Part shown: in pieces, positions 1 to 64,000 of the stretch | How the letters are laid out: each line of letters starts with the position of its first letter | Position numbering within the stretch: position 1 is the stretch's first letter | Assembly (NCBI GenBank): GCA_001600415.1 | Contig: BCJX01000022.1 | Coordinates: 55,900-119,899 of the forward strand | Direction of reading: 5' to 3' | DNA length: 64,000 nucleotides | Origin: Pascua guehoae | Lineage: Eukaryota > Basidiomycota > Tremellomycetes > Trichosporonales > Trichosporonaceae | Program-made: the position numbers and the translations under genes | Notes under the pieces: generated by a model | Database searches by the model: none | What the model was told of the DNA's origin: nothing | What the model saw: the letters and a program-made list of their open reading frames with translations, nothing else

Positions 1-1770
1 GCATCGGGGGTGGGGTGGGGGAGGGGGGTGGGGAGGGGTGGGGGCGACGGGGCACGGGGCGGGGGGTGTCCCGAAGTCAGCGGGGCAGGGGTAAAAGTGG
101 GCCGGTGGTCGGGGGACGGGGCGGAGACGGTCGGGGCTGCGGTGCACGAGGTTGGCCGTAGATTGCAACGGGTCGTACGGTCGGTCTGTCGGCACTCGGA
201 GTTGCGACAGAGCTCGTCGGAGCTTCAGCAATCTGGCGGGCTCGAGATGGTTCGCTCATGACCGATGTTGGTTGTGGCCGGAAGCAAAATGAGGGACACG
301 GACATGGTGATTGGCGGATGTATTGATAAGCAACAGAGCCCGTCACGCCCAGCATCCAGCACGCCCAGCAGCCGCCCAGTAGTGAGAAATGCCTGAATGC
401 CTGTTATGGAGGAGAAATGTTCACCCCGCGGCATGCGGCAATCGTCTCGCGTGTGCCTTTATTATTGGCATGGGCGCTGGGAGTTGGCGAGCTTGGCAGG
501 TTGGTAGTTGGCAGTGGGGCAGTTGGCCAGTTGGCCAGTTGGCCAGTTGGTGGCCAGTTGGCATGGTCATCTGGAATGTCCGGCCCACTGGTACGGTAGC
601 GAGCATTGTGCTACCCCACGATGCCATCTTTGGATCGTCCGCCACTGGTGGGCAGATGATCAGGCCGCTGCTCAGCTCCTATCGCTCTCCGCTGTCATCG
701 GATTACCACAGTCACCGTCGCAGCGGCCGCACCACATCGACTCGAGGAACGCAGCGGCAAAACGGCCAGTTAAGCTGTTGCCGCAGGCAGCATGCCGCGT
801 GCATCATGCCGCATGCCCACTGGTAGTGCACGTGGGTTGGTGCCTGTTACCATGCTACTCTGGTATGTTTTCGGCCGGAAACCAAACTCTCAGCATAAAC
901 GTTGACCAGAAACATGATCGTGCGATTCCAGAGCACACAGAGCAGGTGGGTATGTCCAGCTTCTGCATATGGGTCTGCGTCTGTACCTGGTGTACCTCTG
1001 GTCGGGCCTGCACTGCAGAGCTGCAGATCGACGGTGTTTGCAGGGGTTGTCTGATCCGTTTATCCGGTGGTGGTGGTTGTGCGGCAACTTTTTTTTTTAC
1101 CGTGCCAGACCCGCAGGGGGTCGTCATTATGGCGTCACTCGTACGTCGACGCACCAGTGCACACGTCAAGTCGCGTCAGTCGTCGCTCATTGTCGCATGT
1201 CGCAACTGTGTGCTTGCATGCATGCAAAGCAATCGGGGTGCGGCCCGACATCTACGCTCTCGGCACTCACTGCTGCTTGTCACTATGGTCAGGGCACTCG
1301 GCCTCGGCCACGCCACCCACCCAACCTGAGTAAGCACCCAGCCGTACCCAGGACGCCGTACGCAGCTCGGCAGCGCCCGGACCCTAGTCCCGAGTCGTCC
1401 GAAGCACCGTCCCTGGGTCGAAAAGTGTATTATCGCGTCGGCCGTGACGCGCCCAAGAATTGATTTTCCAACAGGGGCAGAAAAAAAGTCGGCGCTTGTT
1501 CGCTTGTGCTCGTCGTGCGCACTGCACGCACACGTTCCGAAGCAACCCATCCGTTCTGTAATCTTGGCTTCCAAAGCTAGCCAGCCACGGCGCGTCCACG
1601 CTACCCCTCACCCTGTAGCATGCAATATGCACGACTCGCAGTCCGGTCGGGTCGCGTGGCGTCGCCCCCTCATGTCCCTCGTCCCTCGCCAGCCTCGCCG
1701 TCGCACGCCTCACCCCAGCCCCAACCACAAGAATTCTACCTTTTCGGACTAGACTCCCGACCCGGCGCGA
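1..1770. other. Intergenic, G-rich at left edge
   Basis: I see no supported gene here. Bases 1-130 are very G-rich, with many runs of four or more G that could form G-quadruplexes. The remainder holds only short, mutually overlapping open frames without family features. The right end is the promoter side of the peroxiredoxin gene. Confidence 0.5.
521..561. repeat. Short tandem repeat, unit AGTTGGCC
   Basis: An 8-base unit (AGTTGGCC) is repeated about four times and followed by one imperfect copy. It is a simple microsatellite with no visible function. Confidence 0.8.
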
Positions 1771-1780
1771 GATATAAAAG
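1771..1780 (+). promoter_or_regulatory. TATA box of the peroxiredoxin gene
   Basis: GATATAAAAG lies about 60 bases before the ATG at 1834. The intervening leader is rich in C, A and T, as is usual for strongly expressed fungal genes. Confidence 0.6.
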
Positions 1781-1833
1781 AACCGCTGGACTAACTGTTT
1801 CAATCCACCTTTTCACTCTTCACCACCAACAAA

Positions 1834-3444
1834 ATGTCCGCCGCTACCATCCAGAAGCCTGCTCCGTGAGTCGACACCACCGCTTCGAGAACACGACGGG
1901 GGCTGCGTGGGGCATGGGACATGATGCGTGCTGCGTGCTGCGTGCCGCATGCATAGGCTGCACGCATGGTTGGCAAAGGCAAAGGCAAAGGCTGCCAGCG
2001 TGTGCTGGCCACGCGTCACGCCGTCTTCCTCGCCTTCGCCGCTCTCCCACCCTCTCCTCTCTCTCCCCACCTCTATGTCCGACGCGCCATGATCCCTGCT
2101 ACACCCCGGTCACGCGTGTTTCGGCGCTCGATCAGCTCCTGCCCGCCAGTGGAGCACCCATACCCCGCCACCTCCGTCCCGCTCCTCCTTTGTCCTCTCT
2201 AGTTGTCCATCACTCGTCGACCATCGCCTCTCCCCGTCCTTTATGCCTCCCCCACCTTCCTCCCACCTCCTACTCCCCCCAGCCCCGCCCCCATCCCCGT
2301 CCCCCATCCCCCAGGCCGCGAAAATACCGTCCCAGCCCCCTAACCACGCAGCGTCTTCAAGGGCACCCTCGTCAAGGAGGGCGAGTTCTCCGAGATCTCC
2401 CTCAAGGACTACGAGGGCAAGTGGGTCGTGCTCTTCTTCTACCCCATGGATTATAGTAAGTTGTAGTCTCTTATAACCATGGACTCCCCCCGTTCCATCG
2501 GGTAGAAGAACAGGACACTTGGTTGTCGCTATTCCTCTACCCTGTGGACCGTCACGGGGGGCGTGCGGTTTTCAAAGGTGACTAGCGCTGACTCGCAGCC
2601 TGTACGTATCTCCCCGAATCTGGGCGCGAAAATGTTGGCGATTCGTCACGGCCGTGGTGCCGTGCTGAGGTGTGGTTGAGGACGAGGTGTGCGCGAGTGT
2701 GGCACTCGAGGTGGTGCCTGCTCGGGTTGTGGCACCCACCTACCCCACATTCCGCTAGTCTACCTGTACCCAACGCGGGATGGTGCTCGTGTCCTAGTGT
2801 TGGCGCAAGGACTTGTTCGGGGCGGGAAAGGACCTCTTGGGAGCACGAAAGGACCTGTTGGGTGACTGTCACCAGCATGGCTCACTGCGCTGCCCAGCAC
2901 TGTGGCGTCGGTATCCACATGTCTCCCCTCCCCCACCACATCCACCCTCGGGCCATTTCCTCTCCGTTCCCCCCCACGGCCCCCCACTAACACCCCAGTC
3001 GTCTGCCCCACTGAGATCCTCGCGTTCAACGCGGCTCTCCCCCAGTTCGCCGCCATTGGCGCCGAGGTGATTGGCGTCTCGACCGACTCCGAGTACACCC
3101 ACCTTGCCTGGTCGCAGACTCCCCGCAAGGAGGGCGGCCTCGGCCCCGACCTCAAGCTCGGTCTCCTTGCCGACCGCTCGCACGCCACGTCCAAGGCGTA
3201 CGGTGTTCTCCTCGAGGAGGAGGGCATTGCGCTCCGCGGCACCTTCTTCATCGACCCCAAGGGCACGCTCCGCGCCGCGCACGTGCACGACCTCCCTGTC
3301 GGCCGCAGCGTCGAGGAGACGATCCGCGTCATCAAGGCGTTCCAGTTTGTCGACGAGCACGGCGAGGTCTGCCCCGCCGGCTGGGAGGAGGGCAAGGACA
3401 CGATTGACACGGCCAACGCGTCCAAGTACTTTGAGAAGCAGTAA
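1834..3444 (+). CDS. TSA1: Typical 2-Cys peroxiredoxin (thioredoxin peroxidase)
   Basis: This enzyme reduces H2O2 and organic peroxides with thioredoxin. Proposed exons are 1834-1865, 2352-2455, 2599-2601 and 2999-3444 (585 nt, 194 aa). The 3-nt third exon restores the family motif DYTFVCPTE around the peroxidatic Cys; joining 2455 directly to 2999 gives DYIVCPTE and loses two residues. The resolving Cys lies in GEVCPAGW. Both GGLG and a C-terminal YF (KYFEK) are present; in this family they go with sensitivity to over-oxidation. Introns are 486, 143 and 397 nt and end with CTAACCACGCAG, CTGACTCGCAG and CTAACACCCCAG. The stop TAA overlaps a good splice donor (GTAAGC at 3441), so some transcripts may continue into the exon at 4104. 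The family call is very secure; the splice model is inferred. Confidence 0.93.
2599..2601 (+). other. TSA1: 3-nt microexon (CCT) of the peroxiredoxin gene
   Basis: CCT is flanked by a branch-site-like CTGAC plus acceptor (CTGACTCGCAG) on the left and a donor GTACGT on the right. Inserted between the exon ending GATTATA (2455) and the exon starting TCGTCTGCCC (2999), it gives codons for D-Y-T-F-V-C-P, the invariant peroxidatic-site motif. Both flanking splice signals match those of other introns in this window. Transcript evidence is lacking. Confidence 0.75.
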
Positions 3445-4103
3445 GCGTCTGTCGCGACCTTGTCCACAAAACACACCCATCCCGGGCAACGCCCGGACCT
3501 CCCCTATAGAGAGTAGAACGGTGAAGAAACGGACGCAGTGAATCAACACCACTCGAGGCAAGAGCAAGCATGGATTTGTTGTCGCCTGGAAAACACGCAT
3601 GTGTCAGCCCGCGGCGTCACTATGGCGAGCAGCGGCGTGCGCAAACTCATGTTGCAGTGGACACTGGCCAATGATGACACCCGTGCTGGCCAGCGGCCCG
3701 TGGCGCGGGTCGTGTGCAGTGCGCAGTCCGCAGCAGCGCGACTGGTCTTTTCCTTCTGCTTATCTCTCCTTTCCTTATCGCTCAGATCTCTCAGATCTCC
3801 CTCAGACCCTCTCTCCTCTCAGACTCTCTCTCAGACTCTTCCGCTCCCTCAGACTCTCTCTTATCAGCTCTCCTTCCCTGGACCCCGTCGCCCCATTCAA
3901 TCCCCGTATCCCTCATGAGCACTACGCTCCCGTGCCCATTTCCCGCCCGGTCGCGTCGCGTCCAGGTCATTGGGTCACACCACACCATCACGCCCCTCAC
4001 CACCCTCATCCCTCACACCAATCCCTCACCGCTTCACCCGTTCATCCCTTATCTGCCCCGACCCTACGCTCCATCCCCACTCACGACGCACGCTAACGCC
4101 CAG

Positions 4104-4176
4104 CGGCGACGACGGCAACAACAAGCGCCCCGCCGACGCCTCGCCCGCACAGCCCTCGAAGCGTGCGCGCGTCTAA
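4104..4176 (+). CDS. TSA1: Probable alternative last exon: basic NLS-like peroxiredoxin tail
   Basis: The exon starts right after CTAACGCCCAG and runs to TAA at 4176. In one frame it uses almost only C/G-ending codons and encodes GDDGNN, then KRPAD, then KRARV at the C-terminus, like a bipartite nuclear localisation signal. Its phase (two bases needed from upstream) fits the donor GTAAGC at 3441 inside the peroxiredoxin stop codon, giving ...KYFEKH-GDDGNN... Splicing the 663-nt intron 3441-4103 would therefore replace the last residue and stop with a 24-residue tail. It could instead belong to an unrelated gene, but no start or other compatible donor was found. Coding nature is fairly clear; the link to the peroxiredoxin is inference. 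Confidence 0.55.
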
Positions 4177-4549
4177 GCCTGAGCTCCCACGGGCTTCCGG
4201 CCGGGGACGTCGCAGGCGTGTCCATGCGTGCCCATGCGTGCCCAGGCGTGCCCAGGCGTGTCGTGTCCATGCGCGTGTCGAGGCAAGGCGACTGCTGGGC
4301 GGATGTGTCGGCGACATCCCACACAAAGAAGACGAAAAGGAGAGAGAAAGGGAGAGAAAAGAAAACGCCCGAGCAACTACCCAACTGTATCCGCCTTTAC
4401 CATGGTTGCCATACCAGTTGTCCATGCACACGTACCCCTGTCGAGCCGGCGTCGTCGAGTGTGTCCGAGTCTGTCTCGGCGTCGGCGTGTCGTTGGCGTC
4501 GTGGTGTCTGTCTTTGTGGTCGTGGGTCTTGTCATCCTCGTTGTCAGTC

Positions 4550-4550
<1 letters not shown>

Positions 4551-4583
<33 letters not shown>

Positions 4584-4593
4584 ATTGTCGTCG
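4551..4593. repeat. (GTCGTT)n microsatellite
   Basis: About seven copies of the hexamer GTCGTT, the last ones imperfect. It lies downstream of the possible peroxiredoxin tail exon, in DNA with no supported gene. Confidence 0.85.
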
Positions 4594-5842
4594 GTCTTGC
4601 TTTTGTCGTCGGTTGTCATTGCCCCCATTGGTGTTTTTGTCCTCGTGTCTTCTCTGGCCGCCTTGGTGTTCGATACTGGCGCCAGCACCTTGCACATTCA
4701 CCCATTTCGGGGGCGGTTGGGTCAAGTTGGGCGCGGCTCTTGGCGTGTTTTGCTGCGCTCGGGGTGTTGTCGGCTCTGGGTGTTGGCTGCTGTCTGTTTA
4801 CTGGTTACTGTGTTCACTGGGACGGCTCACTGGCGACTGCTCACGGTTGAGCCCTCTGCTGACTGCTCACCGTTGACTGCTCTCACTGCTCACTGCTCTC
4901 CGCGCCCTGCACTCTACTCTGTTCTCTGCTCCTACGCCGCCCCCTCCCCCCTCTCACCCCTCTCCCGGCTCTCACCCCTCTCCCACCTCTCCTACCCCTC
5001 TCACCCCCCACGCCCACACTCTCACTCGTCCCACCCCTCTCACTCCACAGGCACATCCAACCTCGCACTCTTCCACTCGCTCTCACCGTACGCCCCTATC
5101 CACCCTCTCAATCCCGCCTTCACGTCGAGCGTCACCCCCGCCATAAAGAATTCCGAATGTCTCAACTCGTCTCGACACAACCACAAGCCCCCCACGAATC
5201 GAGCGACACCCCCATGACGGACCGAGCTTGCACTCCAAACCAACCTAGACGAACAAACTCAATCAGAGCAAACCTACCCGAACACGATCACAAAGCGACA
5301 CCAAAGTTGAAGAATAAACGACCATCGGAAACAACAGCCACGCTGGACGGACGACACCCCAAAAAACCCCGACCCTAAACACCGTTTTCCCATCTTAAAC
5401 CGATTCAACACAGACCTAAATCACCGCAAGACTTGCCCTCGCACAACAAACCAAAACCACCGCCAGATTCGCCCAAGTCCTGCGATATACAATCACGAAA
5501 CGCAACAACAGGGGTAAGCGTGCGCCCCGTACATAGTTCAGTGTACATTTACAGCACCGCCATTCGAGGTCACTTGACGTGAACGCACATCAGACTGGCC
5601 GATAATGCGCGAAGGATGGTTCGGTTATGCAGACATATGTGTCAGCCAAGCCTCAGAGCAGTCAATATCGGAGGTTGTCAGTCATTGGAGATGGCTTGGG
5701 TTCGACCCTTCAAGTCTCCAGCAGCGAGCTGCCGCGCTCCCCAAACTCGGCATTGAGCTTTCGGCGGGCCAGGCAGGTTTTTTTTTTTTTTTGTGGCTTT
5801 CGATAAACTGGCAGAGTCAAGAGGCGGTACATTCCAACAACG

Positions 5843-6010
5843 GCCTTCGTAGTTCAGTGGGTTGAATTTTCCACTAGTGTCTGCTCCAGAGGTACAGTAT
5901 GAAATACACTACGAGCCAACGAATCACCGACGCGCCAGCCCCCCAACGTACGCCTTGTTTGTTCAGTGGTTTAACCCCCTAGTAGTGTCTGTTGCAGACT
6001 TGGGGTATGC
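5843..6010 (+). repeat. Two diverged copies of a tRNA-like sequence
   Basis: Copy 1 (5843-5901) and copy 2 (5951-6010) share GCCTT...GTTCAGTGG.TT.AA....CTAGT.GTGTCTG.T.CAGA...GTATG. The first carries TAGTTCAGTGG, which looks like a tRNA D-arm (A box). No matching acceptor or T-arm closes a cloverleaf, so a decayed tRNA-derived element is likelier than a working tRNA. Confidence 0.3.
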
Positions 6011-6312
6011 AGGTGGCCAGCTAGTTGTCTCGTCGAGATTTGTGGTATCAACAGGCTCGCTGGCACCCAAAAGCCGACCCCGGGATGGGCCATTGCCTGC
6101 CATTTTGAACCACTACACGGGTCACCCGCAATTCGGGTAGAAACAAGATCTCCCTGAACAGAAAGGTCAAGACTTTTCATCACTGGACGGCGAGGTGAGG
6201 ACCCCCCTTCTCGATTCATTCAGGTCTGTCGTTGCCACTCGTCACAAAGATCAGACTCGAGTCTCGGCACAACAATTGACCCTCGCATACCACCAGCGTC
6301 GCCCACATCCCC

Positions 6313-7070
6313 TCTGGTCAGCGCAGTCTCACCATGGTCCCCCTCTGCGAGCCTCCATCCTCGTCCTGGCCCTGGACGGGTGTGCCCAAGTGCCCCTCAC
6401 TTGTCCTCTTCCTTGGCTCATGGTCACGTCGAGCCACTCGCCCCATCCCCCCCTGGTCAGCGCAGTCACCCCCTGCAACGTGGCGAGCCTCCATCCTCCT
6501 GGAAGCGGTAACGGTTCTTCATAGCCAAGCGTGACGAGTCGGCGCCCCTGAAATGCCCATAAACAGTTGCCGACTCTTAGAGCCCAGCATGCGCGGGAAC
6601 ACGCGTTCGCGCGTCTATCGCCGATCTGTTGGGAATCGCTGGTTGCGAGTAAACCTCTGCTGACGGGGCAGGCTGGAGAGCCACTGTCCATGTCGTGCCC
6701 GTTATTCATGTTCACACTGTGTACCAGTTGCGGTGCGAGTGGAAGCCTTCGTGTGGCAGGGAGCATGTCACTCGCCCACATGCCCCCCCGGTCAGCGCAG
6801 CCTCACACCACTGGAACGTGGGGAGCCTCCATCTGGCGTAACGGTTCCCGATAGCCAAGCGTGACGACTCGGCGCCTGAAATGGCCATGTACAAACACTT
6901 GCCGACAGCACGGCACGGCCGGCATAGTCCCGAGTCCATCGCAGGTGTTGCTCTGGAATCGCTGCTTGAGTAAAGTCCCTGCTGAGGGGGGGCATGCTCA
7001 AGTCACTGTCTGCCGTGTCGTGCCAGTCATTCACACTGTTTAGTTTGCGGTGCGTGGAGGCGTGGTTTAT
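6313..7070. repeat. Tandem diverged repeats of about 336 bp
   Basis: Units start near 6313 (partial), 6452 and 6788 with GGTCAGCGCAGTC. Units 2 and 3 then share GAGCCTCCATC, GGTAACGGTTC, ATAGCCAAGCGTGACGA, TCGGCGCC, TTGCCGAC, GGAATCGCTG, GAGTAAA and TTCACACTGT in the same order. No coding frame is conserved between the units. Confidence 0.7.
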
Positions 7071-7120
7071 CGGGCACGGACCGACTAGTGTACACTGCAC
7101 TGGCTGGAGGCAGCGTGCTC

Positions 7121-8083
7121 GAGACCGTGGACGGGTCGTCACACTCGATTTAAAGAGGTCGTGTTGCTCATACGGCGGGCAGTTGTCGTGGACCGAATGT
7201 GTGTTCGGTAGATACCCGCCCTGTTGGCTTTTACCGCCCCTGCACTGCACTGGTGCTGTACTGCCACGCGTGACGTGCCTCTTGCCGCGAGTTTCAAGGG
7301 GCTGTTTCCCAAAATACTTGGCGTTAGTGGGGCGTCTAGTCCGTACGCTTTTACACGGTAGTTTCCATCCTGACGAGGTTGGCATTGACGGCCCGAGGAG
7401 ACCGCCAATGTGCGGCGTCAGTCGGCGCCACGGCCGTCACAGGAACCCCGCGCCGGTACCCAGCAAGTGAGCCACTCGAGCCGCTTCCAACGCGGGCGGC
7501 GTAAGATACCTTGCTTGCTTGAGACCGTGGACGGGTCGTCAAACTCCATTTAAAGTCGTCATATGGGGCGGGCTGACAAGTTGTCATGGACCCAATGTGG
7601 CCTGTTGGGTAGAGGATACGCAGGTCCCTGTTGGCTTTTTACCGCCCCCCTGCTCTCTGCACTGGTGCGTACTCCCACGGGCGCGTGCCTCTTGCCGCGA
7701 GTTTGAAGTGGCTGTTTCGAAGGTTGGCGTTGGCCCGATGTGACACGACGGGCGTCAGTCGGGCGCGGTCGTCGCGCGAACCCGCGCCGCAGACCGTTAC
7801 CACCCACAACCATTCCGCGTTTGGGTTTCGTTTCGTTTGCCTCGCTTTCGTCAGCCCGAACAAACCAACACACATGCAACAACAGAACATGCGCCCGCAC
7901 ACACAAACTAGACACAATGGAGAGCGCTTCTAGCGACAATAGACCGCCTCCCCCGCCTCCCAACAGGAAGAAAGCCTCACGACGACGCTTGGCCGCGCAC
8001 GAGCTGGTCTCCCAGGTCAGTTGAAGCTACCCAGCAAGTGAGCCAACTCGAGCCGCTTCAGACACGGGCGGCGTGCGGATACC
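7121..8083. repeat. Direct tandem duplication, copies A and B
   Basis: Copy A (7121-7510) and copy B (7521-8083) both begin GAGACCGTGGACGGGTCGTC and end with CCCAGCAAGTGAGCC and CTCGAGCCGCTTC. They share CCTCTTGCCGCGAGTTT and CTGTTGGCTTTT in between. Copy B has about 240 extra bases (roughly 7790-8028) just before CCCAGCAAGTGAGCC. TACC occurs at both edges of the extra segment and once at the corresponding place in copy A. Confidence 0.75.
7917..8024 (+). CDS. Small ORF (35 aa) in the B-copy insertion
   Basis: The frame starts ATGGAGAGCGC and encodes an acidic/Ser start, a run of six Pro (PPPPPP), a basic stretch (NRKKASRRR) and the end AAHELVSQVS. The leader before the ATG is A/C-rich like other fungal leaders here. 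CAG|GTCAGT near the end could be a splice donor, so this may be a first exon. I do not recognise it. It exists only in copy B of the duplication and may not be expressed. Confidence 0.2.
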   Translation: MESASSDNRPPPPPPNRKKASRRRLAAHELVSQVS

Positions 8084-8243
8084 TATACACGCGCGTTAGG
8101 TGGTGAGCAAACACTCGTGCACGCGTTAGGTGAACACACGTCCATATCTATGCACTACACTACACTACACGGAGCCTGTATGTGGGATCCGGTATCGGGC
8201 AACAGGTATACTGTATCCGTCCATCGTATCCGCCCTTGTTCAC

Positions 8244-8288
8244 TCGCCGTCACCGCCGTCGCCGTCGCCGTCGCCGTCGCCGCCGTCA
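8244..8288. repeat. (GCCGTC)n microsatellite
   Basis: About seven copies of GCCGTC, with one or two imperfect units, lie between the tandem duplication and the 3' end of the sulfide:quinone oxidoreductase gene. Any frame through it would read alternating two-residue repeats. No coding use is supported. Confidence 0.85.
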
Positions 8289-8507
8289 CACCGCGTGCTC
8301 GCTCGGTCGTCCTGGTCGGTCGTCGTTGGTCGTCCTTTGTCGTCATAATCCGCCGTCGCGGATTATGCACCGCCTACGCCGGGCATCGCGAATACGCCCC
8401 TCGGGTACGTCGTCGAGGACCCGTGGCAGCCTCCACTCGCTCGCCCACGCCGTCGCTCCGCTCGCCCTTGCCCGCCGCTCCGCTCGCTATCGCTCGCTGC
8501 GCGCGGC

Positions 8508-9848
8508 TTACTCATACTGCGGGGGGAAGACACCGCGGGGGCCAAACCACGTGCCCTTGACAAAGTTTGTAAAGTAGATACGCGGGAAGACGTCCTTTGT
8601 GAGGTGGTAGAATGCGCGGTTGGGGACGGCCTGGTCTGTCCAGCGTCCAAACGACTCTGCGAGCTTTACGTCGTACTTGAACTCTGCGAGGAGGAGCTCG
8701 CCGCGGCCGGTGAAGAGGGGGCACGACGTGTAGCCGTCGTAGGCCGCGGTGCCGACCTTGCCGGTCTGGAGGAGGGTGACGAGGTTGTGGGAGAGGACGG
8801 GTGCCTGGCCCGTGATGGCGGCCGCCGTCTTGGAGGTGGGGAGGGACGAGGCGTCGCCGAGGGCAAAGACGTTGGGGAACTTGTTGTGCTGGAGCGAGTA
8901 CTGGTTGACGTCTACCCAGCCGACGGGGTCTGCGAGGGGCGAGTTTTTGACAACGTCGGGCGGGCCCATGGGGGGCACGGCGTGGAGGAGGCCATAGTCG
9001 AGCTCAATCTTCTTGCCCTTTTCGTCGCCGGCAAGGACCTCGAAGACGGCCTTTTTGTCCGCCGCCTTGACTTCGACCAGGTTGGTGTTCAGGTGCAGGT
9101 CGATTCCCTTTTGCTTGCGGATCTCGTTGAGCGCCTTTGCGTAGTGGGGCTGGGAGAAGATGGCCGGCATGCCCGACAAGAACGTCTCGGGCACCTTGCG
9201 CCCTTGCTCCTTCCAGTACGCGTCGGCCATGTAGGCAATCTTTTGCGGCGCGCCTGCGCACTTTACGGGGCCGAACGGCTGCGTAAACACGGCCTGGCCC
9301 TCGCCGCCCTGGAACTTTTGGATCAGGTTCCACGTCTTGTCGACCGTCGCGTACGAGTAGATGGACGCCACGTCCGACGCCGGGTCGGCAAGCGCCTCTG
9401 GCAACCCCTTGATGTTGCCCCAGTTGATCTGGATACCGGGCGCAACCACCAAAAAGTCGTATCCGACCTTGGACCCGTCCGAGAGCACCACCTGGTTGGT
9501 GCCGGGCTCAAACGACGTCGCATTCGCCTTGATGTGCGCAACGTGTTTCGGAATCAGCGAGTCGAGCGGCCGGCGAAACTGCTCCTTTTGCGCCAGGCCA
9601 GAGCCCACCACCGTCCACCCGGGCTGGTAGTCGTGCGTCTCGGACGCGTCCACAATCGCAATGTCGCCGTCGCCGAGCTTTTGGCCCTCGGCCGCAAGCC
9701 GGTTGTAGATCTGGTTGGCGGCTGCGAGGCCCGCAGTGCCCGCGCCAATCACGACAATCTTGTGGTTGCCCGTGGAGAGTGCCGACGTCGAGGCCGCGCG
9801 CGCAAAGGCCGGTGCGACGAGGCCTGGGAGGCGGGAGAGCGGGGACAT
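8508..9848 (-). CDS. SQOR: Sulfide:quinone oxidoreductase, mitochondrial
   Basis: The enzyme oxidises H2S at the inner mitochondrial membrane, feeds electrons to ubiquinone and passes sulfane sulfur to an acceptor. The 446-aa frame has no intron. The first ~28 residues are rich in Ala, Arg and Ser without acids, a matrix presequence. The FAD-binding motif is VVIGAGTAGLAAA near residue 31, and a second FAD-contact motif VFALGDASSLP lies near residue 335. Two redox cysteines expected for type II SQORs are visible, in PVKCAGAP and in YTSCPLFTG. The C-terminal region (FYHLTKDVFPRIYF) fits the membrane-anchoring end of the family. TTTTAAAAG on the minus strand near 9966-9975 may serve as a TATA-like element about 120 bases before the ATG. 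Length and motifs match full-length fungal homologues. Confidence 0.95.
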   Translation of the reverse strand: MSPLSRLPGLVAPAFARAASTSALSTGNHKIVVIGAGTAGLAAANQIYNRLAAEGQKLGDGDIAIVDASETHDYQPGWTVVGSGLAQKEQFRRPLDSLIPKHVAHIKANATSFEPGTNQVVLSDGSKVGYDFLVVAPGIQINWGNIKGLPEALADPASDVASIYSYATVDKTWNLIQKFQGGEGQAVFTQPFGPVKCAGAPQKIAYMADAYWKEQGRKVPETFLSGMPAIFSQPHYAKALNEIRKQKGIDLHLNTNLVEVKAADKKAVFEVLAGDEKGKKIELDYGLLHAVPPMGPPDVVKNSPLADPVGWVDVNQYSLQHNKFPNVFALGDASSLPTSKTAAAITGQAPVLSHNLVTLLQTGKVGTAAYDGYTSCPLFTGRGELLLAEFKYDVKLAESFGRWTDQAVPNRAFYHLTKDVFPRIYFTNFVKGTWFGPRGVFPPQYE

Positions 9849-11004
9849 TGTGTCGGGGGGGAGAGAGTGTCGGTGGAGGAAAAGAGAGTGGGCGAGGGAA
9901 CGAAAGGAGGGATGGGCGGGAGGCTTTGTAATGTGGGGATGGGGGATGAGAGTGGAGGTCGGCGACTTTTAAAAGCGTGCGTGCGTGTGTGACAACAGCA
10001 GTATCAGCGTGTGCGGCAACAGTCAAGAATGGCCCAGGATCAGCAATTGGTGAGAGATTGGGTGGGCCTGGGTGGGCGGATTGGCAGTCAGTCGCGTTTG
10101 CGCCATTCGGATCACGTCATCGGAATACTTGGCCTTTGTTGAAAAAAAAACCCATACTGGAAAATCGGACAGTGGACAATGCCCGGACGCGCCCGAACGC
10201 GACGCGAGAGCAAGAAAACAATACCAGTCCCCGCTTTTGGCGCGCCACGCCGTAAAGGGCGGGGGTTGCGGGTTGCACAATGGGACTGGACGTTGCAAAG
10301 TGGCAAATGACCCAGGAACGTGGTACCTCTGCGTCTACCACCCGCTTGCATCCTTGGTCACCGTCGCGCGCGCACTGCACGCCATTGATAAAGTTGGGTT
10401 CTAGATTCTGGGCCCAATCTACATCATGTAATACAACGCAATGCCAGGCTCCGTCGTCGCCGTCGCCGTCGTGACCGTCGCGTCGCCGCTCTGTCTCCAT
10501 CCCAGACGATTGGTCATGTTGCACCCTATGCATCGACGCGACGCGGTGCAGGCTACCAGCTGCCAGCGTACCAATCGCGTCCCCGTCGCGCCCGTGGCGT
10601 GCCCGCGTGCCCCCGTTCCTACGATGCTGTCATGAGTCCGAACTGGACGACTGCCCAAAGGACCAAAGGACCAAAGTGCCGGGTCACTGCAAGCTCGCCC
10701 GCTCGGCGCTCGCTCGGCGCTGCCGAGTCGCACCCCGCACCCAGCAGATTCGGAGTTTCGGCGAATGAAATCCACGTGGCATCACGTAAGACGTCCATCC
10801 ACACCGCAGCCGAGCAAGCCGAGAAGGTGGGATGTGGGATCTGGGCATGCGCGCGCATGTGTGGCAACTGGCATCAAACGCCGTCGACAACGTTCTACGA
10901 GGACAAGGACCAACGGCCAACATTGCATTCCGACACGATCAGTTAACCTTTGCCGACCTCCATCCGAATCAGACACCGGATCAGACACCCGACTCGGCCC
11001 CAGT
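9849..11004. other. Intergenic between SQOR and GET1
   Basis: This divergent spacer serves the SQOR start (9848, minus) and the GET1 5' end hidden in the N gap. No RNA gene or credible ORF was found. A short frame ATGGCCCAGGATCAG followed by GGTGAGAG at 10029 resembles a tiny first exon, but nothing joins to it. Confidence 0.4.
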
Positions 11005-11389
11005 NNNNNNNNNNNNNNNNNNNNNNNNNNNNNNNNNNNNNNNNNNNNNNNNNNNNNNNNNNNNNNNNNNNNNNNNNNNNNNNNNNNNNNNNNNNNNNNN
11101 NNNNNNNNNNNNNNNNNNNNNNNNNNNNNNNNNNNNNNNNNNNNNNNNNNNNNNNNNNNNNNNNNNNNNNNNNNNNNNNNNNNNNNNNNNNNNNNNNNNN
11201 NNNNNNNNNNNNNNNNNNNNNNNNNNNNNNNNNNNNNNNNNNNNNNNNNNNNNNNNNNNNNNNNNNNNNNNNNNNNNNNNNNNNNNNNNNNNNNNNNNNN
11301 NNNNNNNNNNNNNNNNNNNNNNNNNNNNNNNNNNNNNNNNNNNNNNNNNNNNNNNNNNNNNNNNNNNNNNNNNNNNNNNNNNNNNNNNN
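11005..11389. other. Assembly gap (385 N)
   Basis: The run of N removes the start of GET1. In homologues the missing part codes for the N-terminal membrane segment and the first part of the coiled coil. Confidence 1.
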
Positions 11390-13759
11390 GGACGAGTTTG
11401 CAAAGTGGGCAAAGTTGAAGCGCAAGGTGGATCGCGGGCTGGCAGAGCTGGAGAAGACGAGTGAGTTAGAGTGGGGGGGGGGGGTGGTTTGGTTGGTGGT
11501 GGGGGTGGAGTCTGGTGTTGGTTTGGTTGGTGGTTGGTGGTTGGTGGTGGGGGTGCATAGGAGATGGTTGTGCAGGATGGGTGCGGGTTGCTGATGGAGG
11601 GGCTCGGGGTGGGGGAGTCTGGTGTTGGTTTGGTTGGTGTGGGGGCTGGGTGGGGATGGTTGTGCACGATGAGTGCGGGTTGCTCGATCTGGGGGGTCGG
11701 GGTTGGGGTGGGGTTCTGGTGTGGGTTTGGTTGGGTTTGGTTGGTGTGCGGGTGGAGATGCTGGTTGTGCGGGATGCGTGCGGGTGTTGCTAGGTCTGAG
11801 GGTGGACTCGTGACGTGGGGACGTGGGCACCGTTGCCAAGATGGGCTTGGGCTTTGGCAGTGACGAGATAACGGTCGAACGCTATTACTACGAGTCATGC
11901 CGGCCCTCTAGCCCGTGAGATAGCTGCGACGTCGTGCCCGCTCGCCGACTCGCAGCCTCCGCCTGGACCACCCACTTTCCTTGACATGTTGTGTTGTCTT
12001 GACGCACAGCGCGTCGCGCAGCCAAGCTGAGGCGGCGTGGAAGCGAGTGACCAGTACGGGCGGAGCGCAAACTGGAGAGTGGCTGCGATGGGGAGTGGTG
12101 TCTCGCTCTCTGTCTGGTTCTGGTGTCTCGCTCTCTGTCTGGTTCTGGGGTCTGGGAGTCTGGGTGTCTAGGGTCTGGGAGTCTGGGTGTCTGGGAGTCT
12201 GGGAGTCTGGGTGTCTGGGTGTCTGGGTGTCTGGTTGTCTGGATCTCTAGCTGTTTGCTCTCCAGGTGTCCAGGTGTCTAGGTGCCTATCCGTCTAGCCC
12301 GCCAGCTCTCCAAGCGCGTATCCGTCTAGCTCTCTCGATGTCCAGTCTCCCAGCCGGCCCGTCCTGCCACCCAGCCCGGAACCGGCCAGGCGCGACCTGC
12401 AGCTTGCCTTGTGTGGAGGTGTCGAGTCGTACCGCTGTCCTATTACCTTGCTACGCTGCGAGCCATGGACATGCCTGTCTCGAGCCATGGACATGCCTGT
12501 CTCGAGCCATGGACATGCCTGTCTCGAGCAGTCTGCCTGCATCAGACGCTCTCTGTCGTATCAGACAGTTGCCGTCTTATCAGACCGCATCGGACCGTCT
12601 CTCTGTCTCACTACCTCTCCAGCGGTGCAGTCTCCAAGGGTTGATCCTCTCGAACCGTCTGGCGGTGTTGCCCCCTTTCTGTCGGTCTCGAGTAGCCAAG
12701 GCTCGTCATGTGTCCTGCCGGCCTTGCGGTCGTTGGTCGGGCGCACGAGTATCGTCACGCCCCAACTGCCGAACCCAATGCAGTTCTAGGCGTGTTGAAT
12801 GGGCGTGCTGTCAAGTTGTGTACTGGGAGTTGCGTACGCTCGAGTTGCGTGCTCTCGAGTCGCGAGCCAGTCGCTCGCGTCGTTGCCGGTTCCCAGCGGC
12901 ATACCGCTGCCCCAGATCGCCCAGTGCTTGCAAAGTGCCGTCACTTGTCTCCCACTGCAGCCCAAGCTGCCACCTGTCTCCCAGTTGATCCAACAAGCCA
13001 TCGCCCATCTCTTGCGATGCTCCGAGGCACCACAGACCGAGACGAGAGGCTACAACCAAACCCAACCCCAATCAAACCCAACCCCCACAACCTCCGCCCG
13101 AACGCGCGAACTAAACACAGCTAACATCCAGACAACACGCTCACATCCGCGCGCTCGTCCTTTTCCCTCCGCTTCTCGACGCTCCTGTGGCTCGCGACGA
13201 CGGGCACCCAGCTCGCCCTCCTGTGGTGGTACCGCAAGCAGCCCGTCTTCTGGCTCCCCGCAGGTTGGGTGCCGGGGCCTGTCGCGTGGCTCCTCCGCTT
13301 TCCCAGTGCGCCAAAGGGTGAGTCTTGGCGGGCGTTGGTGGTAGCGAGGAGTTCATCTGCAGAGCCACCTTCTGCCGTTTGTGTCCGCGCCATAACTTGA
13401 CATGGCTGCACCATTGCCCTACCCATTGAAGATCCCCCTGCCTACCCTGTTCCTCCCGCGATTCATCCTTCCATTATCCCCTCAATCCTAACCCCCCCCC
13501 CCCCCCCCCCCCAGCACCCACTAACACCACAGGCTCCGTCAGCGCGGGCGTCTGGGGCGGCGTCTGCAAGCGCGTCCTCGTCACGGGCGAGCACCTCGTC
13601 ATGTCCCTCCGCCAGCCCGCGGATCTGCCAGGTGGGTTTCGCGTGTCGGTGGACCATGCTGACCCAGCAGCACAGGGTGTGCCCGTGCCAGCCGCGCCGC
13701 AGCAACCGCAGGGCGCCAAGATTGAGGAGCTGGGCGTGGAGCATGACAAGCTCGACTAG
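11390..13759 (+). CDS. GET1: GET1/WRB-like receptor subunit, 5' end in gap
   Basis: Get1 sits in the ER membrane and, with Get2, receives tail-anchored proteins from Get3. Visible exons are 11390-11460, 13132-13317 and 13533-13759. The first gives DEFAKWAKLKRKVDRGLAEL, the coiled-coil signature that contacts Get3. The second gives a membrane span (STLLWLATTGTQLALLWWY) and the family motif YRKQPVFWLPAGW...FPSAPK. The last starts GSVSAGVWGGVCKRV, another span, and ends with a Pro/Gln-rich tail and stop. Phases match at both junctions. Intron 11461-13131 is 1671 nt, very long for a yeast-type gene, and is full of low-complexity repeats; it ends CTAACATCCAG. The next intron contains a run of 21 C and ends CTAACACCACAG. 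The N-terminus cannot be described. Confidence 0.85.
12095..12245. repeat. TCTGGGTGTCTGGGAG-type tandem repeats in GET1 intron
   Basis: Degenerate short units built from GTCTGGGTGTCTGGGA and TCTCGCTCTCTGTCTGG fill this part of the 1671-nt intron. They lie far from both splice sites and, being non-coding, show no frame constraint. Confidence 0.75.
12459..12524. repeat. 22-bp unit, three perfect copies, in GET1 intron
   Basis: The unit begins CGAGCCATGGACATGCCTGT and is 22 bases long. Three identical copies lie head to tail, followed by CGAGCA, the start of a fourth. Perfect identity suggests recent expansion. Confidence 0.9.
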
Positions 13760-15438
13760 GCGAGGTGCCAGGGATCGTGAGGTGTTGAGGGGCGGACGAT
13801 GGAGGCAGAGGACGGAGGGCAGAACGCACAGGTGCGAGGGGAGAGGGGAGAGGGGAGAGGGGAGAGGGCATGGGGCGGGGAGCAGAAGGGGGTGGAGAGA
13901 GGGACAGTTTCGGCAGACAGGAAGCGGCTGCATATCGTCGAGATGGCAACAAGGAGATGAAGAGGCCGACAAGAGGATGAGCGCAACCACGAGGTCCAGC
14001 GCATGACAGCACGCCGCCGATAGCAGGCGGGACACACTCGGGCCGGCATGAGCACGCACAACATGGCATAGACTAGAGTAATGTATTCATTCATACGGCG
14101 CGTGGCTGCACCGAATCTGTGATGTGTGGGACGGCGGACGGCGGACCTACTTAACCCACCAGTTTGTGACCCGGGAGTCTGGGCTCTTCTTCTACCCGAT
14201 CCCCTGGTGCCACGTAGGGATAGAAACAAAGACCGAAACCCCAGAACCGTCGCGGTGCAAGGGTGAAGAGTCCCCGTCCTATCGGGTCAGATGCCCTCGC
14301 TAGTGCTCAAAGATGAGCCAAGGAAGACGACAAGTGTTCCGAGGCATGAGGGGCACACCCGACAGCACGACGACCACGACTGAAGCTGGGCTCGGACGCA
14401 TCCACAGTGGCATTCCGGAAACACTGATCCAACCTTGGCTTGGCTCTGCCCAACCGCCCAACAAAGTCACACCTGATATACTTTTCATGTCAACAACATC
14501 GTTGGTGAAACGCTATCATGCGTCGTTGCCAATGCACAGTGCCTCGTCATCATCTGAAGGTCATGTTTGCTGCAAGGAAACAAGTGCTTATTTGCGACCC
14601 CCCAGCAGCAATAGCCTCTTTGTTTTTCTTTGTCTGTGTGTGTGTGTTTTGATACCTACCACATGCCACATCATAGCGACTATTACTTGACAGCTACGGG
14701 CAGCCTGGACGGATGCACGCAATACCTGGCGTCGAACCACAGAATAACCACCCTGCCTTTGTGTGATGCAAGCCAAGCCCCAGCGAGGTACCGTCCATGT
14801 GTGGCGCAATCAACCCAGCAGCTCCGCAGCCTACAGCTCAACCCGTGCTTGTGCTTGGCCTCGGTCAGCGACGACCCATGGCCGACGGCTACCACGCACA
14901 CGCACCAGTGCGCGCTCGGCAGAAGTAGACCGAGCCATCGGACGCCGTTGAAGCCGTGAAGGCTGCAGGCTGTCAGACCCGACGGGCGCAACGACCGCCA
15001 CACCGTCATTGCCACCGTGCACCCCGGGCGACATGTTGGAGAAGTCACCAGAATGCTGTGGTGACAAAAAAAGAGAGTTACGTAATGTATTGCTGGCCTC
15101 GTTGGTTGTGTGGTCGGCAACGCGCGTTTTGTCGGCGGCTCGGCTTCGGCTTGAAGCGGTCCTCCGAGACACCCACCCACCCAGGCTTACGAGGCCCGCC
15201 CAGGCTTACCCAGGCTGACCCACCCAGGCAGTGTCCAATTGATTCCCCCCATTTAAAAGCAAGCAAGGGGCAGGCCGCACTTTGGCCGTCGGGTCTACCA
15301 CTCACTCTACCGATATTTCATCCACCCCACCCCCCGGAGTCTCTTCCCCAATCCACTTCTTGTAAACTAACCACCTACCCTCTACCCTCTCCTCTTTGCC
15401 ACCCTTCTACACCTACTCGCATCAACACCTAGACCACA
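13760..15438. other. Intergenic between GET1 and MIX17
   Basis: No gene is supported. There is a GAGGGGAGAG repeat near 13840-13870, a TG run near 14637, and CCCAGGCTTAC-like repeats near 15180-15230. The last 150 bases are pyrimidine-rich with A-rich stretches, as expected for the leader of the next gene. Confidence 0.4.
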
Positions 15439-17584
15439 ATGGCTCGTTCTGGTGTAAGTATCCCATCCTCTCCACCCTCGTCACCGTCCTCGTCCTCGTC
15501 CTCGTCACCGTCACCATCACCGTCACCACCCTTCCCTCCCTCGTCTTTCATGGCCGTTTTCGCCTGCTCGTCGACGTCCACACTCTTCCTCTTCCGCCTT
15601 GCTCGATTCCCGATTCTTGTTCTTCCTCGCCTCCTCGGGTTATCCCTCACTATCCTCCACCTCGCCTCTGCTCTCCGCCTCGCTGCGGCCTTGATCTCCC
15701 CCCTCTCCCCTCGTGTCCTCGCTCGTTACTGCTCTCCGGTGTCCTTTTCTCCTTCCTCGCCTTCGCCTACACCTTGCCTCCTCTCGATCTTGCTCTTCCC
15801 TCCTGTCCCACGCCACTGGCCAGCCAACTTCCCTCCGACCTCCACTCCATGCGCATTCACTACGCCCGCCTTCACGCCCACATCGTTTTCTCGCCTTTTC
15901 CACTCACACCACTTTCCTCCCCCTTTGCCACACCTCCTCCCTTCTAACCACCCCCTTCCCCCGTCCCCCCCACACCCAGCGCCCCCCCCCCCCCCCCCCC
16001 CCCTCGGGCTCGCGCCAGGCCCACACCTCGGCCTACCCCTCGCACCAGCAGTCGGCCTACCCGACCCAGGCGTCGCACCCCCCCGCGCCCGCCGCCGCCG
16101 CCCCCGCGGCCGCTGGCGCAAAGCCCCCGGGACTGCTCGCCCAGGCCGCGTCGACGATGGGTGGTGCCGTGGCCGGCTCGGTCGTCGGACACGGCATCTC
16201 GAACATGCTCTTTGGCAGCAGCCGGCCCGCAGAGGCTGCGCCCCCGCCCGCAGAGTATGCGGCGCAGCAGCAGCAGCCGATGGCGGGCGCGTCGTGTGAG
16301 GTCCAGGCTAAGGGTGAGTGACGAGCGGGCTCGACCCGGAGGCGAGAGCGAGTGCGAGGAGGGTGAGCGAGGAGAGCGAGAGGGTGAGCGAGGAGAGCGA
16401 GAGCGAGGAGAGTGAGATTGAGAGTGCACAGAGTGAAGACTCGGAGCGAGGAGAATGAGAGCACGGAGAGTGAGAGTGAGAGTAAAGGGAAGAGAGTGAG
16501 AGCGAGGAGGACAGGAGAGCTGGGTAGTTCTGGGACTGGGATGTGTGAGGACAGCACGTTACACTGCGGAGCCAGTTGGTGCGGTGTGGACTGCTGTCCA
16601 TTGGCAGTGCCAGATGGGCAACTCCCTTCAGCCCCTATGGGCGTCGCTCGCAAGAACGACCTCGCCTGTGACGAAGAGGCATGGCGAGCAGCCCAGTCTG
16701 CTCGACGATTGCCCAGCATTTCACTGTCATCCCTGCGCTACTCCTTGCGCGTCGCTGTCAACTGCTCTTGTCGTCCTGCTGGGCCTAGTCTGAGCTGGGG
16801 CTCGGTGATGCCCTCGAGGATACCAGCGCACCCCACTATGATGCCAGAGGCGAGCGGACAGCGTGCTGGTGGTGGCGCAGGAAGGTGCGCGATACAAGCA
16901 GCGCCGAGGCGATGACGTGTGCGTCCTCGGAAGGAGGCCCAGTTGAGGCGGATCAGTGGCGCCGAGGCACCTTGACTTGGGTCTAGCCACTGTAGCGCCT
17001 GTATGCCTTTCGCCTAGTCGTCGGCGACCTTTCCTTCCTCTGCCCTTCTTCCCTCGTTTCATTCACTCCCTCCACCTTGCCAATTCCTGTGCCACCACTT
17101 TGGAAAGGCATAGCTCCCTAGTCACGTTGGGTGGGAAACATCCAATGGGAAAGATGGCAGCCATCAGGCAGCATCTCGGAGTGTGTGACGATAGGAAAGA
17201 CGCCGTTGCGAGACGAGGGTCAAAATGAGCAGCCCCACCCACCAAATCCTCTCGCTTCCCGACCTGCACGCCTTGACCAAACTCCCAAAGTCCACGCGCT
17301 AACCCACAGACTTCACAAAGTGCCTCGACGCCACCAACGGCGACATGCAGTCGTGCACGTACTACCTGGACGCTCTGAGTGAGTGCACATGGCCGGAGAT
17401 GCGGCAGCACGGAGACGCAGAGGGGTCGAGTTGTGGCGTGTCTCCCTCAACATGGGGACTGCAGGCGTGACTACCGTCCTCTCCGCGTACTCGCCCAACG
17501 CCCAACCTCCCGTGGACCAGCCGAACCATGCACAACAAAACTAACCCCGCAGAGGCGTGCCAGGCCGCCGCGCGCCCGTACTAA
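15439..17584 (+). CDS. MIX17: Twin CX9C intermembrane-space protein, MIX17/CHCHD2 family
   Basis: Exons 15439-15453, 15980-16313, 17310-17378 and 17553-17584 give 149 aa. MARSG is followed by RPPPPPPPS and a Ser/Pro/Ala-rich stretch, then the hydrophobic Gly-rich segment typical of CHCHD2/CHCHD10 (LLAQAASTMGGAVAGSVVGH). The CHCH domain has both CX9C motifs: C-EVQAKDFTK-C and C-TYYLDALKA-C, the first split by intron 2 and the second by intron 3. Such proteins are imported into the mitochondrial intermembrane space by Mia40 and affect respiration and cristae. Introns are 526, 996 and 174 nt; the last two end CTAACCCACAG and CTAACCCCGCAG. Seven Pro codons come from a run of 22 C (15982-16003), so the frame there depends on an exact homopolymer count. 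All phases agree as written. Confidence 0.88.
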
Positions 17585-18076
17585 GCGCCGCGCCGTTGAG
17601 AGTCCGAGTTGGAGCCCAGTGCCGAGAGTCGCGGCCCCGAAGTGGGGAATTCTCGAGGCAGTCCAGCTTGGCGTTTGAAAAGTCACCGTTCAGCATACGC
17701 ACGCGCACTTGTGCACGTGCGTCTTGGGATGCATATCGATATCACTGTAGCTGAAAGGCACGCCGGCAGCGGTGTGTGTGCTGACGAGTGTGTGCCTCGG
17801 CCACCATTGATTCCCTCCCTGCTACAGTGGTTTCAGTAGTGGGCTGCTATAACAGGCACTATTCTGGCTTGTGTTGACACTGCAATCCCAAAGAGCACAG
17901 ACAGACATACGCATCCGCATGCGTGTCGCGCCGAGGTCAGGGCGAACGGAACGGAACCAGTAGCGCGGTAACTTGTATTGAGAGTCGAGGGACGGCTGAT
18001 TCCCGCTGTGCGACTGACCTGAGAGTCGAGGCCCAGCATGGGTCTTGAGGTCTGTAGAACAGAATGACGTACTCAC
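17585..18076. other. Intergenic or 3' part of the minus-strand candidate
   Basis: No firm gene. On the minus strand a frame ending near 17833 begins MLGLDSQ and has a hydrophobic stretch near its C-terminus (VCLSVLFGIAVS). It may be a last exon of the candidate gene at 18077-18557, but the gap between the two possible splice sites is only about 25 bases, too short for a normal intron. Confidence 0.25.
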
Positions 18077-18557
18077 CATGGCCACCGCCATGACCCACTT
18101 GCCGCCGTACCGAATCACCTTGGGCCGCGGAACGGCCGCTGCTCCCAAGTAATTCATCTCTAGACAACTCATGTATCGATCCACAATTCGCGCCGCTGAT
18201 GTCAAGGACGGGGTGATGGAGTACCGTGCGCCGTCGGTGCAGTAGGCGATTTCCTGTCGCACGGCCCGGTACTTGAGAGTATAGTCCCCGACCACACGGC
18301 TGGTCTGGTCGGGGAAGAATGCTCGGGGAAGAGTGGTCGGAGAAGAATGCTCGGGGGAGAATGCTCGGGGAAGAATGCTCGGGAGAATGCTCGGGGAAGA
18401 ATGCTCGGGAGAATGCTCGGGGAAGCCAGAGGCAATATTCGCATCGACGGCCGAACCGCTGCCGGCACCGAGTGTGGGCCGGAAGAGCGCAATCGCTTCT
18501 TGCAGCGACACAGTGCCGACGTCGCGTGGGCCCAGTACTGCTCCACAGTGCTCGGTA
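18077..18557 (-). CDS. Candidate coding segment of unknown function with Pro-Glu-His repeats
   Basis: The minus-strand frame has gene-like codon use over two parts. The first reads GPRDVGTVSLQEAIALF and then FRPTLGAGSGSAVDANIA. The second reads RVVGDYTLKYRAVRQEIAYC and later KVIRYGGKWVMAVAM. Between them, tandem DNA repeats encode PEHSSPSILPRAF-like units. A good donor (GTGAGT) follows ...AVAM at 18076. The upstream end is unclear because of further repeats and two Ns near 18844. I do not recognise a family. It could be a real multi-exon gene or a decayed one. Confidence 0.25.
18315..18425. repeat. GGGAAGAATGCTC / GGGAGAATGCTC tandem repeats
   Basis: Units of about 11-18 bases alternate between AAGAATGCTCGGGG and GAGAATGCTCGG, with one copy reading GTGGTCGGAG. 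They fall inside the minus-strand candidate frame and keep it open. Confidence 0.8.
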
Positions 18558-18621
18558 CGCCGCCGGATGCGCACGTGGCGGCGGGCGGGGTGTTGGCATG
18601 GGCGCGGGTACTTGCCAGACC

Positions 18622-18710
18622 GAGGAAGTAAGTGGTGATGTGGACGAGGAAGTAAGTGGTGATGTGGACGAGGAAGTAAGTGGTGATGTGGACGGGGGAA
18701 GTAAGTGGTG
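18622..18710. repeat. 24-bp unit, three perfect copies plus a partial
   Basis: The unit begins GAGGAAGTAAGTGGTGATGT and is 24 bases long. Each unit contains GTAAGT, the strong donor sequence used by genes here. The fourth copy is altered (GACGGGGGAAGTAAGTGGTG). A G run with two Ns at 18844 and 18847 lies shortly downstream. Confidence 0.9.
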
Positions 18711-19154
18711 CAGATGGGGATGGGGACGGAGGACCACGGCGGTGTCCGGGAACGGGCGGGGTACCTCGTGGCGCCTAAGTGCATGACGGTGACACGCGCC
18801 GGTCGACGCTCGTTGTCGTGCAGCCGCATTTCCCAGCCCAGGGNGGNGGGGGGGGGGGGGGCGAATTGGAATAAGGCTCGGGTGGTCATCCAGTGTGGGC
18901 TGCGGTCTCATGCCCAACGCGGGAACGTGGAGCACGGAGCACGGAATGGAACATGGAACATGGAGAGGGACACGGGACATGGCCTGTGGATCCAAATAGC
19001 TGGAATGCAAGGTCTGCAAGAGAGTGTGCGCTAGGGGACATGCGACTTGCACTGGTTGCGTGGGGTGGATCGGGCGGTGGGTCGGGCCACAGTATGGACA
19101 CAGGCGAGCGAGGGCATGACTTGTGCGGCGGGCCGGGTGGCGTTTGCGGATGTA

Positions 19155-19346
19155 CAGGTGTGTCCGGAAAGTCATGACTGCTACATGAAGCTCGGGTGCC
19201 CACGGTCCGTATACAGAGAGGCGCGGATGCAACAAGCAGGAGCCAGTGGTGTGTTGACTGCTGTGTCATTGCATTGGTCTAGAGAGTGTCAAGTAGACCG
19301 CGCTCAATGTAGCAGTAGCAGTCTCAAGACTTTCCGGACGCACTTG
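19155..19346. mobile_element. Mariner/Tc1-like MITE, 192 bp
   Basis: The ends form imperfect inverted repeats of about 30 bases. The left end reads CAGGTGTGTCCGGAAAGTC and the reverse complement of the right end reads CAAGTGCGTCCGGAAAGTC; both continue into TGA..CTGCTAC. A TA dinucleotide flanks each end (19153-19154 and 19347-19348), the target-site duplication expected for Tc1/mariner elements. There is no room for a transposase, so the element is non-autonomous. Confidence 0.6.
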
Positions 19347-19895
19347 TACAACAGGGTTGGCGGGGCAGGCGAGCGGGGGTCGTGGAGGCAAGCGTGGCGT
19401 GGTGTGGGAGCGTGAGGCGTGGAAGGGGAAGAGTGGGAGCGTGAGTAGTGTGGAAGCGTGCGTGTGGGAGCGTGAGTGGAAGCGTGGAAGAGGAAGAATG
19501 AAAGTGGCACAGAACAAGCGAGGCCAACATCCGCACCCGTCGTGCTCGACGCGTTTGCGCTTGGGCACATACATGTAGAACTATACAAGTTGTCTTCTGG
19601 CGAGCAACCATGCACGATGGACGGTGTGTGGATACCGTGTGGGGCCAATGGCGAGCATGATGTGATCAACGATAAGATGTGATAAACGATGCGGTCAAAC
19701 GGATGGTGTAATCGAGACAAGGGTGAAACAGCATCACTTCCGTCGTGCGGCCACCACCGCCGACCATCGCCACACACCAAACACAAAACCAAACAACCCA
19801 CAACGACCCCAACACAACCGACCACCGGCCACCAAACCCAACCAACCACCGCAGCGTTCTAAAAAGCTTGGATTGAAAGGAACTGAATCCCCTGT

Positions 19896-19984
19896 TGACA
19901 AGAGTGGGATTTGAACCCACGCCCGAAGACTGCGACGGCGGATACACCTGAACACAGCGCCTTAGACCACTCGGCCATCTTGCC
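19896..19984 (-). tRNA. tRNA-Leu(CAG) with a short intron
   Basis: The minus strand folds as a class II tRNA. The acceptor GGCAAGA pairs with TCTTGTC (one G-U). The D-arm is GCCGAGTGGTCTAAGGC. The anticodon stem CTGTG/CGCAG closes a loop starting TTCAGG, giving anticodon CAG. About 11 extra bases after position 37 are the intron. A variable arm TCTTCGGGC is present, and the T-arm is GTGGG-TTCAAAT-CCCAC. A T run about 30 bases downstream on the minus strand (plus-strand AAAAA near 19860) is the Pol III terminator. Confidence 0.92.
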
Positions 19985-21263
19985 TGGTGATTAGCGAAGT
20001 GTCGTTGGGAAAGGCTTCCGGGACGCTCTCCGTCGCTGGCCTTGGGGGACCCGGTAGGCTCCCCCCCTCCCTCTGGAGGTCGACAGTGCCCCGCCCGTTT
20101 GGTGTGTACAGCAGGTCTGCATTGGAGCCCGGAGACGGGCTGCGGATTCATAGAGGTGATAGTCTTCCGGCCCACATGCCACTCTGCTCTCAATTCGTGT
20201 CTGTACCAGGTCGCCCGTTCGCGCCGTTCGTAACACGTCCCGCATCTTTGCTTGGAAATGCCTCTATCCACAGAACTACCGTTGTTCTCGGGTGTGTACA
20301 AACCAAACTCGAAGAGGCACCGAGGCACGGGGGGCACAGGTACTGACAGGGCTGTGGCAGGGCAGTCGGCTGGCTCGTGCGGGCGACGGCACGCGCAAGC
20401 GTCGAAATACGGGTCTGCTCGAGCCAGCGACCACGATTCCACAATCTGTGCAGAGCTCGGGCAAGAGGGGAAAGGAATGGCGGCCCACTCGTTGCAGACT
20501 TGGAAATCACCTCGCACACACCCTGTAAGAGGCGTTTTTGCACAACAGCAAAGGGGCTGTATCTGACACAACGCGCCTCACCCATGAATCGATTAGATCC
20601 GCAGCTGCACCCCTGCGCATTTCGCCATTGTGCGTGGTTCTACAACGCGCAACATCCGCAAACCACAGTATCGAGCTGCGTCAGAACCAGACTGCACGTT
20701 TTCCCGACATTGAACAAACCCGAAACCTCCAACATTGAAATGCGAGTGCGTGCGCCATTGACGCGGGCGGTGGTGAGATTACACGTCATCGGCGCGTCCA
20801 CTAGTACATCGCTAGTCCACAAATTCATTAACCACCAGCCACTAGCCATGAGACACTGGGCACCACAGAGTCGGTAGATGTGTGCAACACATTTCCTCGG
20901 CGTGACGATTCAGCGTCGACAAAGCAGCGCAATCGTGTTACATACCGTACACGGACACATCTCGATCGTTCTGTCCCGGGCGTGCGGTATGTTGCACCAC
21001 ACTTGCGCCCCACGGCTAGCGGGGCACCAGTGCACAATCGCCATTGCTCGTCATCCGCGACTTGGTAGGTATGCTAGCGCCTGGTTGTGTCGGGCGCCTC
21101 CACACATACTCACTGGATCACTGGCCGACTAGATGCAGTCACGACCACTTGCGCAATCATGATCACGACCGGGAATGCAGTTCTATGTAGCCTGTGGCCA
21201 GTCGTCGCAACCAGTGACGAGCTCGGTGGCGGGGGTTTGGCAACCGGCCACCGTCGTGTGGTA
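19985..21263. other. Intergenic
   Basis: No supported gene lies between tRNA-Leu and the flavoprotein promoter. Long overlapping frames exist on both strands, but none has domain features, and the longest minus-strand frame runs through the tRNA. Confidence 0.4.
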
Positions 21264-21271
21264 GATATAAA
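21264..21271 (+). promoter_or_regulatory. TATA box of the flavoprotein gene
   Basis: GATATAAA lies about 40 bases before the ATG at 21310, with an A/C-rich leader between them. Confidence 0.5.
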
Positions 21272-21309
21272 CCACCAGCCCACAAAATACTCCACCCCAT
21301 CATCACACC

Positions 21310-23566
21310 ATGACGACCGACACTGCCCCAGCTCCAGCCCCCACCGCCGCCCCCGGCAAGCCCGCGGCCACCAACGGCGCGCCAGTGCCCGCGTCCGACC
21401 CGGCCGTGTACGCGCAGTACGCCACCTGGCCCCAGCCGACGGGCACCGACGCGTGGCTCGCGCGCGCGCGCGAAGTGGCCGAGATCCTCGCGGTCGACGC
21501 GGCGGCGCGCGAAAAGGCCAACAAGTCGCCCGTCGCCGAGGTTGCGCTCCTCAAGCATTCGGGGCTTCTCAAGATCCTGGGTCCCAAGGAGCTGGGCGGC
21601 GGGGGGGAGCCGTGGAGTGTGGGGTATAAGGTTATTCGGGAGGTGGCGAAGGGTGATGGGTGAGTACGTGGTGTGGGTGTGGGTGTGGGTGGGTGTGTGA
21701 TGGTTGGGTGCGGGCATGTAGGAGGGCGGGGACGAGGGCGAGGACGAGGATGACGGTGAAGACGAGGACCAGGGTGAGGATGAGGAGGCCAACAACGAGG
21801 ACGACGGAAATGAGGCTGAGGAAGCGGACAACGAGGACGAGGACGAGGGTGAGCAGGCGGACAAGGACAACGACGGCGAGGTCAATGGCCAACTTGGGGG
21901 AGTTTAGCTTGATGACCACTTGCAACGCCATGACTGCCCTCGGAGCCAACAAACCTGCCTTGGCATGCCTAGCGGAGAGATGCTCGCCCCACTCGGCCTT
22001 GATGACCTATGGCATACCACCATGACGTTGCAATTTCACCCCTACCCACCACACCACTGCCTCCTGCAACCACTGACCCCAGCTCCATCGGCATGCTCCT
22101 CGGCTACCACCTGCTGTGGTCGCGCACGGCGTCGATCGTCGGCAGCCCCGCGCAGGCAGAAAAGGTCCACCGCCTCATCCTCGATAACAACTACTACGTC
22201 GGCGGCGCCGTCAACCCGCGCGACAGCGACCTGGAAATCATCCTGGGCGACGACGAAGTGACATTCTCGGGCTTTAAGAACTTCACCACGGGCGCGGCCG
22301 TCTCGGACCTGCTCGTGCTCGAGGGCGCCGTAAAGGACCACCCCGAACAGCACATTTTCGCCGTGACCCCCACGCGCCAGGCGGGGATTACATTCGCGCA
22401 CAACTGGGACAATGTCGGCCTCCGCCTCACAGAGTCGGGCTCGGGGCGCATCACCGACGTCCGCGTGCCGTGGGAAGACGCCCTGGGTTGGGACGTCAAG
22501 ACGCGCCTCCCCGACCCGGCCTACCTCGCCGTGTCGTACGCGACGCTCCTCCTCCCCGCTATCCAGCTTGTGTTTTCAAACTTTTACCTCGGTATCGCAC
22601 AGGGCGCGCTCGAGGCCGGGAAGAAGTACACGACCACGACGACGAGGCCGTGGCCGTACGGCGGCGACGTGAGTGTTGGCTTTGGGCGGGGATGGGGTCT
22701 GAGGGGGGTTGGAAGTTTGGTGCGGGAAATGGGTGGACGTCGGCGACGCCCCAGAATTAGAACTCTGTTGGGTGTGGCCCTGCGGGGGCAGGGCGTTTTG
22801 ACGGCAACCTCAATCTGTCCGCCTGGGTGTGAGAGTCATCCGCCCTGGTGGACACGCCGACAGGGCATGGCTGTTGTGGAGGCAACCTTTGGCATGTCCG
22901 AGTGTCCCAGCTGCACATGGGCCAGGTGTAGCCCAGAAGTGTGGAGCGAGTGATACTTGGCCCTGTGGCAAGCCGATACCGAGTTTTGCTCGGTGATGGG
23001 CAAGTAGAGACGGGTGGGAGAAGCCAAGTTGGGAAACGGGTGGCCCGAGCTGCCCGAGCTGGTCGAGGCACTGTTCCCACCAGTGCACCAGCCCAGTGCA
23101 ACAAACTGCAGGCGCAGCAGAACCATAAAGCACAACAGAGACCAAACCCACAAACCACGCTAACGCGCAGAACAAGGAAAAGGCGACCGACGAATTCTAC
23201 ATTCTGTCCACGTACGGAAACTTCTTCGCCCACCTCCGCGCGGCCGAGACGCTCGCGGACCGCGCGGGCGCGATCGCCGACGACCTCTTTGCCCAGCCGC
23301 GTGAGCAGGTGACCGCACGCGCGCGTGGCGAGTGGGCCGAGTGGGTCGCGAGCACAAAGGTGGTCACGACCGACGTCGCGCTGCGTGTCACCGCGGGCCT
23401 GTTCGAGGTCACGGGTGCGCGCGCGACGGCCAGCAAGGTCGGGTTTGACCGGTTCTGGCGCGATGTTCGCACGCACACCCTCCACGACCCCGTGGCGTAC
23501 AAGAACCGCGAGCTGGGTCGGTTTGCCCTCCTCGACGAGGTGCCCGAGCCCACTTGGTACACTTAG
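21310..23566 (+). CDS. Acyl-CoA dehydrogenase-fold flavoprotein, DszC/SfnB-like
   Basis: Exons 21310-21659, 22083-22668 and 23171-23566 give 443 aa. After an Ala/Pro-rich start come the helical N-domain (ending VIREVAKGDGSIGMLLGYH), the beta domain with GGAVNPRDSDLEI, FKNFTTGAAVSDLLVLEGAV and NWDNVGLRLTESGSG, and the C-terminal helical domain with EVTGARATASKVGFDRFWRD and the ending VRTHTLHDPVAYKNRELG. This pattern is known from FMN-dependent monooxygenases acting on organosulfur compounds (DszC, SfnB) rather than from beta-oxidation enzymes. The substrate cannot be told from sequence; sulfone or sulfur scavenging is a guess. There is no clear mitochondrial or peroxisomal signal. Introns are 423 and 502 nt, the second ending CTAACGCGCAG. 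The subfamily is mainly bacterial, so transfer is possible. Confidence 0.85.
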
Positions 23567-24292
23567 GTGGGAGTGTGAGGAGTCAAGTTGTGCAAATGGA
23601 AGGAAATGTATCGTATCACGAACTGGATGAGCAAGGATGGAGAATGGGTCAGGATTAGTGGTACAGGGAGCTGTAGGGTCATGGTGAGATCACTTGACCG
23701 GTGATGTGGGTTGTGTGCGCCGTACAGCCAGCGACAGGGGTATGTCATCTGCACACCCAGTGCACCAGCCAACAACACTGTCAGCCCTTCCACCTCGACA
23801 TACTCTCCTGAGCGACTATTCCTGGAGGTAACCAGCCAGGGTAATACTTGGAGCATGCGTCTCTACGCCCTCCGCGTTACTAGAGTGCATGCTTTACTTA
23901 CAAACTCTCAACCATGTATCAACCTTCTCACGCAATCGTATCGTCATAGCCATGGCACTCGTGCAATGTTCCACCTCATCTCCTTATCGACGCCACTTGA
24001 GGCTTTTCCCTTGCTCGTACTACTCGACGTCGTGCGGAATCTGGCACTGGAGTCAGATAACACACACAAACACCCAACAATGAACCACAGGCTGGGTGCC
24101 CGACTCACCACACACGAATACTCCTTCCCCAACCCTCCTTCCCCAACCCCAATTACCACCGCCGTCCGCACCTCACCTCACGCCGAGGTAGCGGCGATCT
24201 GGAAAGAGTGAGTCTGGAACTTCCTAAACAGCAACGTCTAGTGTAGAGTCCACCCATACCACTCACGAGTTGGCATCCCGCGAGCACACCGC
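23567..24292. other. Intergenic, convergent 3' ends
   Basis: The spacer lies between the flavoprotein (plus) and the VOC gene (minus). I see no gene or RNA in it. Confidence 0.5.
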
Positions 24293-24718
24293 TCACGCCG
24301 GGGGGAGGTGGCACACAATCTCGATATTGTATCCGTCGGGGTCACGCACAAACGCCGCATAGTAGTTGGGGTGGTACATCCTGATCCCCGGCGCGCCATT
24401 GTCCTCTGCACCCGCGTCCAGGGCCGCCTTGTAGAACTCGTCCACGACCGCGCGCGAGGGGGCCGTAAACCCGACGTGCGTGTTGGTGAGCTTGCCGAGC
24501 GGGCGCGTGTCGGCCGGGGCGGTGGCCGAGCCGTCCGACGACGCGCTGCACGATGCAATCCAGAAGGGCGGCTCGGCGTGCTCCTTGGGGCCGAAGCCGC
24601 ACACCTCGTGGCCTGGGACCTCCATCTGGAGCTTGCAGCCGATCGTCGCGAGGACGGTCGTGTAGAAGGCCTTGGAGGCGGGGTAGTCGCGCACCGAGAT
24701 GGAGACGTGGTCGAGCAT
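24293..24718 (-). CDS. Glyoxalase/bleomycin-resistance (VOC) superfamily protein
   Basis: The single-exon frame of 141 aa begins MLDHVSISVRDYPASKAFY, the usual first beta-alpha unit of VOC proteins, with His4 as a likely metal ligand. A second His lies in LTNTHVGFTA, and an acidic ligand in DPDGYNIEIVCH at the C-terminus. These match the metal-binding pattern of the fold (His/His/Glu). The frame is open further upstream to 25060, but that part is low-complexity and TC-rich, so the start at 24718 directly before the conserved region is chosen. VOC members include lactoylglutathione lyase, dioxygenases and resistance proteins; the length and single-module form fit small uncharacterised fungal members. 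Substrate unknown. Confidence 0.85.
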   Translation of the reverse strand: MLDHVSISVRDYPASKAFYTTVLATIGCKLQMEVPGHEVCGFGPKEHAEPPFWIASCSASSDGSATAPADTRPLGKLTNTHVGFTAPSRAVVDEFYKAALDAGAEDNGAPGIRMYHPNYYAAFVRDPDGYNIEIVCHLPPA

Positions 24719-27548
24719 GGTGTGGGTGGTGGTGGTGGTGAGGTGGTGTGGTGGAAGTGGGAAAGAGAGAAATAGGGAGAGAGAGTGAGTGAGAGAGAGA
24801 TGGAATAGTGGAAGGGGGGATTGGCGAGGGAAGGTGTTGATTGCACGGTGAGTTACGGTCCGCCGAAGTGAGTGACGGTGGTTGACGACGGATGACGTGT
24901 GTAGTGTGTAGTGTGGAGACCCCGGATCGCCGCTGGTGACTGCCTGTGGGGGCAATGTCTTGGCATCCACCTCTGCCCGAATCATGGTACTATGTTGAGA
25001 ACAAGTTGCGATGCATGCGATAGGTTGATGACTTGACGCCCTTGACAGTGTTTCCAGCATGCAACAACAAAATTAACTACTAATACCAGAATCGGCTGAC
25101 CGCTGGGCTGCATGGGTTGGCTGGTCCCAATTTATACGACGGCCCGACCGATTCGAACCAGGTACAATCAAGAGCTTGCCCACCGCTTGCATCGCAAGTC
25201 TTGATAGGGGCCTGAAGGAAAGGGGAATAAAGTACGCCGACGATAGCAGTTTCAGGCCCTCGCTACACACCACCATGACAGAAACTGCCCAAATGAAGCA
25301 TTGGCAGCAGAGTTGCTTGTAGCAGTGTGGGTGGAAGGGATAGGCACGGTGAGAGACAAGCACCAATGCGCTCCAGAAGTTGTGGGGCATCCTCCAAATG
25401 GCAGTCGTGTTGTAGAACTGAGGTCAACAAGTCTATATGCAAAAGAGTACAAAGTCGAAAGTTGGATCATGGTCAACCCAGGGTCTGACCGACCGACTGA
25501 CGCCACGAGCAAACGAGTATACAACCTGTCTACAAGCTGAAGACTTGTAGATAACGAGAAGGGTTGGTTCCGAACAAGAAGTCAAGGTCATCGCCGTCCG
25601 CAGTCGGAATGCAGACCCAAGGAGGTACCTTGAAATCCCACGAGTATTCGGGGGCACGGAGAGAACGTGGGCATAACCTTGGAACACATCTTGCTGGCAG
25701 AATCAGCAATGCAGCCCGACGACAACTAATGATGCCGGAGCCTGTTCATGTAAAGATTTGTTCGAGTCATACTCATCCATTCTCTACTCGTGGCCATTGT
25801 TTTCTCCTACTCACCGCTTTGGAGCAAAATGTGAAGCTGCCTCTCGCTGCTGTGGCAGTAGAATTTTTGCCTGGGCCAATGGTCCGCCAGACCACGAGGA
25901 GAATGAATCATTCTGGTGGGGTTGTTTTCCCTGTTTATTCTCGGTAAATCCCAAGGTGAGACTCTCTAATGGTGCTGTGGAGAAGGGTTGCGTGGGATGG
26001 GAACAGCATGTGGTAAACTGAGAGTGCACATTCGTGGGTGTAAATGTCCTGGCGCCAATCTTGGGGCCAAGTGGCGCAATACGTTTTCTGCTTATTCTGT
26101 GTCTTGGTGCTGGGTCGTAGCCGTTTCTGCCTTTTTGGTATTGTGGTGTTGGAGCGCGATCGCTACCGCGAAAGGACGTCAATGCGATAACCACAATAAT
26201 CCTGCTTTTATTTGTATTGGCAGAGGTACAGCCCAGGTTGTCCGTCGTTCGTGTCCGTATGAGAAAATCAATGGTGGATTTTGTTGGCAAAGGTAGGGAG
26301 GATACCAGGCGAGATCAACCTGAAGTATGGGTGCTTCGGTCAGGCATCATAGGTACCCTGCAAGGCACGTGACGTGGGCAAGATGCTGGAAGTCTTGGTA
26401 CATTGGTAGTAATACATGCACCTGCGGCCAACGTCAGGATACCTGCCAAGACGCCCAAAGCAAGCCGCTTGGGCAGTATCACCCGGGTGGGCACGTTCCT
26501 GAACAGCCGCGGCAGAACAGTCGGTTGTTTGCACTGCCTCATTAGAAAGACCTCCAGCCCTGTATTGGGGCGTTCCATTATTGCTCAAGAGCGTATGGGT
26601 AATTGGCCCATCGACACTCGACAGGGCACGCTGCGGTGGCATGGGCCAGGCAATGTGTGGCAGCTTTGGCGGCAATTGTATTGTGCAACAGGCGTAAATG
26701 CGCGGGTTGGATGCCGAGTCTCACACGACAAACCACCTAAGGGGGATAAAACGATTGCGTAATGGCCTCCGACGCGCGGAAGACTGAGGAAACAGTTTCC
26801 TCTCGTTACAATTGTTTGATCGCAGGCACTGTTGGAAGTAAAGCACTCTAAACGCAACGTCTTCTGTTGGATGTAAGGATAGTGTCCGCAGAAGGCGATG
26901 CAAACATCGGCATGGGTATCCAGGTGACAGATAATCAGGGAAGAGATAAAGCTTGCCAAGGAGCTCTCCCGGGTTTCTAGGTGATAGACCATCATCTTGC
27001 CTCTATGCGTGCACCCCTATACGTAACGTCGGATTCTGGGCTGAAGAACCTGGCCAGTTACAGCAGAACGCCTACGAATGGATGAGGGTGCCACAGAGAT
27101 TGACTCATACGATAAGGTACCCGGCGGGGCACGAAGGACCGCGGTACACAGCATTGTGCACTGCATGAAAGATGTCACGAGATCAGCAAGTCACATGCCT
27201 GATGTCGTGATAGGTCCACCTGCTGGTATTCGCCCAAAACAACGCAGACATCCATCTCATCAGGTGATCTTTCCAGCAGGCCAAGACACGGAACGCCAGG
27301 AACGTAACCCTGCCAAGGCAGGGGGACACCAACTCGAAGCCTCAAGAGCCGTTTCACGCTTTGCGTCAGCGAACAAACGTCGGCCAGCTACTGAGCAGCA
27401 TGCCGACTATAAGAAGGACAACGGTGGTAGCAAAATGCCAGGTCTAAATACAACTCGTAGACCCTGCGCTGCTCACCTTGCCAGTCCATGTCGTAAATCT
27501 ATCTGCGTCCCAGACTTTTACACAACTCCACCCGTTCGGTTTAACAAC
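24719..27548. other. Long AT-richer intergenic region
   Basis: This 2.8 kb stretch is visibly less GC-rich than its neighbours. It holds only short frames on both strands. One small cysteine-bearing frame is listed separately (25988-26296). CTATAAG near 27408 could be the TATA element of the next gene. I found no RNA gene; a GATTCGAACC near 25150 looks like a T-loop but does not fold into a tRNA. Confidence 0.4.
25988..26296 (+). CDS. Candidate small membrane or secreted ORF with C-x9-C-x12-C-x9-C
   Basis: The 102-aa frame has a hydrophobic middle (VVAVSAFLVLWCWSAIATA), which could be an internal signal or anchor. The C-terminal part carries four cysteines spaced C-x9-C-x12-C-x9-C and ends GGFCWQR. 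I do not recognise it. The region upstream of the hydrophobic part does not look coding, so the true start may be later or in another exon. It lies alone in a gene-poor stretch and may be chance. Confidence 0.18.
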   Translation: MRGMGTACGKLRVHIRGCKCPGANLGAKWRNTFSAYSVSWCWVVAVSAFLVLWCWSAIATAKGRQCDNHNNPAFICIGRGTAQVVRRSCPYEKINGGFCWQR

Positions 27549-29071
27549 ATGAAGGTCCTCGCCGCCATTTTATCCGTCGGCTCCATCATCGGCGTCACAC
27601 TGGCCACCCCAAAGCCAGAGGCCAGCCTGCCGGCACTGCTCAAGCGCCAATCACAGCCTGGAAACCTGGCGTAAGTTTGCAGTGTCGTCGCCGGCCGTAC
27701 TGACCTCTCAGTCTCAAAACCAATTATAAAACCGTTTTCACAAAGATCTCTATTGGGTAGGCAATTCGGACCAAACTCGCCTAGAGAAACTGACAGCCAG
27801 TACCCCTCCCCAGGAGGTCGACCTGGATATCGCCCTAGGCGTCGGAAGGCTCGATGTCTCCCCCGGCTGGTGCGATAAATATACCGATATTCCCGAGTCT
27901 ACCTGCTTCCACAATGGTACTTCTAGCACTTATTCGAGTCAGGGTGGTGGATCGGATACTGTCACGATTGGAGGGTTCACAGTGGAAAATGTCCCCTTCA
28001 GTGAGTTGGGCGTCGCCAGCGACCTGTCTCCTTTCTAACGTTCCTGTAGGTTCTGGTGAATTAAGTAATGAGTTGGATGCTGGTGTCCTCAACATTGAAG
28101 CTCCCAATGGCACTGTTAACAGCGCCACACCATGCCCCACCGGCAACCGCACTCTCCCTTGTGCCGACATCTCCAACTCCAATCCCCCACCGACATCCAT
28201 CTGGCCAAGCTTCCGGTCCCAGTGGCCCGAGCCTCGCGTTGGCATCCACATTGCCAAGTTTCCTTTGGAGATGGTTCAACTTGCTCGCTCGGACATTGAA
28301 CCGTTCCCAGGTCTTCCCAATGGCACGGACGCCGGTACCATTACCGTTGGGTGAGTGTCTCCTTTCTTTCCGTCACTCGGGTGCTAACCCATTCGTAGCG
28401 GTCTCAACAACAACCTCTACAAGGGCGAGGTCGCCTACGTCGACTTGGTGCCCGATCCGCCGCAACAGGGCACCCCACCCCCCGGCGCCATCCCCCTTCG
28501 CAGCTTGACTGTCAATGGACAGAGCCTCAATGTGCGAACGACCACGGAGTCAACTTTTGCACCAGACCACATCTCCCTCACCTCCAATCAGGAACTCGAT
28601 TTTCCTCCCCAGTTTCACGATCAGGTCTTTGATGCGCTGGCGGCGACAACCCTCAACGGTTACGGACAGGGTCTCCCTTGTGACACCGATTTCACAATAT
28701 CGATGGGCATTCAGGGTCGGACGTTCGACATCAAGGTTGCCGACTTGCTGGTCAAGAACGGGACAATCTGTTACTGGCCGTACAATTTAGGGCCTGGGTT
28801 CGTGGCAGGTGGGGTCAATAGCCTGATCACGAACCCCATCAAGGTTGGTATTGGTCTCCTCTCGTCTTACGTTGTCTTCGACTACGAATCCAACAAGATC
28901 GGCTTTGCCGACTTGTCGGACCAGGCCACCGGCGGTGGCAGTGACGGCGGAAGCGAGGGGAGTGGTTCCGATGGGACCTCCACAGGTGGAAGCAGCGCTT
29001 CCCCCCACTCAATGGGCATGTCGCTCAGTGCGGTTTGTGGAGCTTTCATGGGTTTCGTGCTCGCCTGTTGA
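27549..29071 (+). CDS. GPI-anchored pepsin-fold protein lacking both catalytic Asp
   Basis: Exons 27549-27670, 27712-27756, 27801-28000, 28050-28350 and 28399-29071 give 446 aa. It starts with a signal peptide (MKVLAAILSVGSIIGVTLA), then LLKRQ (Kex2-type site), then the pepsin-family start YKTVFTKISIGTPPQ. DTG of the first lobe reads ALG (EVDLDIALGVGRLDV). The beta-hairpin GTITVGG-LNNNLYKGEVAYVDL is well kept. The second DTG region reads LTS (HISLTSNQELDFPP). The end SSYVVFDYESNKIGFAD is the usual pepsin C-lobe motif. A Gly/Ser-rich linker and a hydrophobic C-terminus (SLSAVCGAFMGFVLAC) indicate a GPI anchor. By family knowledge it should have no aspartic-protease activity; a binding or cell-wall role is inference. 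The acceptor at 27800 is chosen because it restores IGTPPQ; one at 27817 is out of frame. Confidence 0.85.
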
Positions 29072-29725
29072 TAGGGCCACGTAAGAACACTGCCCACAAG
29101 GACATTTTACAGTGGATGTAGGAAAGTAGCAATAATAGTATCTATGAAGAACTTGGCGGTCACAGTGTTGTTGCTTTTGTGGCAGGCGACCACAACCTTT
29201 GGCGACCGTGGAGTTGATTGCGTGAATGTATTCTCGTCCATTCATTTGAAACTGTCAGTGTTGATGTATGTTTAAGGAGACGATCAAGTCAAAATCACTC
29301 TGGTTATATTCTGTTGGGAAAGTGAGCACACCATCCTTCACTACTTTGACATCCATCCAGGCTGAACATGGTCAACATGGCTCATTGCCTCGATGCCGTA
29401 TCTGTTCGGTCGTTGTTGGGAGCACAAGGACGCCAAGTCAGTATAGGATGACAGGTCAGGTACTAAGGGTTGCCCCGTTGCCCACTATCGCTAAGGCAAC
29501 GTGCGCTGCATTGTCCCAAGCTCGAGAACAAGAAAACAGACGTCGTTCTCCAGCTCGTCCATGTCCAGTTCTGACATTTTAAATGCTCATTAGTAGAAAA
29601 TTCAAATCGTGCCTGAGTATTTGAAACACGACGACTTTTTCTAATCCCGGCGATCCACCGCCCCGCTTTCCTGACATTTCCGATTTCCTCCACCTCCTCG
29701 ATCCCACATCATTCTCACCATCAAC
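29072..29725. other. Intergenic
   Basis: The spacer lies between the pepsin-fold gene and COQ3, both on the plus strand. No gene or repeat is visible. The last 90 bases form the C/T-rich leader of COQ3. Confidence 0.5.
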
Positions 29726-30882
29726 ATGAGCTCACGATCCACACGCCTCCTCCACATTACGCGCCCTCTCGCGTCCGCGGCGCGTGCGCGCGCGTCCACG
29801 TCGGCCTTGCCTGCGGCAGTGACTGCTCTTCCCCGTCGCTCCCCTGCTGTGCCCCTCGGCACCCGGTCGCTCAACACGGTCAACGAGTCTGAAATCGCCC
29901 ACTTTTCGCGCCTCTCCGAACACTGGTGGGACGAGGCAGGCGAGTTTGGCCTGCTGCACCGCATGAACCCGGCGCGTATCGAGTATATCCGGCAAAAAGT
30001 GGCCTTGGACGCGCGGGACGAGCCCGAGTGGACGTTTGAGGGTAGGCATGGAGATCGCGCGCGCTCCGAGGCGCGAGGGCAGGGGCGGTGGCTTGAGGGG
30101 AAGCGGTGCTTGGATGTCGGGTGTGGTGGGGGTTTGCTTGCTGAGGTGAGTGCGGGCGTGGTCTGAGGCAGCTCCTTTAGCGGGGGAGAGAGGGGCGAAA
30201 GCGGGGCGAATCGTCGCGGCGACGAGGTAGTAACTAATGGTAGACCCTCGCGCGACTCGGCGGTGACGTCCTCGCGATCGACGCGTCCCCGGCCAACATT
30301 GCCATTGCACGCACGCACGCGTCGCACGACCCGCTCCTGCCCTATGTCGACGCCGAGGGGGAGCGTGCCAACTCCACTGCCCCCGGTCGGCTCGAGTACC
30401 GGCACACGACGGCCGAGACGCTCCGCGCGTCGGGCGAGACATTCGACGTCGTGTGCAGCATGGAGGTGCTCGAGCACGTCGACTCGCCTGGCGAGTTCCT
30501 CCAATGTCTCGGTGACATGGTGCGCCCTGGCGGCCACCTCGTCCTCTCGACCATTTCGCGCACGCCTCTCTCGCAGCTCTTGACGCTCACGCTCGCTGAG
30601 GACGTCCTGCGCCTTGTCACGCCCGGTACCCACACGTACCACAAGTTTGTGCGGCCCGAAGAGCTGCGCCGGTTTGTGTACGCCGACATGGGCGGGTTTG
30701 ACGTCTGGGAGCGCAATGCAGATGGGAGTGATATCGCCGTCGACGCAGTGGGCGAGACGCGCGGCATTGTCTACGATCCCCTCGCGAGCACCTGGAAGCT
30801 CTGGCCAGGTGCCGAGGGCACATGGGTTAAGGGAATGGGCGAGTACGTCAATTACATGTATAGTGCGAGGAAGCGCCAGTAG
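29726..30882 (+). CDS. COQ3: Ubiquinone biosynthesis O-methyltransferase
   Basis: Coq3 carries out both O-methylations of coenzyme Q synthesis in the matrix-side CoQ synthome. Exons 29726-30145 and 30244-30882 give 352 aa. The first ~50 residues are rich in Arg, Ser and Ala (mitochondrial presequence), ending near [16 protein letters not shown]. Next is the UbiG/COQ3 motif [26 protein letters not shown]-binding motif I is [13 protein letters not shown], interrupted by the 98-nt intron right after Glu, followed by VLAIDAS. The family blocks [32 protein letters not shown] and [16 protein letters not shown] follow. The C-terminus has NADGSDIAV...[10 protein letters not shown] and [11 protein letters not shown] Gly/Arg-rich insertion before motif I is longer than usual. 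Confidence 0.95.
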
Positions 30883-31227
30883 GTGGGACGTAAATGGGTG
30901 AAGCGGAGATGTCACAGCGGAGTAGATGTGTTCCGGATCATACCGCGAGCATATGCACCTATCATACATCATACAACACGGCTACCTCCCTATTCCAGCT
31001 GCACAATTGTAACCTCTCATTCAATGGCCAAGTCGAGGACCCATTCCCCGCGAGCGTTGATGTGTCGGCCACATAGCATGATCTTTCCGACATGGGTTGA
31101 ACGCGTCCGAGCTACGCGAACAGTCCCTGGTATGGCATGCCAACACCATATGTGATAAAGTTGACGCAGCCGTCCTCTGTCCCACTGTCTATCAGCTCAT
31201 GCCGCTCCTCTCTTGGAAACGTGCCAC
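30883..31227. other. Short convergent spacer
   Basis: COQ3 (plus) and the F-box/WD40 gene (minus) end toward each other here. Nothing else is visible. Confidence 0.5.
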
Positions 31228-33277
31228 TCACCAAGCAAGCACCATCCCATCCCGGTCGAGGCCATAGACGGGTCGCTCGCGCATCTCATACGACCGTGTG
31301 AGCTCGCCCGCGCGCAGGTCCCAGAAATGCACCTGACCATCGTGACCTGTGACGACGGCCCCGCGCGCATCGGCGTCGAGGCGCACTGTACGAATCTGCT
31401 TGCGTTTTTGGGTCGCAAATGCATCGATGAGTTGGCATGTCGTTGATGAGTAGAGTTGGACCTTGCCGTCGACGCTGCCGATGAGGAGGCGGTCGGCCTG
31501 ATGTCAGTTTCTGAGACCGGTATTGGTAGGCATGTTCACACTCGAGAGTCTCCACCAGCCCATTACGCCCCGGCCTGGACCGGCGATGTAGCCCCAGCCA
31601 TGGGGCGGCGAGCTGCTGAACACAGCTGCCCATGAGCGCTTCCACCCATGGCCGCCCCCGTATCCTTCTTAACGCGGATGCTTAACGCGAGTGTCGCTAG
31701 ACCTCATCCCCATCTCTCCTTCGCCGTGACTGCCGCTCCGTTTCGCCGTCCCGACTGTGTCTACTCGCACGTACCTGCCAGTCCACACACCCATACCCTC
31801 GCCCATCGTCACCTCCATCTCTCACCCGAGCGCCGTCCCGCAGGTCAATGATACGCCAACGCCCATCCAACCCCACAGTTGCTGCGAGAGGCATGTCCGG
31901 GTCGGGATGCAAGGCGATACTCGTGATAGAGCCGCGGTGGAGCGTAAACGTGCGTAGGAGAGTTGGATCGCCGCCGCCAAAGCACGATTCACGGTCGTAG
32001 ATTCGGACACTCCGATCGTGTGATCTAGGTGTCAGTGCATTGAACTCGGCTCGATCTCCCAGACAAGATACGCCGCACTCACCCAGTAACAATAAACTGC
32101 TTGGACATGGCCACTGCTGCCACCTTACCGGTATGCCCGGTAAGCCTTGTCCTGGGCACGACCTTTACACCGTCCCAGTTATCTCCTTTGCCGGTTCCCC
32201 AGACCACGTCCCAGACCTTGACTGTCATATCGCTCGACCCCGTGACGAGCGCCCCATTCACTCCTGCACCTGCGTCACCCTCCTCGAACGCAGTGCAGAG
32301 CACACTCCCCTCGTGCGCGTCGGGTACGGTACACACGACGTTCGGCCCCCACTCTGGCATGCGTCCGTCGAGGGCGAGACTCGGCAGGCGCCAGATCTTG
32401 AGTTCACGGTCACGGCCGCTCGACACCACCCAGTGGCCAGCAACGACGACAGAGTATACTTTGCCACTGTGTGCCTCGATGCTCCAGAGGAAGTTGGGCA
32501 CGGCGGGGAGACTCGCATCGTCGAGCTCGCTTGCGTCCGAGCTGAGATCGTCCCCGTCCGGATCCCCCAATACACTGCGGAAGGGATGAAGTGGGCCTGC
32601 GCCGCGCAGCTCGTCGTCGACATAACACCGCGCACGAAAGAGCGTGGGGAAATGTACAGGAATCGGGGCGTCCCCATCCGCCGTGGCTGGAAGGCGCATA
32701 GGTATCGAGGCATAGTCAGGTGTGTCAAGCGATGACAACCACCCGTCGACGACCGGCGTCTCATCCGGTTCCGAGCTGCTGGTGGGCCAAACAAGCTCGC
32801 GAAGATAAGTCCACGGGCGCCATGCGGCGGGTGCCGGCTCGAGGTCCGCTTCACCTGTGCGAACGAATCGCCGTCCACGTCGTCCCACCCATTCTCCCGG
32901 GGCTGTTGGTGTTGCGACAATACGCTTTGCAAGGTCAGGGCGGAGCTGGAATCCAGAGACGTAGAACAGATGCGACCAGAGCGTCGCCTGCTGGGAGATG
33001 GCGTGGAGTCGCTGGCAAGTGCGGGCGACGGTCGTGAGGTCGCACGCAGTGGGGAGGTACGAAAGGACACGAATGAGGCTGGAATGTTAGGAATTGTCCG
33101 TGGCAAGGGGGGTGGGGCTCACAGCTCATCGGGGAGGTCGAGGAGCGTCACGCCCCGGACAGAGGCCTCGCTACCAGAAGCGCTCTCGGTGGAGAAACTC
33201 CGTGGGCTCTGTGGAAGCCACGGGAGAGTTGAGGATGGCATGGGCGCCAGTTCAGAGGTCCACGGTGGCGTCGACAT
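31228..33277 (-). CDS. F-box and WD40-repeat protein, probable SCF substrate receptor
   Basis: Minus-strand exons 33123-33277, 32083-33078, 31826-32024 and 31228-31497 give 539 aa. The F-box is near residues 48-90 (LLDLPDELLIRVLSYLP then ARTCQRLHAISQQATLWSHLF), split by the 44-nt first intron. A variable acidic segment follows. WD40 repeats start near residue 220: WSIEAHSGKVYSVVVAGHWV, SSGRDRELKIWRL, VTGSSDMTVKVWDV, RLTGHTGKVAAVAMSKQFIV, GSHDRSVRIYDRE, LHRGSITSIALHPD and VTGHDGQVHFWDLR. This order is that of F-box receptors that bring phosphorylated targets to SCF ubiquitin ligase. The specific orthologue (Cdc4, Met30, Pof type) is not clear. All phases agree. The intron between exons 3 and 4 is 328 nt. 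Confidence 0.85.
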
Positions 33278-33488
33278 TGTGAATGTCACTGGTGATCATT
33301 CGAGAGTGAATGTTGAGAAGGTGAAGAGCGAGTGGAGACGTGCCCACTTGGACAAAGAGCAAAAGGACAAAGGAGGTTGTATCCCTGTCGTCATTTGGAT
33401 CTCAGTTGATCCGTGCCTGACTTTTATCTCACGTGACCGGCGGCTCTGCACATGCACCGCACCAACGTTCCGAGCCCTTGCATCTTGC

Positions 33489-33821
33489 GGGAGCCTGTAA
33501 CGACCGTACCACTTTTTTCAGGTTTAACCGTACCAAACCACTGTGAAGCCATATTTCGCCATATTTCTCATGCATGGCTAGCTATTACAACTCTACAAGT
33601 CGCCCACACCAAGTTCCTTTATGGTTAGAGAGGTTAGGGGGTTAGAGAGGTTAGGGGTTTAGGTGGTTAGGGGGTTAGAAGGTTAGGGGGTTTGGTGGTT
33701 AGGGGATTAGGNGGTTAGGGGGGATATATTATCATCTGTTGCTTCTGTAAATGATTCGATTAGAAATATGGGTTTGGTACGGTTAAACCTGAAAAAAGTG
33801 GTACGGTCGTTACAGGCTCCC
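33489..33821. mobile_element. hAT-like MITE, 333 bp, with 51-bp perfect TIRs
   Basis: The terminal inverted repeats are 33489-33539 and 33771-33821, identical over 51 bases and beginning GGGAGCCTGTAACGACCG. An 8-bp target-site duplication CATCTTGC flanks the element (33481-33488 and 33822-33829), the size made by hAT transposases. No transposase frame is inside. Perfect TIRs and TSD point to a recent insertion. The element sits between the starts of the F-box/WD40 gene and the 3' end of the ferric reductase gene, with some intergenic DNA on either side. Confidence 0.9.
33623..33723. repeat. Telomere-like GGTTAGGGGG tandem array inside the MITE
   Basis: About ten units of GGTTAG followed by one to six G (GGTTAGGGGG, GGTTAGAGA, GGTTAGGGGATTAG) lie head to tail, with one N at 33712. 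Tremellomycete telomeres, for example in Cryptococcus, use TTAGGGGG-type repeats, so the array resembles degenerate telomeric DNA. Confidence 0.75.
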
Positions 33822-33974
33822 CATCTTGCATCTATTCAACTACTTAATCATGGGCTGCACGATAACAACTCAAAGACAGCAGCCGAAGCATTTGAGGAAT
33901 CTGCAAAGGTGTGACCATTGTACCCCTAACCAGAGAGGCATTGGCATAAACAGTAGCGTATAATCGGACCCTTC

Positions 33975-35838
33975 TTACTCAAAGCGCTCATCGCAGACCA
34001 CCTCGACGTCGTACTTGTCCTCGCCCTTCCACACTCGGGAGCCCGAATTGCACTGAGCCACAGCGTCCCTCGCGTCCGTCACCATCGATGGTGGTCCACT
34101 GACGTACACGCGGCTCTTGCCGACCGCATTGGAGAGGAAGCGATCCAGCGTGGCAGGCAAGTTCGGCCTACCAGTCCCAGTCGCCTCGGTGGGGAAACCC
34201 TTCTCCGAGTCGGGACCAAGTTTTCCCTGCTCCTTGCCCGACGCCGAGCTGATACTGGAGGGTTCTGAGCCAACATTCCCGTCGCGAGTCGTGTACACCA
34301 CAATGGACACATTGGGACACTTGCGGATTTCGTCGAGCTCCTCGGCGACCCACTCGGTGTCACGTTGGTGCCGCACCGCCCACACGAGCTGCGTGAATCC
34401 CTCCACGTTGCCGTCAAGACCCTGGCGGGCGCGCTCTAGGATGACGGGCAGGACGTACGTGATGCCTGTCCCTCCAGCGATGCAGAGAACATTGGTCATC
34501 GGCACGAGGTCCCGGGTGATGTCAACGCCGTACGGGCCCGAAAAGATGACCGGCGTCGTGAGATCGGTCCATTGCACGAGTTTGGCAGTCTCACCACGCT
34601 TAGCGCGGAGGACGTATGCCTGCTTGGAGCCAGGGAGCGAGAGAGGTGTGAATGGGTGGCTCTGCCAGATGCTCCCCCGCGTGAAGGTGAGGAAGAAGTG
34701 TTGACCGATTGCCCAAGACATGGGTTTGGCGAGGTCGATGTCCAGGCGGACAACGTCTTCGTCAAAGTGCGTTACACGGGCTGGGAACGGTGTGAATGCG
34801 CCGCTTCCGGGAGCGATGAAGCGGTAATGCAGGAGTCCGGTGCGGGCAAGTCGGATCATGCGGTCAAGACCCCAGAGGAGCAGCGAGGGGAGCATGAAGC
34901 ACTTGAGGTTTGCCCAATGACCCCAGCAAGCACCAATGTACTGGTCGTCAGCCCAGTTCGGTACGCAAATGTCTCAAGGCAATACGTACCAACATGGCGA
35001 GCACGTAGTGGGTCTTGCGGAAGAACTCGTACCCGAATGCGCGCATAGCCCAGGGGGTGGCCAAAGCCCAGAGGACGACAAGGAGGAACATGGCGATGAC
35101 ACCCCAGATCATGTAAAGCTGCTTGATCCACTCAATGCCGACTGTGGGCTGGGGCTGATACAGACGGAGCTCTACCACGCACCACGTGATGGTGTGGACG
35201 ACGGATTGGAGGAGGATAATGTGGCCGACCCAACGGTGGAGAAAGTTGAAGTGCTGGTACGGCACCCCCGTGAGGACGGAGAGGACACTCTCACGCGCAC
35301 CCAGAAGAATCGATAGCGGCGTGAGTGCGTAAGCCAACAGGCCGATGCGGTCCGAAAACGGCCCCAGGGTGGTGCGGACATTGTGCTTTGTTGAATTCTT
35401 GATGGGCGTCACCCATGTCTGGTATGTCATGCCGACAAACGAAAAGATGGCGAGGTACGCCGCGAGACCGGCGAGGATGACGAGCTGGAGGCGCGAGACG
35501 CGTCCAAAGACGAAACGTAGCCGTCGCGCCTCGCGTCCGAGGTGGTGTCGCACGGATGTGGCAGCGGCGCGGAACAGACGCGGTGGGGACGAAGGCGAGA
35601 TTCGCCGTACCACTGCCCAGATGACGAGGATACCCGCAATCACACACCACATGACGCCCGAGTACACCATTCCGAGGTCGTGTGCGTGGTACACTAGATC
35701 GAGGTAGGCACACGAGCCTGGGTCATTTGTGCACGGCAGCGCACGGTCGGCGTAGCCCCAGTGCGGCTCGAGGGTGGCTGCCTCGCTCATATTTTGGATG
35801 TGGCGGGTTTCGAGCATGATGGCTTCGTTTGGGGACAT
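33975..35838 (-). CDS. Ferric reductase (FRE/NOX family), transmembrane
   Basis: Exons on the minus strand are 34990-35838 and 33975-34940 (49-nt intron), giving 604 aa. It moves electrons from NADPH through FAD and two hemes to extracellular Fe(III) or Cu(II). An N-terminal outside segment (CTNDPGSCAY) precedes about seven membrane spans. Heme-ligand histidines occur in HRWVGHIILLQSVVHT and THYVLAML-YIGACWGHW, the second pair spanning the intron. The FAD-binding motif is HPFTPLSLP, the NADPH site is CIAGGTGITYVLPV, and the C-terminal nucleotide motif is VYVSGPPSMV. An inserted Ser/Gly-rich loop lies in the NAD domain near residue 510. GTATAAG on the minus strand near 35955 is a TATA-like element about 115 bases upstream, supporting the start at 35838; the frame is open only 15 codons further up. 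Confidence 0.93.
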
Positions 35839-37547
35839 CTGGTAGAAGTCGATGAGGTGCTGTTGCGTGTGCTTGGCCTTCGTCTATCGGCACGTGAGTG
35901 GGTGAGAGGATTAAATGACTTTATGCCAAGAGATGGGTGGAGACTGTCTCATCTTCTTATACAAAGACTGCTCTCTTGCCCACCCCCCATTGACCTCGGA
36001 AAAGTTGTACCCCAACGGAGAATCTGACCTGCTTGCCTCTGCAACCGAGTGCCGGCCAACAGGGTGGCGCCAAGGTTTGTGAGGCCAAAGGTGAAATGTC
36101 CCTGCGATAACGCGACATGTATTCAAGGACGCCGAGACAAGAGTGACCCGGAAAGTATGCGTGCACTCATTCGTTACACACGACGCTGGCACTGGTCATA
36201 AAGGACGCATTGGGGTGAGGCAGAAACAAGCACAAGCGCGCGTTACTGGTCGAGGCACATTGTCAGGCACGAGACTCCGCCACACCTTGTTTTCTCCTCT
36301 TTTTTGCCTCACACTCTGTCGGCCTTGCTTGACGGTTGATAATGTGGCGATATGTACGAGGGGCCGGGGGATAAGTGCAAAAGGGGTGGGTACGATCTCG
36401 TTGTCACCATCGCAAGACACTGGTTCTGTCGCTACTTCCCACCCAAGAAGCACCATGTCCGGTCGCTATATAGAGTGCGAGTTTGGTTCAAGTGATCGCT
36501 GTCTGTGGTCAACGCAGTCAAAGTTTCACAAAAGAGGGAGGGGTACGACGCGTATCCATGCTCAACTGTACCTCCTTCAGCAAATAGTGCCCAAGCTACA
36601 GAACTGCTGTACTGGATACTCGAGGTTGCAGCGTAAACTTGTTCGGTTGCTGGCCAGAGTGACCCGCAAAGAGCTCTCGGTTCTGCATGAAAGATTTGCC
36701 TCAGGTCGCCATGCTCAAACGTACATGAGGTTGTTCCTGTCCGGAACCAACCTAAACTGCTGGCGTTTCCCAGAGACAAGATAACGAAACCATGTGAGCC
36801 AAAAGAAGTTGGAAGTGGTTTTCCGCACCTGTTACCATGGGTTCAATGCTAATGTGCTTCTCATGAAAAGTACCGGCCGAGACAATTGACAGTGTGGCCC
36901 AGGAGGCTCCATTTGGGTCAAGGCACCGCACCGGATACAGCTGTGGGAGTGAACAGGTCGTGAGCTATCCTGCAATTGCACCTCACTCGCGTGCGTGGCT
37001 TCTTTTTTGGATGTCCAAGTTCCGATGAGTGGAAATGGTCGTGAGGGCAAGAAGTGTCTTGGACTCCCGTCGGGCCGTTTATGTGACTTTGGCTTTAAAC
37101 TTCTGGTTCGGGGCTCAGACTGACAATCACCCCGAGCTGTTGATTTCGACTTGGCGGGCGAGAGTTGTGCGTGTTAGAGGCTCAAGGGTCAGCATCTCGC
37201 TCCTTTAAGGCTGGAAAGCTCGAATGCTCGTGGGTGTCTACATCCTCGTACGATTGCTCTGGACATGGGGGTTGATTAGGAGGGCATATCTATAGCCTTG
37301 TAGACCACGGTTAATGTAAAACTCTACATGCCTTCCACTTTATCGTAGCTCAAAATGCTTTGCTTCAAGCAAGGGACTTCTGTCGAGAATCGAACCGTGT
37401 ACCATGACTGACATGTCGATGGTGCTGGTAAGATGCTGGACTAAGTGGGGTGGTCGAATAAGACCTCCACCTCCACTTCTGACTTTCCATCATGGATCGT
37501 GTTCGTTTCTTTCCGACCGTCTACTCAAAAACATCTCGCCCGCGACC
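35839..37547. other. Intergenic, divergent promoters
   Basis: The 1.7 kb lies between the ferric reductase (minus) and BCS1 (plus) starts. A TATATAG-type box near 36466 has no recognisable gene after it. The frame at 36143-36784 lacks gene-like codon use. No RNA gene was seen. Confidence 0.4.
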
Positions 37548-39847
37548 ATGAACTTCGGCGGCCTCGCGGCACAGCGCGGCGGTATGCGCGCCAGCGCAGC
37601 CGACACGGCGCAGTCCTCGACATCCGATGCTGCGATCCCTGCGACGCCTGCCGTCGCCGAAGCAGGGCCGAGCTCGACCCCGAGTCCAGCGACCCCACCG
37701 GCGCCTCCTGCTGAAGAGTCGCTCCTCAGCAAGATCATGGCGGACAAGTGAGCCTACCTACGGCCCTCTGGACCACCCACACAAAATCGAACTAACCAAA
37801 TCAGCCCATACTTCTCCGCTGGTGCGGGCCTGATGGGTCTGGGCGTCGTCCTGACGGGCCTCCGTCGCGGTGTCAAGCTCGCGTCCCTCACGGCCCGGCG
37901 GCGGATGCTCATCACGCTCGAGATTCCATCCAAGGACCGCGCGTACCCGTGGTTCCTCGAGTGGATGGCTGCGCAGGCCGAGGCTGCGCGTGCAGTTCCC
38001 CCAGCAGACCGGGGCCTGCGTGGTATTCTGGCGGGCAAGATGAACCAGCTGCCTTCGCACGAGCTCGCTGTCGAGACGTCGTACAAGCAGCACGAGAATG
38101 GGTCAAGCGAGGCGATGTTTAATCTCGTTCCGGGTCCAGGAACCCATTACTTTCGTTACAAGGGCCATTGGTTCCAGGTAAGTTGAGCCGGAGCGTGGAC
38201 AGGCATTATGGAATCTGCGATGGGGAAGGAGGCACGAGAATGGTCATCTCTCCCAGGTGACCGCGTCGATGAGGCGCGCGGCTACAGCACCGGAGTGTCC
38301 GAGGAGAAAGGCAGACAGACGCCCGTTTGGGTGCTCGTTGGGGACAGGGTTGGAAATCCGGACGGCTTGAGGAAGGGACTCGATTTGCCTTTGGCATGAC
38401 ACCCAAGGCAAGATTTGGAGGTCACCGATGGCAACTGGATGCGGCTCCAGTAGATACCTGCTCGAGACCTTTGAACACAAGCATTGTCCTGTCTCACACC
38501 GGAACCTGACTCAAGCTCTTCCTTACCTTGTGTTCCTACTAACCCCCCCAGGTCAAGCGCGAGCGCGACGCCAAGCTCATGGACCTTCACTCTGGCTCTC
38601 CCTGGGAGACACTGACATTGACGGGTCTGTCGCAGTCGCGCGAAGTATTTGCCGGACTGCTGTCTGAGGCGCGTGAGCTCGCTGAACAGAGCACCGAGGG
38701 CAAGACGGTCGTGTACACGGCATGGGGCACCGAGTGGCGGCCGTTTGGCAAGCCTCGCCGTCGGCGTGCGATGGGTTCTGTTGTCCTCGCTGATGGTGTT
38801 GCGGAGCGGGTCGAGACGGATCTCCGCGCATTCCTTGCGAGGAACAAGTGGTATGCTGAGCGTGGTGAGTGGGGGCTGCTTTACTCGAGTTGCAAAGGGC
38901 AATTTTTGTGAACACGGGTCTGAAGAAAGACTCCGACTTTAGTCGAGGCTATCCATGGGCCGACGCTGTGCACAGCAATTCTGCCTCTCAGCAGGTTAAG
39001 AACCGAGTGCTGTGCAGAGAAAGCGTATCTGCAGAAGACCCGGGGATAGGCAAGATGACGGCCATCAATGCGCAGAACCTGTGCCCATTGACCCCACGCT
39101 CTTCATATCAAGGTCCATCCAGGCGTCTTGCTGACCCCAGGCATCCCATACCGCCGTGGCTACCTCCTGTACGGCGCCCCCGGCTCTGGCAAGACGAGTT
39201 TCATCCAGGCGCTGGCCGGTGCTCTGGGGTACAACATCTGTCTGTTGAATCTGGCCGAGCGCGGCCTCACGGACGACAAGCTCAACCACCTGCTGGGCCT
39301 GGTGCCAGATCGGAGCTTCCTCCTGCTCGAGGACATTGACTCTGCGTTCAACCGCCGCGTCCAGACGAGCGAGGACGGATACAAGTCGGCCGTGACGTTT
39401 TCAGGCCTGCTGAATGCTCTAGACGGCGTCGCGTCGTCGGAAGAGCGCATCATCTTCATGACGACCAACCACTATGAGCGGTTGGACCCAGCACTCATCC
39501 GCCCGGGCCGTGTGGATATGCACGAGCTGCTTGACGATGCGGTGGGCGAACAGGCTCACCGCCTCTTTGTCAAGTTTTACGGACGCCGCCCTGGAGAGGA
39601 GGAGGGCGAAGGCGAAGGCGTCATCGAGCTGCCAAAGGACGTCGACCCACTCCTCCGCGACGAGCGTCTCCCGCCCGAAGAGGTCGACCAGCTCGGGCGT
39701 GATGTCGCCGCCATTGTGGATGAGGAGCGCACGCACGGCCGGACGGTCAGCATGGCCAGTTTGCAGGGCCACTTTATTCGGCATACTGCAAGGGAGAGCG
39801 TGCATGGTGTCTCGGCGCTGTGCAAGCGAAGGGACCCGCCAGTGTAG
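37548..39847 (+). CDS. BCS1: Mitochondrial AAA ATPase BCS1
   Basis: Bcs1 moves the folded Rieske Fe-S protein across the inner membrane into complex III. Exons 37548-37747, 37805-38177, 38552-38864 and 39141-39847 give 530 aa. An Ala/Pro/Ser-rich N-terminus is followed by [22 protein letters not shown] (single membrane span) with the internal targeting region, and the BCS1-specific domain ([20 protein letters not shown]; then [17 protein letters not shown]; then [15 protein letters not shown]; then [12 protein letters not shown]). The AAA module has Walker [10 protein letters not shown], Walker [12 protein letters not shown], sensor-1 [20 protein letters not shown] and the arginine region within it. 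Introns are 57, 374 and 276 nt, the second ending CTAACCCCCCCAG. A Glu-rich insertion near residue 435 and an extended tail are lineage features. Confidence 0.95.
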
Positions 39848-40908
39848 AGCGCCACGACGTCATGACGGGATCAGGAGCCATTCTCATAGCATATGCACAC
39901 ATCTCTGCAGTCGCGAGGGACATCACATCACTAGAGTCAGCGGTGGGCACGCCCACGCTAACCCTGGGGCGTTATCAACGTCATGAGACATCATCTCGGC
40001 CACCCATCTTCGCAGCGAGCACCCGTATGGACCTCCAACTCGGTCTGGGTTCCACATGACCAATTCAATGTCAAAGTCAAATCGTTCGTGCGCGTGAGAC
40101 AGTAATGCGAAGAGACGCGGAAGATACCAGTGATGGCCGCGACCATTCGAAGCCAAGCCGACAACCCTGAGCCAGAAAGAATATCTGCGCCGCTCGGACT
40201 GAATTTTCATGTGGAACAACTTTGGCGTCGTTGCAGGTTGGGAAGGTACAATGCACCGGTGGCGTCGCGTCTCAACGTCAACACCGGCTCTGTTCCGACA
40301 TCTCAACTTGCTGTCACTCGCAATCCATATCTGCAACTGTCCAAACCAACACCATAGATCATGACCTATGAGCCAGGCATGCCGCCCAACTCGTTCATAC
40401 CCTGCCGCGGCCACAGTCACATGCGAACAGAATGTTGGAGAGTTGGAGAAGGTCGAAATTGAGAAGCACGCGGAAATGTTTCATGAGGCGCCGTCGAGAG
40501 CGCACATGACCACATTACTGGATAGGATTAACGCTAAAGCGAATAGTGGCTTGTTTGGCAACTCTAAATGTTGCTCGTCGGCCTTGACAATTCTCGGTCT
40601 TCTGCGTGACCGCATGGGGTGCGTGTGGTCCACATGCTGACCCCACGTATTGCCTGGTTCCATATCATCAGCGGCTGTTGCTAGTCCTCATGGATCTCGG
40701 AGAAGACGAGACACTAGGCGTCATGAAGTACTCCTTGAGACATGCGCAGCACATGGCGGCTTACCAAGAGACCTGCAGGGGTGTACACCATGGCCCCGCG
40801 CCAAGAACACGAGAGTGTCTAAAAGGCAACGCTATCGGCTTCAAGACACCCTCCAAGCCCACGACTGGACCTCACGACACCTCAAGCACCCTTTCAGACA
40901 CGCCCACC
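39848..40908. other. Intergenic
   Basis: BCS1 and the first small secreted protein are both on the plus strand. The spacer is less GC-rich than the genes, has no repeat, and I see no credible ORF. Confidence 0.45.
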
Positions 40909-41088
40909 ATGAAGTTCCTCGTCGCCCTTACCCTCCTCGCGGCCGCCGTCACGGCCAACCCAGTCCCCAACCCGGAGCCAGCATTCCACCCCTGCGTCGG
41001 TGATGGCCTGAGCCAGGCCCAGTGCAGGGCGGCCTGCAGTGGCCTCGGGGGCGTATTCTCCTACTCGGGCTGCTGCTGCAGGGGCTAG
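40909..41088 (+). CDS. Small secreted cysteine-rich protein 1 (CCC motif)
   Basis: This single-exon gene of 59 aa has a clear signal peptide (MKFLVALTLLAAAVTA), a short Pro/Asn linker and a six-cysteine core: C-x9-C-x3-C-x11-C-C-C, ending CCCRG. It shares this core with the gene at 42096: C[VI]G, C-R-x-A-C-S, G-x-V-[FW]-S and CCCR line up. C-x3-C followed by a terminal C-x-C is the layout of cysteine-stabilised alpha-beta (defensin-like) peptides, but the middle loop is short and the fold is not proven. Function unknown; a secreted peptide acting outside the cell is inferred. Confidence 0.7.
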   Translation: MKFLVALTLLAAAVTANPVPNPEPAFHPCVGDGLSQAQCRAACSGLGGVFSYSGCCCRG

Positions 41089-42095
41089 TCGTTTGTGTGA
41101 GTGTGCTGCCCAATGGGGATAGTGCTGATGTGTAGGAACGGGGACCGTATAAGGTGTGTTCAGTAGTAGAGAGTAAAGGTGATATCAGAAGAAGAATAAA
41201 TGCGCGGTACGAGGTGTGACCAGTGTTGCCCATGTTGCCGGTGATGCGTGATCCAATGCCGACCCACTTCGGTTCCACGCTTCCCTACTCATCGAGGCGC
41301 AAGGGACATCGCATAACGGCGACGGGGGACAGTTCAGACTCAGTATCCAGGTGGTGCCGTGTGTGCTGTACCCCTTAGGCACCGACCGCTGGGACACACG
41401 CTTACCCTGCTGCTCTGGGCCACGCTGCCACACTCTCTCGTCCCGGCTGTGATGATTGCTGGGCCTTCTAATGCGGACAATGTCGGGGGGTTGTGTGCTG
41501 CCCTGTTTGACGCACTGGAACGGCCCACAGGAATCTCATGGCGGGCAAGGCCTGTAAGACGTGCAGTCCGAGTGTTAGGGTCGTACTTGCGTTTGCTCAC
41601 GTGCACCTACTGTATGTTTTGCTGGGAAGGATTGCTGGAACGACAAGATACAGCACAAGCAGAATCGCACGAACGCTATCGAGTATCCCAGACCGTACCC
41701 ACTTGCAATCAATGTCGAGTCTAAATATGAACACGAGTGACACGGGATGGTGAAAGCGTGAAAGCTTTAATACGGGATGCGTCCCAACTCTAATCTTACC
41801 CCTCGAGGCGTGTGACCATTCCACGCCGGGATGATGCTACAAGACCACAATGATGCGCATTGAACTCTACGTTGTGCACTCTGAACTTTACGTTCCCTTC
41901 ACGACCAACCCCGCTTTGCACCCAGTCTTGCTCGGCAAGCAAGCCACATTCCCCCGATGACGCCAGACATCTGACTGCGTACCAAGCCAAAATATCGATG
42001 GTCATTGATATAACTCACCGGCATGAGTGGCGCGCACACAACACATCCCCACACCAACGTACTCCTACATTGGCATCAACGACCATCACCCAGCC
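41089..42095. other. Intergenic
   Basis: The spacer separates the two CCC-motif paralogues. No similarity between the flanks and no further gene were seen. Confidence 0.45.
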
Positions 42096-42350
42096 ATGAG
42101 GCTCCTCGGGGCACTCGTGCTCCTCGCTGCCACCGCCAGCGCCACGCCTATCCCGGACGCACTGCCGGATCCTGACCCTAACCCCAACCCCATCCCGGCC
42201 CCCGCCCCGCTCCCAGCCAACCACGACGCGGCCGCGAGTGGCCCCATCATGTGTATCGGCGTCACGACCAGCGCCACGTCGTGCAGGAAGGCGTGCAGCA
42301 GGATCGGCAACGTGTGGAGTACGAGCCCAGAGTGCTGCTGCCGCCTGTAG
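42096..42350 (+). CDS. Small secreted cysteine-rich protein 2 (CCC motif)
   Basis: The single exon encodes 84 aa. The signal peptide is MRLLGALVLLAATASA. A longer Pro/Asp/Asn linker (PDALPDPDPNPNPIPAPAP) precedes the core C-x9-C-x3-C-x12-C-C-C, ending CCCRL. It is a diverged tandem paralogue of the gene at 40909: the linker has expanded by about 25 residues while the cysteine core is kept to within one residue. No family is recognised. Confidence 0.7.
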   Translation: MRLLGALVLLAATASATPIPDALPDPDPNPNPIPAPAPLPANHDAAASGPIMCIGVTTSATSCRKACSRIGNVWSTSPECCCRL

Positions 42351-43283
42351 TATGTGTGCTGAGTGTGCTTGCTGGGTGCTGGTGGTAGGGATGTGGTAGT
42401 TTACGAGTGATCGGAAGGATAATGAATGCGTGACGACTAGTTGGTGGTCGAGTTGGGTCTGTTCGTGGTACTCCTCCTTACCCTTGGCACTCAGCCGTAT
42501 GGTCCAGTTAGTTTTGACCCAACCAGATCAGCTCACGCGTACCATCTCGAGATGAGAATGTCCCCACCCTCCCCTTAGCAAGCCAGGCACTCCACAACCC
42601 ACTAGCGCGTGAACGAGACGCTCAATCGCGAAGCAGTCGGCGTCGAGCTCCTCCCCCTCGTCGCCCTGGCATTAACCGCATGTGTGACGCTGCTTCCCCT
42701 CGCGGCTGCCCTCGGGGGCGACTACGACTTGGCGCCATTCTGGCGCGTCCGCTAGACGAACAAATGCCTAGTGCCTTTCTTCATGAGCGCGTGGAATGCC
42801 AAGGACAGCAGTTGCTTGGAGACGACAGAGCGGTGTCTGTACCTTCTTGACCGAGTATCTGCCACACCTCTTGCGTCACTTGTTCCATCAGGTCTCGCAG
42901 TGCTCGTACCGACGGTTGTCGGATTGGGGATTGTTCCAACTCTGAATGCCATTGTGCATTGTACCTCATGTTAGACAGAACATGCACAGCCGTGCACAGC
43001 TTAACAAAGTCCACATGACGCGGATGATGGCTCTGTGTACCTTGAATGGCGCTTATCTGGCCGATAATGGTGTTGGGTATGTACCCGTGACCCGTTCCTT
43101 GGCACCGCCCCTCACCCGTCACATCCCCCTCCCGCTTCTCTCGTGATCATGGACTCTGAGTTCATTGTAAGAGGAAGAGCATATGCCGACGTGATAAATG
43201 CCACACCTAACACCTCCCCCCCCACCCCCCCTCCTCCCCCCCTTTGTCTCAACACCCACAGTCCTCCTCGAAACACAACCACC
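42351..43283. other. Intergenic with an orphan exon
   Basis: Apart from the coding remnant at 42606-42755 nothing is supported. The last 80 bases before the next gene are very C/T-rich. Confidence 0.4.
42606..42755 (+). pseudogene. Orphan terminal exon or gene remnant with one membrane span
   Basis: The frame starts right after an acceptor-like CCCACTAG and runs 49 codons to TAG. It uses the C/G-ending codons typical of genes here and encodes RVNETLNREAVGVELL, a strongly hydrophobic segment (VALALTACVTLLPLAAALG) and the end DLAPFWRVR. No upstream exon with a start codon can be joined convincingly. It may be what remains of a membrane-protein gene, or the last exon of a gene whose other exons are too short to see. 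Confidence 0.35.
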
Positions 43284-43695
43284 ATGCTCGTCACCCACCT
43301 CGTCGCCCTCCTACTTACCATTTCGACCGCCTGTGTACTTGCCGCGCCCGTCGAGGCCAAAGTCAGCACTGTAGTGACGACTCATCGGCCTCCGTTGTGC
43401 GGTGGTACGTCCACTTTGCCGTGCTGGCTGGGTTGGTCTCGCTGACATCGGAACAGACAAAAAGTGTAGTGCCGTGTACGTGCAAGCGGAGCGACCTGGA
43501 GCTCGAAGGGGCTGCCACCATCAAACTAACAAAGCTAGCTCACGTTGCGTGCGCTGCGGGTCGGAACCATGGTACCAGCTCAAGTGCTGCCCCAATACCG
43601 TCCATTGCGGTGAGTATAGTAGTGGGGAATGGGTGACTGTCCCACTGCTGACTTTAGACAACTGCGTGCCTTACTATCCTGTCAAGCCGCTGTAG
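43284..43695 (+). CDS. Small secreted cysteine-rich protein 3
   Basis: Exons 43284-43404, 43458-43609 region (acceptor at 43456, exon from 43457) and 43658-43695 give 103 aa. The signal peptide is MLVTHLVALLLTISTACVLA. The mature part carries nine cysteines, among them RPPLCG, KKCSAVY, RRGCHH, RCVRC, LKCCP, VHC and DNCVP. It ends YYPVKPL. The cysteine pattern differs from that of proteins 1 and 2, so it is a neighbour rather than a clear paralogue. Both introns are short (52 and 48 nt) with CTGAC branch sites, unlike the long introns of many genes here. No family recognised. Confidence 0.6.
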
Positions 43696-44961
43696 GGGTG
43701 AATGGTGGATGGTGGGGGGGATGACCTTGTCGGCCAGTTATCTGCCTTTGAGCAAGTAAAGTAAATAGGACCATGCGATTGGACCAACGTTATGAGTCGT
43801 GTCTGCGTTTGCTGATGTGTGTCCTGAGGAACGCATCGTCTTTGGGGGCCAATAACTTTAGGTGTAGAAATGAGGTGAACGAGTTTGCATGAAAGAGCAC
43901 AAAGTCAAAGTGTGAACAGTCACGGTGATCATGCCCTGTCAACGGTTGTGAGCAACTCGACTTCAAAGCAGGAAGAACTCTTGGATATTTGGAGGCAGAT
44001 CATGGTTTTGGCCAACTCACTCACCAGTCCGGTTGAAGAAGCACAAATGAAGCGGGGGTATCATCTCACTTCAGCATCGCAACCCGGCCACGGCACCAGC
44101 ACGCTTCCAAACCGCATTTGGGCGCCTGTACTTCACAGTGACAATGGGATGTCCCGCTGGGCTGTAACTGGCTCCCTGGGCTCCTCGGAGGGGCCAGCAA
44201 TGCAGCCGCGTTGCGCTCCTGGGGCGGTCACGGCGTCATTGTGTCTGCTGTACTCACGATCCTTCCTGTTGTGATAAGTGACTGGCTTGAAGCGCTGCTC
44301 GGGGGCGCCGCGTGGTGCGCACCCTTATAAGCGTACAAATCAGTATCTCCGCTCTTCATGTTACTCTATCCTCTAGTTTCTACAACACTTCCAAGACAGG
44401 GTTCCTCTCAACAGCACATTAGTGAATGAAACGCGTGATGATGTCAACGTCAGCCCGTCCAGTTCGCATTCTTGTCCAGGTGGATCGGGTCGACGCCGGT
44501 TGCTGGTCGAGCGATCTCTGATCTCTGAGCATTGCCGACAGGCTCGGCATGCTTTCGGACACTGGCAGACTAGTGGCTGATCGTCAACCACCACGAGTGT
44601 GTATGTCAACGTGCAGAACAAGTGTTTCTGGCAGTTGTGTCAGTTATTCCTGGCACATTATCGATGCAGGCAGTTCGGAGTTCGGCGTGGGCAGAGTTCG
44701 TAGATTGACAAATGACGCAGGCGAGAGAGGCTGAAGTGGGGGTGGAGCAGCCTCGGCATGTCTTTGCCGAGGTATTTTATCCGGATCTATATCCTCGGTC
44801 GGCCCTTAACCGAAATCCCACCCACACGTACCCCACACTCGGCGGGATCTACCCACCCCTCCCCACCCTCCCACAGTCCTTGCCATCGACTTTTGTCATC
44901 AACACCTTTGGTCTTCTTGGTCTTCTGCTCCCTCACCTCACTCCCAAGGACACGGCGACAC
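43696..44961. other. Intergenic
   Basis: No gene is supported. The right end has TATTTTATCC near 44770 and a C-rich leader before HMG-CoA lyase. Confidence 0.45.
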
Positions 44962-46715
44962 ATGATGCTCGCACTCAACCCGCTCCGCTCCTCGCTCCGC
45001 GCGTCGGTCCGCCGCGTCCCCCTGCCGCGCGCGGGACGGTCGCGTGTGCTGGACCTCGCCGCTTTCGCGAATGCTGTGCGGACGTATAGCACGGTACTGG
45101 ATGGTCCCAAGGCGGAGAACTTTGTCCGGTAAGTCGAAGGAGATAGCACTTGTACCCCATAGTAGCCCCGCATCGTATGGTGTACGCCGGTTGCCGCTGA
45201 ACTGACCGAGCTGACGCTTAGTATTGTCGAGGTCGCACCCCGCGACGGTCTCCAGAACCTCAAGCCCCCAGCGGTGCCCACCCCGATCAAGAAGGAGCTC
45301 GTTGAGCGCCTCCTCGCTGCGGGTCTGAGGACGATTGAGGTCGGGAGCTTTGTCCGCGCCGACCGCGTGCCACAGGTGAGACGCTCGAGCTGTGTGGTCT
45401 CGGCTATGTGCTTGTGCTGGGATGCTGGCACTGGCGTGGGCTGTGGGTGGTTACTCATCATGCCTCCTGATTGCGGGGGCCGGGGCCGGCGGGCGCACTC
45501 TGAGCTTCCTCCACTATTTGCTGTCTGATGGCAGCTGAATTAATCTCTTCTCACTGGCTTCCCTGTTGCTGAAGAGTACACATGCTGACACTCCTCCCAG
45601 ATGGCAGACACGCCCCAGCTCCTCCCTTCGTTGCCACCCCTGTCGGCCGCCGCCCACGGCGAGCAGGTCCACTACCCCGTCCTCGTCCCCAACGCACGCG
45701 GGATGCAGAGCCTGCTCGAGCTCGAGGAGAGCTCAAAGGCGCGCGGCGAGCCGCTGACTAACGAGATTGCCGTGTTTGTGTCCGCCACAGAGGTAAGCCA
45801 CACAGTTTTGCTTGGGTACAGCACTGACTACTTCCCAGCCCTTCTCCATGGCCAACAACAATGCGCCCGTCGAAAAGGTCCTCGCAGGCCTGCCCAAGGT
45901 GATTGACCAGGCGCTCGAAAAGGGCTACCGCGTGCGCGGGTACGTGTCCTGCGTCATGACCGACCCGTACGCGGGCGCCACCGACCCCGCCGACGTCGTC
46001 AAGGTTGCCCGCCGCCTGATTGACATGGGATGCTACGAGGTGTCGCTCGGCGACACGACGGGCGAGGGTAACCCCGATGCGTGGAGGGTGCTGTGGGGCG
46101 CGCTTGTTGATGCCGGCGTCCCCGTCGACAAGATTGCGGTGAGTGAAATATTGAGCGTAGCTTTGGGACTGTGGAAGAGTTTTGGAGGAGAGGACGTAAG
46201 GCCGTCGGGAGGGAGGATGGAGGGCGTTGGGCGAGAGGTGTGGAGCAGTTTGCTTGATGTAGTGCGGCCACTCTCAAAGTCTGCAGCATGCTGCCTACGC
46301 ATCGCATCGAAACTCGTGGGCCAGACTGTTCCCCGCTCGCCACCCATACATATTGATCTATCCGTTTACTGACCCCCAGGCCCACTGCCACGACACATTC
46401 TCCATGGCGCTCCCGTCCATCCTCGCCCTCCTGCCCCTTGGCCTGCGCATCGTCGACTCGTCGCTCGCGGGTCTCGGCGGATGCCCCTACTCGCCCGGCG
46501 CGACCGGTAACGTCGCGACCGAGGACGTCGTGTACGCGCTGCACAAGCTCGGCTTCCAGACTGGTGTCGACCTCGACAGCCTTGTCGAGAGCGGAAACTG
46601 GCTCTGCAAGAGCATTGGCATCAACAATGAGTCCAAGGTCGGACGCGCGATTGGCGCGCGCCAGGCACTGAAAAAGGCGCGCGAGGCAAAGGAGAACGTC
46701 AAGGCGTCGTTGTAG
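44962..46715 (+). CDS. HMGCL: Hydroxymethylglutaryl-CoA lyase
   Basis: The enzyme cleaves HMG-CoA to acetyl-CoA and acetoacetate, the last step of leucine breakdown in mitochondria. Exons 44962-45128, 45222-45375, 45601-45792, 45839-46138 and 46380-46715 give 382 aa. The Arg/Leu/Ser-rich N-terminus (about 45 residues) is a matrix presequence. The TIM-barrel begins VEVAPRDGLQNL with the catalytic Arg/Asp, then RTIEVGSFVRADRVPQMAD. Further motifs are NEIAVFVSATEPFSMANNN, VRGYVSCVMTDPYAG, VSLGDTTGEGNPD and AHCHDTFSMAL (metal-binding His pair). The flexible-loop motif with the reactive Cys is GLGGCPYSPGATGNVATEDVVY. All phases are consistent. Two adjacent ATGs exist; the first is taken. Confidence 0.96.
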
Positions 46716-47421
46716 ATTGTATTTGCCCTGGAGCATTTTTATGTCGCAATGTGTTCTTTTAATTCCTTGGGCTGGTTATTCACTGGACCGACCATTCTGG
46801 CAGTTGGCATGGTGCCCATGGCTGAGCGCGGGCGTACTGGGGCCGCCTGTGGCCTAGTCGCCTCCCTGCAGCCGTGTTCGGTTTGGGAACAGAAGGTGTG
46901 CTCCAGTACCTCCAAAGGCATCCTGTGTCGGTACATTGGTGGCCATGCCGCGTGTGCTGCCACAAACTCACTTCTAGCCTGTCAGCCTCGGCCGGCCGCG
47001 CACACCGACGCACACATTGCTGGCCAGGGAGATCCATTTCTGGCCACTCGGCATCTCGGCGGAGTCGATGACGTTTAGCCACGTGCAATCGAATTCGTTA
47101 CGTAAATTGGCCAGGCCCCACCCACCCACGCCTCTGTCGGGTGAATAGCGGAGCTCCATGCCAACAATATCCAGGACAGCCCCGGTGACGACCACCTCCT
47201 GTCCATATCCATCCCATCCACCCCCTATCTCTGTCCTCTATCCCACTCTTCCATCTCCCATTGCCCTCCCAAACCACACCTCGCACACAATGTCGCACTA
47301 AAACTCTCTCCAACTCGAGAATCCGCGTACCACCCCCGACCTCGCCCTCGATCCCTCGGCCTCACCCTTGTGCCCGACTTGACCTGATCCCGTCCTTTGC
47401 CACCAACCCGCCTCGGTAGCA
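46716..47421. other. Intergenic
   Basis: The spacer is between HMG-CoA lyase and MMM1, both plus. The last 200 bases are C/T-rich leader. No other feature is seen. Confidence 0.5.
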
Positions 47422-49603
47422 ATGTCCAACCTCCTCATGGCGCAGCACACAGGGCCCGCATGGACGTTTGCCCAGGGCTTCCTCGCGGGACAGGGCGTGT
47501 TCATCGTGCTGTGTCTCTTGTTCATGCGCTATGTCGTATTCGCGCCCGGCGCGCCAGAGGATCAGCATGGATGGCGGCGCAGGAGGGCGGAGCGCGCAAA
47601 GGTGCGTTTGGTGGTCCTCCTGGTCGTGTCTGAAGGTCATTTTGGTCGTGGGAAGGGAGCTGTTTTCTTGTCATTATGGAAGAGCATCTCTTGGTTGTTC
47701 TAGCCAGCATCTTCCTACTGCCTGATGTTGTAGCTCGAAAGTCGCTTCAAAGGCTGAACACACTGCCCCTCCCCTCTGGTTGTCTTGTGTATACTCACAC
47801 CACATGAACCTCACACTGACACGACCAGAAGAACATCCTCTCCACAACCGCCGTGCCCCAGCCGCCCGCTGCGCACATGCTCGAAAAGGCAGGCTACGAC
47901 ATGGCGACGCACCCCGCCGAGTCGTCCGACTGGATCAACGTCCTCTTCTCCCAGGTACTCCAGGGATACCGCAACGACCTGCTCTCGAGCGGCGGCGAGG
48001 AGGGCGCGCGAAAGCAGTTTGAGCGCTGGTTGAACCCGCCCGGAAAGCAGCAGTCGTGGCTTGTGAGTTTGAGTTGCAACCGGGCCCTGTGGGGCGCCGT
48101 GGATCCCGCGTTGACAGTGACAGGACCCCATTGAAGTCACGGGCATCAACCTGGGCACTAGCTTTCCGCTGCTTTCGAACGCGCGTATCCGGCCTGCGGA
48201 CGGGGAGGGATCAGTGGTGAGTGTATTTTTCGGTGTTCTGTCCCTGCAATACCTTGCCCTTGCTTTGCTCGCGAAGACTACGCTTCAGAATCGTGGTTGT
48301 GGGGTTGCACTGGGGGAGAATCCTTGTGGAAGAATCCTGGTCCTGGAGATCCCAACCATGGTGCATCTCGTCAAGGATTTTACTCTTCCCGTATCGCACC
48401 TCGAGTATGGTACTTTAAGTATGGCACCTCAAGCAGTGGTACTACTCGGGTATGATACTGGGAGTATCTCGCCTTTGGCTCATCTACGCCTTGAGCAAGT
48501 CCTCTTGAAGTGCCCACTCTTGAGTATCTGCATTGCTTCTCGGGCGACTTGTCCCTCAAGGATATTAATGGTGGAGTATATTCTCCTGGACTTCGTACCA
48601 TTGCCTATTTCTATCATCGAGAGCCCTCGTATCTAATTACCTTAACTATCCCCCTCTCTATTACTCTTCAAGCGCACGTTCAAAGCTGATTCTCAGCGCG
48701 CAGAGGTCGACATCGATTTTGCGGACACGGTCTCGCTGGCCATTGCGACATCGGTTATCATCAACTTTCCTCGTCCGCGCTTCGCCATTCTCCCTGTTGC
48801 TGTGGGAGTTGAGCTCGTGTCTGTTGGGGGTACGCTCAGCGTCCAAATCCACAATCCAAAGGATGAGCGTACTCATCTCGACGTCTGCCTCTTACCCGAC
48901 TTCCACCTCAACCTCAAGACGACGAGTCTGCTGGGCAGTCGCGCCAAGCTCCAGGGTTCGTTTCCCCCATCACCACGTCCGCTATACACATGCTCACATT
49001 GCAGACATTCCAAAGATCGAGCAGTTGCTCGTGTCACGCCTCCGCGCCGTCATTCAGGACCGGCTCGTCATGCCGAATAATCTCAAATTCAGCCTGCCAC
49101 GCCTCATCCCGCGTCCAGAAGAACACTCGCCAGAGCCCATGATCCCCACATCCAACGACCTGCGCACGATGGCACTGGGCGCCATGTCGCGCGGGATCGC
49201 AAAGATGGGTCAGGACTTGGCGGACCGTGTCGCAGCCATCGGGCCTACAGACAGCGCGAGTGCGGCCGGCAGTGCGAGCCAGGGATCTGCGGGTCCCGCG
49301 CCAACAGACTCGGGGTCGGAGCAGGCTGCAGTGCTCATCGGCGCCGAACGAGAGTTCCGGGTACAGCCACGCAGGATGCCACCAAAGCTGCCTGTGCCGT
49401 CTACACTCCGTGATTCTGCGGGCCTGGACACTGCGCCATCATCCGCATCCAACCCGTCGCGCAGCCAGTCTATCGCCGTGTCGTCGGCTGTGCGGCCGGA
49501 TTTACCACCCAGGAGCCAAGGGAGCTCGGACCAGATTCCTCTGGGAGGGCAGCCGTCGCCCTTGACGGCACGAAGGCTGGGGGCGTTGAATTCTGCCGCT
49601 TAG
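47422..49603 (+). CDS. MMM1: ERMES subunit MMM1 (ER-mitochondria tether)
   Basis: Mmm1 is the ER-anchored subunit of the ER-mitochondria encounter structure and moves phospholipids through its SMP domain. Exons 47422-47601, 47829-48062, 48124-48216, 48697-48955 and 49005-49603 give 454 aa. The N-terminus MSNLLMAQHTGPAWTFAQGF precedes one membrane span (GVFIVLCLLFMRYVVF). The SMP domain starts ESSDWINVLFSQVLQGYR and continues DPIEVTGINLGTSFPLLSNARIRP, AEVDIDFADTVSLAI, INFPRPRFAILPVAVGVELV and PKIEQLLVSRLRAVIQDRLV. A long Ser/Pro/Ala-rich tail follows. Intron 3 is 480 nt; its acceptor is placed at CTGATTCTCAG (48696) because it gives SV-RAEVDI as in homologues, but an in-frame acceptor at 48672 is possible. 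The donor after LQ is GTTCGT, weaker than the others. Confidence 0.93.
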
Positions 49604-50209
49604 ATGATAAGTGTTGCTTAGACGGATATGCAGCCCTTGCCTCCTCTTGCCATGCCGTTGTGAATGTGCACGAGCAGCTCGTTGTGCGGGACTGCCTACT
49701 TAGAAGCGACACCACCGTTGTCTGTCGCACCGTGCACGCCACTTGATATTTGCTGTGCCCGCACTCATCGGTCCAGAAGAACTTGTGAAAGGACGGGGCG
49801 GACTGGTGTCTAGAGCTATCAAGTACAAAGGAGCAAGTGTCGGAGCTTCACGGGCCTAGAGAGCGGGTTAGGTAACTGTAAAGTCGTGACTCGATCTGCA
49901 GAAAGTCTTCCCCTGCTATGCCCCATCGCCAGGGTGTGTAACGACATGAGAGTGCAAGGTTGGAGGCTGCAATAGTTCGACACTGGAAAGATGGTATGGG
50001 GCTGGCCTCGGATGGCCCTGCTCCTTGCTCCCTGAGGTTTATGTGCCAGTTCGGTGCTGAGCGGAAGCAAATTGTCTGTTGACCTTGACGACGTCACAAC
50101 CGGACATTGACTCTGAGACAAGTGACCATTAGTGCTCTCTGTCCCCGTTGCCATCTACAACCTCTTGCATTGACCAAAGCATCACGCTCACAGCGTAAAG
50201 GCCTACCCC
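49604..50209. other. Intergenic
   Basis: This spacer lies between MMM1 and NPR2. No gene or repeat was recognised. Confidence 0.5.
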
Positions 50210-52938
50210 ATGGGCGTCTCCGACGAGTAAGTTTGGGAGTGTTGATTCTCCTGTCTGCCTTCGTCTGATACCCAGGGCGTTTCTCCCGCAGATTGTCGGC
50301 GTGAGTCGCAACGAAGCCCGACATTCTTCCTGCCCTCCTAACAGCAGCTCTTCTATGCCACCTTTGACCCAGTTCTGGGGCCGACAGTCCTTCACCAAGT
50401 GCCCGAACGCCTCATCTCGACGGGATCCGATGACAGCGGCGGCGGCGACCGGCGCTCGCCCTCGCCCTCGCGCTCTCGCTCGCGGGGCGCACCCTCCATC
50501 CGGCGCGCGGCGACGCCGACGCTCCCTGGGCCCGGTGCGCTGCTCGACTTTTCGGGGATTAGCGAATACGTGATTCCAAAGAAGTCACTGCACGGCAAGC
50601 TCGTGACGTTTCGCACGCAGGGGGCATGGGACGAGGGCCCCAACTCGGACTCGAGCGATGATGATAACGACGACGCGCACACGCACGAGGGCGGGCGCAA
50701 GTACGAGTACCGCGTCATGGGCCTGCCGAGCGTGATTGAGGGCGAGGCGGGAAAGTACCAGCGCAACCAGTACATGTGGAACCTGTGTTTTGTGTTCCGC
50801 GCCGACGCGAGCACAGCCGCTTTCGAGCCCATTGTCCGCAAGACGGCGCGTATCTTGCGCTCGGCAGAACTCGACTCGGGATACCTCTCGGCGCCGCAGC
50901 CAGACCATACGTCGCTCCTCGCCGTGCTCGAGCAGATATTCGAGGACCTGAATAGCTACTCGGAGACGTCGATCCCGCTCGATGGGTTCAATTGGCTTGA
51001 ACTGAAGCTGTTCCCGTTCTATCGTGAGTACGCAGGTGTCCCGTTGTCGCGGGGCAGAGGTCCTTGGCCTCAGGACAGCTGTGGTAGCAATGTGTGTTCA
51101 ATGTGGCCATCAATCTCCTCGAGCTTTTGGCGGATGGCGCCAATGATGCGGGTGCAGGCGAAGACCGCCCCTGTGCTCCTTGGTAAACAACTTGTCTGCT
51201 GCCCCACACACTGCTGCCATTCCTGGCCGGCAGCTCTCTTCTTGCCGTGGCCGATTACCCTCTCTGCTGGCTGGTGTGCGACGGAACATTCCGAAGCTCG
51301 TGCTAACATTACAGCCAACCCACCCGAGGTCTCCGACTGGGACGTGCCAATCGCACTCGTCGACCTAAACTCTCTCAAGGATGACAACTGGGACATTACA
51401 GCCGCTCGTGTGTCAGAGTACATCAACGGCATCAACCACAGTGCAAAGATTGCGCAGCTCGCTGATGCCGATACCGCATTAACTCGAGAGACGCTCCGAC
51501 ATATGTTGTTTTACCAGGTTATCATGATGGTGAGTGGCAAAGATGTCCGTGATCTCCTTGCACCAGACTCTTCCTGTGCCGAGTTCCGGCATGGCAGACT
51601 GCTACCGATCTTTGTCTCGTGTAAAGCGATGGCCTGCCATTGCCGTGTGACCGTGATTGCGAATGCTGCGGGTGCCTAATCGGCAACACTGCGGAACAGG
51701 CCGTCGCCGAGGTTGAAAAGCCCTCGGCCTGCAGAGTACTGCCTCGCCCGCCGCTTCGCCTGCGCCGAAGGTGTAAAGGTGCTGGATCGGCAACTCGCCT
51801 TGGCCGTGTGTCTGCTCTCCCTCACGAAGCGTATCGATGCTTGTCCTGCAGGTGGGGCCCAGGAGCAGCCACCCGAAGAGGCGGGGTGACGGCGTGCCTC
51901 TGCGCCAGCCTCGACCCAGTATCCCCCGGTAGCGCGCCTTCACTCCCCGACAAAGCTGCTAACACACACCAGATCGACATTTTCCAGTTCTCCAACATGT
52001 ACACTGTTACACCCTCGTTCCCCAACCTGTGCACCGACCCCAATGTCATCTCCGAGTGCGGCACATACGTCACACGCAAGGGCTACCCTGTACCCGACTG
52101 GCCGTTTCTGGCGGCGCTGTACACCAAGCTGCGTCCTGGTGTCACAATACACCAGTGGTCCGAAATGTACAATACCATGGCCCGCGGCATCGACCCGCGC
52201 CGCTTTGTCTCGTTTGGCATCATCAAGGGCTTTCTCCGGCGCGTCCACCGATGGCCGGTTATTGTTGACCGCACGGCGCCATTACTCCTTGGGCCTGGGC
52301 TCGGCCCCGCGGGCGTCGGCCTCCTAGCCGGTGCTGCTGTCGGAGGCCTCAGTGGATTTAGCGGGAGCACTGCGCCACCTGACCCGACCCGCCGGCGCGT
52401 GGGCTTCCAGTCGAGTGGCACCAACACCCGCGCTGGTGACTCTGCATTTTCGCGCATCCAAGGCGGCGAGTCGCAATTTACGCTGCGCTCGGCCGGATCC
52501 GCCACGAGCATCCCCCTCGCGTCCTCACCACCAGAGGGGCGGCGCACGCCCAATTCAAATGTTGGACGGTCACCGCCGACACGCCGCACGTTAAACGCGG
52601 CCACCCGCGAGTCGACTGGGACGACGGCCACGCAAGCCATGATTGGCCGCTCGCTCACGAGCGCGGGCGAGACACACCCGTCCATATCCAGCCGGCGGAC
52701 CGGTACGTTGCGGTCCGGAGGCGGCGTGAGCGCGTTTGCGCACGCGGCCGCGCGTCAGCGCGAAGGGCGCCTGTACGAGCTCGAAGACGAGCTCATTGGG
52801 TACCTCGACGGCCACCACCACGCCGACGAGATTCAGGTGCGCCTCGGGATGAGCTGGGCGCAGCTGGAAAAGGTGCTCGGGCTGGATGAGATGAAGCATG
52901 GTATTGGGAAGAAGGGTATAGGCGTCGTGTATAGGTAG
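50210..52938 (+). CDS. NPR2: Nitrogen permease regulator 2 (GATOR1/SEACIT subunit)
   Basis: Npr2 with Npr3 and Iml1 restrains TORC1 when amino acids are scarce. Exons 50210-50226, 50276-50300, 50345-51023, 51315-51529 and 51973-52938 give 633 aa. After MGVSDEAFLPQIVG comes the longin-like start QLFYATFDPVLGPTVLHQVPE, a Ser/Arg-rich loop, LLDFSGISEYVIPKKSLHGK, YMWNLCFVFRAD, SIPLDGFNWLELKLFPFY and PPEVSDWDVPIALVDL. Then come MLFYQVIMMIDIFQFSNMY (across intron 4), a Ser/Thr/Arg-rich region, and a winged-helix-like end (YELEDELIGYLDGHHHADEI; MSWAQLEKVL). The third exon begins at ACAGCAG, a tandem acceptor that can add or drop one Gln. Two tiny 5' exons (17 and 25 nt) are inferred from phase and splice sites. 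Introns 3 and 4 are 291 and 443 nt. Confidence 0.9.
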
Positions 52939-54665
52939 GGCGGGCGTTGTAGAGTGCGGCGGTAGGGTGTACGATGCGACGTGTACAGTAGGTGAGCGGT
53001 GTGGTGTCGAGTGCGTGGTGCGTTGTGCGTGGTGCGTTGTGCGTGGTGCGTGGTGCGTGGGCGGACGGCTCTGGGTAGGGTGTCGGCGTGCTGGACAGTT
53101 GGCGGTCCGAGATTGGTGAGGGCTGGGGGCCTCTCTGTCACCTTGCATCGAATGTGGCATGTCGCAAGACTACGCAAGCGCAAGACTCGAGGACAAGACG
53201 TCTGCAGTGACTCGGCAACGATTAGCTCTGGGACTTGGAGCGCTTTCATCGGCTCGTGTACTGTTTGGCACTCGCCAGGCCACGTGGGTTTGACTGGGAG
53301 GGTCTTCGTTTATCATTGCGGCAGCTTCCGATGTATTGAACGGCTTGACCTTCGTTGAGCGGATTCTCTTGTCATGGAGGGCATGCATGTCATTGGGCGG
53401 CTCGACTTTGTCCATCAGTGACGACATCGACTGAAGCGTGTCGGTGACGAGGCATTGTGTCTCCCTACCCTGGCCCCCCCGCGCCGGGGGGTCTCGCCGA
53501 CGCTCCAGAAAACGGCCCTGCGTCGCACGTCAAAGCAAAACGCCATTGGGCCTGACGCGCTTGATGCGGAGGAAACGCGACTCGGAAAGTGCCCTTGAGC
53601 TGGGGCTGCAAGACGGGGCGCGGTTTGACAACTGACACTGAGGAGCACGCTGTCAGAAGGCAAGAATGTGGCGTATCAGGCGGGGATACTGGGACGTTGG
53701 CGACGCGGTCCAGACCAGGCCGCGGGGGGTGGGAGGGAGCCCCCGCTAGAGTGGCTTTACGTGTTCGATACACTGAAACCCAGGCTGGACGCCTGGGGCC
53801 GTCTGGGGTGGTTCGACGTCTGGAGTGTAGTTTGACGCCGGACACGAAGGAGTGGCATTCGGTACCCGTAAAGACGCGGCACCGTGGAAAGGGGGCTCAT
53901 ACGCGCTCTGAAATCTGACGTCGCGGTACACGAGACAAGACGACAAGACTGTACCTTGCCCAGTTGCCCCCTGTTCACGTATTTTGCGAGGGAGAGTCTA
54001 TCCTCGACCCCAGACGTTCGGGACGCCCTACTCTGTCTCCCACCCAGTGTACGGCGCCCACGCTGAAATCAGGCTTTGGCTTAGGGGGCGTGCACATACG
54101 AAGCCAGGAGTCCACAGGGGCCAAGGAGGACAGCTCAAGCCCCGCACGTCGACAGGAGACCCAGTTGCACCCATCTTACACGTCCCAACCATTGGGCGAG
54201 TGACGACACGACACACTCAAACCGTACAATGCGAAACGAGAGGGCGTGAGTTACGTCTTACGTCAAACACCATGCCGTCCTGAAGCGGCAACCCAAACCA
54301 TATTCGACGAGTTGCGCAATTTCGACACACGAAACGCGAAATGGGTAGGGTACCCCTTGCAGTCAAAACCCGGTTCATGCTTCAGTGGGCGCAATGCTGG
54401 CCATTTGTGAGCGTAGACGCTGGCGCATGCTCGACCTCGAGCGTATGCCAGCACGAATGAGAACGACTTGTCCCAGACGAGCAGAGTGTGTGATGGCACA
54501 TACAGACAGCAGTCGCGTATCCTGTGTTCTGTGCTCCCGAGCCTGCAAAGCGTGGAAAGTGAGCGTGTCCAGTCCGCCCCCCATCCTCCCCGGTCGCACT
54601 GCTATAACTGTAGACACAGCTTAGGTCGGGACTGTAGACACAGCTTAGGTCGGGCGGTGAAATGG
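52939..54665. other. Gene-poor intergenic DNA
   Basis: Only overlapping frames without family features occur here. Near 53000 GTGCGTGGTGCGTT repeats several times. A 24-bp unit beginning ACTGTAGACACAGCTTAGGT is present twice at 54607-54654. Confidence 0.4.
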
Positions 54666-54860
54666 AGGCGTGGGTTTGGCCCTGGCAGCGAAGCCGGGGT
54701 CTGGACCGACAGCAGCGTCGGGGGTACTGTGCATGTGATGGACCAGCAACACGGTGATACTTCGCGCATTGGTAGCGTTTTGGAGCCTCTACCTGGATCC
54801 AAGCTCCAGCAGGGGGGCCAGAGTGTCTCGTGGAACGAGGTGTTGCAGCGCGTGCGCTAA
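54666..54860 (+). CDS. Candidate coding segment, unknown function
   Basis: In one plus frame codons resemble those of real genes, giving AGVWTDSSVGGTVHVMDQQ, then GDTSRIGSVLEPLPGSK, then SVSWNEVLQRVR and TAA at 54860. GTGCGC just before the stop could be a donor. A pyrimidine tract ending CACCACCAG (54949) then leads to a further open frame in the same phase, about 72 codons long and ending at a TGA near 55162. No start codon with gene-like context is evident upstream. It may be a remnant or part of an unrecognised gene. Confidence 0.25.
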   Translation, partial: RRGFGPGSEAGVWTDSSVGGTVHVMDQQHGDTSRIGSVLEPLPGSKLQQGGQSVSWNEVLQRVR

Positions 54861-56200
54861 CCCTCACCTTCACCCCCGCTCCCCTCACCCCCCCACCGTC
54901 CCCCCCCCTTCGGTCCCCCAACCCCAACTCCCCCGCCTCACCACCAGCCATCAACCCAAACCCCGCCTGGCCGCACGATAACGTTTCAACATGACACACA
55001 AGGGCCCTGCTGCGACTCGCAACAATTGCCTCCGCGCATCTCAAAGCGGTATCTACGTGTCAGAGCGCGGATGAGGGAAGGCGCGGGCTTGGCGTGGGTT
55101 ACGGCACAGGCACGATTCCAACAGGCGCCACGATCTGACAAGGAGCGTGTTACGTCTTTGTGACGTGTGGCATGTTCTGTGTTGCACGTTGCACGTTCTG
55201 CGGGTTCTGAAGCTAAACGTGCGACCTTGGGGGTGTTCTGACGCTAACCTGGCAGCGGGGGTCGCCCTTGCACTGGGACTGGGACCGGACTGGAACGGGG
55301 AATGGAACGGGGATGGGGACGGGGACGACGGGGGCATGGGTTTGGTGGTCCCGACTTGGGGGGGGGGCGTGTCTGACATGCCCTTCTGCGTGCTGTCCTC
55401 GGTGTCGAGGGAAATCAAACGCGTCCCGTCTGCCAGGTGAACACAGCCCAAGCAACTATTTGACAATGCAGGACACGCTGTGTTGTCCGGTCTTCCCAGG
55501 CCTGCCTGTCTGTGTACCGGCCTCAGGTGCTACCAGAAAGTATCGAGACTGCCACCTTGAGCTCGGTCGCGCCCGACATTGAGCATGGACACTCTCCACA
55601 TGAATCTGATGGTACAAGCGGCGCATCAGGGTGACTTGCATCATATTGTTCACTGTACAAACTTGCAATTATACTAACGGCGAACGTGCACTTCGCAACG
55701 GTGAACCTACAAGTCGTAATGGTGGTCCCTACAATTTCCTCCATTTTATGCCCTGCATGTCGTGTACGAGGCCTGGCAATGGCGCGGTACGCACGACAAT
55801 GCTCAACATGAGAGTCTCGATACTTTCCGATCTCACCTGTATCCCGTCGCGGTAGGCGGTTCCAGCCTGGCACTCTCCTCCACGGCCATGTTGCCGTTGA
55901 ATTTTTATTCGTGCTATTTCAGCAGAAAAACTTGTTGCAGTTCAGTCTCAACTTCTGTTCCATCTCCTGTGAAACGGGTGCCACTGTAATTCCGACACCT
56001 TGATTGGGTTGGAATCTTTTGGGTCGCCTTCTCTCCACCTTCTCCCTCTTCTCTCCCTTTTTTCTCCCTCCTCTCTCCCTCCCCTCATCTCTCCTCCTTC
56101 TCCCCCCCTCGTCCTTCTCTCTCCTCGTCCTTCTTCCTCTCCCACCACCACACCCCCCTCCCTCGCGGCGCCCACGCCACCCATCCCCTCCCCACATCGA
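54861..56200. other. Intergenic, pyrimidine tracts
   Basis: C-rich and CT-rich tracts lie at 54865-54955 and 56020-56190, and GGGGAT/GGAACGGG repeats near 55295-55325. The second tract is directly upstream of tRNA-Val. Apart from the possible continuation noted at 54949, no gene is supported. Confidence 0.4.
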
Positions 56201-56288
56201 GGCGATTTAGCTCAGTTGGTTAGAGCGCATGCTTAACAGTTGCAAACGGGTACGCATGAGGTCGGCAGTTCAATCCTGTCAAACGTCA
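56201..56288 (+). tRNA. tRNA-Val(AAC) with a 14-nt intron
   Basis: The D-arm is GCTC-AGTTGGTTA-GAGC. The anticodon stem CATGC/GCATG closes a loop TTAACA...C, giving anticodon AAC, with 14 extra bases after position 37. The variable loop is AGGTC and the T-arm GGCAG-TTCAATC-CTGTC. The acceptor GGCGATT pairs with AAACGTC except for an A-A mismatch at 5-68 and one G-U. TTTTT follows about 13 bases after the end (Pol III terminator). The mismatch leaves some doubt about function. Confidence 0.8.
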
Positions 56289-57784
56289 ACGGTCCAGTCG
56301 TTTTTGGACACGTGCAGTTAGTGAACGTTCCTCCCGGCCTGTTACACACAATACCATGCACGGCGTACAGTACAGCACTGCAGTTGGCGTTCACCTTGGT
56401 GCTTGAGGTCGGGGTAACAATCCCAGCTTGGTGCTGTCTGACCCGTACCGTTGTCGTCCCTCCGTTGCGGGGGTTACGCCACCCCCATCTCCTGCCCGTC
56501 TCTGTGCTGTAGCTGTTCGGTCTGAAAGTGATACAAGTCCCATACCTTTCAGCCGTCTTCATAGTCTCCTGGAGCCCAACACGCCCTTTGTGTCTCCATT
56601 CCCCGACCTGAAACCAAACTGACAACTAAACGAACAAGTGGACGAACAAGTACGAAGTATGTCGTGCTGTATTTCCTGTGGTACTCTGTCACATACGCTT
56701 ATGTATCCACCCGCCACGTCTCTGGCGTCACAGCCTACCTCCCATCCCCACCACCGTTTCCGCAAACTTCAACTCGTGCAGATACCCGCCGCCCTTTGTC
56801 CAACGTCATTTCACCCCTCAGGCATGGTCGCTTCCGAGCCCCGCCTAATCGACATGTCCTTGAACCCCAAGCACCTCGTATTCCGTCCCGAAGCACTCCC
56901 CAACCCCTCCTACTCGGTTCCATCGCGTCGAACGCACGGAGCGGAGCGAACCGGCGCACAGACACCCGCACGACCTGCTTGGAGGCGTGTCGTGCCTCGA
57001 CGTCGACGCCTTGAGCCTCTGTGGTGCTTGGCGCCGGCGCCCTTGGTTTTGGAGAGACGCACCTCAAAGGCCACAAGGGCCACAGAACGACAAGGTCGAC
57101 CACAACACGACACGACACTCGCACCGCCACACTCGCACCGCCGTACATCACCTGGGTGCGAGTTTTCAAGTGGGATTCGGACAACTCCCCTCGCACGCCG
57201 CACTCGGTTCCCAGACTGCAGGCGGCTTTGCCTGTGCCGGGTCGGTCACGGGTGCGAGGCATGCTAGACGTGCCGTAGATGGACAGTGTGCTCCTCGTCA
57301 CACTGAGAGCCTGGAAGCATGGATTCTTTTTCGGGTGCACCCTTCTTCTCCCAGATCTTGGCTCGTCGCGACGTACCCGGCCTCCATGTCAGCCCTAGGG
57401 TTCCCAAATCACGCACGGCTGGGCTCACGCCGGTCCTCTAGTCCAAAGGCCATGGATCGAGACGCTAGAGTATACTGGTGGCTTTTCGTGTCCCAGCCTT
57501 TACTACACACAAAGCCGGGGCCGCACATTGGCCGTACCAGGACCCCGCCTACATTGTACAGGCGAGCCCCGAAAGATCGTGACTGGCACGCTCCAGACTG
57601 GCACGCGTCCTCGCCTCACAATCTCACTTTCCTCGCACCTGCACAATTCCAGCGGGGTCTTGCCACACCAACCCTCGAAAGGGATTCTAGACTCCCATGC
57701 CAAGCCCCCCGGTATTCGATACACGTCCCGTTCTCACATCACGCACAAGACGGACGCGGCACCCCCCCGCTGTCCGCAAACGTC

Positions 57785-58290
57785 ACTTGCGAGAACACAC
57801 GGCAAACGAAAGCGATGACTCCAAGCGGCCCCTGTGCCCCTCTGTAGTATGTTCTATTCTCCCCGCCTCCGCACCAGACCATGCCACAGACGACGCGGAC
57901 AGCCTCATCCAACGGCCCACGCAGCAACGCACACGGCAAACTACACACACGGCAGTTTGCCGTGTGTTCTGTTCTATTCTCCCCCAGCCTCCTCGCCGCA
58001 GAATGCCACACACTGACCAACGGGGACGTGAGCCTCTACCACATGCAAGGGCCTCGAGACACATAACTCACGGCAAACTGTGGTGTGTTGCGTATTCTGT
58101 CCTGTTCTCCGCCCTTCCCTCGTCGCCACACTTGGGCCGCCGTCTGGCACGAACTACGGCTGAGCGTCGAGCTGCCCAGATAGGCGGGGACGGCCAGCAC
58201 CATCCAACGGCCCCAACGAACATCACAACTAACACGGCAAACTGCCATGTGTTCCGTTCTGTCCTGCCCCCCCCCCCCCTCCCCTCGCCC
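57785..58290. repeat. Four diverged copies of an ACACGGCAAACT...TGTTCT repeat
   Basis: Copies begin near 57798, 57930, 58066 and 58232 with (A)CACGGCAAACT/ACGGCAAACG. Each is followed by TGTGTTCTGTTCTATTCTCCCC or a close variant, CGCC..CCTCGCC and CATCCAACGGCCC. The second copy contains a perfect 12-bp inverted repeat (57931-57942 and 57954-57965). Confidence 0.7.
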
Positions 58291-59429
58291 TCACCACATA
58301 CTTGGGCCGTCTAGGTACGAGCTGAGCATGAGCTTCGAGGTCCATATCTGTTCGGTCCCATCCAAGGGCCTCCACGCGGCAACCCACAGACCTACAGAGG
58401 GTGTCAAAGGTGTTGTAGTGATTCGTTCGCTCGACCACATGGCTCGGTCGGTTGGGTGCTCGGTCGATCGGTCAGACCCTCACTGAACCTCAATCTACTT
58501 TTCACATTGTACCTCCCTTCATGCAAACTCGTTCGCCTCGCTTCTACAAGAAAAGGAACGACCAATGTCGCAGGGTAAGAGTGGGGTTCCTTGCAAGGTG
58601 TGAACGTCTGCATGCCTCGACATCCCGCCGCCATTCCCGTTTCCTTTTTCACACCACCTGTATCCGCGACGATTCCCAAAGCTAACGCGGTGAGGGCGCT
58701 GTGGTTGGTGCACGTCCCCTTCTCGTATAACAAACCACGACGCTGAAATCAGACCGCGAGGGAGGGCTGGCGCAACTCACCCTGCGGGGCATCGGTCGGT
58801 GTACCGAGTTCCCGCGAATCCCACTGGAGTGGACACTGACACGGCGGCCAGATCTTCGTCCAGTCCCGACGGCCAGATCAGTGTCTTCCACCGGCCAGCT
58901 CTGCCCAGTCACAGCAGCAGATCTGCCTCGTCCCATCCCCGAGCCCCGGGAGGGCGAGGGAGGGGGGGTGAGAAGGCGGAGGAACACCTTATCGACTTTG
59001 CGGGTTTCCAAGGAACACGCATTGTTCGTTGTTCGATCGGGGTCACATATTCGAGGGTGTCTGTGTCAGACGACAGCGTGCAGAGAGTGTCAAACGGGAA
59101 CGTGAGTGGCGCAGGAAATGTCGCACACGCTGTGCGGTGCAAGAGAAGGGTGCCGCGGCATGCGCCTCTCGGGTTACTTTTTGGCACACAGCACGCAAGT
59201 CTCTGTAAAAACTGTACATTGTAGATGTCAGTTTCATTGTCCGTTTCCCCTCTGTCACCGTGTTAGGCTCGCTTTCGGGGGTCCTACTAGTGTGCGAGTC
59301 GGATATTGTCAGTGGGCTGTGTGCGAGTCGGATATTGTGGGCTGTGTCTGTCTGATGAGTGGCGTGAAAGCCGTGGTGTGAAGTGTTTCAGTGGTGAGTG
59401 TGCGGGCGGCCAGCGGTTAGGGAGAGAGG

Positions 59430-59870
59430 TGTGTACCAGACATTGTCTGGAATGGGCCACACCTCGTGTCATGTCGGTGCTGTGTTGCAGTGATACAGTC
59501 GGCACCGCGACCATTGTGCCGATACATGACATGTGGCGAACAGCGTGTGGCCAGCGACAGTCGCTGCGCATTGTGGAACACGACTTGGGGGGTGATATCG
59601 GTGCTGTGGACGTGGCAGGCAGTCGAGGTTGGTGACATGGAATGCAAGGGCCATTGTGGCGATATCTTTGACATGGCCATTGTGCCACGTGTGGCCAGCG
59701 ACAGTCTGCGGCGCCGCGGAACACGGCACGGGCTCATGTCGGCCCTGTGGCCGTGGCACGCAGTCGAGGGGAGGTGACATGGAATGAGGGGCCATTGCGG
59801 CGACACGTCCGTTTTGACATGACTCGTGGAACGTGGCCATTGTCAGTCTGCCGCATTGTGGAACAAGGCG
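59430..59870. repeat. Tandem repeats of about 165 bp
   Basis: Three diverged units share GTGGCCAGCGACAGTC, CGGAACACG or TGGAACACG, GGTGCTGTGGACGTGGCA or GGCCCTGTGGCCGTGGCA, GCAGTCGAGG, GGTGACATGGAATG and GGCCATTG. None holds a conserved reading frame. Confidence 0.7.
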
Positions 59871-60269
59871 AGCGGGGTTGGAACAATGGGGGTACGTGTG
59901 GACTTTGTGGGGGCTGTGGGCAAGGTCGTAGCGTGATGGAATGTGCTCAGATCCGAGGGTTGTGGTGGCTGCCTAATGTGCGGGGTTTGGTCGTTCTCGG
60001 TGCGTCGGTGGAACGGGAACCGAGGTGGAACCGGGGTGCAACGGCGGTGGAACGGGACGGAGCTGGGAGCTGGGACGGAGCTGGGACGGCGACGGAACAG
60101 AGGTGGAACGGGTGGGACCGCATGGAACTGGGGTGCGACGTGGTGCAACCGCTTGTGGAACAATGGACCAGTGGCTAGCTGGGGAGGAGCGGGGGGGTAC
60201 CGCAGTGATCCAAGGGGAGACTCTGCTGCCAATGTCGCCGATGCGCAGACTCTGAGTGCCGCCGATGGC

Positions 60270-60760
60270 ACGGCGGGGTCTGCCGCATGCCGACGTCCCA
60301 TCCGTGTCAAGAGCCAAACGCAGCATTTACCAGACTCCAGTGTCAGTGACACACGGGGTCGGCCGCCGTCTCATCCGTATCAACAGCGAGCCCAAACTCA
60401 GCATTTACCATACAGTGACGCAAGGGGAGAGAGGGTTCCTTGGACTGCCTGTGTCCAGCACCGGCAATGACACGGGGTCTGCCGCCGTCCCATCAGTGTC
60501 AAGAACGAGTCCAAACGCAGCATTTACCATGTAGACACGCAAGGGGGGCCTCTGTGTACTTGAGTGTGAGTCATAACACGCGGGGTCTGCCACAGCCTCA
60601 TCAGTGTCAAGAGCGAGCCCAGTGCAGCATTTACCATGCAGCGGCGCAAGGGGAGACTCTGTGGGTAACTGGCTCTATACCAGTGTCAGTCATGACACGC
60701 GACGGGGTCTCGTACGTGCCAAGACCTGGGCCAAACACAGCATGCGACGCTGAAGGAAGA
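60270..60760. repeat. Minisatellite of about 110 bp, five units
   Basis: Units share GACACGGGGTCTGCCGCC, TCATCAGTGTCAAGAGCGAG, CCAAACGCAGCATTTACCAT and GCAAGGGGAGACTCTGTG. The third unit is the longest and the last is truncated. Frames across the array are broken by single-base changes. Confidence 0.75.
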
Positions 60761-62740
60761 AACGTGTCGTCGCAAACTTTCACGCCGTACGTGGGTGACA
60801 CACTGCGGTGACACACTGCACGCCCGGGGTCGGCGTCGGCGTCGGAGATACAGGGGCCCGCATGTCGGCATGTCAGCCTGGCCGCTGTTGGTGTTCTGGA
60901 ACACCTGGAGGTGGGTGTGTCTGACACATCACGTGCATTTTGGACATTTCAAGGGGGGTCACTCTGGGTGGGTACTTTTGCCTCCGCTGTCCAACAACCC
61001 CCTCTCGTGGTGGCCCCTGCCCTGGATCCAGGCCCTCGCACCGCTGGTGACTCTTCCTCTCGTGAAGTGCAGCTAGGCTGGTCAAATGCACGCGTCGAGT
61101 GCCCGGTGCCTGCTGCTGGATGCTTCCTCCCCTCCCTAGTGTACCATCAGCCAGCAGCCAGCCAGCAGCCAGGTAGCGAGCACCACGCACTCGGCAGCCA
61201 GCTGCAGCCAGGTAGAGAGCACCCACAAGCTCCAGGCCCACCAGGCACGGGCACGTTGTATTCCCGCTACCCGCAAGCGAAACTCATTCCCCGGTCACCC
61301 CCGCGCGTTACCACTCCTTGCCACCTGGCACACCCACGCCCTACCAGCCCACTCGTAGCCTCCTCGTGTCGTGCATTAACGAATTTCAGATTGATGGATT
61401 CAGATTCAGATATTCATCCCCTTCAGACCTCGACACTCGATTCTGCACTAGTGGGCAGGTAATTGGACCGGCCATCTGGGATGGCCATGGGGCGGCGCAG
61501 TGTGCGCAGTGTGGCGTCTGACGCGTTCTTGGTACACGCGGGCGGCATGCCGGATCAGGATTGCAGCACACACGCGTCTGGGTATTTTTTTTTTTTCCGC
61601 ACCAGATCTCCCCCGCCTATGCCCCGTTTTGGCATCCGTGGCGTCGTGTGGCGTTGATGGCGGTCGGATTCGCGTCTTTGGGTTGGACGAGGACCCCCAA
61701 TTTGGTCCGATGATGCTTTTTTGCGTGCATGCTGCATGCTGCTGCGTGCAAGGTGTGCCGTGTGCGAGCAAGGTGTGAAGGTGCACGAAGGTGCAAGCTG
61801 CACTGCACATGCACTGCAGCTCGCTCCGACAAGCTCGAGTGTGCAAATCGCCAGGCACTGCAGGCACGGTGCAGTACCGCAATGAACCCTCGTGGCCCGC
61901 GTACGTTGTGCACATCCGCCCATCCGCACAGCGCAGTGCAGTCCTTTGTCCAGTCCACACCAGCATTGTTCCAGTGTACCAGTGTACCGGGCACAGCACG
62001 GCAGACTGGCATGCTGCAAAGGACACTTTGAGCTTTGAGGCCACTACGGGGCGCTACGGAAGCAAGCGCGTTTGTGATGCGAGGGCAGGGCGCGACGACG
62101 CGCGCTTTGATCCCTCATTGTGCTCTCCCTGTGATGGACCCTGAGTGTTCCCTGACGGATGTCCCCCTCTTGGCCCCTGATCCAAGCAACCCCCCCTCTC
62201 ATTGCCCCGTCTTGCCTTCCTTGCTCCTTTGGACCCCCTTTGCCTCCTGTGCTCCTTGGGTATTGCCCCCCTGTGCATGGTGTTGGATTGCCGGGGCGGG
62301 CAGGGAAGGCAGGCAAGGAAGGGAGGGAAAGGAGGGAAGGGACTGATGATGGGATCGGAATCGTGTCGTTGTTGGAACACACCCACCAGGCCTGTCCCTC
62401 GCGCCCTTTTGTGCCCTTACACGCGCCCCCTTTTGTCAACCCCTGCAACAACCCGTCCCAACCCCCATTCCCCCCCACCCCCCACCCCCCTCCTCCTCCC
62501 CTCCTCCCCTGCCCCCCCTTTTGCTCCCTATCACCATTGTCCTAGTCACCACACCCTCTTTGCCTCTTGACTTCCTCTCTTTGACCCACACCACACTCGT
62601 TTGACGCCACCACGCTAAGGGAAAGCGACACACGACCTTTTGCACCAGCCAGTCCTAGCACCCAACCCTTGGCTAGCACACGCTGCACACGCCCCACTCC
62701 CCACCGTGGCCACCCGCCATCGACCCCATCGTCTCACAAG

Positions 62741-62749
62741 ATATATAAA
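62741..62749 (+). promoter_or_regulatory. TATA box of the LPMO-like gene
   Basis: ATATATAAA lies about 300 bases before the ATG at 63045. The long C/A-rich leader between them suggests a long 5' UTR, possibly with an intron. Confidence 0.55.
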
Positions 62750-63044
62750 CCGGGCGACTCGATCCTTCTTCCTCCTCATCTTCACCACAACCACCAAACC
62801 ACTTCGACTTCGACAACCCTTTGTCAACCACCGCGCAAGCCCGAGCAGGTCTCCGTCTTGCAACGTTACATTCATTCGCACACCAGCGTCAACAGCATCA
62901 CCTCCGGCAGGTTTCAACCAACACCACCACCAACACCACCACCACCACCACCAAACCACTCCACGACTTTTCCGTCACACACCCGACTCCCCGCGCACGC
63001 ACCCATCACACTCCGAATCTACTCGACCCATCCGACAAACAAAC

Positions 63045-64000
63045 ATGTTCGCCAACACGCTCTTCGCCGCGCTCGCCGCTGTGGCCCTCGCCGTCCCGGC
63101 CGCCGCCCACATGCAGATGGTCGACCCCCCTCCCCTCCGCTCGACCTCGAACCCCAACGTCGAGGAAGGCCAAAAGGACTACTCTATGACCGCCCCTCTG
63201 GACGGCTCTGGCTCAAACTACCCTTGCAAGGGCTACCTTACCGACATTGGCACCCCCGGCGGCAAGTCTGTCGCCACATGGGCCCCCGGCTCGCAGGCGA
63301 GCTTTACCCTGGGCACTGGTGGCGCCATCCACGGCGGCGGCTCGTGCCAGGCCTCGTTTTCCGTCGACGGCGGCAAGACGTTCCGCGTCACGCGCTCGTA
63401 CATTGGCAACTGCCCCACCATGGGCGGCAAGTACGACTTTACCGTCCCCGCCGACATTCCCGCCGGCGAGGCCATTTTCGCATGGACCTGGTTCAACCAG
63501 CTCGGCAACCGTGAATTCTACATGAACTGCGCCGTCGTCACCATTGAGGGCGGCGCCGCCAAGCGCGACGAGTACCAGAACATTACCCGCCGCGCCGACT
63601 CGTTTGACTCGCTCCCGGAAATCTTCAAGGCCAACATTGGCGACGGCTGCGCCACGGTCGAGGGCACCGACGTCGAGTTCCCCAACCCCGGCAACGACGT
63701 TGTTCGCGACCCGGCAGGAAAGCCAGGCCCCCCCACGGGTAACTGTGGCGGCGGTGCCGCCGCTCCCCCTGCCGACGGTGCCTCTGCTGGTGCTTCGGAC
63801 GCTGCGGGTGCCGGTGCTGGCGCCGGTGCTCCCTCGTCTGACGCTGCTGGTGCCGCTCCTACCGATGCCGCTGCCTCTGCTCCTTCTGATGCCGCTGGTG
63901 CCGCCCCGACTCCCGCTGCCAGTGCCGGCGGTGCCGACTCTGGTGCTCCCGCCGGCGGCAACGATGGCCAGTACACGCCTGGTCCCGGCGAGGCCGCGTA
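63045..64000 (+). CDS. Secreted LPMO-like copper protein (AA11-type), 3' end outside window
   Basis: The frame is open from the ATG to the window edge (318 codons). The signal peptide is MFANTLFAALAAVALAVPAAA, and the mature protein would start HMQMVDPPPLRS, giving the N-terminal His of a copper histidine brace. Further AA11-like features are DYSMTAPLDGSGSNYPCKGY, GAIHGGGSCQASFSVDGGK with the second copper His, FRVTRSYIGNCP and AIFAWTWFNQLGNREFYMNCA with the axial aromatic residue. After the catalytic-like domain (about residue 225) comes a long Ala/Gly/Pro/Ser/Asp-rich tail, in which a GPI site is likely beyond the edge. Fungal AA11 enzymes oxidise chitin; related proteins can instead handle copper, so activity is not certain. 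Confidence 0.85.
   Translation, partial: MFANTLFAALAAVALAVPAAAHMQMVDPPPLRSTSNPNVEEGQKDYSMTAPLDGSGSNYPCKGYLTDIGTPGGKSVATWAPGSQASFTLGTGGAIHGGGSCQASFSVDGGKTFRVTRSYIGNCPTMGGKYDFTVPADIPAGEAIFAWTWFNQLGNREFYMNCAVVTIEGGAAKRDEYQNITRRADSFDSLPEIFKANIGDGCATVEGTDVEFPNPGNDVVRDPAGKPGPPTGNCGGGAAAPPADGASAGASDAAGAGAGAGAPSSDAAGAAPTDAAASAPSDAAGAAPTPAASAGGADSGAPAGGNDGQYTPGPGEAA

Follow-up and report, generated by a model that had tools for sequence, protein, structure and literature searches.

Gene structure and the encoded protein

The window analysed in this work is the whole stretch of 64,000 nucleotides from Pascua guehoae. The peroxiredoxin gene lies on its forward strand. The coding part of exon 1 (1834..1865) encodes MSAATIQKPAP and is followed by intron 1 (1866..2351), which is 486 nt long and runs from GTGAGT to CTAACCACGCAG. 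Exon 2 (2352..2455) ends in phase 1 with ...PMDY and one further A. Intron 2a (2456..2598) is 143 nt long, runs from GTAAGT to CTGACTCGCAG and for the most part forms an imperfect hairpin. A putative exon of three nucleotides, CCT (2599..2601), lies between CTGACTCGCAG and GTACGT. It would supply two bases of the Thr46 codon, completing ACC, and the first base of the Phe47 codon TTC. Intron 2b (2602..2998) is 397 nt long and runs from GTACGT to CTAACACCCCAG. Exon 3 (2999..3440) starts with TCGTCTGCCC, is read from (T)TC GTC TGC and holds the codon of the peroxidatic Cys49 at 3004. The GATTATA of exon 2 reaches 2455 directly before GTAAGT. The exon boundaries at 2455 and 2999 and the CCT at 2599-2601 are those proposed in the first-pass annotation, and they were found where it had placed them.

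The introns end alike across the gene, where CTAACCACGCAG, CTAACACCCCAG and CTAACGCCCAG (the end of probable intron 3) resemble the CTGACTCGCAG that precedes CCT. The introns, of 486, 143, 397 and 663 nt, are called long here because 10 of the 20 intron-like matches in a crude consensus census of the window span only 40-49 nt. One of those 20 matches, at 143 nt, is intron 2a itself.

The end of the gene (3425-4176), judged from its letters, looks like a splice-or-stop switch. Probable intron 3 (3441..4103, forward strand) runs from GTAAGC to CTAACGCCCAG and its donor overlaps the TAA stop of the short form. With intron 3 retained, exon 3 extends to 3444 and the protein ends with ...YFEKQ (CAG TAA). 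Splicing of CA|GTAAGC (3440/3441) to 4104 adds probable exon 4 (4104..4176, forward strand), which encodes a basic, nuclear-signal-like tail ending in ...GDDGNNKRPADASPAQPSKRARV before the stop and gives a protein of 217 aa in total. The spliced tail resembles those in models from Vanrija, Apiotrichum and Cutaneotrichosporon, and the short form is the one annotated for the homologs P0003, P0004 and P0102. Elsewhere in the window, about 12 degenerate copies of the telomere-like GGTTAGGG lie at 33623-33722, internal to the contig. This array may represent an interstitial telomere or the trace of an old fusion of ends. The window also contains an assembly gap of 385 N at 11005-11389.

The gene with the CCT exon encodes a typical 2-Cys peroxiredoxin of the Tsa1/cTPxI type from a Tremellomycete-like fungus. 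The nearest proteins among the best 120 of 7990 matches are those of Vanrija albida (90%), Cryptotrichosporon argae (88%) and Papiliotrema laurentii (85%), followed by other Tremellomycetes. The predicted protein has the Pfam domains AhpC-TSA (PF00578, 133 bits), Redoxin and 1-cysPrx_C (PF10417, 43.5 bits), of which AhpC-TSA and 1-cysPrx_C together are those of a typical 2-Cys enzyme. Residues 4-193 align with the solved human peroxiredoxin-2, and Thr46 and Cys49 fall at the FTFVCP site. The active-site motif of typical 2-Cys peroxiredoxins (Prx1/Tsa1) is PxxxTxxC with the peroxidatic Cys, and these enzymes are also marked by a C-terminal resolving Cys and by GGLG and YF motifs. The predicted protein acquires the first motif (P42, T46, and C49) only with CCT included. 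It also has EVCP from residue 169 (Cys171), GGLG at 92 and YF at 190. The searches of the fungus's own genome covered the 33.6-Mb assembly of 28 contigs. The six-frame search, in which only the best candidates were scored, gave two matches within the peroxiredoxin gene and one weak match elsewhere (38%, E 0.001), and revealed no second typical 2-Cys copy.

The active site among homologs and the effect of skipping

The homolog set consists of 175 different proteins, taken from the best 120 of 7990 matches, the best 120 of 7968 matches and all 51 matches of a search that was aimed at the skipped-type junction. The motif D[FW]TFVCPTE is present in 169 of the 175 homologs listed. The six exceptions are P0121-P0124, which begin downstream of the site, P0089, which is a read-through gene call, and P0151, which is a model without the stretch. 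The skipped-type IVCP is present in none of the 175 homologs listed and in none of the 51 matches of the targeted search. No Tyr occupies the position of Tyr45 in any of the 175, including the 169 that have the motif. The earlier description of DYTFVCP as exactly the family motif therefore has to be amended, because the family reads D-[FW]-T-F-V-C-P and no listed homolog places Tyr before the Thr.

Inclusion of CCT yields ...FFYPMDYTFVCPTE... and skipping yields ...FFYPMDYIVCPTE..., and the frame is kept in both. The skipped product had been given correctly as an in-frame DYIVCP, but it does not lose two residues, since Thr-Phe is replaced by Ile with a net loss of one. The resulting P-M-D-Y-I-V-C has no Thr46 and its Pro and Cys are one residue closer. 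Peroxidase function needs the PxxxTxxC residues, as is established in peroxiredoxin chemistry. The skipped form is predicted to be inactive because Thr46 of this motif is lost, and the enzyme without CCT is almost certainly dead, as far as its sequence tells. The first-pass annotation was thus on sound ground in supposing that skipping would disable the enzyme, with the Thr of PxxxTxxC lost and the Pro shifted relative to the Cys. Routine skipping would also be costly because no second typical 2-Cys copy was found. Other outcomes of splicing alter the protein further. Retention of intron 2a or of the whole interval stops translation three codons past Tyr45, and retention of intron 2b with CCT kept gives a long unrelated tail.

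TFVCP is present in all Vanrija, Cryptotrichosporon, Apiotrichum and Cutaneotrichosporon models that were examined. Automatic gene predictors rarely place exons of 3 nt, yet these models contain TFVCP, which hints that the relatives may lack the microexon. The metagenome gene call P0089 reads ...ILTRQ|FVCPTE, which suggests an acceptor directly before TTC and a boundary one base from that of the Pascua guehoae gene. A scan of viral contigs gave no relative. The models P0125, P0127 and P0151 of other basidiomycetes lack parts of this region (about VVLLFYPM, or MDFTFV) and look as if small active-site exons had been overlooked.

Evidence for the CCT exon

Exon 2 ends with A and exon 3 opens with TC, so the conserved TF pair needs C-N-T from the sequence between them. 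Splice routes across the interval were enumerated from 82 GT/GC donors and 22 AG acceptors, with introns of at least 30 nt and with or without one internal exon. The enumeration covered GT/GC-AG sites. Exactly one enumerated route, through CCT at 2599-2601, restores PMD[YFW][TS][FWY]VCP. Direct joins and other microexons between exons 2 and 3 were rejected, as none of them restored the motif in the enumeration.

To estimate chance occurrence, 200,000 sequences were generated from the interval with a first-order Markov model. Of these, 12% contain AG-CNT-GT by itself and 0.3% contain YAG-CNT-GTRNGT. With a branch-site-like CTRAC at most 12 nt before it, the latter pattern occurs in a fraction of 5.5e-5. 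CCT has the properties by which microexons are recognised, namely an ultra-short internal position, its own acceptor and donor, and a conserved protein that needs it. Taken on the genomic sequence, its use as an exon can be regarded as nearly certain. The claim that CCT is real and completes the active site is strongly supported by the unique enumerated route and by the TFVCP of 169 of the 175 listed homologs.

Searches for similar exons across the genome, made with strict patterns and an imperfect control, showed no excess. The pattern for 3-nt exons gave two matches, one of them the peroxiredoxin gene, against two in the reversed-pattern control. A further strict pattern for tiny exons gave one match against one in its reversed control, and by reading this match lies within an ordinary longer exon. 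The pattern for exons of 0-30 nt gave 17 matches against 41 in the reversed control.

The hairpin of intron 2a and its inverted match to exon 2

For the greater part, intron 2a closely matches its own reverse complement. Its local self-complementarity score is 82, which was reached by none of 2000 dinucleotide shuffles and by none of 6265 other 143-nt windows, of which the best scored 76. Those windows were taken in 10-base steps across the 64 kb, excluding those with N or within 143 nt of intron 2a. The other three introns reach 34-48 in their best 143-nt stretches. The stretch with the score of 76, the second most self-complementary one sampled, lies at about 57525-57680. The minimum free energy of intron 2a is -61.1 kcal/mol (z -4.43), and one of 200 shuffles was as stable or more. 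The stem region 2464-2590 has z -4.61 (0/200 shuffles as stable). The folds that include exon 2 have z -3.61 at 2400-2620 (0/200) and z -3.58 at 2420-2565 (2/200).

Read on the reverse strand, the core of the hairpin (2494..2516) is a copy of positions 2428-2450 near the end of exon 2, with 20 of 23 nucleotides identical. All three mismatches fall at third codon positions of exon 2. This inverted match was reached by none of 2000 shuffles under strict scoring and by two of 2000 under relaxed scoring. An inverted match of at least this score to the sequence upstream of the window was seen in 23 of the 6265 other windows. Both the hairpin tests and the exon-copy tests are post hoc, as they were run after the features had been noticed.

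Part of the 3' arm of the hairpin (2512..2548, forward strand) also resembles positions 2414-2450 of exon 2 weakly in direct orientation (26/37). This resemblance is not significant, as 11 and 18 of 2000 shuffles reached it under two scorings and 449 of the 6265 windows reached its score; intron 3 gives 7/2000. The search of the own genome with intron 2a, in which only the best candidate region was scored, returned the intron itself and the end of exon 2 in inverse (E 7.8), and no other copy at E<=10. Intron 2a has the internal symmetry by which fungal introner-type elements are judged, and no target duplication is obvious by eye at its ends. At 2445-2482, base pairing is possible between CCATGGATTATAG of exon 2 and CTTATAACCATGG of intron 2a, with the GTAAGT donor at the base of the loop. 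This pairing alone, at -11 kcal/mol (z -1.42), is not significant, as 19 of 200 shuffles did as well.

Predicted folding and the order of splicing

The isolated 33 nt around CCT are unstructured, as 195 of 200 shuffles fold equally well or better. In four longer folds, the hairpin core persists with a mean pairing of 0.86. The same folds pair the branch site of intron 2a with a mean probability of 0.80-0.94, the stretch of acceptor, CCT and donor with 0.65-0.67, and the 5' splice site with 0.37-0.46. The idea that the hairpin holds the junction open was dropped, since the longer folds pair the junction although the isolated one is unstructured. With the branch site predicted to be paired, a hairpin that only helps is disfavoured, and the pairing would instead hinder splicing. 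It is for this reason that our estimate for a hairpin aiding ordered splicing was lowered, and we now hold that role to be doubtful on the folding models.

U1 and the 3' splice-site factors cannot occupy three nucleotides simultaneously, so introns 2a and 2b are probably removed successively. Intron 2a would be removed first, joining CCT to exon 2, and intron 2b would then be removed from GTACGT, much as in recursive splicing. This order is proposed because intron 2a is transcribed first and is much shorter than intron 2b. In recursive splicing, a long stretch is removed in successive steps and the ratchet points leave no exonic base. The likeness lies in the two successive steps, whereas the three bases of CCT are kept and needed. 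By looping out most of intron 2a, the hairpin may promote early removal of this intron. This is the weakest step of the proposal, and it is partly contradicted by the modelled pairing of the branch site. In plants, the introns that flank a microexon are spliced out consecutively, and the downstream one more often goes first (PMC8831610). By analogy, this tendency counts against a 2a-first order.

Comparison with known systems

The earlier remark that three bases are near the lower limit for splicing has to be corrected, as exons down to 1 bp have been reported in Cryptococcus neoformans, where they are hard for automatic annotation (PMC3990503), and Arabidopsis APC11 has a constitutive exon of a single nucleotide (PMC4674806). 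Before APC11, the smallest constitutive exon known was 6 nt and the smallest alternatively spliced exon was 3 nt (PMC4674806). Cryptococcus neoformans resembles the present case in being a Tremellomycete host with very small exons, and the accessible portion of that report mentions neither a peroxiredoxin microexon nor an adjoining hairpin intron (PMC3990503). The exon of APC11 is likewise ultra-short, but it belongs to a plant gene and is 1 nt long (PMC4674806). Microexons of 2-10 residues have been described in P450 genes of Phanerochaete (PMC1184071). Literature searches, to which most subscription journals were not open, gave no report on fungal 3-nt microexons, and none on a peroxiredoxin microexon or on the birth of a microexon by intron gain that concerned this gene or route. 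Microexons this small thus have precedent, and the upstream intron with its hairpin and exon copy is the new part.

Self-complementary introns that multiply have been described in Hypoxylaceae (PMC8469720). Those symmetrical (stw)introns are like intron 2a in being largely self-complementary and seamless in a coding exon. However, they form multi-copy families, whereas intron 2a was found in one copy and is related to the adjacent exon; they also have no exon between the two introns, whereas the Pascua guehoae gene has one of 3 nt (PMC8469720). The pair of introns studied here is not a stwintron, in which an internal intron lies within a splice element with no exonic base between, because CCT has to stay between both introns for the conserved protein to be made.

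Alternative explanations and the origin of the exon

In the explanation that we prefer, with a probability of about 0.8 for the whole, a Tsa1-type gene normally includes CCT, its two introns are removed in order and intron 2a is a foldback copy. Its rivals differ first in the fate of CCT. If CCT were unused, with 2455 joined to 2999 or the gene decaying, skipping in frame and the unusual Tyr45 (0/169 motif-bearing homologs listed) would fit, but the remaining protein is intact and close to its relatives (90% to Vanrija albida) and skipping removes Thr46, which makes this reading hardly credible. The on/off switch proposed by the first-pass annotation would make CCT a cassette microexon whose skipping gives an inactive or chaperone-only peroxiredoxin under some condition. 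Skipping does preserve the frame and both outer splice sites look strong. In principle, inclusion could also be controlled through the pairing predicted for the branch site, acceptor, CCT and donor. A fungal precedent for a microexon switch is Xlr2 of Trichoderma (PMC11121469), which shares with the present case a coding microexon with functional consequence; that microexon is glucose-regulated, whereas no such regulation is attributed to the CCT exon. The switch is nevertheless improbable and unsupported, as the skipped junction is absent from all 51 targeted matches and no other typical 2-Cys copy was found as a backup. For the latter reason, constitutive inclusion, although read from sequence, is far likelier and can be held with good confidence.

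The other rivals concern intron 2a. It may be a degenerate introner-like element, since inverted repeats are found inside fungal introners and related symmetrical introns, and these elements insert into exons without a seam. Its symmetry is like that of a Hypoxylon sister intron, whose 49-nt inverted repeat shows about 73.5% identity (PMC8469720), and the lack of an obvious target duplication, judged by eye, agrees with such an element. We consider this unlikely, as no second genomic copy was found (only the best candidate region was scored), the hairpin core resembles the adjacent exon 2, and the accessible part of a survey names Pezizomycotina as the fungal introner hosts (PMC9860276). A self-targeting hairpin is also conceivable on the modelled fold, where excised and debranched intron 2a would be diced in a mirtron-like manner and small RNAs matching exon 2 in sense or antisense would tune the peroxiredoxin mRNA. 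The long intronic hairpin does have an arm antisense to exon 2, the genome has Piwi, RNase III and RdRP domains, and Cryptococcus neoformans stands out among fungi for an unusually high frequency of intronic mi/milRNA loci (PMC9757828). The pairing with the exon is just 20/23, and we give this reading very little weight. Piwi-like domains in two places and RdRP domains in three places, on C2, C13, C3, C5 and C11 of G000, indicate that RNA interference genes are present.

In the preferred explanation, two adjacent introns split the active-site codons and leave CCT, which would normally be present in all functional mRNA. An older intron, today's intron 2b, would have interrupted the Phe codon (T|TC). 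The most likely origin of intron 2a is a local foldback copying (template switching) of exon 2, by which it would have been inserted 3 nt upstream of the older intron, so that CCT would be the stranded last bases of the former exon 2. The derivation of intron 2a from exon 2 is somewhat favoured by the sequence match. The unusual Tyr45, in the same exon end, may be a by-product of the copying event. A joint reading goes further, in which an intron born by foldback copying of its own exon created the microexon in one step, its hairpin shapes the order of removal and the sole typical 2-Cys peroxiredoxin found in the genome depends on it. We put this forward tentatively, and slightly less readily than before the branch site was predicted to be paired.

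The hairpin origin of the flanking intron is a more interesting lead than the switch. Should the hairpin intron prove to be copied in inverse from the exon, it would show concretely, and in a way that can be dated, how a new intron and a microexon come about. Annotation easily overlooks ultra-short exons, and traces of how they originated are seldom seen; here a catalytic Thr depends on one. Automatic models of basidiomycete peroxiredoxins may drop active-site residues, as three listed models (P0125, P0127, and P0151) are without part of this stretch.
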